Assembly: GCA_026874595.1 (NCBI GenBank)
Contig: CM049319.1
Coordinates: 41,829,973-41,893,972 of the forward strand
From: Sipunculus nudus
Lineage: Eukaryota; Annelida; Sipuncula; Golfingiida; Sipunculidae
Length of the DNA: 64,000 nucleotides
Reading direction: 5' to 3'
Positions 1 to 64,000 of the stretch are shown in pieces. The notes beneath the pieces were generated by a model that made no database searches, was not told the origin of the DNA, and was given only the letters and a program-made list of their open reading frames with translations. Numbering within the stretch: the stretch's first letter is position 1; every line of letters begins with the position of its first letter. The translations under genes were made by a program, and so were the position numbers.

Positions 1-25
1 AAGCTTGTAAAACGCTTCTTTCGCA

Positions 26-33
26 ATTTAAAT
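26..33. other. ATTTAAAT palindrome (SwaI/DraI site), one per monomer
   Basis: This perfect 8-base palindrome occurs in nearly every monomer. With AAGCTT at 1-6 it predicts a 129-bp ladder on SwaI, DraI or HindIII digestion. It is lost in the divergent monomers at 22391 and 23810 and in scattered copies with indels, for example near 34659, 47341, 50053 and 52111. Confidence 0.9.
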
Positions 34-75
34 CGGCCATTTTTGCAGAAAACACGATCTTGTATTACGCGAAAA

Positions 76-90
76 CCGAGCTGATTTCGG
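76..90. other. Short inverted repeat CCGA-7-TCGG
   Basis: CCGA at 76-79 pairs with TCGG at 87-90 around a 7-base loop. The element recurs in most monomers. The frequent variant GCGAG for CCGAG (for example 333, 848 and many block 3 copies) weakens it. The stem is only 4 bp, so a stable structure is doubtful. Confidence 0.4.
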
Positions 91-101
91 CCAAAACGAC
101 G
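85..101 (+). other. CENP-B-box-like 17-mer (7 of 9 core bases)
   Basis: Against the evolutionarily conserved core NTTCGNNNNANNCGGGN, the monomer reads TTTCGGCCAAAACGACG. TTCG, the central A and CG match, and the last two core G positions are A and C. Both major alleles (GGCC and GGCG) keep the same seven matches. CENP-B boxes bind pogo-transposase-derived CENP-B in mammals, and degenerate boxes are reported in other lineages. A 7/9 match in AT-rich DNA can occur by chance, so this is a candidate only. Confidence 0.25.
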
Positions 102-104
102 TTT
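94..104. other. 11-base dyad AAACGACGTTT
   Basis: AAACG and CGTTT are perfect inverted halves around a central A. It is conserved in nearly all monomers and overlaps the CENP-B-box-like stretch. Short dyads are enriched in centromeric satellites that lack a functional CENP-B box, so this may matter if the array is centromeric. A variant with T in place of G (ACGACTTTTG, for example near 1003) breaks it in a minority of copies. Confidence 0.5.
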
Positions 105-239
105 GTAACAGCTTCTAAATGGCCTAATGAAGCTTGTAAAACGCTTCTTTCGCAATTTAAATCGGCCATTTTTGCAGAAAACACGATCTTGTATTACGCG
201 AAAACCGAGCTGATTTCGGCGAAAACGACGTTTGTAACA

Positions 240-1005
240 TCTTCTAAATGGCCTAATGAAGCTTGTAAAACGCTTCTTTCGCAATTTAAATCGGCCATTT
301 TTGCAGAAAACACGATCTTGTATTACGCGAAAAGCGAGCTGATTTCGGCCAAAACGACGTTTGTAACAGCTTCTAAATGGCCTAATGAAGCTTGTAAAAC
401 GCTTCTTTCGCAATTTAAATCGGCCATTTTTGCAGAAAACACGATCTTGTATTACGCGAAAACCGAGCTGATTTCGGCGAAAACGACGTTTGTAACAGCT
501 TCTAAATGGCCTAATGAAGCTTGTAAAACGCTTCTTTCGCAATTTAAATCGGCCATTTTTGCAGAAAACACGATCTTGTATTACGCGAAAACCGAGCTGA
601 TTTCGGCCAAAACGACGTTTGTAACAGCTTCTAAATGGCCTAATGAAGCTTGTAAAACGCTTCTTTCGCAATTTAAATCGGCCATTTTTGCAGAAAACAC
701 GATCTTGTATTACGCGAAAACCGAGCTGATTTCGGCGAAAACGACGTTTGTAACAGCTTCTAAATGGTCTAATGAAGCTTGTAAAACGCTTCTTTCGCAA
801 TTTAAATCGGCCATTTTTGCAGAAAACACGATCTTGTATTACGCGAAAAGCGAGCTGATTTCGGCGAAAACGACGTTTGTAACAGCTTCTAAATGGCCTA
901 ATGAAGCTTGTAAAACGCTTCTTTCGCAATTTAAATCGGCCATTTTTGCAGAAAACACGATCTTGTATTACGCGAAAACCGAGCTGATTTCGGCGAAAAC
1001 GACTT
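240..1005 (+). repeat. Family B marker series 2, inverted copy
   Basis: Reading from right to left, four linked variants occur: ACTTTTG at 1002, TGGTCT at 769, AGCGAG at 333 and ACATCTTCT at 240. The same variants in the same order and spacing (about 235, 435 and 95 bases) occur in reverse complement at 63005, 63241, 63674 and 63769. This ties block 1 to block 3. Confidence 0.75.
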
Positions 1006-1610
1006 TTGTAACAGCTTCTAAATGGCCTAATGAAGCTTGTAAAACGCTTCTTTCGCAATTTAAATCGGCCATTTTTGCAGAAAACACGATCTTGTATTAC
1101 GCGAAAACCGAGCTGATTTCGGCGAAAACGACGTTTGTAACAGCTTCTAAATGGCCTAATGAAGCTTGTAAAACGCTTCTTTCGCAATTTAAATCGGCCA
1201 TTTTTGCAGAAAACACGATCTTGTATTACGCGAAAACCGAGCTGATTTCGGCCAAAACGACGTTTGTAACAGCTTCTAAATGGCCTAATGAAGCTTGTAA
1301 AACGCTTCTTTCGCAATTTAAATCGGCCATTTTTGCAGAAAACACGATCTTGTATTACGCGAAAACCGAGCTGATTTCGGGCAAAACGACGTTTGTAACA
1401 GCTTCTAAATGGCCTAATGAAGCTTGTAAAACCCTTCTTTCGCAATTTAAATCGGCCATTTTTGCAGAAAACACGATCTTGTATTACGCGAAAACCGAGC
1501 TGATTTCGGCGAAAACGACGTTTGTAACAGCTTCTAAATGGCCTAATGAAGCTTGTAAAACGCTTCTTTCGCAATTTAAATCGGCCATTTTTGCAGAAAA
1601 CACGATCTTG

Positions 1611-2900
1611 TAATACGCGAAAACCGAGCTGATTTCGGGCAAAACGACGTTTGTAACAGCTTCTAAATGGCCTAATGAAGCTTGTAAAACGCTTCTTTCG
1701 CAATTTAAATCGGCCATTTTTGCAGAAAACACGATCTTGTATTACGCGAAAACCGAGCTGATTTCGGCCAAAACGACGTTTGTAACAGCTTCTAAATGGC
1801 CTAATGAAGCTTGTAAAACGCTTCTTTCGCAATTTAAATCGGCCATTTTTGCAGAAAACACGATCTTGTATTACGCGAAAACCGAGCTGATTTCGGCGAA
1901 AACGACGTTTGTAACAGCTTCTAAATGGCCTAATGAAGCTTGTAAAACGCTTCTTTCGCAATTTAAATCGGCCATTTTTGCAGAAAACACGATCTTGTAT
2001 TACGCGAAAACCGAGCTGATTTCGGCGAAAACGACGTTTGTAACAGCTTCTAAATGGCCTAATGAAGCTTGTAAAACGCTTCTTTCGCAATTTAAATCGG
2101 CCATTTTTGCAGAAAACACGATCTTGTATTACGCGAAAACCGAGCTGATTTCGGCCAAAACGACGTTTGTAACAGCTTCTAAATGGCCTAATGAAGCTTG
2201 TAAAACCCTTCTTTCGCAATTTAAATCGGCCATTTTTGCAGAAAACACGATCTTGTATTACGCGAAAACCGAGCTGATTTCGGCCAAAACGACGTTTGTA
2301 ACAGCTTCTAAATGGCCTAATGAAGCTTGTAAAACGCTTCTTTCGCAATTTAAATCGGCCATTTTTGCAGAAAACACGATCTTGTATTACGCGAAAACCG
2401 AGCTGATTTCAACGAAAACGACTTTTGTAACAGCTTCTAAATGGCCTAATGAAGCTTGTAAAACGCTTCTTTCGCAATTTAAATCGGCCATTTTTGCAGA
2501 AAACACGATCTTGTATTACGCGAAAACCGAGCTGATTTCGGCCAAAACGACGTTTGTAACAGCTTCTAAATGGCCTAATGAAGCTTGTAAAACGCTTCTT
2601 TCGCAATTTAAATCGGCCATTTTTGCAGAAAACACGATCTTGTATTACGCGAAAACCGAGCTGATTTCGGCGAAAACGACGTTTGTAACAGCTTCTAAAT
2701 GGCCTAATGAAGCTTGTAAAACCCTTCTTTCGCAATTTAAATCGGCCATTTTTGCAGAAAACACGATCTTGTATTACGCGAAAACCGAGCTGATTTCGGC
2801 GAAAACGACGTTTGTAACAGCTTCTAAATGGCCTAATGAAGCTTGTAAAACGCTTCTTTCGCAATTTAAATCGGCCATTTTTGCAGAAAACACGATCTTG
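1611..2900 (+). repeat. 10-monomer higher-order unit
   Basis: This unit is bounded by consecutive TTGTAATACG + TTCGGGCAAAA double-variant monomers at 1611 and 2901, exactly 1290 bases (10 x 129) apart. Its monomer series resembles that of 2901-4577 but is three monomers shorter, as expected from unequal crossover. One monomer has a private TTTCAACGAAAA change near 2408. Confidence 0.7.
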
Positions 2901-4577
2901 TAATACGCGAAAACCGAGCTGATTTCGGGCAAAACGACGTTTGTAACAGCTTCTAAATGGCCTAATGAAGCTTGTAAAACGCTTCTTTCGCAATTTAAAT
3001 CGGCCATTTTTGCAGAAAACACGATCTTGTATTACGCGAAAACCGAGCTGATTTCGGCCAAAACGACGTTTGTAACAGCTTCTAAATGGCCTAATGAAGC
3101 TTGTAAAACGCTTCTTTCGCAATTTAAATCGGCCATTTTTGCAGAAAACACGATCTTGTATTACGCGAAAACCGAGCTGATTTCGGCGAAAACGACGTTT
3201 GTAACAGCTTCTAAATGGCCTAATGAAGCTTGTAAAACGCTTCTTTCGCAATTTAAATCGGCCATTTTTGCAGAAAACACGATCTTGTATTACGCGAAAA
3301 CCGAGCTGATTTCGGCGAAAACGACGTTTGTAACAGCTTCTAAATGGCCTAATGAAGCTTGTAAAACGCTTCTTTCGCAATTTAAATCGGCCATTTTTGC
3401 AGAAAACACGATCTTGTATTACGCGAAAACCGAGCTGATTTCGGCCAAAACGACGTTTGTAACAGCTTCTAAATGGCCTAATGAAGCTTGTAAAACCCTT
3501 CTTTCGCAATTTAAATCGGCCATTTTTGCAGAAAACACGATCTTGTATTACGCGAAAACCGAGCTGATTTCGGCCAAAACGACGTTTGTAACAGCTTCTA
3601 AATGGCCTAATGAAGCTTGTAAAACGCTTCTTTCGCAATTTAAATCGGCCATTTTTGCAGAAAACACGATCTTGTATTACGCGAAAACCGAGCTGATTTC
3701 GGCCAAAACGACGTTTGTAACAGCTTCTAAATGGCCTAATGAAGCTTGTAAAACGCTTCTTTCGCAATTTAAATCGGCCATTTTTGCAGAAAACACGATC
3801 TTGTATTACGCGAAAACCGAGCTGATTTCGGCGAAAACGACGTTTGTAACAGCTTCTAAATGGCCTAATGAAGCTTGTAAAACGCTTCTTTCGCAATTTA
3901 AATCGGCCATTTTTGCAGAAAACACGATCTTGTATTACGCGAAAACCGAGCTGATTTCGGCCAAAACGACGTTTGTAACAGCTTCTAAATGGCCTAATGA
4001 AGCTTGTAAAACGCTTCTTTCGCAATTTAAATCGGCCATTTTTGCAGAAAACACGATCTTGTATTACGCGAAAACCGAGCTGATTTCGGCGAAAACGACG
4101 TTTGTAACAGTTTCTAAATGGCCTAATGAAGCTTGTAAAACGCTTCTTTCGCAATTTAAATCGGCCATTTTTGCAGAAAACACGATCTTGTATTACGCGA
4201 AAACCGAGCTGATTTCGGCCAAAACGACGTTTGTAACAGCTTCTAAATGGCCTAATGAAGCTTGTAAAACGCTTCTTTCGCAATTTAAATCGGCCATTTT
4301 TGCAGAAAACACGATCTTGTATTACGCGAAAACCGAGCTGATTTCGGCGAAAACGACGTTTGTAACAGCTTCTAAATGGCCTAATGAAGCTTGTAAAACC
4401 CTTCTTTCGCAATTTAAATCGGCCATTTTTGCAGAAAACACGATCTTGTATTACGCGAAAACCGAGCTGATTTCGGCGAAAACGACGTTTGTAACAGCTT
4501 CTAAATGGCCTAATGAAGCTTGTAAAACGCTTCTTTCGCAATTTAAATCGGCCATTTTTGCAGAAAACACGATCTTG
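2901..4577 (+). repeat. 13-monomer higher-order unit
   Basis: The next unit is bounded by the same double-variant monomers at 2901 and 4578, exactly 1677 bases (13 x 129) apart. The start and end monomer types match the preceding 10-mer. The extra three monomers lie in the interior. Confidence 0.7.
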
Positions 4578-4780
4578 TAATACGCGAAAACCGAGCTGAT
4601 TTCGGGCAAAACGACGTTTGTAACAGCTTCTAAATGGCCTAATGAAGCTTGTAAAACGCTTCTTTCGCAATTTAAATCGGCCATTTTTGCAGAAAACACG
4701 ATCTTGTATTACGCGAAAACCGAGCTGATTTCGGCCAAAACGACGTTTGTAACAGCTTCTAAATGGCCTAATAAAGCTTC
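4108..4780 (+). repeat. Family B signature, inverted copy
   Basis: Reading right to left: AATAAAGCTTCT (4770), TTCGGGC with TTGTAATACG (4605-4578), AAAACCCTTC (about 4399), CAGTTTC (4108). This is the reverse complement of the signature seen six times in block 3, with the same order and spacing. Confidence 0.8.
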
Positions 4781-6013
4781 TAAAACGCTTCTTTCGCAAT
4801 TTAAATCGGCCATTTTTGCAGAAAACACGATCTTGTATTACGCGAAAACCGAGCTGATTTCGGCGAAAACGACGTTTGTAACAGCTTCTAAATGGCCTAA
4901 TGAAGCTTGTAAAACCCTTCTTTCGCAATTTAAATCGGCCATTTTTGCAGAAAACACGATCTTGTATTACGCGAAAACCGAGCTGATTTCGGCGAAAACG
5001 ACGTTTGTAACAGCTTCTAAATGGCCTAATGAAGCTTGTAAAACGCTTCTTTCGCAATTTAAATCGGCCATTTTTGCAGAAAACACGATCTTGTATTACG
5101 CGAAAACCGAGCTGATTTCGGCGAAAACGACGTTTGTAACAGCTTCTAAATGGCCTAATGAAGCTTGTAAAACGCTTCTTTCGCAATTTAAATCGGCCAT
5201 TTTTGCAGAAAACACGATCTTGTATTACGCGAAAACCGAGCTGATTTCGGCGAAAACGACGTTTGTAACAGCTTCTAAATGGCCTAATGAAGCTTGTAAA
5301 ACGCTTCTTTCGCAATTTAAATCGGCCATTTTTGCAGAAAACACGATCTTGTATTACGCGAAAACCGAGCTGATTTCGGCCAAAACGACGTTTGTAACAG
5401 CTTCTAAATGGCCTAATGAAGCTTGTAAAACCCTTCTTTCGCAATTTAAATCGGCCATTTTTGCAGAAAACACGATCTTGTATTACGCGAAAACCGAGCT
5501 GATTTCGGCCAAACGACGTTTGTAACAGCTTCTAAATGGCCTAATGAAGCTTGTAAAACGCTTCTTTCGCAATTTAAATCGGCCATTTTTGCAGAAAACA
5601 CGATCTTGTATTACGCGAAAACCGAGCTGATTTCGGCCAAAACGACGTTTGTAACAGCTTCTAAATGGTCTAATGAAGCTTGTAAAACGCTTCTTTCGCA
5701 ATTTAAATCGGCCATTTTTGCAGAAAACACGATCTTGTATTACGCGAAAACCGAGCTGATTTCGGCGAAAACGACGTTTGTAACAGTTTCTAAATGGCCT
5801 AATGAAGCTTGTAAAACGCTTCTTTCGCAATTTAAATCGGCCATTTTTGCAGAAAACACGATCTTGTATTACGCGAAAACCGAGCTGATTTCGGCCAAAA
5901 CGACGTTTGTAACAGCTTCTAAATGGCCTAATGAAGCTTGTAAAACGCTTCTTTCGCAATTTAAATCGGCCATTTTTGCAGAAAACACGATCTTGTATTA
6001 CGCGAAAACCGAG

Positions 6014-6513
6014 NNNNNNNNNNNNNNNNNNNNNNNNNNNNNNNNNNNNNNNNNNNNNNNNNNNNNNNNNNNNNNNNNNNNNNNNNNNNNNNNNNNNNNN
6101 NNNNNNNNNNNNNNNNNNNNNNNNNNNNNNNNNNNNNNNNNNNNNNNNNNNNNNNNNNNNNNNNNNNNNNNNNNNNNNNNNNNNNNNNNNNNNNNNNNNN
6201 NNNNNNNNNNNNNNNNNNNNNNNNNNNNNNNNNNNNNNNNNNNNNNNNNNNNNNNNNNNNNNNNNNNNNNNNNNNNNNNNNNNNNNNNNNNNNNNNNNNN
6301 NNNNNNNNNNNNNNNNNNNNNNNNNNNNNNNNNNNNNNNNNNNNNNNNNNNNNNNNNNNNNNNNNNNNNNNNNNNNNNNNNNNNNNNNNNNNNNNNNNNN
6401 NNNNNNNNNNNNNNNNNNNNNNNNNNNNNNNNNNNNNNNNNNNNNNNNNNNNNNNNNNNNNNNNNNNNNNNNNNNNNNNNNNNNNNNNNNNNNNNNNNNN
6501 NNNNNNNNNNNNN
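6014..6513. other. Assembly gap 1 (500 N); array polarity flips across it
   Basis: Exactly 500 Ns, a conventional placeholder length. The left flank ends at monomer position 80 in plus orientation. The right flank starts near monomer position 44 in minus orientation. Whatever joins the two opposed arrays is not sequenced here. Confidence 0.99.
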
Positions 6514-6640
6514 AAAAATGGCCGATTTAAATTGCGAAAGAAGCGTTTTACAAGCTTCATTAGGCCATTTAGAAGCTGTTACAAACGTCGTTTTCGCCGA
6601 AATCAGCTCGGTTTTCGCGTAATACAAGATCGTGTTTTCT

Positions 6641-9165
6641 GAAAAATGGCCGATTTAAATTGCGAAAGAAGCTTTTTACAAGCTTCATTAGGCCATTTAG
6701 AAGCTGTTACAAACGTCGTTTTCGCCGAAATCAGCTCGGTTTTCGCGTAATACAAGATCGTGTTTTCTGCAAAAATGGCCGATTTAAATTGCGAAAGAAG
6801 CGTTTTACAAGCTTCATTAGGCCATTTAGAAGCTGTTACAAACGTCGTTTTGGCCGAAATCAGCTCGGTTTTCGCGTAATACAAGATCGTGTTTTCTGCA
6901 AAAATGGCCGATTTAAATTGCGAAAGAAGCGTTTTACAAGCTTCATTAGGCCATTTAGAAGCTGTTACAAACGTCGTTTTCGCCGAAATCAGCTCGGTTT
7001 TCGCGTAATACAAGATCGTGTTTTCTGCAAAAATGGCCGATTTAAATTGCGAAAGAAGGGTTTTACAAGCTTCATTAGGCCATTTAGAAGCTGTTACAAA
7101 CGTCGTTTTGGCCGAAATCAGCTCGGTTTTCGCGTAATTCAAGATCGTGTTTTCTGCAAAAATGGCCGATTTAAATTGCGAAAGAAGCGTTTTACAAGCT
7201 TCATTAGGCCATTTAGAAGCTGTTACAAACGTCGTTTTGGCCGAAATCAGCTCGGTTTTCGCGTAATACAAGATCGTGTTTTCTGCAAAAATGGCCGATT
7301 TAAATTGCGAAAGAAGCGTTTTACAAGCTTCATTAGGCCATTTAGAAGCTGTTACAAACGTCGTTTTGGCCGAAATCAGCTCGGTTTTCGCGTAATACAA
7401 GATCGTGTTTTCTGCAAAAAATGGCCGATTTAAATTGCGAAAGAAGCGTTTTACAAGCTTCATTAGGCCATTTAGAAGCTGTTACAAACGTCGTTTTGGC
7501 CGAAATCAGCTCGGTTTTCGCGTAATACAAGATCGTGTTTTCTGCAAAAATGGCCGATTTAAATTGCGAAAGAAGCGTTTTACAAGCTTCATTAGGCCAT
7601 TTAGAAGCTGTTACAAACGTCGTTTTCGCCGAAATCAGCTCGGTTTTCGCGTAATACAAGATCGTGTTTTCTGCAAAAATGGCCGATTTTAAATTGCGAA
7701 AGAAGCGTTTTACAAGCTTCATTAGGCCATTTAGAAGCTGTTACAAACGTCGTTTTCGCCGAAATCAGCTCGGTTTTCGCGTAATACAAGATCGTGTTTT
7801 CTGCAAAAATGGCCGATTTAAATTGCGAAAGAAGCGTTTTACAAGCTTCATTAGGCCATTTAGAAGCTGTTACAAACGTCGTTTTCGCCGAAATCAGCTC
7901 GGTTTTCGCGTAATACAAGATCGTGTTTTCTGCAAAAATGGCCGATTTAAATTGCGAAAGAAGGGTTTTACAAGCTTCATTAGGCCATTTAGAAGCTGTT
8001 ACAAACGTCGTTTTCGCCGAAATCAGCTCGGTTTTCGCGTAATACAAGATCGTGTTTTCTGCAAAAATGGCCGATTTAAATTGCGAAAGAAGCGTTTTAC
8101 AAGCTTCATTAGGCCATTTAGAAGCTGTTACAAACGTCGTTTTGGCCGAAATCAGCTCGGTTTTCGCGTAATACAAGATCGTGTTTTCTGCAAAAATGGC
8201 CGATTTAAATTGCGAAAGAAGCGTTTTACAAGCTTCATTAGGCCATTTAGAAGCTGTTACAAAAGTCGTTTTGGCCGAAATCAGCTCGGTTTTCGCGTAA
8301 TACAAGATCGTGTTTTCTGCAAAAATGGCCGATTTAAATTGCGAAAGAAGCGTTTTACAAGCTTCATTAGGCCATTTAGAAGCTGTTACAAACGTCGTTT
8401 TCGCCGAAATCAGCTCGGTTTTCGCGTAATACAAGATCGTGTTTTCTGCAAAAATGGCCGATTTAAATTGCGAAAGAAGCGTTTTACAAGCTTCATTAGG
8501 CCATTTAGAAGATGTTACAAACGTCGTTTTGGCCGAAATCAGCTCGGTTTTCGCGTAATACAAGATCGTGTTTTCTGCAAAAATGGCCGATTTAAATTGC
8601 GAAAGAAGCGTTTTACAAGCTTCATTAGGCCATTTAGAAGCTGTTACAAACGTCGTTTTGGCCGAAATCAGCTCGGTTTTCGCGTAATACAAGATCGTGT
8701 TTTCTGCAAAAATGGCCGATTTAAATTGCGAAAGAAGCGTTTTACAAGCTTCATTAGGCCATTTAGAAGCTGTTACAAACGTCGTTTTGGCCGAAATCAG
8801 CTCGGTTTTCGCGTAATACAAGATCGTGTTTTCTGCAAAAATGGCCGATTTAAATTGCGAAAGAAGCGTTTTACAAGCTTCATTAGGCCATTTAGAAGCT
8901 GTTACCAACGTCGTTTTGGCCGAAATCAGCTCGGTTTTCGCGTAATACAAGATCGTGTTTTCTGCAAAAATGGCCGATTTAAATTGCGAAAGAAGCGTTT
9001 TACAAGCTTCATTAGGCCATTTAGAAGCTGTTACAAACGTCGTTTTGGCCGAAATCAGCTCGGTTTTCGCTTAATACAAGATCGTGTTTTCTGCAAAAAT
9101 GGCCGATTTAAATTGCGAAAGAAGCGTTTTACAAGCTTCATTAGGCCATTTAGAAGCTGTTACAA
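6641..9165 (-). repeat. Segmental duplication S1, copy 1 (about 19 monomers)
   Basis: Ordered rare variants: TTCTGAAAAATGG (6641), AGAAGCTTTTTAC (about 6670), GAAGGG with GTAATTCAAG (about 7057-7140), ACAAAAGTCG (about 8264), GAAGATGTT (8511), GTTACCAACG (8905), TCGCTTAATAC (9071). All recur in order at 18899-21421, offset 12256-12258 bases (95 monomers). The copies differ by two single-base insertions here (near 7411 and 7688) and by a G/C change in the first monomer. Confidence 0.88.
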
Positions 9166-10003
9166 ACGTCGTTTTGGCCGAAATCAGCTCGGTTTTCGCG
9201 TAATACAAGATCGTGTTTTCTGCAAAAATGGCCGATTTAAATTGCGAGAGAAGCGTTTTACAAGCTTCATTAGGCCATTTAGAAGCTGTTACAAACGTCG
9301 TTTTGGCCGAAATCAGCTCGGTTTTCGCGTAATACAAGATCGTGTTTTCTGCAAAAATGGCCGATTTAAATTGCGAAAGAAGCGTTTTACAAGCTTCATT
9401 AGGCCATTTAGAAGCTGTTACAAACGTCGTTTTGGCCGAAATCAGCTCGGTTTTCGCGGTAATACAAGATCGTGTTTTCTGCAAAAATGGCCGATTTAAA
9501 TTGCGAAAGAAGCGTTTTACAAGCTTCATTAGGCCATTTAGAAGCTGTTACAAACGTCGTTTTGGCCGAAATCAGCTCGGTTTTTCGCGTAATACAAGAT
9601 CGTGTTTTCTGCAAAAATGGCCGATTTAAATTGCGAAAGAAGCGTTTTACAAGCTTCATTAGGCCATTTAGAAGCTGTTACAAACGTCGTTTTGGCCGAA
9701 ATCAGCTCGGTTTTCGCGTAATACAAGATCGTGTTTTCTGCAAAAATGGCCGATTTAAATTGCGAAAGAAGCTTTTTACAAGCTTCATTAGGCCATTTAG
9801 AAGCTGTTACAAACGTCGTTTTCGCCGAAATCAGCTCGGTTTTCGCGTAATACAAGATCGTGTTTTCTGCAAAAATGGCCGATTTAAATTGCGAAAGAAG
9901 CGTTTTACAAGCTTCATTAGGCCATTTAGAAGCTGTTACAAACGTCGTTTTGGCCGAAATCAGCTCGGTTTTCGCGTAATACAAGATCGTGTTTTCTGCA
10001 AAA

Positions 10004-10010
10004 GCCGATT
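10004..10010. other. 3-base deletion in one monomer
   Basis: The usual GCAAAAATGGCCG reads GCAAAAGCCG here, losing three bases. It lies in a small cluster of indels at 9.4-11.1 kb. Confidence 0.8.
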
Positions 10011-13000
10011 TAAATTGCGAAAGAAGCGTTTTACAAGCTTCATTAGGCCATTTAGAAGCTGTTACAAACGTCGTTTTGGCCGAAATCAGCTCGGTTTTCG
10101 CGTAATACAAGATCGTGTTTTCTGCAAAAATGGCCGATTTAAATTGCGAAAGAAGCGTTTTACAAGCTTCATTAGGCCATTTAGAAGCTGTTACAAACGT
10201 CGTTTTGGCCGAAATCAGCTCGGTTTTCGCGTAATACAAGATCGTGTTTTTCTGCAAAAATGGCCGATTTAAATTGCGAAAGATGCGTTTTTACAAGCTT
10301 CATTAGGCCATTTAGAAGCTGTTACAAACGTCGTTTTGGCCGAAATCAGCTCGGTTTTCGCGTAATACAAGATCGTGTTTTCTGCAAAAATGGCCGATTT
10401 AAATTGCGAAAGAAGCGTTTTACAAGCTTCATTAGGCCATTTAGAAGCTGTTACAAACGTCGTTTTGGCCGAAATCAGCTCGGTTTTCGCGTAATACAAG
10501 ATCGTGTTTTCTGCAAAAATGGCCGATTTAAATTGCGAAAAGAAGCGTTTTACAAGCTTCATTAGGCCATTTAGAAGCTGTTACAAACGTCGTTTTGGCC
10601 GAAATCAGCTCGGTTTTCGCGTAATACAAGATCGTGTTTTCTGCAAAAATGGCCGATTTAAATTGCGAAAGAAGCGTTTTACAAGCTTCATTAGGCCATT
10701 TAGAAGCTATTACAAACGTCGTTTTCGCCGAAATCAGCTCGGTTTTCGCGTAATACAAGATCGTGTTTTCTGCAAAAATGGCCGATTTAAATTGCGAAAG
10801 AAGCGTTTTAACAAGCTTCATTAGGCCATTTAGAAGCTGTTACAAACGTCGTTTTGGCCGAAATCAGCTCGGTTTTCGCGTAATACAAGATCGTGTTTTC
10901 TGCAAAAATGGCCGATTTAAATTGCGAAAGAAGCGTTTTACAAGCTTCATTAGGCCATTTAGAAGCTGTTACAAACGTCGTTTTCGCCGAAATCAGCTCG
11001 GTTTTCGCGTAATACAAGATCGTGTTTTCTGCAAAAATGGCCGATTTAAATTGCGAAAGAAGCGTTTTACAAGCTTCATTAGGCCATTTAGAAGCTGTTA
11101 CAACGTCGTTTTGGCCGAAATCAGCTCGGTTTTCGCGTAATACAAGATCGTGTTTTCTGCAAAAATGGCCGATTTAAATTGCGAAAGAAGCGTTTTACAA
11201 GCTTCATTAGGCCATTTAGAAGCTGTTACAAACGTCGTTTTGGCCGAAATCAGCTCGGTTTTCGCGTAATACAAGATCGTGTTTTCTGCAAAAATGGCCG
11301 ATTTAAATTGCGAAAGAAGCGTTTTACAAGCTTCATTAGGCCATTTAGAAGCTGTTACAAACGTCGTTTTGGCCGAAATCAGCTCGGTTTTCGCGTAATA
11401 CAAGATCGTGTTTTCTGCAAAAATGGCCGATTTAAATTGCGAAAGAAGCGTTTTACAAGCTTCATTAGGCCATTTAGAAGCTGTTACAAACGTTGTTTTC
11501 GCCGAAATCAGCTCGGTTTTCGCGTAATACAAGATCGTGTTTTCTGCAAAAATGGCCGATTTAAATTGCGAAAGAAGCGTTTTACAAGCTTCATTAGGCC
11601 ATTTAGAAGCTGTTACAAACGTCGTTTTGGCCGAAATCAGCTCGGTTTTCGCGTAATACAAGATCGTGTTTTCTGCAAAAATGGCCGATTTAAATTGCGA
11701 AAGAAGCGTTTTACAAGCTTCATTAGGCCATTTAGAAGCTGTTACAAACGTCGTTTTGGCCGAAATCAGCTCGGTTTTCGCGTAATACAAGATCGTGTTT
11801 TCTGCAAAAATGGCCGATTTAAATTGCGAAAGAAGCGTTTTACAAGCTTCATTAGGCCATTTAGAAGCTGTTACAAACGTCGTTTTGGCCGAAATCAGCT
11901 CGCTTTTCGCGTAATACAAGATCGTGTTTTCTGCAAAAATGGCCGATTTAAATTGCGAAAGATGCGTTTTACAAGCTTCATTAGGCCATTTAGAAGCTGT
12001 TACAAACGTCGTTTTGGCCGAAATCAGCTCGGTTTTCGCGTAATACAAGATCGTGTTTTCTGCAAAAATGGCCGATTTAAATTGCGAAAGAAGCGTTTTA
12101 CAAGCTTCATTAGGCCATTTAGAAGCTGTTACAAACGTCGTTTTGGCCGAAATCAGCTCGGTTTTCGCGTAATACAAGATCGTGTTTTCTGCAAAAATGG
12201 CCGATTTAAATTGCGAAAGAAGCGTTTTACAAGCTTCATTAGGCCATTTAGAAGCTGTTACAAACGTCGTTTTGGCCGAAATCAGCTCGGTTTTCGCGTA
12301 ATACAAGATCGTGTTTTCTGCAAAAATGGCCGATTTAAATTGCGAAAGAAGCGTTTTACAAGCTTCATTAGGCGATTTAGAAGCTGTTACAAACGTCGTT
12401 TTCGCCGAAATCAGCTCGGTTTTCGCGTAATACAAGATCGTGTTTTCTGCAAAAATGGCCGATTTAAATTGCGAAAGAAGCGTTTTACAAGCTTCATTAG
12501 GCCATTTAGAAGCTGTTACAAACGTCGTTTTGGCCGAAATCAGCTCGGTTTTCGCGTAATACAAGATCGTGTTTTCTGCAAAAATGGCCGATTTAAATTG
12601 CGAAAGAAGCGTTTTACAAGCTTCATTAGGCCATTTAGAAGCTGTTACAAACGTCGTTTTGGCCGAAATCAGCTCGGTTTTCGCGTAATACAAGATCGTG
12701 TTTTCTGCAAAAATGGCCGATTTAAATTGCGAAAGAAGCGTTTTACAAGCTTCATTAGGCCATTTAGAAGCTGTTACAAACGTCGTTTTCGCCGAAATCA
12801 GCTCGGTTTTCGCGTAATACAAGATCGTGTTTTCTGCAAAAATGGCCGATTTAAATTGCGAAAGAAGCGTTTTACAAGCTTCATTAGGCCATTTAGAAGC
12901 TGTTACAAACGTCGTTTTCGCCGAAATCAGCTCGGTTTTCGCGTAATACAAGATCGTGTTTTCTGCAAAAATGGCCGATTTAAATTGCGAAAGAAGCGTT

Positions 13001-14149
13001 TTACAAGCTTCATTAGGCCATTTAGAAGCTGTTACAAACGTCGTTTTCGCCGAAATCAGCTCGGTTTTCGCGTAATACAAGATCGTGTTTTCTGCAAAAA
13101 TGGCCGATTTAAATTGCGAAAGAAGCGTTTTACAAGCTTCATTAGGCCATTTAGAAGCTGTTACAAACGTCGTTTTGGCCGAAATCAGCTCGGTTTTCGC
13201 GTAATACAAGATCGTGTTTTCTGCAAAAATGGCCGATTTAAATTGCGAAAGAAGCGTTTTACAAGCTTCATTAGGCCATTTAGAAGCTGTTACAAACGTC
13301 GTTTTGGCCGAAATCAGCTCGGTTTTCGCGTAATACAAGATCGTGTTTTCTGCAAAAATGGCCGATTTAAATTGCGAAAGAAGCGTTTTACAAGCTTCAT
13401 TAGGCCATTTAGAAGCTGTTACAAACGTCGTTTTCGCCGAAATCAGCTCGGTTTTCGCGTAATACAAGATCGTGTTTTCTGCAAAAATGGCCGATTTAAA
13501 TTGCGAAAGAAGCGTTTTACAAGCTTCATTAGGCCATTTAGAAGCTGTTACAAACGTCGTTTTCGCCGAAATCAGCTCGGTTTTCGCGTAATACAAGATC
13601 GTGTTTTCTGCAAAAATGGCCGATTTAAATTGCGAAAGAAGCGTTTTACAAGCTTCATTAGGCCATTTAGAAGCTGTTACAAACGTCGTTTTCGCCGAAA
13701 TCAGCTCGGTTTTCGCGTAATACAAGATCGTGTTTTCTGCAAAAATGGCCGATTTAAATTGCGAAAGAAGCGTTTTACAAGCTTCATTAGGCCATTTAGA
13801 AGATGTTACAAACGTCGTTTTGGCCGAAATCAGCTCGGTTTTCGCGTAATACAAGATCGTGTTTTCTGCATAAATGGCCGATTTAAATTGCGAAAGAAGC
13901 GTTTTACAAGCTTCATTAGGCCATTTAGAAGCTGTTACAAACGTCGTTTTGGCCGAAATCAGCTCGGTTTTCGCGTAATACAAGATCGTGTTTTCTGCAA
14001 AAATGGCCGATTTAAATTGCGAAAGAAGCGTTTTACAAGCTTCATTAGGCCATTTAGAAGCTGTTACAAACGTCGTTTTGGCCGAAATCAGCTCGGTTTT
14101 CGCGTAATACAAGATCGTGTTTTCTGCAAAAATGGCCGATTTAAATTGC

Positions 14150-14840
14150 GAAAGAAGCGTTTTCCAAGCTTCATTAGGCCATTTAGAAGCTGTTACAAAC
14201 GTCGTTTTCGCCGAAATCAGCTCGGTTTTCGCGTAATACAAGATCGTGTTTTCTGCAAAAATGGCCGATTTAAATTGCGAAAGAAGGGTTTTACAAGCTT
14301 CATTAGGCCATTTAGAAGCTGTTACAAACGTCGTTTTGGCCGAAATCAGCTCGGTTTTCGCGTAATACAAGATCGTGTTTTCTGCAAAAATGGCCGATTT
14401 AAATTGCGAAAGAAGCGTTTTACAAGCTTCATTAGGCCATTTAGAAGCTGTTACAAACGTCGTTTTGGCCGAAATCAGCTCGGTTTTCGCGTAATACAAG
14501 ATCGTGTTTTCTGCAAAAATGGCCGATTTAAATTGCGAAAGAAGCGTTTTACAAGCTTCATTAGGCCATTTAGAAGCTGTTACAAAAGTCGTTTTCGCCG
14601 AAATCAGCTCGGTTTTCGCGTAATACAAGATCGTGTTTTCTGCAAAAATGGCCGATTTAAATTGCGAAAGAAGCGTTTTACAAGCTTCATTAGGCCATTT
14701 AGAAGCTGTTACAAACGTCGTTTTGGCCGAAATCAGCTCGGTTTTCGCGTAATACAAGATCGTGTTTTCTGCAAAAATGGCCGATTTAAATTGCGAGAGA
14801 AGCGTTTTACAAGCTTCATTAGGCCATTTAGAAGCTGTTA
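14150..14840 (-). repeat. Distant copy of the 11-mer variant series
   Basis: GTTTTCCAAG (14164), GAAGGG (about 14287), ACAAAAGTCG (about 14587) and GCGAGAG (about 14795) recur in the same order at 22548 onward and 23967 onward. The first offset is 8384 bases, one short of 65 monomers. One or two G/C alleles differ. Confidence 0.7.
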
Positions 14841-17800
14841 CAAACGTCGTTTTCGCCGAAATCAGCTCGGTTTTCGCGTAATACAAGATCGTGTTTTCTG
14901 CAAAAATGGCCGATTTAAATTGCGAAAGAAGCGTTTTACAAGCTTCATTAGGCCATTTAGAAGCTGTTACAAACGTCGTTTTGGCCGAAATCAGCTCGGT
15001 TTTCGCGTAATACAAGATCGTGTTTTCTGCAAAAATGGCCGATTTAAATTGCGAAAGAAGCGTTTTACAAGCTTCATTAGGCCATTTAGAAGCTGTTACA
15101 AACGTCGTTTTGGCCGAAATCAGCTCGGTTTTCGCGTAATACAAGATCGTGTTTTCTGCAAAAATGGCCGATTTAAATTGCGAAAGAAGCGTTTTACAAG
15201 CTTCATTAGGCCATTTAGAAGCTGTTACAAACGTCGTTTTGGCCGAAATCAGCTCGGTTTTCGCGTAATACAAGATCGTGTTTTCTGCAAAAATGGCCGA
15301 TTTAAATTGCGAAAGAAGCGTTTTACAAGCTTCATTAGGCCATTTAGAAGCTGTTACAAACGTCGTTTTGGCCGAAATCAGCTCGGTTTTCGCGTAATAC
15401 AAGATCGTGTTTTCTGCAAAAATGGCCGATTTAAATTGCGAAAGAAGCGTTTTACAAGCTTCATTAGGCCATTTAGAAGCTGTTACAAACGTCGTTTTGG
15501 CCGAAATCAGCTCGGTTTTCGCGTAATACAAGATCGTGTTTTCTGCAAAAATGGCCGATTTAAATTGCGAAAGAAGCGTTTTACAAGCTTCATTAGGCCA
15601 TTTAGAAGCTGTTACAAACGTCGTTTTCGCCGAAATCAGCTCGGTTTTCGCGTAATACAAGATCGTGTTTTCTGCAAAAATGGCCGATTTAAATTGCGAA
15701 AGAAGCGTTTTACAAGCTTCATTAGGCCATTTAGAAGCTGTTACAAACGTCGTTTTGGCCGAAATCAGCTCGGTTTTCGCGTAATACAAGATCGTGTTTT
15801 CTGCAAAAATGGCCGATTTAAATTGCGAAAGAAGCGTTTTACAAGCTTCATTAGGCCATTTAGAAGCTGTTACAAACGTCGTTTTGGCCGAAATCAGCTC
15901 GGTTTTCGCGTAATACAAGATCGTGTTTTCTGCAAAAATGGCCGATTTAAATTGCGAAAGAAGCGTTTTACAAGCTTCATTAGGCCATTTAGAAGCTGTT
16001 ACAAACGTCGTTTTGGCCGAAATCAGCTCGGTTTTCGCGTAATACAAGATCGTGTTTTCTGCAAAAATGGCCGATTTAAATTGCGAAAGAAGCGTTTTAC
16101 AAGCTTCATTAGGCCATTTAGAAGCTGTTACAAACGTCGTTTTGGCCGAAATCAGCTCGGTTTTCGCGTAATACAAGATCGTGTTTTCTGCAAAAATGGC
16201 CGATTTAAATTGCGAAAGAAGCGTTTTACAAGCTTCATTAGGCCATTTAGAAGCTGTTACAAACGTCGTTTTGGCCGAAATCAGCTCGGTTTTCGCGTAA
16301 TACAAGATCGTGTTTTCTGCAAAAATGGCCGATTTAAATTGCGAAAGAAGCGTTTTACAAGCTTCATTAGGCCATTTAGAAGCTGTTACAAACGTCGTTT
16401 TGGCCGAAATCAGCTCGGTTTTCGCGTAATACAAGATCGTGTTTTCTGCAAAAATGGCCGATTTAAATTGCGAAAGAAGCGTTTTACAAGCTTCATTAGG
16501 CCATTTAGAAGCTGTTACAAACGTCGTTTTGGCCGAAATCAGCTCGGTTTTCGCGTAATACAAGATCGTGTTTTCTGCAAAAATGGCCGATTTAAATTGC
16601 GAAAGAAGCGTTTTACAAGCTTCATTAGGCCATTTAGAAGCTGTTACAAACGTCGTTTTCGCCGAAATCAGCTCGGTTTTCGCGTAATACAAGATCGTGT
16701 TTTCTGCAAAAATGGCCGATTTAAATTGCGAAAGAAGCGTTTTACAAGCTTCATTAGGCCATTTAGAAGCTGTTACAAACGTCGTTTTCGCCGAAATCAG
16801 CTCGGTTTTCGCGTAATACAAGATCGTGTTTTCTGCAAAAATGGCCGATTTAAATTGCGAAAGAAGCGTTTTACAAGCTTCATTAGGCCATTTAGAAGCT
16901 GTTACAAACGTCGTTTTCGCCGAAATCAGCTCGGTTTTCGCGTAATACAAGATCGTGTTTTCTGCAAAAATGGCCGATTTAAATTGCGAAAGAAGCGTTT
17001 TACAAGCTTCATTAGGCCATTTAGAAGCTGTTACAAACGTCGTTTTGGCCGAAATCAGCTCGGTTTTCGCGTAATACAAGATCGTGTTTTCTGCAAAAAT
17101 GGCCGATTTAAATTGCGAAAGAAGCGTTTTACAAGCTTCATTAGGCCATTTAGAAGCTGTTACAAACGTCGTTTTCGCCGAAATCAGCTCGGTTTTCGCG
17201 TAATACAAGATCGTGTTTTCTGCAAAAATGGCCGATTTAAATTGCGAAAGAAGCTTTTTACAAGCTTCATTAGGCCATTTAGAAGCTGTTACAAACGTCG
17301 TTTTCGCCGAAATCAGCTCGGTTTTCGCGTAATACAAGATCGTGTTTTCTGCAAAAATGGCCGATTTAAATTGCGAAAGAAGCGTTTTACAAGCTTCATT
17401 AGGCCATTTAGAAGCTGTTACAAACGTCGTTTTCGCCGAAATCAGCTCGGTTTTCGCGTAATACAAGATCGTGTTTTCTGCAAAAATGGCCGATTTAAAT
17501 TGCGAAAGAAGCGTTTTACAAGCTTCATTAGGCCATTTAGAAGATGTTACAAACGTCGTTTTGGCCGAAATCAGCTCGGTTTTCGCGTAATACAAGATCG
17601 TGTTTTCTGCAAAAATGGCCGATTTAAATTGCGAAAGAAGCGTTTTACAAGCTTCATTAGGCCATTTAGAAGCTGTTACAAACGTCGTTTTGGCCGAAAT
17701 CAGCTCGGTTTTCGCGTAATACAAGATCGTGTTTTCTGCAAAAATGGCCGATTTAAATTGCGAAAGAAGCGTTTTACAAGCTTCATTAGGCCATTTAGAA

Positions 17801-18898
17801 GATGTTACAAACGTCGTTTTGGCCGAAATCAGCTCGGTTTTCGCGTAATACAAGATCGTGTTTTCTGCAAAAATGGCCGATTTAAATTGCGAAAGAAGCG
17901 TTTTACAAGCTTCATTAGGCCATTTAGAAGCTGTTACAAACGTCGTTTTGGCCGAAATCAGCTCGGTTTTCGCGTAATACAAGATCGTGTTTTCTGCAAA
18001 AATGGCCGATTTAAATTGCGAAAGAAGCGTTTTACAAGCTTCATTAGGCCATTTAGAAGCTGTTACAAACGTCGTTTTGGCCGAAATCAGCTCGGTTTTC
18101 GCGTAATACAAGATCGTGTTTTCTGCAAAAATGGCCGATTTAAATTGCGAAAGAAGGGTTTTACAAGCTTCATTAGGCCATTTAGAAGCTGTTACAAACG
18201 TCCTTTTGGCCGAAATCAGCTCGGTTTTCGCGTAATTCAAGATCGTGTTTTCTGCAAAAATGGCCGATTTAAATTGCGAAAGAAGCGTTTTACAAGCTTC
18301 ATTAGGCCATTTAGAAGCTGTTACAAACGTCGTTTTGGCCGAAATCAGCTCGCTTTTCGCGTAATACAAGATCGTGTTTTCTGCAAAAATGGCCGATTTA
18401 AATTGCGAAAGAAGCGTTTTACAAGCTTCATTAGGCCATTTAGAAGATGTTACAAACGTCGTTTTCGCCGAAATCAGCTCGCTTTTCGCGTAATACAAGA
18501 TCGTGTTTTCTGCAAAAATGGCCGATTTAAATTGCGAAAGAAGCGTTTTACAAGCTTCATTAGGCCATTTAGAAGCTGTTACAAACGTCGTTTTGGCCGA
18601 AATCAGCTCGGTTTTCGCGTAATACAAGATCGTGTTTTCTGCAAAAATGGCCGATTTAAATTGCGAAAGAAGCGTTTTACAAGCTTCATTAGGCCATTTA
18701 GAAGCTGTTACAAACGTCGTTTTGGCCGAAATCAGCTCGGTTTTCGCGTAATACAAGATCGTGTTTTCTGCAAAAATGGCCGATTTAAATTGCGAAAGAA
18801 GCGTTTTACAAGCTTCATTAGGCCATTTAGAAGCTGTTACAAACGTCGTTTTCGCCGAAATCAGCTCGGTTTTCGCGTAATACAAGATCGTGTTTTCT

Positions 18899-21421
18899 GA
18901 AAAATGGCCGATTTAAATTGCGAAAGAAGCTTTTTACAAGCTTCATTAGGCCATTTAGAAGCTGTTACAAACGTCGTTTTGGCCGAAATCAGCTCGGTTT
19001 TCGCGTAATACAAGATCGTGTTTTCTGCAAAAATGGCCGATTTAAATTGCGAAAGAAGCGTTTTACAAGCTTCATTAGGCCATTTAGAAGCTGTTACAAA
19101 CGTCGTTTTGGCCGAAATCAGCTCGGTTTTCGCGTAATACAAGATCGTGTTTTCTGCAAAAATGGCCGATTTAAATTGCGAAAGAAGCGTTTTACAAGCT
19201 TCATTAGGCCATTTAGAAGCTGTTACAAACGTCGTTTTCGCCGAAATCAGCTCGGTTTTCGCGTAATACAAGATCGTGTTTTCTGCAAAAATGGCCGATT
19301 TAAATTGCGAAAGAAGGGTTTTACAAGCTTCATTAGGCCATTTAGAAGCTGTTACAAACGTCGTTTTGGCCGAAATCAGCTCGGTTTTCGCGTAATTCAA
19401 GATCGTGTTTTCTGCAAAAATGGCCGATTTAAATTGCGAAAGAAGCGTTTTACAAGCTTCATTAGGCCATTTAGAAGCTGTTACAAACGTCGTTTTGGCC
19501 GAAATCAGCTCGGTTTTCGCGTAATACAAGATCGTGTTTTCTGCAAAAATGGCCGATTTAAATTGCGAAAGAAGCGTTTTACAAGCTTCATTAGGCCATT
19601 TAGAAGCTGTTACAAACGTCGTTTTGGCCGAAATCAGCTCGGTTTTCGCGTAATACAAGATCGTGTTTTCTGCAAAAATGGCCGATTTAAATTGCGAAAG
19701 AAGCGTTTTACAAGCTTCATTAGGCCATTTAGAAGCTGTTACAAACGTCGTTTTGGCCGAAATCAGCTCGGTTTTCGCGTAATACAAGATCGTGTTTTCT
19801 GCAAAAATGGCCGATTTAAATTGCGAAAGAAGCGTTTTACAAGCTTCATTAGGCCATTTAGAAGCTGTTACAAACGTCGTTTTCGCCGAAATCAGCTCGG
19901 TTTTCGCGTAATACAAGATCGTGTTTTCTGCAAAAATGGCCGATTTAAATTGCGAAAGAAGCGTTTTACAAGCTTCATTAGGCCATTTAGAAGCTGTTAC
20001 AAACGTCGTTTTCGCCGAAATCAGCTCGGTTTTCGCGTAATACAAGATCGTGTTTTCTGCAAAAATGGCCGATTTAAATTGCGAAAGAAGCGTTTTACAA
20101 GCTTCATTAGGCCATTTAGAAGCTGTTACAAACGTCGTTTTCGCCGAAATCAGCTCGGTTTTCGCGTAATACAAGATCGTGTTTTCTGCAAAAATGGCCG
20201 ATTTAAATTGCGAAAGAAGGGTTTTACAAGCTTCATTAGGCCATTTAGAAGCTGTTACAAACGTCGTTTTCGCCGAAATCAGCTCGGTTTTCGCGTAATA
20301 CAAGATCGTGTTTTCTGCAAAAATGGCCGATTTAAATTGCGAAAGAAGCGTTTTACAAGCTTCATTAGGCCATTTAGAAGCTGTTACAAACGTCGTTTTG
20401 GCCGAAATCAGCTCGGTTTTCGCGTAATACAAGATCGTGTTTTCTGCAAAAATGGCCGATTTAAATTGCGAAAGAAGCGTTTTACAAGCTTCATTAGGCC
20501 ATTTAGAAGCTGTTACAAAAGTCGTTTTGGCCGAAATCAGCTCGGTTTTCGCGTAATACAAGATCGTGTTTTCTGCAAAAATGGCCGATTTAAATTGCGA
20601 AAGAAGCGTTTTACAAGCTTCATTAGGCCATTTAGAAGCTGTTACAAACGTCGTTTTCGCCGAAATCAGCTCGGTTTTCGCGTAATACAAGATCGTGTTT
20701 TCTGCAAAAATGGCCGATTTAAATTGCGAAAGAAGCGTTTTACAAGCTTCATTAGGCCATTTAGAAGATGTTACAAACGTCGTTTTGGCCGAAATCAGCT
20801 CGGTTTTCGCGTAATACAAGATCGTGTTTTCTGCAAAAATGGCCGATTTAAATTGCGAAAGAAGCGTTTTACAAGCTTCATTAGGCCATTTAGAAGCTGT
20901 TACAAACGTCGTTTTGGCCGAAATCAGCTCGGTTTTCGCGTAATACAAGATCGTGTTTTCTGCAAAAATGGCCGATTTAAATTGCGAAAGAAGCGTTTTA
21001 CAAGCTTCATTAGGCCATTTAGAAGCTGTTACAAACGTCGTTTTGGCCGAAATCAGCTCGGTTTTCGCGTAATACAAGATCGTGTTTTCTGCAAAAATGG
21101 CCGATTTAAATTGCGAAAGAAGCGTTTTACAAGCTTCATTAGGCCATTTAGAAGCTGTTACCAACGTCGTTTTGGCCGAAATCAGCTCGGTTTTCGCGTA
21201 ATACAAGATCGTGTTTTCTGCAAAAATGGCCGATTTAAATTGCGAAAGAAGCGTTTTACAAGCTTCATTAGGCCATTTAGAAGCTGTTACAAACGTCGTT
21301 TTGGCCGAAATCAGCTCGGTTTTCGCTTAATACAAGATCGTGTTTTCTGCAAAAATGGCCGATTTAAATTGCGAAAGAAGCGTTTTACAAGCTTCATTAG
21401 GCCATTTAGAAGCTGTTACAA
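18899..21421 (-). repeat. Segmental duplication S1, copy 2 (about 19 monomers)
   Basis: This is the partner of 6641-9165. It begins with the same uncommon single-base loss (TTCTGAAAAATGG) and ends one monomer after TCGCTTAATAC (21327), where the G/C allele sequence stops matching. It is free of internal indels, unlike copy 1. Confidence 0.88.
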
Positions 21422-22390
21422 ACGTCGTTTTCGCCGAAATCAGCTCGGTTTTCGCGTAATACAAGATCGTGTTTTCTGCAAAAATGGCCGATTTAAATTG
21501 CGAAAGAAGCGTTTTACAAGCTTCATTAGGCCATTTAGAAGCTGTTACAAACGTCGTTTTGGCCGAAATCAGCTCGGTTTTCGCGTAATACAAGATCGTG
21601 TTTTCTGCAAAAATGGCCGATTTAAATTGCGAAAGAAGCGTTTTACAAGCTTCATTAGGCCATTTAGAAGCTGTTACAAAAGTCGTTTTCGCCGAAATCA
21701 GCTCGGTTTTCGCGTAATACAAGATCGTGTTTTCTGCAAAAATGGCCGATTTAAATTGCGAAAGAAGCGTTTTACAAGCTTCATTAGGCCATTTAGAAGC
21801 TGTTACCAACGTCGTTTTGGCCGAAATCAGCTCGGTTTTCGCGTAATACAAGATCGTGTTTTCTGCAAAAATGGCCGATTTAAATTGCGAAAGAAGCGTT
21901 TTACAAGCTTCATTAGGTCATTTAGAAGCTGTTACAAACGTCGTTTTCGCCGAAATCAGCTCGGTTTTCGCGTAATACAAGATCGTGTTTTCTGCAAAAA
22001 TGGCCGATTTAAATTGCGAAAGAAGCGTTTTACAAGCTTCATTAGGCCATTTAGAAGCTGTTACAAACGTCGTTTTGGCCGAAATCAGCTCGGTTTTCGC
22101 GTAATACAAGATCGTGTTTTCTGCAAAAATGGCCGATTTAAATTGCGAAAGAAGCGTTTTACAAGCTTCATTAGGCCATTTAGAAGCTGTTACAAACGTC
22201 GTTTTGGCCGAAATCAGCTCGGTTTTCGCGTTATACAAGATCGTGTTTTCTGCAAAAATGGCCGATTTAAATTGCGAAAGAAGCGTTTTACAAGCTTCAT
22301 TAGGCCATTTAGAAGCTGTTACAAACGTCGTTTTGGCCGAAATCAGCTCGGTTTTCGCGTAATACAAGATCGTGTTTTCTGCAAAAATGG

Positions 22391-23809
22391 GCGTTATCTG
22401 ATGCGAAAGAAGCGTTTTACAAGCTTCATTAGGCCATTTAGAAGCTGTTACAAACGTCGTTTTGGCTGAAATCAGCTCGGTTTTCGCGTAATACAAGATC
22501 GTGTTTTCTGCAAAAATGGCCGATTTAAATTGCGAAAGAAGCGTTTTCCAAGCTTCATTAGGCCATTTAGAAGCTGTTACAAACGTCGTTTTGGCCGAAA
22601 TCAGCTCGGTTTTCGCGTAATACAAGATCGTGTTTTCTGCAAAAATGGCCGATTTAAATTGCGAAAGAAGGGTTTTACAAGCTTCATTAGGCCATTTAGA
22701 AGCTGTTACAAACGTCGTTTTGGCCGAAATCAGCTCGGTTTTCGCGTAATACAAGATCGTGTTTTCTGCAAAAATGGCCGATTTAAATTGCGAAAGAAGC
22801 GTTTTACAAGCTTCATTAGGCCATTTAGAAGCTGTTACAAACGTCGTTTTGGCCGAAATCAGCTCGGTTTTCGCGTAATACAAGATCGTGTTTTCTGCAA
22901 AAATGGCCGATTTAAATTGCGAAAGAAGCGTTTTACAAGCTTCATTAGGCCATTTAGAAGCTGTTACAAAAGTCGTTTTCGCCGAAATCAGCTCGGTTTT
23001 CGCGTAATACAAGATCGTGTTTTCTGCAAAAATGGCCGATTTAAATTGCGAAAGAAGCGTTTTACAAGCTTCATTAGGCCATTTAGAAGCTGTTACAAAC
23101 GTCGTTTTGGCCGAAATCAGCTCGGTTTTCGCGTAATACAAGATCGTGTTTTCTGCAAAAATGGCCGATTTAAATTGCGAGAGAAGCGTTTTACAAGCTT
23201 CATTAGGCCATTTAGAAGCTGTTACAAACGTCGTTTTCGCCGAAATCAGCTCGGTTTTCGCGTAATACAAGATCGTGTTTTCTGCAAAAATGGCCGATTT
23301 AAATTGCGAAAGAAGCGTTTTCCAAGCTTCATTAGGCCATTTAGAAGCTGTTACAAACGTCGTTTTGGCCGAAATCAGCTCGGTTTTCGCGTAATACAAG
23401 ATCGTGTTTTCTGCAAAAATGGCCGATTTAAATTGCGAGAGAAGCGTTTTACAAGCTTCATTAGGCCATTTAGAAGCTGTTACAAACGTCGTTTTGGCCG
23501 AAATCAGCTCGGTTTTCGCGTAATACAAGATCGTGTTTTCTGCAAAAATGGCCGATTTAAATTGCGAAAGAAGCGTTTTACAAGCTTCATTAGGCCATTT
23601 AGAAGCTGTTACAAACGTCGTTTTGGCCGAAATCAGCTCGGTTTTCGCGTAATACAAGATCGTGTTTTCTGCAAAAATGGCCGATTTAAATTGCGAAAGA
23701 AGCGTTTTACAAGCTTCATTAGGCCATTTAGAAGCTGTTACAAACGTCGTTTTGGCCGAAATCAGCTCGGTTTTCGCGTAATACAAGATCGTGTTTTCTG
23801 CAAAAATGG
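22391..23809 (-). repeat. 11-monomer unit, copy 1 of a tandem duplication
   Basis: This unit starts at a monomer in which GGCCGATTTAAATTGCG is replaced by GGGCGTTATCTGATGCG, followed by GGCTGAAATC (22464). It then runs through GTTTTCCAAG, GAAGGG, ACAAAAGTCG, GCGAGAG, GTTTTCCAAG and GCGAGAG monomers. The whole series repeats exactly 1419 bases (11 x 129) later. Confidence 0.93.
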
Positions 23810-25167
23810 GCGTTATCTGATGCGAAAGAAGCGTTTTACAAGCTTCATTAGGCCATTTAGAAGCTGTTACAAACGTCGTTTTGGCTGAAATCAGCTCGGT
23901 TTTCGCGTAATACAAGATCGTGTTTTCTGCAAAAATGGCCGATTTAAATTGCGAAAGAAGCGTTTTCCAAGCTTCATTAGGCCATTTAGAAGCTGTTACA
24001 AACGTCGTTTTGGCCGAAATCAGCTCGGTTTTCGCGTAATACAAGATCGTGTTTTCTGCAAAAATGGCCGATTTAAATTGCGAAAGAAGGGTTTTACAAG
24101 CTTCATTAGGCCATTTAGAAGCTGTTACAAACGTCGTTTTGGCCGAAATCAGCTCGGTTTTCGCGTAATACAAGATCGTGTTTTCTGCAAAAATGGCCGA
24201 TTTAAATTGCGAAAGAAGCGTTTTACAAGCTTCATTAGGCCATTTAGAAGCTGTTACAAACGTCGTTTTGGCCGAAATCAGCTCGGTTTTCGCGTAATAC
24301 AAGATCGTGTTTTCTGCAAAAATGGCCGATTTAAATTGCGAAAGAAGCGTTTTACAAGCTTCATTAGGCCATTTAGAAGCTGTTACAAAAGTCGTTTTCG
24401 CCGAAATCAGCTCGGTTTTCGCGTAATACAAGATCGTGTTTTCTGCAAAAATGGCCGATTTAAATTGCGAAAGAAGCGTTTTACAAGCTTCATTAGGCCA
24501 TTTAGAAGCTGTTACAAACGTCGTTTTGGCCGAAATCAGCTCGGTTTTCGCGTAATACAAGATCGTGTTTTCTGCAAAAATGGCCGATTTAAATTGCGAG
24601 AGAAGCGTTTTACAAGCTTCATTAGGCCATTTAGAAGCTGTTACAAACGTCGTTTTCGCCGAAATCAGCTCGGTTTTCGCGTAATACAAGATCGTGTTTT
24701 CTGCAAAAATGGCCGATTTAAATTGCGAAAGAAGCGTTTTCCAAGCTTCATTAGGCCATTTAGAAGCTGTTACAAACGTCGTTTTGGCCGAAATCAGCTC
24801 GGTTTTCGCGTAATACAAGATCGTGTTTTCTGCAAAAATGGCCGATTTAAATTGCGAGAGAAGCGTTTTACAAGCTTCATTAGGCCATTTAGAAGCTGTT
24901 ACAAACGTCGTTTTGGCCGAAATCAGCTCGGTTTTCGCGTAATACAAGATCGTGTTTTCTGCAAAAATGGCCGATTTAAATTGCGAAAGAAGCGTTTTAC
25001 AAGCTTCATTAGGCCATTTAGAAGCTGTTACAAACGTCGTTTTGGCCGAAATCAGCTCGGTTTTCGCGTAATACAAGATCGTGTTTTCTGCAAAAATGGC
25101 CGATTTAAATTGCGAAAGAAGCGTTTTACAAGCTTCATTAGGCCATTTAGAAGCTGTTACAAACGTC
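23810..25167 (-). repeat. 11-monomer unit, copy 2 of the tandem duplication
   Basis: This is the second copy of the unit at 22391. The hypervariable patch (23810), GGCTGAAATC (23883) and all following rare variants sit at +1419. The match ends near 25168, where GTTTTCGCCG replaces the GTTTTGGCCG expected from copy 1. There is no third copy of the patch. Confidence 0.92.
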
Positions 25168-28100
25168 GTTTTCGCCGAAATCAGCTCGGTTTTCGCGTAA
25201 TACAAGATCGTGTTTTCTGCAAAAATGGCCGATTTAAATTGCGAAAGAAGCGTTTTACAAGCTTCATTAGGCCATTTAGAAGCTGTTACAAACGTCGTTT
25301 TGGCCGAAATCAGCTCGGTTTTCGCGTAATACAAGATCGTGTTTTCTGCAAAAATGGCCGATTTAAATTGCGAAAGAAGCGTTTTACAAGCTTCATTAGG
25401 CCATTTAGAAGCTGTTACAAACGTCGTTTTGGCCGAAATCAGCTCGGTTTTCGCGTAATACAAGATCGTGTTTTCTGCAAAAATGGCCGATTTAAATTGC
25501 GAAAGAAGCGTTTTACAAGCTTCATTAGGCCATTTAGAAGCTGTTACAAACGTCGTTTTGGCCGAAATCAGCTCGGTTTTCGCGTAATACAAGATCGTGT
25601 TTTCTGCAAAAATGGCCGATTTAAATTGCGAAAGAAGCGTTTTACAAGCTTCATTAGGCCATTTAGAAGCTGTTACAAACGTCGTTTTGGCCGAAATCAG
25701 CTCGGTTTTCGCGTAATACAAGATCGTGTTTTCTGCAAAAATGGCCGATTTAAATTGCGAAAGAAGCGTTTTACAAGCTTCATTAGGCCATTTAGAAGCT
25801 GTTACAAACGTCGTTTTGGCCGAAATCAGCTCGGTTTTCGCGTAATACAAGATCGTGTTTTCTGCAAAAATGGCCGATTTAAATTGCGAAAGAAGCGTTT
25901 TACAAGCTTCATTAGGCCATTTAGAAGCTGTTACAAACGTCGTTTTCGCCGAAATCAGCTCGGTTTTCGCGTAATACAAGATCGTGTTTTCTGCAAAAAT
26001 GGCCGATTTAAATTGCGAAAGAAGCGTTTTACAAGCTTCATTAGGCCATTTAGAAGCTGTTACAAACGTCGTTTTGGCCGAAATCAGCTCGGTTTTCGCG
26101 TAATACAAGATCGTGTTTTCTGCAAAAATGGCCGATTTAAATTGCGAAAGAAGCGTTTTACAAGCTTCATTAGGCCATTTAGAAGCTGTTACAAACGTCG
26201 TTTTCGCCGAAATCAGCTCGGTTTTCGCGTAATACAAGATCGTGTTTTCTGCAAAAATGGCCGATTTAAATTGCGAAAGAAGCGTTTTACAAGCTTCATT
26301 AGGCCATTTAGAAGCTGTTACAAACGTCGTTTTCGCCGAAATCAGCTCGGTTTTCGCGTAATACAAGATCGTGTTTTCTGCAAAAATGGCCGATTTAAAT
26401 TGCGAAAGAAGCGTTTTACAAGCTTCATTAGGCCATTTAGAAGCTGTTACAAACGTCGTTTTCGCCGAAATCAGCTCGGTTTTCGCGTAATACAAGATCG
26501 TGTTTTCTGCAAAAATGGCCGATTTAAATTGCGAAAGAAGCGTTTTACAAGCTTCATTAGGCCATTTAGAAGCTGTTACAAACGTCGTTTTGGCCGAAAT
26601 CAGCTCGGTTTTCGCGTAATACAAGATCGTGTTTTCTGCAAAAATGGCCGATTTAAATTGCGAAAGAAGCGTTTTACAAGCTTCATTAGGCCATTTAGAA
26701 GCTGTTACAAACGTCGTTTTGGCCGAAATCAGCTCGGTTTTCGCGTAATACAAGATCGTGTTTTCTGCAAAAATGGCCGATTTAAATTGCGAAAGAAGCG
26801 TTTTACAAGCTTCATTAGGCCATTTAGAAGCTGTTACAAACGTCGTTTTGGCCGAAATCAGCTCGGTTTTCGCGTAATACAAGATCGTGTTTTCTGCAAA
26901 AATGGCCGATTTAAATTGCGAAAGAAGCGTTTTACAAGCTTCATTAGGCCATTTAGAAGCTGTTACAAACGTCGTTTTGGCCGAAATCAGCTCGGTTTTC
27001 GCGTAATACAAGATCGTGTTTTCTGCAAAAATGGCCGATTTAAATTGCGAAAGAAGCGTTTTACAAGCTTCATTAGGCCATTTAGAAGCTGTTACAAACG
27101 TCGTTTTGGCCGAAATCAGCTCGGTTTTCGCGTAATACAAGATCGTGTTTTCTGCAAAAATGGCCGATTTAAATTGCGAAAGAAGCGTTTTACAAGCTTC
27201 ATTAGGCCATTTAGAAGCTGTTACAAACGTCGTTTTGGCCGAAATCAGCTCGGTTTTCGCGTAATACAAGATCGTGTTTTCTGCAAAAATGGCCGATTTA
27301 AATTGCGAAAGAAGCGTTTTACAAGCTTCATTAGGCCATTTAGAAGCTGTTACAAACGTCGTTTTGGCCGAAATCAGCTCGGTTTTCGCGTAATACAAGA
27401 TCGTGTTTTCTGCAAAAATGGCCGATTTAAATTGCGAAAGAAGGGTTTTACAAGCTTCATTAGGCCATTTAGAAGCTGTTACAAACGTCGTTTTGGCCGA
27501 AATCAGCTCGGTTTTCGCGTAATTCAAGATCGTGTTTTCTGCAAAAATGGCCGATTTAAATTGCGAAAGAAGCGTTTTACAAGCTTCATTAGGCCATTTA
27601 GAAGCTGTTACAAACGTCGTTTTGGCCGAAATCAGCTCGGTTTTCGCGTAATACAAGATCGTGTTTTCTGCAAAAATGGCCGATTTAAATTGCGAAAGAA
27701 GCGTTTTACAAGCTTCATTAGGCCATTTAGAAGATGTTACAAACGTCGTTTTGGCCGAAATCAGCTCGGTTTTCGCGTAATACAAGATCGTGTTTTCTGC
27801 AAAAATGGCCGATTTAAATTGCGAAAGAAGCGTTTTACAAGCTTCATTAGGCCATTTAGAAGCTGTTACAAACGTCGTTTTGGCCGAAATCAGCTCGGTT
27901 TTCGCGTAATACAAGATCGTGTTTTCTGCAAAAATGGCCGATTTAAATTGCGAAAGAAGCGTTTTACAAGCTTCATTAGGCCATTTAGAAGCTGTTACAA
28001 ACGTCGTTTTGGCCGAAATCAGCTCGGTTTTCGCGTAATACAAGATCGTGTTTTCTGCAAAAATGGCCGATTTAAATTGCGAAAGAAGCGTTTTACAAGC

Positions 28101-28600
28101 TTCATTAGGCCATTTAGAAGCTGTTACAAACGTCGTTTTCGCCGAAATCAGCTCGGTTTTCGCGTAATACAAGATCGTGTTTTCTGCAAAAATGGCCGAT
28201 TTAAATTGCGAAAGAAGCGTTTTACAAGCTTCATTAGGCCATTTAGAAGCTGTTACAAACGTCGTTTTCGCCGAAATCAGCTCGGTTTTCGCGTAATACA
28301 AGATCGTGTTTTCTGCAAAAATGGCCGATTTAAATTGCGAAAGAAGCGTTTTACAAGCTTCATTAGGCCATTTAGAAGCTGTTACAAACGTCGTTTTCGC
28401 CGAAATCAGCTCGGTTTTCGCGTAATACAAGATCGTGTTTTCTGCAAAAATGGCCGATTTAAATTGCGAAAGAAGCGTTTTACAAGCTTCATTAGGCCAT
28501 TTAGAAGCTGTTACAAACGTCGTTTTGGCCGAAATCAGCTCGGTTTTCGCGTAATACAAGATCGTGTTTTCTGCAAAAATGGCCGATTTAAATTGCGAAA

Positions 28601-30187
28601 GATGCGTTTTACAAGCTTCATTAGGCCATTTAGAAGCTGTTACAAACGTCGTTTTGGCCGAAATCAGCTCGGTTTTCGCGTAATACAAGATCGTGTTTTC
28701 TGCAAAAATGGCCGATTTAAATTGCGAAAGAAGCGTTTTACAAGCTTCATTAGGCCATTTAGAAGCTGTTACAAACGTCGTTTTGGCCGAAATCAGCTCG
28801 GTTTTCGCGTAATACAAGATCGTGTTTTCTGCAAAAATGGCCGATTTAAATTGCGAAAGAAGCGTTTTACAAGCTTCATTAGGCGATTTAGAAGCTGTTA
28901 CAAACGTCGTTTTCGCCGAAATCAGCTCGGTTTTCGCGTAATACAAGATCGTGTTTTCTGCAAAAATGGCCGATTTAAATTGCGAAAGAAGCGTTTTACA
29001 AGCTTCATTAGGCCATTTAGAAGCTGTTACAAACGTCGTTTTGGCCGAAATCAGCTCGGTTTTCGCGTAATACAAGATCGTGTTTTCTGCAAAAATGGCC
29101 GATTTAAATTGCGAAAGAAGCGTTTTACAAGCTTCATTAGGCCATTTAGAAGCTGTTACAAACGTCGTTTTGGCCGAAATCAGCTCGGTTTTCGCGTAAT
29201 ACAAGATCGTGTTTTCTGCAAAAATGGCCGATTTAAATTGCGAAAGAAGCTTTTTACAAGCTTCATTAGGCCATTTAGAAGCTGTTACAAACGTCGTTTT
29301 CGCCGAAATCAGCTCGGTTTTCGCGTAATACAAGATCGTGTTTTCTGCAAAAATGGCCGATTTAAATTGCGAAAGAAGCGTTTTACAAGCTTCATTAGGC
29401 CATTTAGAAGCTGTTACAAACGTCGTTTTGGCCGAAATCAGCTCGGTTTTCGCGTAATACAAGATCGTGTTTTCTGCAAAAATGGCCGATTTAAATTGCG
29501 AAAGAAGCGTTTTACAAGCTTCATTAGGCCATTTAGAAGCTGTTACAAACGTCGTTTTGGCCGAAATCAGCTCGGTTTTCGCGTAATACAAGATCGTGTT
29601 TTCTGCAAAAATGGCCGATTTAAATTGCGAAAGATGCGTTTTACAAGCTTCATTAGGCCATTTAGAAGCTGTTACAAACGTCGTTTTGGCCGAAATCAGC
29701 TCGGTTTTCGCGTAATACAAGATCGTGTTTTCTGCAAAAATGGCCGATTTAAATTGCGAAAGAAGCGTTTTACAAGCTTCATTAGGCCATTTAGAAGCTG
29801 TTACAAACGTCGTTTTGGCCGAAATCAGCTCGGTTTTCGCGTAATACAAGATCGTGTTTTCTGCAAAAATGGCCGATTTAAATTGCGAAAGATGCGTTTT
29901 ACAAGCTTCATTAGGCCATTTAGAAGCTGTTACAAACGTCGTTTTGGCCGAAATCAGCTCGGTTTTCGCGTAATACAAGATCGTGTTTTCTGCAAAAATG
30001 GCCGATTTAAATTGCGAAAGAAGCGTTTTACAAGCTTCATTAGGCCATTTAGAAGCTGTTACAAACGTCGTTTTGGCCGAAATCAGCTCGGTTTTCGCGT
30101 AATACAAGATCGTGTTTTCTGCAAAAATGGCCGATTTAAATTGCGAAAGAAGCGTTTTACAAGCTTCATTAGGCCATTTAGAAGCTA
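28601..30187 (-). repeat. Family A series with AGATGCG and GCTATTAC markers
   Basis: AGATGCG (28601), AGGCGATTTAG (28882), GCTTTTTAC (about 29250), AGATGCG (29632, 29891) and GAAGCTATTAC (30187). The AGATGCG and AGGCGATTT pair also occurs at 11961 and 12371, but there it is 129 bases further apart, so one copy has gained or lost exactly one monomer. The AGATGCG-to-GCTATTAC interval of 296 bases recurs at 36861-37157 and 41634-41930. Confidence 0.75.
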
Positions 30188-33100
30188 TTACAAACGTCGT
30201 TTTCGCCGAAATCAGCTCGGTTTTCGCGTAATACAAGATCGTGTTTTCTGCAAAAATGGCCGATTTAAATTGCGAAAGAAGCGTTTTACAAGCTTCATTA
30301 GGCCATTTAGAAGCTGTTACAAACGTCGTTTTGGCCGAAATCAGCTCGGTTTTCGCGTAATACAAGATCGTGTTTTCTGCAAAAATGGCCGATTTAAATT
30401 GCGAAAGAAGCGTTTTACAAGCTTCATTAGGCCATTTAGAAGCTGTTACAAACGTCGTTTTGGCCGAAATCAGCTCGGTTTTCGCGTAATACAAGATCGT
30501 GTTTTCTGCAAAAATGGCCGATTTAAATTGCGAAAGAAGCGTTTTACAAGCTTCATTAGGCCATTTAGAAGCTGTTACAAACGTCGTTTTGGCCGAAATC
30601 AGCTCGGTTTTCGCGTAATACAAGATCGTGTTTTCTGCAAAAATGGCCGATTTAAATTGCGAAAGAAGCGTTTTACAAGCTTCATTAGGCCATTTAGAAG
30701 CTGTTACAAACGTCGTTTTGGCCGAAATCAGCTCGTTTTCGCGTAATACAAGATCGTGTTTTTCTGCAAAAATGGCCGATTTAAATTGCGAAAGAAGCGT
30801 TTTACAAGCTTCATTAGGCCATTTAGAAGCTGTTACAAACGTCGTTTTGGCCGAAATCAGCTCGGTTTTCGCGTAATACAAGATCGTGTTTTCTGCAAAA
30901 ATGGCCGATTTAAATTGCGAAAGAAGCGTTTTACAAGCTTCATTAGGCCATTTAGAAGCTGTTACAAACGTCGTTTTGGCCGAAATCAGCTCGGTTTTCG
31001 CGTAATACAAGATCGTGTTTTCTGCAAAAATGGGCCGATTTAAATTGCGAGAGAAGCGTTTTACAAGCTTCATTAGGCCATTTAGAAGCTGTTACAAACG
31101 TCGTTTTGGCCGAAATCAGCTCGGTTTTCGCGTAATACAAGATCGTGTTTTCTGCAAAAATGGCCGATTTAAATTGCGAAAGAAGCGTTTTACAAGCTTC
31201 ATTAGGCCATTTAGAAGCTGTTACAAACGTCGTTTTGGCCGAAATCAGCTCGGTTTTCGCGTAATACAAGATCGTGTTTTCTGCAAAAATGGCCGATTTA
31301 AATTGCGAAAGAAGCGTTTTACAAGCTTCATTAGGCCATTTAGAAGCTGTTACAAACGTCGTTTTCGCCGAAATCAGCTCGGTTTTCGCGTAATACAAGA
31401 TCGTGTTTTCTGCAAAAATGGCCGATTTAAATTGCGAAAGAAGCGTTTTACAAGCTTCATTAGGCCATTTAGAAGCTGTTACAAACGTCGTTTTGGCCGA
31501 AATCAGCTCGGTTTTCGCGTAATACAAGATCGTGTTTTCTGCAAAAATGGCCGATTTAAATTGCGAAAGAAGCGTTTTACAAGCTTCATTAGGCCATTTA
31601 GAAGCTGTTACAAACGTCGTTTTGGCCGAAATCAGCTCGGTTTTCGCGTAATACAAGATCGTGTTTTCTGCAAAAATGGCCGATTTAAATTGCGAAAGAT
31701 GCGTTTTACAAGCTTCATTAGGCCATTTAGAAGCTGTTACAAACGTCGTTTTGGCCGAAATCAGCTCGGTTTTCGCGTAATACAAGATCGTGTTTTCTGC
31801 AAAAATGGCCGATTTAAATTGCGAAAGAAGCGTTTTACAAGCTTCATTAGGCCATTTAGAAGCTGTTACAAACGTCGTTTTGGCCGAAATCAGCTCGGTT
31901 TTCGCGTAATACAAGATCGTGTTTTCTGCAAAAATGGCCGATTTAAATTGCGAAAGAAGCGTTTTACAAGCTTCATTAGGCCATTTAGAAGCTGTTACAA
32001 ACGTCGTTTTGGCCGAAATCAGCTCGGGTTTTCGCGTAATACAAGATCGTGTTTTCTGCAAAAATGGCCGATTTAAATTGCGAAAGAAGCGTTTTACAAG
32101 CTTCATTAGGCCATTTAGAAGCTGTTACAAACGTCGTTTTGGCCGAAATCAGCTCGGTTTTCGCGTAATACAAGATCGTGTTTTCTGCAAAAATGGCCGA
32201 TTTAAATTGCGAAAGAAGCGTTTTACAAGCTTCATTAGGCCATTTAGAAGCTGTTACAAACGTCGTTTTGGCCGAAATCAGCTCGGTTTTCGCGTAATAC
32301 AAGATCGTGTTTTCTGCAAAAATGGGCCGATTTAAATTGCGAAAGATGCGTTTTACAAGCTTCATTAGGCCATTTAGAAGCTGTTACAAACGTCGTTTTG
32401 GCCGAAATCAGCTCGGTTTTCGCGTAATACAAGATCGTGTTTTCTGCAAAAATGGCCGATTTAAATTGCGAAAGAAGCGTTTTACAAGCTTCATTAGGCC
32501 ATTTAGAAGCTGTTACAAACGTCGTTTTGGCCGAAATCAGCTCGGTTTTCGCGTAATACAAGATCGTGTTTTCTGCAAAAATGGCCGATTTAAATTGCGA
32601 AAGAAGCGTTTTACAAGCTTCATTAGGCCATTTAGAAGCTGTTACAAACGTCGTTTTGGCCGAAATCAGCTCGGTTTTCGCGTAATACAAGATCGTGTTT
32701 TCTGCAAAAATGGCCGATTTAAATTGCGAAAGAAGCGTTTACAAGCTTCATTAGGCCATTTAGAAGCTGTTACAAACGTCGTTTTGGCCGAAATCAGCTC
32801 GGTTTTCGCGTAATACAAGATCGTGTTTTCTGCAAAAATGGCCGATTTAAATTGCGAAAGAAGCGTTTTACAAGCTTCATTAGGCCATTTAGAAGCTGTT
32901 ACAAACGTCGTTTTGGCCGAAATCAGCTCGGTTTTCGCGTAATACAAGATCGTGTTTTCTGCAAAAATGGCCGATTTAAATTGCGAAAGAAGCGTTTTAC
33001 AAGCTTCATTAGGCCATTTAGAAGCTGTTACAAACGTCGTTTTGGCCGAAATCAGCTCGGTTTTCGCGTAATACAAGATCGTGTTTTCTGCAAAAATGGC

Positions 33101-35959
33101 CGATTTAAATTGCGAAAGATGCGTTTACAAGCTTCATTAGGCCATTTAGAAGCTGTTACAAACGTCGTTTTGGCCGAAATCAGCTCGGTTTTCGCGTAAT
33201 ACAAGATCGTGTTTTCTGCAAAAATGGCCGATTTAAATTGCGAAAGAAGCGTTTTACAAGCTTCATTAGGCCATTTAGAAGCTGTTACAAACGTCGTTTT
33301 GGCCGAAATCAGCTCGGTTTTCGCGTAATACAAGATCGTGTTTTCTGCAAAAATGGCCGATTTAAATTGCGAAAGAAGCGTTTTACAAGCTTCATTAGGC
33401 CATTTAGAAGCTATTACAAACGTCGTTTTCGCCGAAATCAGCTCGGTTTTCGCGTAATACAAGATCGTGTTTTCTGCAAAAATGGCCGATTTAAATTGCG
33501 AAAGAAGCGTTTTACAAGCTTCATTAGGCCATTTAGAAGCTGTTACAAACGTCGTTTTGGCCGAAATCAGCTCGGTTTTCGCGTAATACAAGATCGTGTT
33601 TTCTGCAAAAATGGCCGATTTAAATTGCGAAAGAAGCGTTTTACAAGCTTCATTAGGCCATTTAGAAGCTGTTACAAACGTCGTTTTGGCCGAAATCAGC
33701 TCGGTTTTCGCGTAATACAAGATCGTGTTTTCTGCAAAAATGGCCGATTTAAATTGCGAAAGAAGCGTTTTACAAGCTTCATTAGGCCATTTAGAAGCTG
33801 TTACAAACGTCGTTTTGGCCGAAATCAGCTCGGTTTTCGCGTAATACAAGATCGTGTTTTCTGCAAAAATGGCCGATTTAAATTGCGAAAGAAGCGTTTT
33901 ACAAGCTTCATTAGGCCATTTAGAAGCTGTTACAAACGTCGTTTTGGCCCGAAATCAGCTCGGTTTTCGCGTAATACAAGATCGTGTTTTCTGCAAAAAT
34001 GGCCGATTTAAATTGCGAAAGAAGCGTTTTACAAGCTTCATTAGGCCATTTAGAAGCTGTTACAAACGTCGTTTTCGCCGAAATCAGCTCGGTTTTCGCG
34101 TAATACAAGATCGTGTTTTCTGCAAAAATGGCCGATTTAAATTGCGAAAGAAGCGTTTTACAAGCTTCATTAGGCCATTTAGAAGCTGTTACAAACGTCG
34201 TTTTCGCCGAAATCAGCTCGGTTTTTCGCGTAATACAAGATCGTGTTTTCTGCAAAAATGGCCGATTTAAATTGCGAAAGAAGCGTTTTACAAGCTTCAT
34301 TAGGCCATTTAGAAGCTGTTACAAAACGTCGTTTTCGCCGAAATCAGCTCGGTTTTCGCGTAATACAAGATCGTGTTTTCTGCAAAAATGGCCGATTTAA
34401 ATTGCGAAAGAAGCGTTTTACAAGCTTCATTAGGCCATTTAGAAGCTGTTACAAACGTCGTTTTGGCCGAAATCAGCTCGGTTTTCGCGTAATACAAGAT
34501 CGTGTTTTCTGCAAAAAATGGCCGATTTAAATTGCGAAAGATGCGTTTTACAAGCTTCATTAGGCCATTTAGAAGCTGTTACAAACGTCGTTTTGGCCGA
34601 AATCAGCTCGGTTTTCGCGTAATACAAGATCGTGTTTTCTGCAAAAATGGCCGATTTAAATGCGAAAGAAGCGTTTTACAAGCTTCATTAGGCCATTTAG
34701 AAGCTGTTACAAACGTCGTTTTGGCCGAAATCAGCTCGGTTTTCGCGTAATACAAGATCGTGTTTTCTGCAAAAATGGCCGATTTAAATTGCGAAAGAAG
34801 CGTTTTACAAGCTTCATTAGGCGATTTAGAAGCTGTTACAAAACGTCGTTTTCGCCGAAATCAGCTCGGTTTTCGCGTAATACAAGATCGTGTTTTCTGC
34901 AAAAATGGCCGATTTAAATTGCGAAAGAAGCGTTTTACAAGCTTCATTAGGCCATTAGAAGCTGTTACAAACGTCGTTTTGGCCGAAATCAGCTCGGTTT
35001 TCGCGTAATACAAGATCGTGTTTTCTGCAAAAATGGCCGATTTAAATTGCGAAAGAAGCGTTTTACAAGCTTCATTAGGCCATTTAGAAGCTGTTACAAA
35101 CGTCGTTTTGGCCGAAATCAGCTCGGTTTTCGCGTAATACAAGATCGTGTTTTCTGCAAAAATGGCCGATTTAAATTGCGAAGAAGCTTTTTACAAGCTT
35201 CATTAGGCCATTTAGAAGCTGTTACAAAACGTCGTTTTCGCCGAAATCAGCTCGGTTTTCGCGTAATACAAGATCGTGTTTTCTGCAAAAATGGCCGATT
35301 TAAATTGCGAAAGAAGCGTTTTACAAGCTTCATTAGGCCATTTAGAAGCTGTTACAAACGTCGTTTTCGCCGAAATCAGCTCGGTTTTCGCGTAATACAA
35401 GATCGTGTTTTCTGCAAAAATGGCCGATTTAAATTGCGAAAGAAGCGTTTTACAAGCTTCATTAGGCCATTTAGAAGATGTTACAAACGTCGTTTTGGCC
35501 GAAATCAGCTCGGTTTTCGCGTAATACAAGATCGTGTTTTCTGCAAAAAATGGCCGATTTAAATTGCGAAAGAAGCGTTTTACAAGCTTCATTAGGCCAT
35601 TTAGAAGCTGTTACAAACGTCGTTTTGGCCGAAATCAGCTCGGTTTTCGCGTAATACAAGATCGTGTTTTCTGCAAAAATGGCCGATTTAAATTGCGAAA
35701 GAAGCGTTTTACAAGCTTCATTAGGCCATTTAGAAGCTGTTACAAACGTCGTTTTGGCCGAAATCAGCTCGGTTTTCGCGTAATACAAGATCGTGTTTTC
35801 TGCAAAAATGGCCGATTTAAATTGCGAAAGAAGCGTTTTACAAGCTTCATTAGGCCATTTAGAAGCTGTTACAAACGTCGTTTTCGCCGAAATCAGCTCG
35901 GTTTTCGCGTAATACAAGATCGTGTTTTCTGCAAAAATGGCCGATTTAAATTGCGAAAG

Positions 35960-37160
35960 AAGGGTTTTACAAGCTTCATTAGCCATTTAGAAGCTGTTAC
36001 AAACGTCGTTTTGGCCGAAATCAGCTCGCTTTTCGCGTAATTCAAGATCGTGTTTTCTGCAAAAATGGCCGATTTAAATTGCGAAAGAAGCGTTTTACAA
36101 GCTTCATTAGGCCATTTAGAAGCTGTTACAAACGTCGTTTTGGCCGAAATCAGCTCGGTTTTCGCGTAATACAAGATCGTGTTTTCTGCAAAAATGGCCG
36201 ATTTAAATTGCGAAAGAAGCGTTTTACAAGCTTCATTAGGCCATTTAGAAGCTGTTACAAACGTCGTTTTGGCCGAAATCAGCTCGGTTTTCGCGTAATA
36301 CAAGATCGTGTTTTCTGCAAAAATGGCCGATTTAAATTGCGAAAGAAGCGTTTTACAAGCTTCATTAGGCCATTTAGAAGCTGTTACAAACGTCGTTTTG
36401 GCCGAAATCAGCTCGGTTTTCGCGTAATACAAGATCGTGTTTTCTGCAAAAATGGCCGATTTAAATTGCGAAAGAAGCGTTTTACAAGCTTCATTAGGCC
36501 ATTTAGAAGCTGTTACAAACGTCGTTTTGGCCGAAATCAGCTCGGTTTTCGCGTAATACAAGATCGTGTTTTCTGCAAAAATGGCCGATTTAAATTGCGA
36601 AAGATGCGTTTTACAAGCTTCATTAGGCCATTTAGAAGCTGTTACAAACGTCGTTTTGGCCGAAATCAGCTCGGTTTTCGCGTAATACAAGATCGTGTTT
36701 TCTGCAAAAATGGCCGATTTAAATTGCGAAAGAAGCGTTTTACAAGCTTCATTAGGCCATTTAGAAGCTGTTACAAACGTCGTTTTGGTCGAAATCAGCT
36801 CGGTTTTCGCGTAATACAAGATCGTGTTTTCTGCAAAAATGGCCGATTTAAATTGCGAAAGATGCGTTTTACAAGCTTCATTAGGCCATTTAGAAGCTGT
36901 TACAAACGTCGTTTTGGCCGAAATCAGCTCGGTTTTCGCGTAATACAAGATCGTGTTTTCTGCAAAAATGGCCGATTTAAATTGCGAAAGAAGCGTTTTA
37001 CAAGCTTCATTAGGCCATTTAGAAGCTGTCACAAACGTCGTTTTGGCCGAAATCAGCTCGGTTTTCGCGTAATACAAGATCGTGTTTTCTGCAAAAATGG
37101 CCGATTTAAATTGCGAAAGAAGCGTTTTACAAGCTTCATTAGGCCATTTAGAAGCTATTA
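35960..37160 (-). repeat. Segmental duplication S2, copy 1
   Basis: GAAGGG with AGCTCGC and GTAATTCAAG (36041), AGATGCG (36603), the otherwise rare GTTTTGGTCG (36788), AGATGCG (36861), GAAGCTGTCAC (37028) and GAAGCTATTAC (37157). The same six markers recur 4772-4773 bases (37 monomers) later, up to gap 2. Confidence 0.9.
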
Positions 37161-38769
37161 CAAACGTCGTTTTCGCCGAAATCAGCTCGGTTTTCGCGTA
37201 ATACAAGATCGTGTTTTCTGCAAAAATGGCCGATTTAAATTGCGAAAGAAGCGTTTTACAAGCTTCATTAGGCCATTTAGAAGCTGTTACAAACGTCGTT
37301 TTGGCCGAAATCAGCTCGGTTTTCGCGTATACAAGATCGTGTTTTCTGCAAAAATGGCCGATTTAAATTGCGAAAGAAGCGTTTTACAAGCTTCATTAGG
37401 CCATTTAGAAGCTGTTACAAACGTCGTTTTGGCCGAAATCAGCTCGGTTTTCGCGTAATACAAGATCGTGTTTTCTGCAAAAATGGCCGATTTAAATTGC
37501 GAAAGAAGCGTTTTACAAGCTTCATTAGGCCATTTAGAAGCTGTTACAAACGTCGTTTTGGCCGAAATCAGCTCGGTTTTCGCGTAATACAAGATCGTGT
37601 TTTCTGCAAAAATGGCCGATTTAAATTGCGAAAGAAGCGTTTTACAAGCTTCATTAGGCCATTTAGAAGCTGTTACAAACGTCGTTTTGGCCGAAATCAG
37701 CTCGGTTTTCGCGTAATACAAGATCGTGTTTTCTGCAAAAATGGCCGATTTAAATTGCGAAAGAAGCGTTTTACAAGCTTCATTAGGCCATTTAGAAGCT
37801 GTTACAAACGTCGTTTTGGCCGAAATCAGCTCGGTTTTCGCGTAATACAAGATCGTGTTTTCTGCAAAAATGGCCGATTTAAATTGCGAAAGAAGCGTTT
37901 TACAAGCTTCATTAGGCCATTTTAGAAGCTGTTACAAACGTCGTTTTGGCCGAAATCAGCTCGGTTTTCGCGTAATACAAGATCGTGTTTTCTGCAAAAA
38001 TGGCCGATTTAAATTGCGAAAGAAGCGTTTACAAGCTTCATTAGGCCATTTAGAAGCTGTTACCAACGTCGTTTTGGCCGAAAATCAGCTCGGTTTTCGC
38101 GTAATACAAGATCGTGTTTTCTGCAAAAATGGCCGATTTAAATTGCGAAAGAAGCGTTTTACAAGCTTCATTAGGCCATTTAGAAGCTGTTACAAACGTC
38201 GTTTTGGCCGAAATCAGCTCGGTTTTCGCGTAATACAAGATCGTGTTTTCTGCAAAAATGGCCGATTTAAATTGCGAAAGAAGCGTTTTACAAGCTTCAT
38301 TAGGCCATTTAGAAGCTGTTACAAACGTCGTTTTCGCCGAAATCAGCTCGGTTTTCGCGTAATACAAGATCGTGTTTTCTGCAAAAATGGCCGATTTAAA
38401 TTGCGAAAGAAGCGTTTTACAAGCTTCATTAGGCCATTTAGAAGCTATTACAAACGTCGTTTTCGCCGAAATCAGCTCGGTTTTCGCGTAATACAAGATC
38501 GTGTTTTCTGCAAAAATGGCCGATTTAAATTGCGAAAGAAGCGTTTTACAAGGTTCATTAGGCCATTTAGAGCTGTTACAAACGTCGTTTTGGCCGAAAT
38601 CAGCTCGGTTTTCGCGTAATACAAGATCGTGTTTTCTGCAAAAAATGGCCGATTTAAATTGCGAAAGAAGCGTTTTACAAGCTTCATTAGGCCATTTAGA
38701 AGCTGTTACAAACGTCGTTTTCGCCGAAATCAGCTCGGTTTTCGCGTAATACAAGATCGTGTTTTCTGC

Positions 38770-39414
38770 AAAAATGGCCGATTTAAATTGCGAAAGAAGG
38801 GTTTTACAAGCTTCATTAGGCCATTTAGAAGCTGTTACAAACGTCGTTTTGGCCGAAATCAGCTCGCTTTTCGCGTAATTCAAGATCGTGTTTTCTGCAA
38901 AAATGGCCGATTTAAATTGCGAAAGAAGCGTTTTACAAGCTTCATTAGGCCATTTAGAAGCTGTTACAAAACGTCGTTTTGGCCGAAATCAGCTCGCTTT
39001 TCGCGTAATACAAGATCGTGTTTTCTGCAAAAATGGCCGATTTAAATTGCGAAAGAAGCGTTTTACAAGCTTCATTAGGCCATTTAGAAGATGTTACAAA
39101 CGTCGTTTTCGCCGAAATCAGCTCGGTTTTCGCGTAATACAAGATCGTGTTTTCTGCAAAAATGGCCGATTTAAATTGCGAAAGAAGCGTTTTACAAGCT
39201 TCATTAGGCCATTTAGAAGCTGTTACAAACGTCGTTTTGGCCGAAATCAGCTCGGTTTTCGCGTAATACAAGATCGTGTTTTCTGCAAAAATGGCCGATT
39301 TAAATTGCGAAAGAAGCGTTTTACAAGCTTCATTAGGCCATTTAGAAGCTGTTACAAACGTCGTTTTCGCCGAAATCAGCTCGGTTTTCGCGTAATACAA
39401 GATCGTGTTTTCTG
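38770..39414 (-). repeat. 5-monomer unit, copy 1
   Basis: Monomer order: GAAGGG + AGCTCGC + GTAATTC; AGCTCGC; GAAGATG; plain; plain. The first marker recurs exactly 645 bases (5 x 129) downstream. A one-base insertion (ACAAAACGTC near 38970) and a one-base loss near 39417 cancel out. Confidence 0.82.
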
Positions 39415-39930
39415 CAAAATGGCCGATTTAAATTGCGAAAGAAGGGTTTTACAAGCTTCATTAGGCCATTTAGAAGCTGTTACAAACGTCGTTTTGGCCG
39501 AAATCAGCTCGCTTTTCGCGTAATTCAAGATCGTGTTTTCTGCAAAAATGGCCGATTTAAATTGCGAAAGAAGCGTTTTACAAGCTTCATTAGGCCCATT
39601 TAGAAGCTGTTACAAACGTCGTTTTGGCCGAAATCAGCTCGCTTTTCGCGTAATACAAGATCGTGTTTTCTGCAAAAATGGCCGATTTAAATTGCGAAAG
39701 AAGCGTTTTACAAGCTTCATTAGGCCATTTAGAAGATGTTACAAACGTCGTTTTCGCCGAAATCAGCTCGGTTTTCGCGTAATACAAGATCGTGTTTTCT
39801 GCAAAAATGGCCGATTTAAATTGCGAAAGAAGCGTTTTACAAGCTTCATTAGGCCATTTAGAAGCTGTTACAAACGTCGTTTTGGCCGAAATCAGCTCGG
39901 TTTTCGCGTAATACAAGATCGTGTTTTCTG
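39415..39930 (-). repeat. 5-monomer unit, copy 2 (four monomers match)
   Basis: The same monomer order as 38770-39414 holds for four monomers. It then diverges at a monomer with private changes (GGCCTATTT and TTGAGAAAG near 39940-39955). An extra C is present near 39595. Confidence 0.78.
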
Positions 39931-40734
39931 CAAAAATGGCCTATTTAAATTGAGAAAGAAGGGTTTTACAAGCTTCATTAGGCCATTTAGAAGCTGTTAC
40001 AAACGTCGTTTTGGCCGAAATCAGCTCGGTTTTCGCGTAATACAAGATCGTGTTTTCTGCAAAAATGGCCGATTTAAATTGCGAAAGAAGCGTTTTACAA
40101 GCTTCATTAGGCCATTTAGAAGCTGTTACAAACGTCGTTTTGGCCGAAATCAGCTCGGTTTTCGCGTAATACAAGATCGTGTTTTCTGCAAAAATGGCCG
40201 ATTTAAATTGCGAAAGAAGGGTTTTACAAGCTTCATTAGGCCATTTAGAAGCTGTTACAAACGTCGTTTTGGCCGAAATCAGCTCGGTTTTCGCGTAATA
40301 CAAGATCGTGTTTTCTGCAAAAATGGCCGATTTAAATGCGAAAGAAGCGTTTTACAAGCTTCATTAGGCCATTTAGAAGCTGTTACAAACGTCGTTTTGG
40401 CCGAAATCAGCTCGGTTTTCGCGTAATACAAGATCGTGTTTTCTGCAAAAAATGGCCGATTTAAATTGCGAAGAAGCGTTTTACAAGCTTCATTAGGCCA
40501 TTTAGAAGCTGTTACAAACGTCGTTTTGGCCGAAATCAGCTCGGTTTTCGCGTAATACAAGATCGTGTTTTCTGCAAAATGGCCGATTTAAATTGCGAAA
40601 GAAGCGTTTTACAAGCTTCATTAGGCCATTTAGAAGCTGTTACAAACGTCGTTTTCGCCGAAATCAGCTCGGTTTTCGCGTAATACAAGATCGTGTTTTC
40701 TGCAAAAATGGCCGATTTAAATTGCGAAGAAGGG

Positions 40735-41946
40735 TTTTACAAGCTTCATTAGGGCCATTTAGAAGCTGTTACAAACGTCGTTTTGGCCGAAATCAGCTCG
40801 CTTTTCGCGTAATTCAAGATCGTGTTTTCTGCAAAAATGGCCGATTTAAATTGCGAAAGAAGCGTTTTACAAGCTTCATTAGGCCATTTAGAAGCTGTTA
40901 CAAACGTCGTTTTGGCCGAAATCAGCTCGGTTTTCGCGTAATACAAGATCGTGTTTTCTGCAAAAATGGCCGATTTAAATTGCGAAAGAAGCGTTTTACA
41001 AGCTTCATTAGGCCATTTAGAAGCTGTTACAAACGTCGTTTTGGCCGAAATCAGCTCGGTTTTCGCGTAATACAAGATCGTGTTTTCTGCAAAAATGGCC
41101 GATTTAAATTGCGAAAGAAGCGTTTTTACAAGCTTCATTAGGCCATTTAGAAGCTGTTACAAACGTCGTTTTGGCCGAAATCAGCTCGGTTTTCGCGTAA
41201 TACAAGATCGTGTTTTCTGCAAAAATGGCCGATTTAAATTGCGAAAGAAGCGTTTTACAAGCTTCATTAGGCCATTTAGAAGCTGTTACAAACGTCGTTT
41301 TGGCCGAAATCAGCTCGGTTTTCGCGTAATACAAGATCGTGTTTTCTGCAAAAATGGCCGATTTAAATTGCGAAAGATGCGTTTTACAAGCTTCATTAGG
41401 CCATTTAGAAGCTGTTACAAACGTCGTTTTGGCCGAAATCAGCTCGGTTTTCGCGTAATACAAGATCGTGTTTTCTGCAAAAATGGCCGATTTAAATTGC
41501 GAAAGAAGCGTTTTACAAGCTTCATTAGGCCATTTAGAAGCTGTTACAAACGTCGTTTTGGTCGAAATCAGCTCGGTTTTCGCGTAATACAAGATCGTGT
41601 TTTCTGCAAAAATGGCCGATTTAAATTGCGAAAGATGCGTTTTACAAGCTTCATTAGGCCATTTAGAAGCTGTTACAAACGTCGTTTTGGCCGAAATCAG
41701 CTCGGTTTTCGCGTAATACAAGATCGTGTTTTCTGCAAAAATGGCCGATTTAAATTGCGAAAGAAGCGTTTTACAAGCTTCATTAGGCCATTTAGAAGCT
41801 GTCACAAACGTCGTTTTGGCCGAAATCAGCTCGGTTTTCGCGTAATACAAGATCGTGTTTTCTGCAAAAATGGCCGATTTAAATTGCGAAAGAAGCGTTT
41901 TACAAGCTTCATTAGGCCATTTAGAAGCTATTACAAACGTCGTTTT
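40735..41946 (-). repeat. Segmental duplication S2, copy 2, truncated by gap 2
   Basis: Carries GTAATTCAAG (40813), AGATGCG (41376), GTTTTGGTCG (41561), AGATGCG (41634), GAAGCTGTCAC (41801) and GAAGCTATTAC (41930), each 4772-4773 bases from its counterpart in 35960-37160. The copy runs directly into the Ns, so its true right end is unknown. Confidence 0.9.
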
Positions 41947-42446
41947 NNNNNNNNNNNNNNNNNNNNNNNNNNNNNNNNNNNNNNNNNNNNNNNNNNNNNN
42001 NNNNNNNNNNNNNNNNNNNNNNNNNNNNNNNNNNNNNNNNNNNNNNNNNNNNNNNNNNNNNNNNNNNNNNNNNNNNNNNNNNNNNNNNNNNNNNNNNNNN
42101 NNNNNNNNNNNNNNNNNNNNNNNNNNNNNNNNNNNNNNNNNNNNNNNNNNNNNNNNNNNNNNNNNNNNNNNNNNNNNNNNNNNNNNNNNNNNNNNNNNNN
42201 NNNNNNNNNNNNNNNNNNNNNNNNNNNNNNNNNNNNNNNNNNNNNNNNNNNNNNNNNNNNNNNNNNNNNNNNNNNNNNNNNNNNNNNNNNNNNNNNNNNN
42301 NNNNNNNNNNNNNNNNNNNNNNNNNNNNNNNNNNNNNNNNNNNNNNNNNNNNNNNNNNNNNNNNNNNNNNNNNNNNNNNNNNNNNNNNNNNNNNNNNNNN
42401 NNNNNNNNNNNNNNNNNNNNNNNNNNNNNNNNNNNNNNNNNNNNNN
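41947..42446. other. Assembly gap 2 (500 N)
   Basis: Exactly 500 Ns. Both flanks are satellite in the same (minus) orientation. The left flank is family A sequence duplicated from about 36-37 kb; the right flank leads into family B. The change of family therefore coincides with this gap. Confidence 0.99.
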
Positions 42447-44530
42447 TTTAAATTGCGAAAGAAGCGTTTTACAAGCTTCATTAGGCCATTTAGAAGCTGT
42501 TACAAACGTCGTTTTCGCCGAAATCAGCTCGGTTTTCGCGTAATACAAGATCGTGTTTTCTGCAAAAATGGCCGATTTAATTGCGAAAGAAGCGTTTTAC
42601 AAGCTTCATTAGGCCATTTAGAAGCTGTTACAAACGTCGTTTTGGCCGAAATCAGCTCGGTTTTCGCGTAATACAAGATCGTGTTTTCTGCAAAAATGGC
42701 CGATTTAAATTGCGAAAGAAGGGTTTTACAAGCTTCATTAGGCCATTTAGAAACTGTTACAAACGTCGTTTTGGCCGAAATCAGCTCGGTTTTCGCGTAA
42801 TACAAGATCGTGTTTTCTGCAAAAATGGCCGATTTAAATTGCGAAAGAAGGTTTTACAAGCTTCATTAGGCCATTAGAAGCTGTTACAAACGTCGTTTTC
42901 GCCGAAATCAGCTCGGTTTTCGCGTAATACAAGATCGTGTTTTCTGCAAAAATGGCCGATTTAAATTGCGAAAGAAGCGTTTTACAAGCTTCATTAGGCC
43001 ATTTAGAAGCTGTTACAAAACGTCGTTTTGGCCGAAATCAGCTCGCTTTTCGCGTAATACAAGATCGTGTTTTCTGCAAAAATGGCCGATTTAAATTGCG
43101 AAAGAAGCGTTTTACAAGCTTCATTAGGCCATTTAGAAGATGTTACAAACGTCGTTTTCGCCGAAATCAGCTCGGTTTTCGCGTAATACAAGATCGTGTT
43201 TTCTGCAAAAATGGCCGATTTAAATTGCGAAAGAAGCGTTTTACAAGCTTCATTAGGCCATTTAGAAGCTGTTACAAACGTCGTTTTGGCCGAAATCAGC
43301 TCGGTTTTCGCGTAATACAAGATCGTGTTTTCTGCAAAAATGGCCGATTTAAATTTGCGAAAGAAGCGTTTTACAAGCTTCATTAGGCCATTTAGAAGCT
43401 GTTACAAAAGTCGTTTTCGCAGAAATCAGCTCGGTTTTCGCGTAATACAAGATCGTGTTTTCTGCAAAAATGGCCGATTTAAATTGCGAAAGAAGGGTTT
43501 TACAAGCTTCATTAGGCCATTTAGAAGCTGTTACAAACGTCGTTTTCGCCGAAATCAGCTCGGTTTTCGCGTAATACAAGATCGTGTTTTCTGCAAAAAT
43601 GGCCGATTTAAATTGCGAAAGAAGCGTTTTACAAGCTTCATTAGACCATTTAGAAGCTGTTACAAACGTCGTTTTGGCCGAAATCAGCTCGTTTTCGCGT
43701 AATACAAGATCGTGTTTTCTGCAAAAATGGCCGATTTAAATTGCGAAAGAAGCGTTTTACAAGCTTCATTAGGCCATTTAGAAGCTGTTACAAACGTCGT
43801 TTTGGCCGAAATCAGCTCGGTTTTCGCGTAATACAAGATCGTGTTTTCTGCAAAAATGGCCGATTTAAATTGCGAAAGAAGGGTTTTACAAGCTTCATTA
43901 GGCCATTTAGAAGCTGTTACAAACGTCGTTTTGGCCGAAATCAGCTCGGTTTTCGCGTAATACAAGATCGTGTTTTATGCAAAAATGGCCGATTTAAATT
44001 GCGAAAGAAGCGTTTTACAAGCTTCATTAGGCCATTTAGAAGCTGTTACAAACGTCGTTTTCGCCGAAATCAGCTCGGTTTTCGCGTAATACAAGATCGT
44101 GTTTTCTGCAAAAATGGCCGATTTAAATTGCGAAAGAAGCGTTTTACAAGCTTCATTAGGCCATTTAGAAGCTGTTACAAACGTCGTTTTCGCCGAAATC
44201 AGCTCGGTTTTCGCGTAATACAAGATCGTGTTTCTGCAAAAATGGCCGATTTAAATTGCGAAAGAAGCGTTTTACAAGCTTCATTAGGCCATTTAGAAGC
44301 TGTTACAAACGTCGTTTTCGCCGAAATCAGCTCGGTTTTCGCGTAATACAAGATCGTGTTTTCTGCAAAAATGGCCGATTTAAATTGCGAAAGAAGGGTT
44401 TTACAAGCTTCATTAGGCCATTTAGAAGCTGTTACAAACGTCGTTTTCGCCGAAATCAGCTCGGTTTTCGCGTAATACAAGATCGTGTTTTCTGCAAAAA
44501 TGGCCGATTTAAATTGCGAAAGAAGCGTTT

Positions 44531-45203
44531 TAGAAGCTTTATTAGGCCATTTAGCAGCTGTTACAAACGTCGTTTTGGCCGAATCAGCTCGGTTTTCGCG
44601 TAATACAAGATCGTGTTTTCTGCAAAAAATGGCCGATTTAAATTGCGAAAGAAGCGTTTTACAAGCTTCATTAGGCCATTTAGAAGCTGTTACAAACGTC
44701 GTTTTGCCCGAAATCAGCTCGGTTTTCGCGTATTACAAGATCGTGTTTTCTGCAAAAATGGCCGATTTAAATTGCGAAAGAAGCGTTTTACAAGCTTCAT
44801 TAGGCCATTTAGAAGCTGTTACAAACGTCGTTTTCGCCGAAATCAGCTCGGTTTTCGCGTAATACAAGATCGTGTTTTCTGCAAAAATGGCCGATTTAAA
44901 TTGCGAAAGAAGGGTTTTACAAGCTTCATTAGGCCATTTAGAAGCTGTTACAAACGTCGTTTTCGCCGAAATCAGCTCGGTTTTCGCGTAATACAAGATC
45001 GTGTTTTCTGCAAAAATGGCCGATTTAAATTGCGAAAGAAGCGTTTTACAAGCTTCATTAGGCCATTTAGAAGCTGTTACAAACGTCGTTTTGGCCGAAA
45101 TCAGCTCGGTTTTCGCGTAATACAAGATCGTGTTTTCTGCAAAAATGGCCGATTTAAATTGCGAAAGAAGCGTTTACAAGCTTCATTAGGCCATTTAGAA
45201 ACT
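44531..45203 (-). repeat. Family B signature, copy 1 in block 3
   Basis: TTAGAAGCTTTATTAGG (44531), GTTTTGCCCG with GCGTATTACAAG (44707), AGAAGGG (about 44910), GAAACTGTT (45198). A lost A in CCGAATCAG near 44582 and an extra A near 44628 are private to this copy. Confidence 0.83.
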
Positions 45204-46975
45204 GTTACAAACGTCGTTTTCGCCGAAATCAGCTCGGTTTTCGCGTAATACAAGATCGTGTTTTCTGCAAAAATGGCCGATTTAAATTGCGAAAGAAGCG
45301 TTTTACAAGCTTCATTAGGCCATTTAGAAGCTGTTACAAACGTCGTTTTGGCCGAAATCAGCTCGGTTTTCGCGTAATACAAGATCGTGTTTTCTGCAAA
45401 AATGGCCGATTTAAATTGCGAAAGAAGCGTTTTACAAGCTTCATTAGGCCATTTAGAAGCTGTTACAAACGTCGTTTTCGCCGAAATCAGCTCGGTTTTC
45501 GCGTAATACAAGATCGTGTTTTCTGCAAAAATGGCCGATTTAAATTGCGAAAGAAGCGTTTTACAAGCTTCATTAGGCCATTTAGAAGCTGTTACAAACG
45601 TCGTTTTGGCCGAAATCAGCTCGGTTTTCGCGTAATACAAGATCGTGTTTTCTGCAAAAATGGCCGATTTAAATTTGCGAAAGAAGCGTTTTACAAGCTT
45701 CATTAGGCCATTTAGAAGCTGTTACAAACGTCGTTTTGGCCGAAATCAGCTCGGTTTTCGCGTAATACAAGATCGTGTTTTCTGCAAAAATGGCCGATTT
45801 AAATTGCGAAAGAAGCGTTTTACAAGCTTCATTAGGCCATTTAGAAGCTGTTACAAACGTCGTTTTGGCCGAAATCAGCTCGGTTTTCGCGTAATACAAG
45901 ATCGTGTTTTTCTGCAAAATGGCCGATTTAAATTGCGAAAGAGCGTTTTACAAGCTTCATTAGGCCATTTAGAAGCTGTTACAAACGTCGTTTTGGCCGA
46001 AATCAGCTCGGTTTTCGCGTAATACAAGATCGTGTTTTCTGCAAAAATGGCCGATTTAAATTGCGAAAGAAGCGTTTTACAAGCTTCATTAGACCATTTA
46101 GAAGCTGTTACAAACGTCGTTTTGGCCGAAATCAGCTCGGTTTTCGCGTAATACAAGATCGTGTTTTCTGCAAAAATGGCCGATTTAAATTGCGAAAGAA
46201 GCGTTTTACAAGCTTCATTAGGCCATTTAGAAGCTGTTACAAACGTCGTTTTGGCCGAAATCAGCTCGGTTTTCGCGTAATACAAGATCGTGTTTTCTGC
46301 AAAAATGGCCGATTTAAATTGCGAAAGAAGGTTTTACAAGCTTCATTAGGCCATTTAGAAGCTGTTACAAACGTCGTTTTGGCCGAAATCAGCTCGGTTT
46401 TCGCGTAATACAAGATCGTGTTTTCTGCAAAAATGGCCGATTTAAATTGCGAAAGAAGCGTTTACAAGCTTCATTAGGCCATTTAGAAGCTGTTACAAAC
46501 GTCGTTTTCGCCGAAATCAGCTCGGTTTTCGCGTAATACAAGATCGTGTTTTCTGCAAAAATGGCCGATTTAAATTGCGAAAGAAGCGTTTTACAAGCTT
46601 CATTAGGCCATTAGAAGCTGTTACAAACGTCGTTTTCGCCGAAATCAGCTCGGTTTTCGCGTATACAAGATCGTGTTTTCTGCAAAAATGGCCGATTTAA
46701 ATTGCGAAAGAAGCGTTTTACAAGCTTCATTAGGCCATTTAGAAGCTGTTACAAACGTCGTTTTCGCCGAAATCAGCTCGGTTTTCGCGTAATACAAGAT
46801 CGTGTTTTCTGCAAAAATGGCCGATTTAAATTGCGAAAGAAGGGTTTTACAAGCTTCATTAGGCCATTTAGAAGCTGTTACAAACGTCGTTTTCGCCGAA
46901 ATCAGCTCGGTTTTCGCGTAATACAAGATCGTGTTTCTGCAAAAATGGCCGATTTAAATTGCGAAAGAAGCGTTT

Positions 46976-47646
46976 TAGAAGCTTTATTAGGCCATTTAGA
47001 AGCTGTTACAAACGTCGTTTTGGCCGAAATCAGCTCGGTTTTCGCGTAATACAAGATCGTGTTTTCTGCAAAAATGGCCGATTTAAATTGCGAAAGAAGC
47101 GTTTTACAAGCTTCATTAGGCCATTTAGAAGCTGTTACAAACGTCGTTTTGCCCGAATCAGCTCGGTTTTCGCGTATTACAAGATCGTGTTTTCTGCAAA
47201 AAATGGCCGATTTAAATTGCGAAAGAAGCGTTTTACAAGCTTCATTAGGCCATTTAGAAGCTGTTACAAACGTCGTTTTCGCCGAAATCAGCTCGGTTTT
47301 CGCGTAATACAAGATCGTGTTTTCTGCAAAAATGGCCGATTTTAATGCGAAAGAAGGGTTTTACAAGCTTCATTAGGCCATTTAGAAGCTGTTACAAACG
47401 TCGTTTTCGCCGAAATCAGCTCGGTTTTCGCGTAATACAAGATCGTGTTTTCTGCAAAAATGGCCGATTTAAATTGCGAAAGAAGCGTTTTACAAGCTTC
47501 ATTAGGCCATTTAGAAGCTGTTACAAACGTCGTTTTGGCCGAAATCAGCTCGGTTTCGCGTAATACAAGATCGTGTTTTCTGCAAAAATGGCCGATTTAA
47601 ATTGCGAAAGAAGCGTTTACAAGCTTCATTAGGCCATTTAGAAACT
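46976..47646 (-). repeat. Family B signature, copy 2 in block 3
   Basis: Same four markers at 46976, 47152, about 47355 and 47641. It lies 2445 bases from copy 1, that is 19 monomers less 6 bases of net indels. It has several indels, including TTTTAATGCG near 47341. Confidence 0.82.
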
Positions 47647-50600
47647 GTTACAAACGTCGTTTTCGCCGAAATCAGCTCGGTTTTCGCGTAATACAAGATC
47701 GTGTTTTCTGCAAAATGGCTGATTTAAATTGCGAAAGAAGCGTTTTACAAGCTTCATTAGGCCATTTAGAAGCTGTTACAAACGTCGTTTTGGCCGAAAT
47801 CAGCTCGGTTTTCGCGTAATACAAGAAGATCGTGTTTTCTGCAAAAATGGCCGATTTAAATTGCGAAAGAAGCGTTTTACAAGCTTCATTAGGCCATTTA
47901 GAAGCTGTTACAAACGTCGTTTTGGCCGAAATCAGCTCGGTTTTCGCGTAATACAAGATCGTGTTTTCTGCAAAAATGGCCGATTTAAATTGCGAATGAA
48001 GCGTTTTACAGCTTCATTAGGCCATTTAGAAGCTGTTACAAACGTCGTTTTGGCCGAAATCAGCTCGGTTTTCGCGTAATACAAGATCGTGTTTTCTGCA
48101 AAAATGGCCGATTTTAAATTGCGAAAGAAGCGTTTTACAAGCTTCATTAGGCCATTTAGAAGCTGTTACAAACGTCGTTTTGGCCGAAATCAGCTCGGTT
48201 TTCGCGTAATACAAGATCGTGTTTTCTGCAAAAATGGCCGATTTAAATTGCGAAAGAAGCGTTTTACAAGCTTCATTAGGCCATTTAGAAGCTGTTACAA
48301 ACGTCGTTTTGGCCGAATCAGCTCGGTTTTCGCGTAATACAAGATCGTGTTTTCTGCAAAAATGCCGATTTAAATTGCGAAAGAAGCGTTTTACAAGCTT
48401 CATTAGGCCATTTAGAAGCTGTTACAAACGTCGTTTTGGCCGAAATCAGCTCGCTTTTCGCGTAATACAAGATCGTGCTTTTCTGCAAAAATGCCGATTT
48501 AAATTGCGAAAGAAGCGTTTTACAAGCTTCATTAGGCCATTTAGAAGCTGTTACAAACGTCGTTTTCGCCGAAATCAGCTCGGTTTTCGCGTAATACAAG
48601 ATCGTGTTTTCTGCAAAAATGGCCGATTTAAATTGCGAAAGAAGCGTTTTACAAGCTTCATTAGGCCATTTAGAAGCTGTTACAAACGTCGTTTTGGCCG
48701 AAATCAGCTCGGTTTTCGCGTAATACAAGATCGTGTTTTCTGCAAAAATGGCCGATTTAAATTGCGAAAGAAGCGTTTTACAAGCTTCATTAGGCCATTT
48801 AGAAACTGTTACAAACGTCGTTTTCGCCGAAATCAGCTCGGTTTTCGCGTAATACAAGATCGTGTTTTCTGCAAAAATGGCCGATTTAAATTGCGAAAGA
48901 AGCGTTTTACAAGCTTCATTAGGCCATTTAGAAGCTGTTACAAACGTCGTTTTGGCCGAAATCAGCTCGGTTTTCGCGTAATACAAGATCGTGTTTTCTG
49001 CAAAAATGGCCGATTTAAATTGCGAAAGAAGCGTTTTACAAGCTTCATTAGGCCATTTAGAAGCTGTTACAAACGTCGTTTTGGCCGAAATCAGCTCGGT
49101 TTTCGCGTAATACAAGATCGTGTTTTCTGCAAAAATGGCCGATTTAAATTGCGAAAGAAGCGTTTTACAAGCTTCATTAGGCCATTTAGAAGCTGTTACA
49201 AACGTCGTCTTTGGCCGAAATCAGCTCGGTTTTCGCGTAATACAAGATCGTGTTTTCTGCAAAAATGGCCGATTTAAATTGCGAAAGAAGCGTTTTTACA
49301 AGCTTCATTAGGCCATTTAGAAGCTGTTACAAACGTCGTTTTGGCCGAAATCAGCTCGGTTTTCGCGTAATACAAGATCGTGTTTTCTGCAAAAATGGCC
49401 GATTTAAATTGCGAAAGAAGCGTTTTACAAGCTTCATTAGGCCATTTAGAAGCTGTTACAAACGTCGTTTTGGCCGAAATCAGCTCGGTTTTCGCGTAAT
49501 ACAAGATCGTGTTTTCTGCAAAAATGGCCGATTTAAATTGCGAAAGAAGCGTTTTACAAGCTTCATTAGGCCATTTAGAAGCTGTTACAAATGTCGTTTT
49601 GGCCGAAATCAGCTCGGTTTTCGCGTAATACAAGATCGTGTTTTCTGCAAAAAATGGCCGATTTAAATTGCGAAAGAAGCGTTTTACAAGCTTCATTAGG
49701 CCATTTAGAAGCTGTTACAAACGTCGTTTTGGCCGAAATCAGCTCGGTTTTCGCGTAATACAAGATCGTGTTTTCTGCAAAAATGGCCGATTTAAATTGC
49801 GAAAGAAGCGTTTTACAAGCTTCATTAGGCCATTTAGAAGCTGTTACAAACGTCGTTTTCGCCGAAATCAGCTCGGTTTTCGCGTAATACAAGATCGTGT
49901 TTTCTGCAAAAATGGCCGATTTAAATTGCGAAAGAAGCGTTTTACAAGCTTCATTAGGCCATTTAGAAGCTGTTTACAAACGTCGTTTTGGCCGAAATCA
50001 GCTCGGTTTTCGCGTAATACAAGATCGTGTTTTCTGCAAAAATGGCCGATTTAATTGCGAAAGAAGCGTTTTACAAGCTTCATTAGGCCATTAAGAAGCT
50101 GTTACAAACGTCGTTTTCGCCGAAATCAGCTCGCTTTTCGCGTAATACAAGATCGTGTTTTCTGCAAAAATGGCCGATTTAAATTGCGAAAGAAGCGTTT
50201 TACAAGCTTCATTAGGCCATTTAGAAGCTGTTACAAACGTCGTTTTTGCCGAAATCAGCTCGGTTTTCGCGTAATACAAGATCGTGTTTTCTGCAAAAAT
50301 GGCCGATTTAAATTGCGAAAGAAGGGTTTTACAAGCTTCATTAGGCCATTTAGAAGCTGTTACAAAACGTCGTTTTGGCCGAAATCAGCTCGGTTTTCGC
50401 GTAATACAAGATCGTGTTTTCTGCAAAAATGGCCGATTTAAATTGCGAAAGAAGCGTTTTACAAGCTTCATTAGGCCATTTAGAAGCTGTTACAAACGTC
50501 GTTTTGGCCGAAATCAGCTCGTTTTCGCGTAATACAAGATCGTGTTTTCTGCAAAAATGGCCGATTTAAATTGCGAAAGAAGCGTTTTACAAGCTTCATT

Positions 50601-52563
50601 AGGCCATTTAGAAGCTGTTACAAACGTCGTTTTGGCCGAAATCAGCTCGCTTTTCGCGTAATACAAGATCGTGTTTTCTGCAAAAATGGCCGATTTAAAT
50701 TGCGAAAGAAGCGTTTTACAAGCTTCATTAGGCCATTTAGAAGCTGTTACAAACGTCGTTTTGGCCGAAATCAGCTCGGTTTTCGCGTAATACAAGATCG
50801 TGTTTTCTGCAAAAATGGCCGATTTAAATTGCGAAAGAAAGCGTTTTACAAGCTTCATTAGGCCATTTAGAAGCTGTTACAAACGTCGTTTTCGCCGAAT
50901 CAGCTCGGTTTTCGCGTAATACAAGATCGTGTTTTCTGCAAAAATGGCCGATTTAAATTGCGAAAGAAGCGTTTTACAAGCTTCATTAGGCCATTTAGAA
51001 GCTGTTACAAACGTCGTTTTGGCCGAAATCAGCTCGGTTTTCGCGTAATACAAGATCGTGTTTTCTGCAAAAAATGGCCGATTTAAATTGCGAAAGAAGC
51101 GTTTTACAAGCTTCATTAGGCCATTTAGAAGCTGTTACAAACGTCGTTTCGCCGAAATCAGCTCGCTTTTCGCGTAATACAAGATCGTGTTTTCTGCAAA
51201 AATGGCCGATTTAATTGCGAAAGAAGCGTTTTACAAGCTTCATTAGGCCATTTAGAAGCTGTTACAAACGTCGTTTTTGCCGAAATCAGCTCGGTTTTCG
51301 CGTAATACAAGATCGTGTTTTCTGCAAAAATGGCCGATTTAAATTGCGAAAGAAGGGTTTTACAAGCTTCATTAGGCCATTTAGAAGCTGTTACAAACGT
51401 CGTTTTGGCCGAAATCAGCTCGGTTTTCGCGTAATACAAGATCGTGTTTTCTGCAAAAATGGCCGATTTAAATTGCGAAAGAAGCGTTTTATAAGCTTCA
51501 TTAGGCCATTTAGAAGCTGTTACAAACGTCGTTTTGGCCGAAATCAGCTCGGTTTTCGCGTAATACAAGATCGTGTTTTCTGCAAAAATGGCCGATTTAA
51601 ATTGCGAAAGAAGCGTTTTACAAGCTTCATTAGGCCATTTAGAAGCTGTTACAAACGTCGTTTTGGCCGAAATCAGCTCGCTTTTCGCGTAATACAAGAT
51701 CGTGTTTTCTGCAAAATGGCCGATTTAAATTGCGAAAGAAGCGTTTTACAAGCTTCATTAGGCCATTTAGAAGCTGTTACAAACGTCGTTTTCGCCGAAA
51801 TCAGCTCGGTTTTCGCGTAATACAAGATCGTGTTTTCTGCAAAAATGGCCGATTTAAATTGCGAAAGAAGCGTTTTACAAGCTTCATTAGGCCATTTAGA
51901 AGCTGTTACAAACGTCGTTTTGGCCGAAATCAGCTCGCTTTTCGCGTAATACAAGATCGTGTTTCTGCAAAATGGCCGATTTAAATTGCGAAAGAAGCGT
52001 TTTACAAGCTTCATTAGGCCATTTAGAAGATGTTACAAACGTCGTTTTCGCCGAAATCAGCTCGGTTTTCGCGTAATACAAGATCGTGTTTTCTGCAAAA
52101 ATGGCCGATTAAATTGCGAAAGAAGCGTTTTACAAGCTTCATTAGGCCATTTAGAAGCTGTTACAAACGTCGTTTTGGCCGAAATCAGCTCGGTTTTCGC
52201 GTAATACAAGATCGTGTTTTCTGCAAAAATGGCCGATTTAAATTGCGAAAGAAGCGTTTTACAAGCTTCATTAGGCCATTTAGAAGCTGTTACAAACGTC
52301 GTTTCGCCGAAATCAGCTCGGTTTTCGCGTAATACAAGATCGTGTTTTCTGCAAAAATGGCCGATTTAAATTGCGAAAGAAGCGTTTTACAAGCTTCATT
52401 AGGCCATTTAGAAGCTGTTACAAACGTCGTTTTCGCCGAAATCAGCTCGGTTTTCGCGTAATACAAGATCGTGTTTTCTGCAAAAATGGCCGATTTAAAT
52501 TGCGAAAGAAGCGTTTTACAAGCTTCATTAGGCCATTTAGAAGCTGTTACAAACGTCGTTTTG

Positions 52564-53060
52564 CCCGAAATCAGCTCGGTTTTCGCGTATTACAAGATCG
52601 TGTTTTCTGCAAAAATGGCCGATTTAAATTGCGAAAGAAGCGTTTTACAAGCTTCATTAGGCCATTTAGAAGCTGTTACAAACGTCGTTTTCGCCGAAAT
52701 CAGCTCGGTTTTCGCGTAATACAAGATCGTGTTTTCTGCAAAAATGGCCGATTTAAATTGCGAAAGAAGGGTTTTACAAGCTTCATTAGGCCATTTAGAA
52801 GCTGTTACAAACGTCGTTTTCGCCGAAATCAGCTCGGTTTTCGCGTAATACAAGATCGTGTTTTCTGCAAAAATGGCCGATTTAAATTGCGAAAGAAGCG
52901 TTTTACAAGCTTCATTAGGCCATTTAGAAGCTGTTACAACGTCGTTTTGGCCGAAATCAGCTCGGTTTTCGCGTAATACAAGATCGTGTTTTCTGCAAAA
53001 ATGGCCGATTTAAATTGCGAAAGAAGCGTTTTACAAGCTTCATTAGGCCATTTAGAAACT
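52564..53060 (-). repeat. Family B signature, copy 3 (first marker absent)
   Basis: GTTTTGCCCG with GCGTATTACAAG (52564), AGAAGGG (about 52769) and GAAACTGTT (53055) are in place. The preceding monomer has the ordinary ACAAGCTTCATTAGG, so this is a recombinant or older version of the unit. Confidence 0.78.
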
Positions 53061-54210
53061 GTTACAAACGTCGTTTTCGCCGAAATCAGCTCGGTTTTCG
53101 CGTAATACAAGATCGTGTTCTGCAAAAATGGCCGATTTAAATTGCGAAAGAAGCGTTTTACAAGCTTCATTAGGCCATTTAGAAGCTGTTACAAACGTCG
53201 TTTTGGCCGAAATCAGCTCGGTTTTCGCGTAATACAAGATCGTGTTTTCTGCAAAAATGGCCGATTTAAATTGCGAAAGAAGCGTTTTACAAGCTTCATT
53301 AGGCCATTTAGAAGCTGTTACAAACGTCGTTTTCGCCGAAATCAGCTCGGTTTTCGCGTAATACAAGATCGTGTTTTCTGCAAAAATGGCCGATTTAAAT
53401 TGCGAAAGAAGCGTTTTACAAGCTTCATTAGGCCATTTAGAAGCTGTTACAAACGTCGTTTGGCCGAAATCAGCTCGGTTTTCGCGTAATACAAGATCGT
53501 GTTTTCTGCAAAAATGGCCGATTTAAATTGCGAAAGAAGCGTTTTACAAGCTTCATTAGCCATTTAGAAGCTGTTACAAACGTCGTTTTGGCCGAAATCA
53601 GCTCGGTTTTCGCGTAATACAAGATCGTGTTTTCTGCAAAAATGGCCGATTTAAATTGCGAAAGAAGCGTTTACAAGCTTCATTAGGCCATTTAGAAGCT
53701 GTTACAAAAGTCGTTTCGCCGAAATCAGCTCGGTTTTCGCGTAATACAAGATCGTGTTTTCTGCAAAAATGGCCGATTTAAATTGCGAAAGAAGGGTTTT
53801 ACAAGCTTCATTAGGCCATTTAGAAGCTGTTACAAACGTCGTTTTCGCCGAAATCAGCTCGCTTTTCGCGTAATACAAGATCGTGTTTTCTGCAAAAATG
53901 GGCCGATTTAAATTGCGAAAGAAGCGTTTTACAAGCTTCATTAGACCATTTAGAAGCTGTTACAAACGTCGTTTTCGCCGAAATCAGCTCGGTTTTCGCG
54001 TAATACAAGATCGTGTTTTCTGCAAAAATGGCCGATTTAAATTGCGAAAGAAGCGTTTTACAAGCTTCATTAGGCCATTTAGAAGCTGTTACAAACGTCG
54101 TTTTGGCCGAAATCAGCTCGGTTTTCGCGTAATACAAGATCGTGTTTTCTGCAAAAATGGCCGATTTAAATTGCGAAAGAAGGGTTTTACAAGCTTCATT
54201 AGGCCATTTA

Positions 54211-54220
54211 GAAGCTTTTA
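54211..54220. other. 10-base insertion GAAGCTTTTA in one monomer
   Basis: CCATTTAGAAGCTGTT reads CCATTTAGAAGCTTTTAGAAGCTGTT here. The insert duplicates the local TTAGAAGCT word, consistent with slippage or a short tandem duplication. It is the largest insertion I saw inside a monomer. Confidence 0.85.
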
Positions 54221-54584
54221 GAAGCTGTTACAAACGTCGTTTTCGCCGAAATCAGCTCGGTTTTCGCGTAATACAAGATCGTGTTTTCTGCAAAAATGGC
54301 CGATTTAAATTGCGAAAGAAGCGTTTTACAAGCTTCATTAGGCCATTTAGAAGCTGTTACAAACGTCGTTTTGGCCGAAATCAGCTCGCTTTTCGCGTAA
54401 TACAAGATCGTGTTTTCTGCAAAAATGGCCGATTTAAATTGCGAAAGAAGCGTTTTACAAGCTTCATTAGGCCATTTAGAAGCTGTTACAAACGTCGTTT
54501 TCGCCGAAATCAGCTCGGTTTTCGCGTAATACAAGATCGTGTTTTCTGCAAAAATGGCCGATTTAAATTGCGAAAGAAGCGTTT

Positions 54585-55258
54585 TAGAAGCTTTATTAGG
54601 CCATTTAGAAGCTGTTACAAACGTCGTTTTGGCCGAAATCAGCTCGGTTTTCGCGTAATACAAGATCGTGTTTTCTGCAAAAATGGCCGATTTAAATTGC
54701 GAAAGAAGCGTTTTACAAGCTTCATTAGGCCATTTAGAAGCTGTTACAAACGTCGTTTTGCCCGAAATCAGCTCGGTTTTCGCGTATTACAAGATCGTGT
54801 TTTCTGCAAAAATGGCCGATTTAAATTGCGAAAGAAGCGTTTTACAAGCTTCATTAGGCCATTTAGAAGCTGTTACAAACGTCGTTTTCGCCGAAATCAG
54901 CTCGGTTTTCGCGTAATACAAGATCGTGTTTTCTGCAAAAATGGCCGATTTAAATTGCGAAAGAAGGGTTTTACAAGCTTCATTAGGCCATTTAGAAGCT
55001 GTTACAAACGTCGTTTTCGCCGAAATCAGCTCGGTTTTCGCGTAATACAAGATCGTGTTTTCTGCAAAAATGGCCGATTTAAATTGCGAAAGAAGCGTTT
55101 TACAAGCTTCATTAGGCCATTTAGAAGCTGTTACAAACGTCGTTTTGGCCGAAATCAGCTCGGTTTTCGCGTAATACAAGATCGTGTTTTCTGCAAAAAT
55201 GGCCGATTTAAATTGCGAAAGAAGCGTTTTACAAGCTTCATTAGGCCATTTAGAAACT
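54585..55258 (-). repeat. Family B signature, copy 4 in block 3
   Basis: All four markers at 54585, 54761, about 54965 and 55253 without internal indels. It is the cleanest copy and can serve as the reference for the unit. Confidence 0.85.
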
Positions 55259-57163
55259 GTTACAAACGTCGTTTTCGCCGAAATCAGCTCGGTTTTCGCG
55301 TAATACAAGATCGTGTTTTCTGCAAAAATGGCCGATTTAAATTGCGAAAGAAGCGTTTTACAAGCTTCATTAGGCCATTTAGAAGCTGTTACAAACGTCG
55401 TTTTGGCCGAAATCAGCTCGGTTTTCGCGTAATACAAGATCGTGTTTTCTGCAAAAATGGCCGATTTAAATTGCGAAAGAAGCGTTTTACAAGCTTCATT
55501 AGGCCATTTAGAAGCTGTTACAAACGTCGTTTTCGCCGAAATCAGCTCGGTTTTCGCGTAATACAAGATCGTGTTTTCTGCAAAAATGGCCGATTTAAAT
55601 TGCGAAAGAAGCGTTTTACAAGCTTCATTAGGCCATTTAGAAGCTGTTACAAACGTCGTTTTGGCCGAAATCAGCTCGGTTTTCGCGTAATACAAGATCG
55701 TGTTTTCTGCAAAAATGGCCGATTTAAATTGCGAAAGAAGCGTTTTACAAGCTTCATTAGGCCATTTAGAAGCTGTTACAAACGTCGTTTTGGCCGAAAT
55801 CAGCTCGGTTTTCGCGTAATACAAGATCGTGTTTTCTGCAAAAATGGCCGATTTAAATTGCGAAAGAAGCGTTTTACAAGCTTCATTAGGCCATTTAGAA
55901 GCTGTTACAAACGTCGTTTTGGCCGAAATCAGCTCGGTTTTCGCGTAATACAAGATCGTGTTTTCTGCAAAAATGGCCGATTTAAATTGCGAAAGAAGCG
56001 TTTTACAAGCTTCATTAGGCCATTTAGAAGCTGTTACAAACGTCGTTTTGGCCGAAATCAGCTCGGTTTTCGCGTAATACAAGATCGTGTTTTCTGCAAA
56101 AATGGCCGATTTAAATTGCGAAAGAAGCGTTTTACAAGCTTCATTAGGCCATTTAGAAGCTGTTACAAACGTCGTTTTGGCCGAAATCAGCTCGGTTTTC
56201 GCGTAATACAAGATCGTGTTTTCTGCAAAAATGGCCGATTTAAATTGCGAAAGAAGCGTTTTACAAGCTTCATTAGACCATTTAGAAGCTGTTACAAACG
56301 TCGTTTTGGCCGAAATCAGCTCGGTTTTCGCGTAATACAAGATCGTGTTTTCTGCAAAAATGGCCGATTTAAATTGCGAAAGAAGCGTTTTACAAGCTTC
56401 ATTAGGCCATTTAGAAGCTGTTACAAACGTCGTTTTGGCCGAAATCAGCTCGGTTTTCGCGTAATACAAGATCGTGTTTTCTGCAAAAATGGCCGATTTA
56501 AATTGCGAAAGAAGGGTTTTACAAGCTTCATTAGGCCATTTAGAAGCTGTTACAAACGTCGTTTTGGCCGAAATCAGCTCGGTTTTCGCGTAATACAAGA
56601 TCGTGTTTTCTGCAAAATGGCCGATTTAAATTGCGAAAGAAGCGTTTTACAAGCTTCATTAGGCCATTTAGAAGCTGTTACAAACGTCGTTTTCGCCGAA
56701 ATCAGCTCGGTTTTCGCGTAATACAAGATCGTGTTTTCTGCAAAAATGGCCGATTTAAATTGCGAAAGAAGCGTTTTACAAGCTTCATTAGGCCATTTAG
56801 AAGCTGTTACAAACGTCGTTTTCGCCGAAATCAGCTCGGTTTTCGCGTAATACAAGATCGTGTTTTCTGCAAAAATGGCCGATTTAAATTGCGAAAGAAG
56901 CGTTTTACAAGCTTCATTAGGCCATTTAGAAGCTGTTACAAACGTCGTTTTCGCCGAAATCAGCTCGGTTTTCGCGTAATACAAGATCGTGTTTTCTGCA
57001 AAAATGGCCGATTTAAATTGCGAAAGAAGGGTTTTACAAGCTTCATTAGGCCATTTAGAAGCTGTTACAAACGTCGTTTTCGCCGAAATCAGCTCGGTTT
57101 TCGCGTAATACAAGATCGTGTTTTCTGCAAAAATGGCCGATTTAAATTGCGAAAGAAGCGTTT

Positions 57164-57840
57164 TAGAAGCTTTATTAGGCCATTTAGAAGCTGTTACAAA
57201 CGTCGTTTTGGCCGAAATCAGCTCGGTTTTCGCGTAATACAAGATCGTGTTTTCTGCAAAAATGGCCGATTTAAATTGCGAAAGAAGCGTTTTACAAGCT
57301 TCATTAGGCCATTTAGAAGCTGTTACAAACGTCGTTTTGCCCGAAATCAGCTCGGTTTTCGCGTATTACAAGATCGTGTTTTCTGCAAAAATGGCCGATT
57401 TAAATTGCGAAAGAAGCGTTTTACAAGCTTCATTAGGCCATTTAGAAGCTGTTACAAACGTCGTTTTCGCCGAAATCAGCTCGGTTTTCGCGTAATACAA
57501 GATCGTGTTTTCTGCAAAAATGGCCGATTTAAATTGCGAAAGAAGGGTTTTACAAGCTTCATTAGGCCCATTTAGAAGCTGTTACAAACGTCGTTTTCGC
57601 CGAAATCAGCTCGGTTTTCGCGTAATACAAGATCGTGTTTTCTGCAAAAAATGGCCGATTTAAATTGCGAAAGAAGCGTTTTACAAGCTTCATTAGGCCA
57701 TTTAGAAGCTGTTACAAACGTCGTTTTGGCCGAAATCAGCTCGGTTTTCGCGTAATACAAGATCGTGTTTTCTGCAAAAATGGCCGATTTAAATTGCGAA
57801 AGAAGCGTTTTACAAGCTTCATTAGGCCATTTAGAAACTG
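57164..57840 (-). repeat. Family B signature, copy 5 in block 3
   Basis: All four markers at 57164, 57340, about 57545 and 57834. It lies 2579 bases from copy 4, that is 20 monomers less one base (a lost A near 56616). Two single-base insertions (near 57569 and 57650) stretch the unit by 2 bases. Confidence 0.84.
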
Positions 57841-60800
57841 TTACAAACGTCGTTTTCGCCGAAATCAGCTCGGTTTTCGCGTAATACAAGATCGTGTTTT
57901 CTGCAAAAATGGCTGATTTAAATTGCGAAAGAAGCGTTTTACAAGCTTCATTAGGCCATTTAGAAGCTGTTACAAACGTCGTTTTGGCCGAAATCAGCTC
58001 GGTTTTCGCGTAATACAAGATCGTGTTTTCTGCAAAAATGGCCGATTTAAATTGCGAAAGAAGCGTTTTACAAGCTTCATTAGGCCATTTAGAAGCTGTT
58101 ACAAACGTCGTTTTCGCCGAAATCAGCTCGGTTTTCGCGTAATACAAGATCGTGTTTTCTGCAAAAATGGCCGATTTAAATTGCGAAAGAAGCGTTTTAC
58201 AAGCTTCATTAGGCCATTTAGAAGCTGTTACAAACGTCGTTTTGGCCGAAATCAGCTCGGTTTTCGCGTAATACAAGATCGTGTTTTCTGCAAAAATGGC
58301 CGATTTAAATTGCGAAAGAAGCGTTTTACAAGCTTCATTAGGCCATTTAGAAGCTGTTACAAACGTCGTTTTGGCCGAAATCAGCTCGGTTTTCGCGTAA
58401 TACAAGATCGTGTTTTCTGCAAAAATGGCCGATTTAAATTGCGAAAGAAGCGTTTTACAAGCTTCATTAGGCCATTTAGAAGCTGTTACAAACGTCGTTT
58501 TGGCCGAAATCAGCTCGGTTTTCGCGTAATACAAGATCGTGTTTTCTGCAAAAATGGCCGATTTAAATTGCGAAAGAAGCGTTTTACAAGCTTCATTAGG
58601 CCATTTAGAAGCTGTTACAAACGTCGTTTTGGCCGAAATCAGCTCGGTTTTCGCGTAATACAAGATCGTGTTTTCTGCAAAAATGGCCGATTTAAATTGC
58701 GAAAGAAGCGTTTTACAAGCTTCATTAGGCCATTTAGAAGCTGTTACAAAACGTCGTTTTGGCCGAAATCAGCTCGGTTTTCGCGTAATACAAGATCGTG
58801 TTTTCTGCAAAAATGGCCGATTTAAATTGCGAAAGAAGCGTTTTTACAAGCTTCATTAGGCCATTTAGAAGCTGTTACAAACGTCGTTTTCGCCGAAATC
58901 AGCTCGGTTTTCGCGTAATACAAGATCGTGTTTTCTGCAAAAATGGCCGATTTAAATTGCGAAAGAAGCGTTTTACAAGCTTCATTAGGCCATTTAGAAG
59001 CTGTTACAAACGTCGTTTTGGCCGAAATCAGCTCGGTTTTCGCGTAATACAAGATCGTGTTTTCTGCAAAAATGGCCGATTTAAATTGCGAAAGAAGCGT
59101 TTTACAAGCTTCATTAGGCCATTTAGAAACTGTTACAAACGTCGTTTTCGCCGAAATCAGCTCGGTTTTCGCGTAATACAAGATCGTGTTTTCTGCAAAA
59201 ATGGCCGATTTAAATTGCGAAAGAAGCGTTTTACAAGCTTCATTAGGCCATTTAGAAGCTGTTACAAACGTCGTTTTGGCCGAAATCAGCTCGGTTTTCG
59301 CGTAATACAAGATCGTGTTTTCTGCAAAAATGGCCGATTTAAATTGCGAAAGAAGCGTTTTACAAGCTTCATTAGGCCATTTAGAAGCTGTTACAAACGT
59401 CGTTTTCGCCGAAATCAGCTCGGTTTTCGCGTAATACAAGATCGTGTTTTCTGCAAAAATGGCCGATTTAAATTGCGAAAGAAGCGTTTTACAAGCTTCA
59501 TTAGGCCATTTAGAAGCTGTTACAAACGTCGTTTTGGCCGAAATCAGCTCGGTTTTCGCGTAATACAAGATCGTGTTTTCTGCAAAAATGGCCGATTTAA
59601 ATTGCGAAAGAAGCGTTTTACAAGCTTCATTAGGCCATTTAGAAGCTGTTACAAACGTCGTTTTGGCCGAAATCAGCTCGGTTTTCGCGTAATACAAGAT
59701 CGTGTTTTCTGCAAAAATGGCCGATTTAAATTGCGAAAGAAGCGTTTTACAAGCTTCATTAGGCCATTTAGAAGCTGTTACAAACGTCGTTTTGGCCGAA
59801 ATCAGCTCGGTTTTCGCGTAATACAAGATCGTGTTTTCTGCAAAAATGGCCGATTTAAATTGCGAAAGAAGCGTTTTACAAGCTTCATTAGGCCATTTAG
59901 AAGCTGTTACAAACGTCGTTTTGGCCGAAATCAGCTCGGTTTTCGCGTAATACAAGATCGTGTTTTCTGCAAAAATGGCCGATTTAAATTGCGAAAGAAG
60001 CGTTTTACAAGCTTCATTAGGCCATTTAGAAGCTGTTACAAACGTCGTTTTGGCCGAAATCAGCTCGGTTTTCGCGTAATACAAGATCGTGTTTTCTGCA
60101 AAAATGGCCGATTTAAATTGCGAAAGAAGCGTTTTACAAGCTTCATTAGGCCATTTAGAAGCTGTTACAAACGTCGTTTTCGCCGAAATCAGCTCGGTTT
60201 TCGCGTAATACAAGATCGTGTTTTCTGCAAAAATGGCCGATTTAAATTGCGAAAGAAGCGTTTTACAAGCTTCATTAGGCCATTTAGAAGCTGTTACAAA
60301 CGTCGTTTTGGCCGAAATCAGCTCGGTTTTCGCGTAATACAAGATCGTGTTTTCTGCAAAAATGGCCGATTTAAATTGCGAAAGAAGCGTTTTACAAGCT
60401 TCATTAGGCCATTTAGAAGCTGTTACAAACGTCGTTTTCGCCGAAATCAGCTCGCTTTTCGCGTAATACAAGATCGTGTTTTCTGCAAAAATGGCCGATT
60501 TAAATTGCGAAAGAAGCGTTTTACAAGCTTCATTAGGCCATTTAGAAGCTGTTACAAACGTCGTTTTTGCCGAAATCAGCTCGGTTTTCGCGTAATACAA
60601 GATCGTGTTTTCTGCAAAAATGGCCGATTTAAATTGCGAAAGAAGGGTTTTACAAGCTTCATTAGGCCATTTAGAAGCTGTTACAAACGTCGTTTTGGCC
60701 GAAATCAGCTCGGTTTTCGCGTAATACAAGATCGTGTTTTCTGCAAAAATGGCCGATTTAAATTGCGAAAGAAGCGTTTTACAAGCTTCATTAGGCCATT

Positions 60801-61087
60801 TAGAAGCTGTTACAAACGTCGTTTTGGCCGAAATCAGCTCGGTTTTCGCGTAATACAAGATCGTGTTTTCTGCAAAAATGGCCGATTTAAATTGCGAAAG
60901 AAGCGTTTTACAAGCTTCATTAGGCCATTTAGAAGCTGTTACAAACGTCGTTTTGGCCGAAATCAGCTCGCTTTTCGCGTAATACAAGATCGTGTTTTCT
61001 GCAAAAATGGCCGATTTAAATTGCGAAAGAAGCGTTTTACAAGCTTCATTAGGCCATTTAGAAGCTGTTACAAACGTCGTTTTCGCC

Positions 61088-61102
61088 GAAATCAGCTTTT
61101 CG
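61088..61102. other. 4-base deletion in one monomer
   Basis: ATCAGCTCGCTTTTCGCG reads ATCAGCTTTTCGCG, with the loss falling between GCT repeats, which suggests slippage at microhomology. Confidence 0.8.
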
Positions 61103-61854
61103 CGTAATACAAGATCGTGTTTTCTGCAAAAATGGCCGATTTAAATTGCGAAAGAAGCGTTTTACAAGCTTCATTAGGCCATTTAGAAGCTGTTACAAAC
61201 GTCGTTTTGGCCGAAATCAGCTCGCTTTTCGCGTAATACAAGATCGTGTTTTCTGCAAAAATGGCCGATTTAAATTGCGAAAGAAGCGTTTTACAAGCTT
61301 CATTAGGCCATTTAGAAGATGTTACAAACGTCGTTTTCGCCGAAATCAGCTCGGTTTTCGCGTAATACAAGATCGTGTTTTCTGCAAAAATGGCCGATTT
61401 AAATTGCGAAAGAAGCGTTTTACAAGCTTCATTAGGCCATTTAGAAGCTGTTACAAACGTCGTTTTGGCCGAAATCAGCTCGGTTTTCGCGTAATACAAG
61501 ATCGTGTTTTCTGCAAAAATGGCCGATTTAAATTGCGAAAGAAGCGTTTTACAAGCTTCATTAGGCCATTTAGAAGCTGTTACAAACGTCGTTTTCGCCG
61601 AAATCAGCTCGGTTTTCGCGTAATACAAGATCGTGTTTTCTGCAAAAATGGCCGATTTAAATTGCGAAAGAAGCGTTTTACAAGCTTCATTAGGCCATTT
61701 AGAAGCTGTTACAAACGTCGTTTTCGCCGAAATCAGCTCGGTTTTCGCGTAATACAAGATCGTGTTTTCTGCAAAAATGGCCGATTTAAATTGCGAAAGA
61801 AGCGTTTTACAAGCTTCATTAGGCCATTTAGAAGCTGTTACAAACGTCGTTTTG

Positions 61855-62352
61855 CCCGAAATCAGCTCGGTTTTCGCGTATTACAAGATCGTGTTTTCTG
61901 CAAAAATGGCCGATTTAAATTGCGAAAGAAGCGTTTTACAAGCTTCATTAGGCCATTTAGAAGCTGTTACAAACGTCGTTTTCGCCGAAATCAGCTCGGT
62001 TTTCGCGTAATACAAGATCGTGTTTTCTGCAAAAATGGCCGATTTAAATTGCGAAAGAAGGGTTTTACAAGCTTCATTAGGCCATTTAGAAGCTGTTACA
62101 AACGTCGTTTTCGCCGAATCAGCTCGGTTTTCGCGTAATACAAGATCGTGTTTTCTGCAAAAATGGCCGATTTAAATTGCGAAAGAAGCGTTTTACAAGC
62201 TTCATTAGGCCATTTAGAAGCTGTTACAAACGTCGTTTTGGCCGAAATCAGCTCGGTTTTCGCGTAATACAAGATCGTGTTTTCTGCAAAAATGGCCGAT
62301 TTAAATTGCGAAAGAAGCGTTTTACAAGCTTCATTAGGCCATTTAGAAAACT
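61855..62352 (-). repeat. Family B signature, copy 6 (first marker absent)
   Basis: GTTTTGCCCG with GCGTATTACAAG (61855), AGAAGGG (about 62069) and GAAAACTGTT (62346, with an extra A). It is exactly 4515 bases (35 monomers) from copy 5. The preceding monomer has the ordinary HindIII region. Confidence 0.78.
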
Positions 62353-63004
62353 GTTACAAACGTCGTTTTCGCCGAAATCAGCTCGGTTTTCGCGTAATAC
62401 AAGATCGTGTTTTCTGCAAAAATGGCCGATTTAAATTGCGAAAGAAGCGTTTTACAAGCTTCATTAGGCCATTTAGAAGCTGTTACAAACGTCGTTTTGG
62501 CCGAAATCAGCTCGGTTTTCGCGTAATACAAGATCGTGTTTTCTGCAAAAATGGCCGATTTAAATTGCGAAAGAAGCGTTTTACAAGCTTCATTAGGCCA
62601 TTTAGAAGCTGTTACAAACGTCGTTTTCGCCGAAATCAGCTCGGTTTTCGCGTAATACAAGATCGTGTTTTCTGCAAAAATGGCCGATTTAAATTGCGAA
62701 AGAAGCGTTTTACAAGCTTCATTAGGCCATTTAGAAGCTGTTACAAACGTCGTTTTGGCCGAAATCAGCTCGGTTTTCGCGTAATACAAGATCGTGTTTT
62801 CTGCAAAAATGGCCGATTTAAATTGCGAAAGAAGCGTTTTACAAGCTTCATTAGGCCATTTAGAAGCTGTTACAAACGTCGTTTTGGCCGAAATCAGCTC
62901 GGTTTTCGCGTAATACAAGATCGTGTTTTCTGCAAAAATGGCCGATTTAAATTGCGAAAGAAGCGTTTTACAAGCTTCATTAGGCCATTTAGAAGCTGTT
63001 ACAA

Positions 63005-63775
63005 AAGTCGTTTTCGCCGAAATCAGCTCGGTTTTCGCGTAATACAAGATCGTGTTTTCTGCAAAAATGGCCGATTTAAATTGCGAAAGAAGGGTTTTAC
63101 AAGCTTCATTAGGCCATTTAGAAGCTGTTACAAACGTCGTTTTCGCCGAAATCAGCTCGGTTTTCGCGTAATACAAGATCGTGTTTTCTGCAAAAATGGC
63201 CGATTTAAATTGCGAAAGAAGCGTTTTACAAGCTTCATTAGACCATTTAGAAGCTGTTACAAACGTCGTTTTCGCCGAAATCAGCTCGGTTTTCGCGTAA
63301 TACAAGATCGTGTTTTCTGCAAAAATGGCCGATTTAAATTGCGAAAGAAGCGTTTTTACAAGCTTCATTAGGCCATTTAGAAGCTGTTACAAACGTCGTT
63401 TTGGCCGAAATCAGCTCGGTTTTCGCGTAATACAAGATCGTGTTTTCTGCAAAAATGGCCGATTTAAATTGCGAAAGAAGGGTTTTACAAGCTTCATTAG
63501 GCCATTTAGAAGCTGTTACAAACGTCGTTTTCGCCGAAATCAGCTCGGTTTTCGCGTAATACAAGATCGTGTTTTCTGCAAAAATGGCCGATTTAAATTG
63601 CGAAAGAAGCGTTTTACAAGCTTCATTAGGCCATTTAGAAGCTGTTACAAACGTCGTTTTGGCCGAAATCAGCTCGCTTTTCGCGTAATACAAGATCGTG
63701 TTTTCTGCAAAAATGGCCGATTTAAATTGCGAAAGAAGCGTTTTACAAGCTTCATTAGGCCATTTAGAAGATGTT
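63005..63775 (-). repeat. Family B marker series 2, block 3 copy
   Basis: ACAAAAGTCG (63005), TTAGACCATT (63241), AGCTCGCTTTTC (63674), GAAGATGTT (63769). It mirrors the inverted series at 240-1005 with matching spacing. A related partial series sits at 53707, 53944 and 54388. Confidence 0.75.
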
Positions 63776-64000
63776 ACAAACGTCGTTTTCGCCGAAATCA
63801 GCTCGGTTTTCGCGTAATACAAGATCGTGTTTTCTGCAAAAATGGCCGATTTAAATTGCGAAAGAAGCGTTTTACAAGCTTCATTAGGCCATTTAGAAGC
63901 TGTTACAAACGTCGTTTTGGCCGAAATCAGCTCGGTTTTCGCGTAATACAAGATCGTGTTTTCTGCAAAAATGGCCGATTTAAATTGCGAAAGAAGCGTT

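Follow-up and report, generated by a model that had tools for sequence, protein, structure and literature searches.

Very probably, the 64,000-bp window of Sipunculus nudus DNA analysed here is part of a chromosome-specific, locally amplified satellite array whose contigs were not reliably ordered or oriented by the Hi-C scaffolder. The first 6 kb of the window (block 1) appear inverted, but this most likely reflects an error in scaffolding and not a biological event. Block 1 grouped with the distant block 3 and not with the adjacent block 2, and every change of orientation examined, in this array and in those on five other scaffolds, fell at a gap of fixed length.

Layout of the satellite array on scaffold C14

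The window corresponds to C14:41829973-41893972 in an assembly of 153 scaffolds representing a 1.43-Gb genome. Apart from two gaps of exactly 500 N, it consisted throughout of a 129-bp satellite, with 46.6, 274.6, and 167.2 copies in blocks 1, 2, and 3, respectively, and 98% matches. When the context was extended by 50 kb per side, the array was found to be approximately 134 kb long and to be divided into five pieces (A to E) by four 500-N gaps, which started at -33284, 6014, 41947, and 66372 in window coordinates. The pieces, the gaps within and bordering the window, and two series of monomers discussed below were as follows.

Piece A, minus strand: satellite part of about 10.7 kb, running gap-free into non-satellite DNA
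Contig B, -32784 to 6013 (38,798 bp), minus strand: gap-free, with block 1 as its right end
Block 1, 1 to 6013, minus strand: 129-bp satellite monomers, the last 6 kb of contig B
Series 2, 240 to 1005, minus strand: monomer types 3-14-9-0-1-5-8
Series 1, 4108 to 4780, minus strand: monomer types 10-6-1-2-0-7
Gap, 6014 to 6513: 500-N scaffolding gap, at which the strand switches from minus to plus
Block 2 (contig C), 6514 to 41946, plus strand: 129-bp satellite of a sub-family different from that of block 1
Gap, 41947 to 42446: 500 N, with the same orientation on both sides
Block 3 (contig D), 42447 to 64000 and continuing to 66371, plus strand: sub-family of block 1
Gap, from 66372: 500 N, ending contig D; the strand returns to minus
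Piece E, from 66872, minus strand: satellite part of about 24.5 kb, running gap-free into non-satellite DNA

Contig D was thus block 3 plus 2.4 kb, and contig B reached 32.8 kb leftwards past the window start without a gap. Block 1, which the initial annotation had regarded as a possible misplaced contig of its own, is actually the end of this gap-free 38.8-kb contig. Pieces A, B, C, and D were about 98-99% identical over 1.3 kb. The exception was piece E (C14:41896844-about 41921000), a divergent form of the satellite with 5.4 substitutions per monomer. Proteins resembling those of transposons are encoded beside the array. In its flank, at C14:41938411-41943699, neighbouring minus-strand ORFs were observed which, inspected by eye, read like a PIF1-type helicase and an endonuclease-like segment, as in Helitrons.

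Sub-families within the array

Each piece was aligned to a cyclic consensus and its monomers were typed by their substitutions; one-base indels were set aside because they were clustered in certain stretches. These indels amounted to 0.45 per monomer in contig D and 0.06 in contig B, being dense at 42447-about 57000 (left half of D) and about 31000-41946 (C) and nearly absent across most of contig B. Their uneven density along the array suggests unequal polishing or read support.

Local alignment of the monomer strings gave a score of 55.5 for the reverse complement of block 1 against block 3 (200 shuffles: mean 13.0, maximum 20.9) and a score of 55.1 for block 1 against the remainder of contig B. 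Against block 2 the score was 13.1, which is at shuffle level, being reached by 37 of the 200 shuffles. Rare substitution types identified in the monomer typing were distributed in the same way: 12 were common to B and D, 4 to each of the pairs B-C, C-D, A-B, A-C, and A-D, and 0 or 1 to piece E and any other piece. Informative monomer runs, which had to be exact, comprise 7 or more monomers, and include at least 3 informative types, numbered 32 between B and D and 29 within B, and none was found for B-C, C-D, or A versus any piece. Contig C carried none of the monomer types private to B and D and had types of its own, including 28A>T, 31G>T, 64G>A, and 69A>C. These results strongly support the grouping of block 1 with block 3 rather than block 2, as had been proposed. 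Contigs B and D are one sub-family and C is another, with greater divergence in the edge pieces A and E.

By mismatch counts, some windows of contig D had C as their best match, and an intermediate position of D, between B and C, was therefore considered. This reading was rejected because those windows were runs of the commonest monomers and because C and D had only the 4 rare types, and no informative runs, in common.

Marker monomer and monomer series

The marker monomer, in which GTTTTGCCCG and GTATTAC occur together, was present 3 times in block 1 (as the reverse complement) and 5 times in the part of block 3 lying in the window. Its count in block 2 was 0, in agreement with the earlier observation that the pair was not seen in 6.5-42 kb. 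A search of the whole genome showed 22 copies of this double-variant monomer, 17 in contig B and 5 in contig D, and none outside these two contigs.

The two series had been described as recurring in block 3 with the same spacing. Series 1 had exact matches (6/6 monomers) at two positions of contig D, 54550 and 57129, compared with 3/6 for its top match in block 2, and it also recurred several times in other parts of contig B. Series 2 was matched at 5/7 monomers in contig D at 62934 and at 6/7 at two other places in contig B, with a top match of 2/7 in block 2. Both series were borne out in block 3, with only weak counterparts in block 2. The spacing differed, the distance between the two series being about 29 monomers in block 1 versus about 45 in block 3.

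Probable local amplification

Repeats of the array against itself, above the level of shuffles, were detected in three of the pieces. In contig B the lags were 58 and 103 monomers, with a longest exact run of 30 monomers, and in contig D they were 72, 79, and 80 monomers; in piece E, a stretch of 31 monomers (about 4 kb) was duplicated exactly, at lag 31. We infer from this pattern that monomers were copied locally and repeatedly, through unequal exchange or a comparable mechanism. Blocks of monomers, up to about 30 monomers long within B, would have been copied repeatedly, and different stretches of the array would have drifted into local sub-families. B and D would then be two stretches of one sub-family or, less likely, diverged haplotypes.

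Orientation changes and gaps

In the C14 array the strand switched only at the gaps starting at 6014 and 66372, and the fully read C14 pieces (about 133 kb) contained no gap-free strand change. The edge pieces A and E, both of which are joined to non-satellite DNA, have the minus orientation of block 1. Blocks 2 and 3 are therefore the reversed pieces, and the earlier description of block 1 as an inverted piece was not borne out.

All 8 flips examined, on six scaffolds, were located at 500-N gaps: two on C14, two on C4 (28162385 and 28289163), one on C13 (45202932), and one each on C2, C3, and C150. No gap-free flip was seen in C4, C13, C2, C3, and C150, which were sampled at intervals, so that short ones were possibly missed. 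On C16, a 61-kb array that is gap-free and was fully read had a single orientation. Since scaffolding gaps make up approximately 1.5% of the C14 array, coincidence of flips and gaps by chance is not plausible. Orientation changes restricted to scaffolding gaps are the pattern of misorientation, and a spacer of 500 N is the default of 3d-dna and SALSA2 (PMC6952475). Head-to-head junctions might by themselves cause an assembly to break; therefore, the location of flips at gaps is no strict proof of error.

No end-to-end (dovetail) overlap between B and D or between C and D was found in 1.29-kb windows or in monomer runs, and adjacency of B and D is thus argued from family similarity only.

Probable scaffolding artefact and alternative explanations

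The findings can be accommodated as follows. The assembler would have split the array into five pieces, and a Hi-C scaffolder using 500-N spacers would have placed the near-identical, satellite-only contigs without reliable order or strand information. The wrongly oriented pieces are most likely contigs C and D (blocks 2 and 3), of which D probably belongs closer to contig B. Flipping C and D as a unit would render the whole array head-to-tail and bring block 3 beside block 1. This correction would fit, as would the order A-C-D-B-E in one orientation. Of the two readings that the initial annotation had offered, misplacement or misorientation is accordingly favoured, by the 8/8 flips at gaps, over a genuine inversion accompanying an insertion or expansion.

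Several other explanations were weighed against a scaffolding error. The C and D segment, or part of it, might be truly reversed, with the assembly having broken at both ends of the inversion owing to the difficulty of assembling near-identical repeats in opposite orientations. Inversions within primate centromere arrays have been documented (PMC11062924), and the flips at 6014 and 66372 do enclose C and D as a single segment. We nevertheless consider a real inversion improbable, because flips coincide with 500-N gaps on five other scaffolds too, no inversion junction was found inside any contig, and undoing the flip of C and D places B beside D, which is a better sub-family order. It is also quite improbable that the array truly alternates in orientation, several chromosomes having head-to-head and tail-to-tail blocks as a regular centromere feature at which assemblies break.

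A special case of the artefact would be that B and D are two haplotypes of one stretch, D being a duplicate that was misplaced and misoriented. Contigs B and D have private monomer types in common as well as 1.3-kb stretches with 0-1 mismatches, and the higher indel rate of contig D would be in keeping with such an origin. However, in contigs that each exceed 20 kb, the longest monomer run common to both was 15 units (about 1.9 kb), and neither of the duplication lags of contig B (58 and 103 monomers) recurs among those of contig D (72, 79, and 80). The short longest run and the unlike lags indicate that B and D are not colinear copies, and the haplotype explanation appears rather unlikely. 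As for the similarity of blocks 1 and 3 having arisen by chance from the great uniformity of the satellite, to which the high identity of all pieces other than E might lend itself, the probability is practically negligible: it is contradicted by the shuffles, none of which came near the observed monomer-order score, and by the marker monomers, which genome-wide are private to contigs B and D. A scaffolding error thus accounts best for the arrangement of the window. Inversions or sub-family insertions should not be read from satellite contigs that are separated by gaps of fixed length, and sub-family markers can assist in repairing contig order and orientation.

Identity of the satellite

The 129-bp repeat is probably the centromeric satellite of C14 and of this genome. 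It forms a long head-to-tail tandem array (approximately 134 kb) and its 129-bp period lies within the range of 100-200 bp. Of the 17 scaffolds with the lowest numbers, 14 carried variant-bearing monomers of the satellite (C1, C2, C3, C4, C7, C8, and C10-C17). With the sparse variant-monomer probe used, the satellite occurred mostly at one place per scaffold and at two places on C1, C3, and C11, and it was not seen on C5, C6, and C9. Monomer variants were chromosome-specific: the consensus differed among C14, C4, and C13 at positions 25, 48, 49, 69, and 113 of the rotated monomer, and the marker monomer was private to C14. On C11, the satellite was observed both at the scaffold start (C11:30312-50735) and at C11:50651040; perhaps a contig was misplaced or there are two arrays. 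The monomer consensus was CpG-rich (observed/expected 1.9), in contrast to CpG-depleted DNA.

An alpha-satellite-like array with CENP-B boxes was also considered and rejected. The best match to the CENP-B box TTCGNNNNANNCGGG was at 7 of 9 positions, and 29% of shuffled monomers did equally well or better, so that the match is no better than chance. No matching description of a 129-bp centromeric satellite was found in the published literature searched. The repeat makes a good centromere candidate, and its chromosome-specific variants would be useful as FISH probes.

Bacterial sequences in the assembly

Bacterial cytochrome oxidase genes were observed on scaffolds C60, C61, C62, C66, C72, C74, C75, C89, and C123, with nine near-identical copies of 577-578 aa spread over eight of them. 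A search for COX1 led to such bacterial contigs and yielded no identifiable mitochondrion. The best relatives of the one copy compared were only about 53-58% identical among the bacterial genomes searched; therefore, an undescribed bacterium, either associated with the animal or contaminating, is likely to be represented in the assembly.

Comparison with known systems

The arrangement on C14 resembles misorientation in Hi-C scaffolding with the 500-N joins of 3d-dna or SALSA2, in that a uniform 500-N gap lies at every orientation change and the contigs concerned are repeat-only, without unique anchors; the assembly method was deduced here from the gap length. Compared with human alpha satellite, the array is similar in its head-to-tail monomers, chromosome-specific variants, and nested multi-monomer duplications, and in having edges that diverge more than the middle. 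It is different in its 129-bp monomer, in that the duplications are irregular (58, 103, 72, and 80 monomers) with no fixed higher-order unit, and in that the array is only approximately 134 kb long as assembled.
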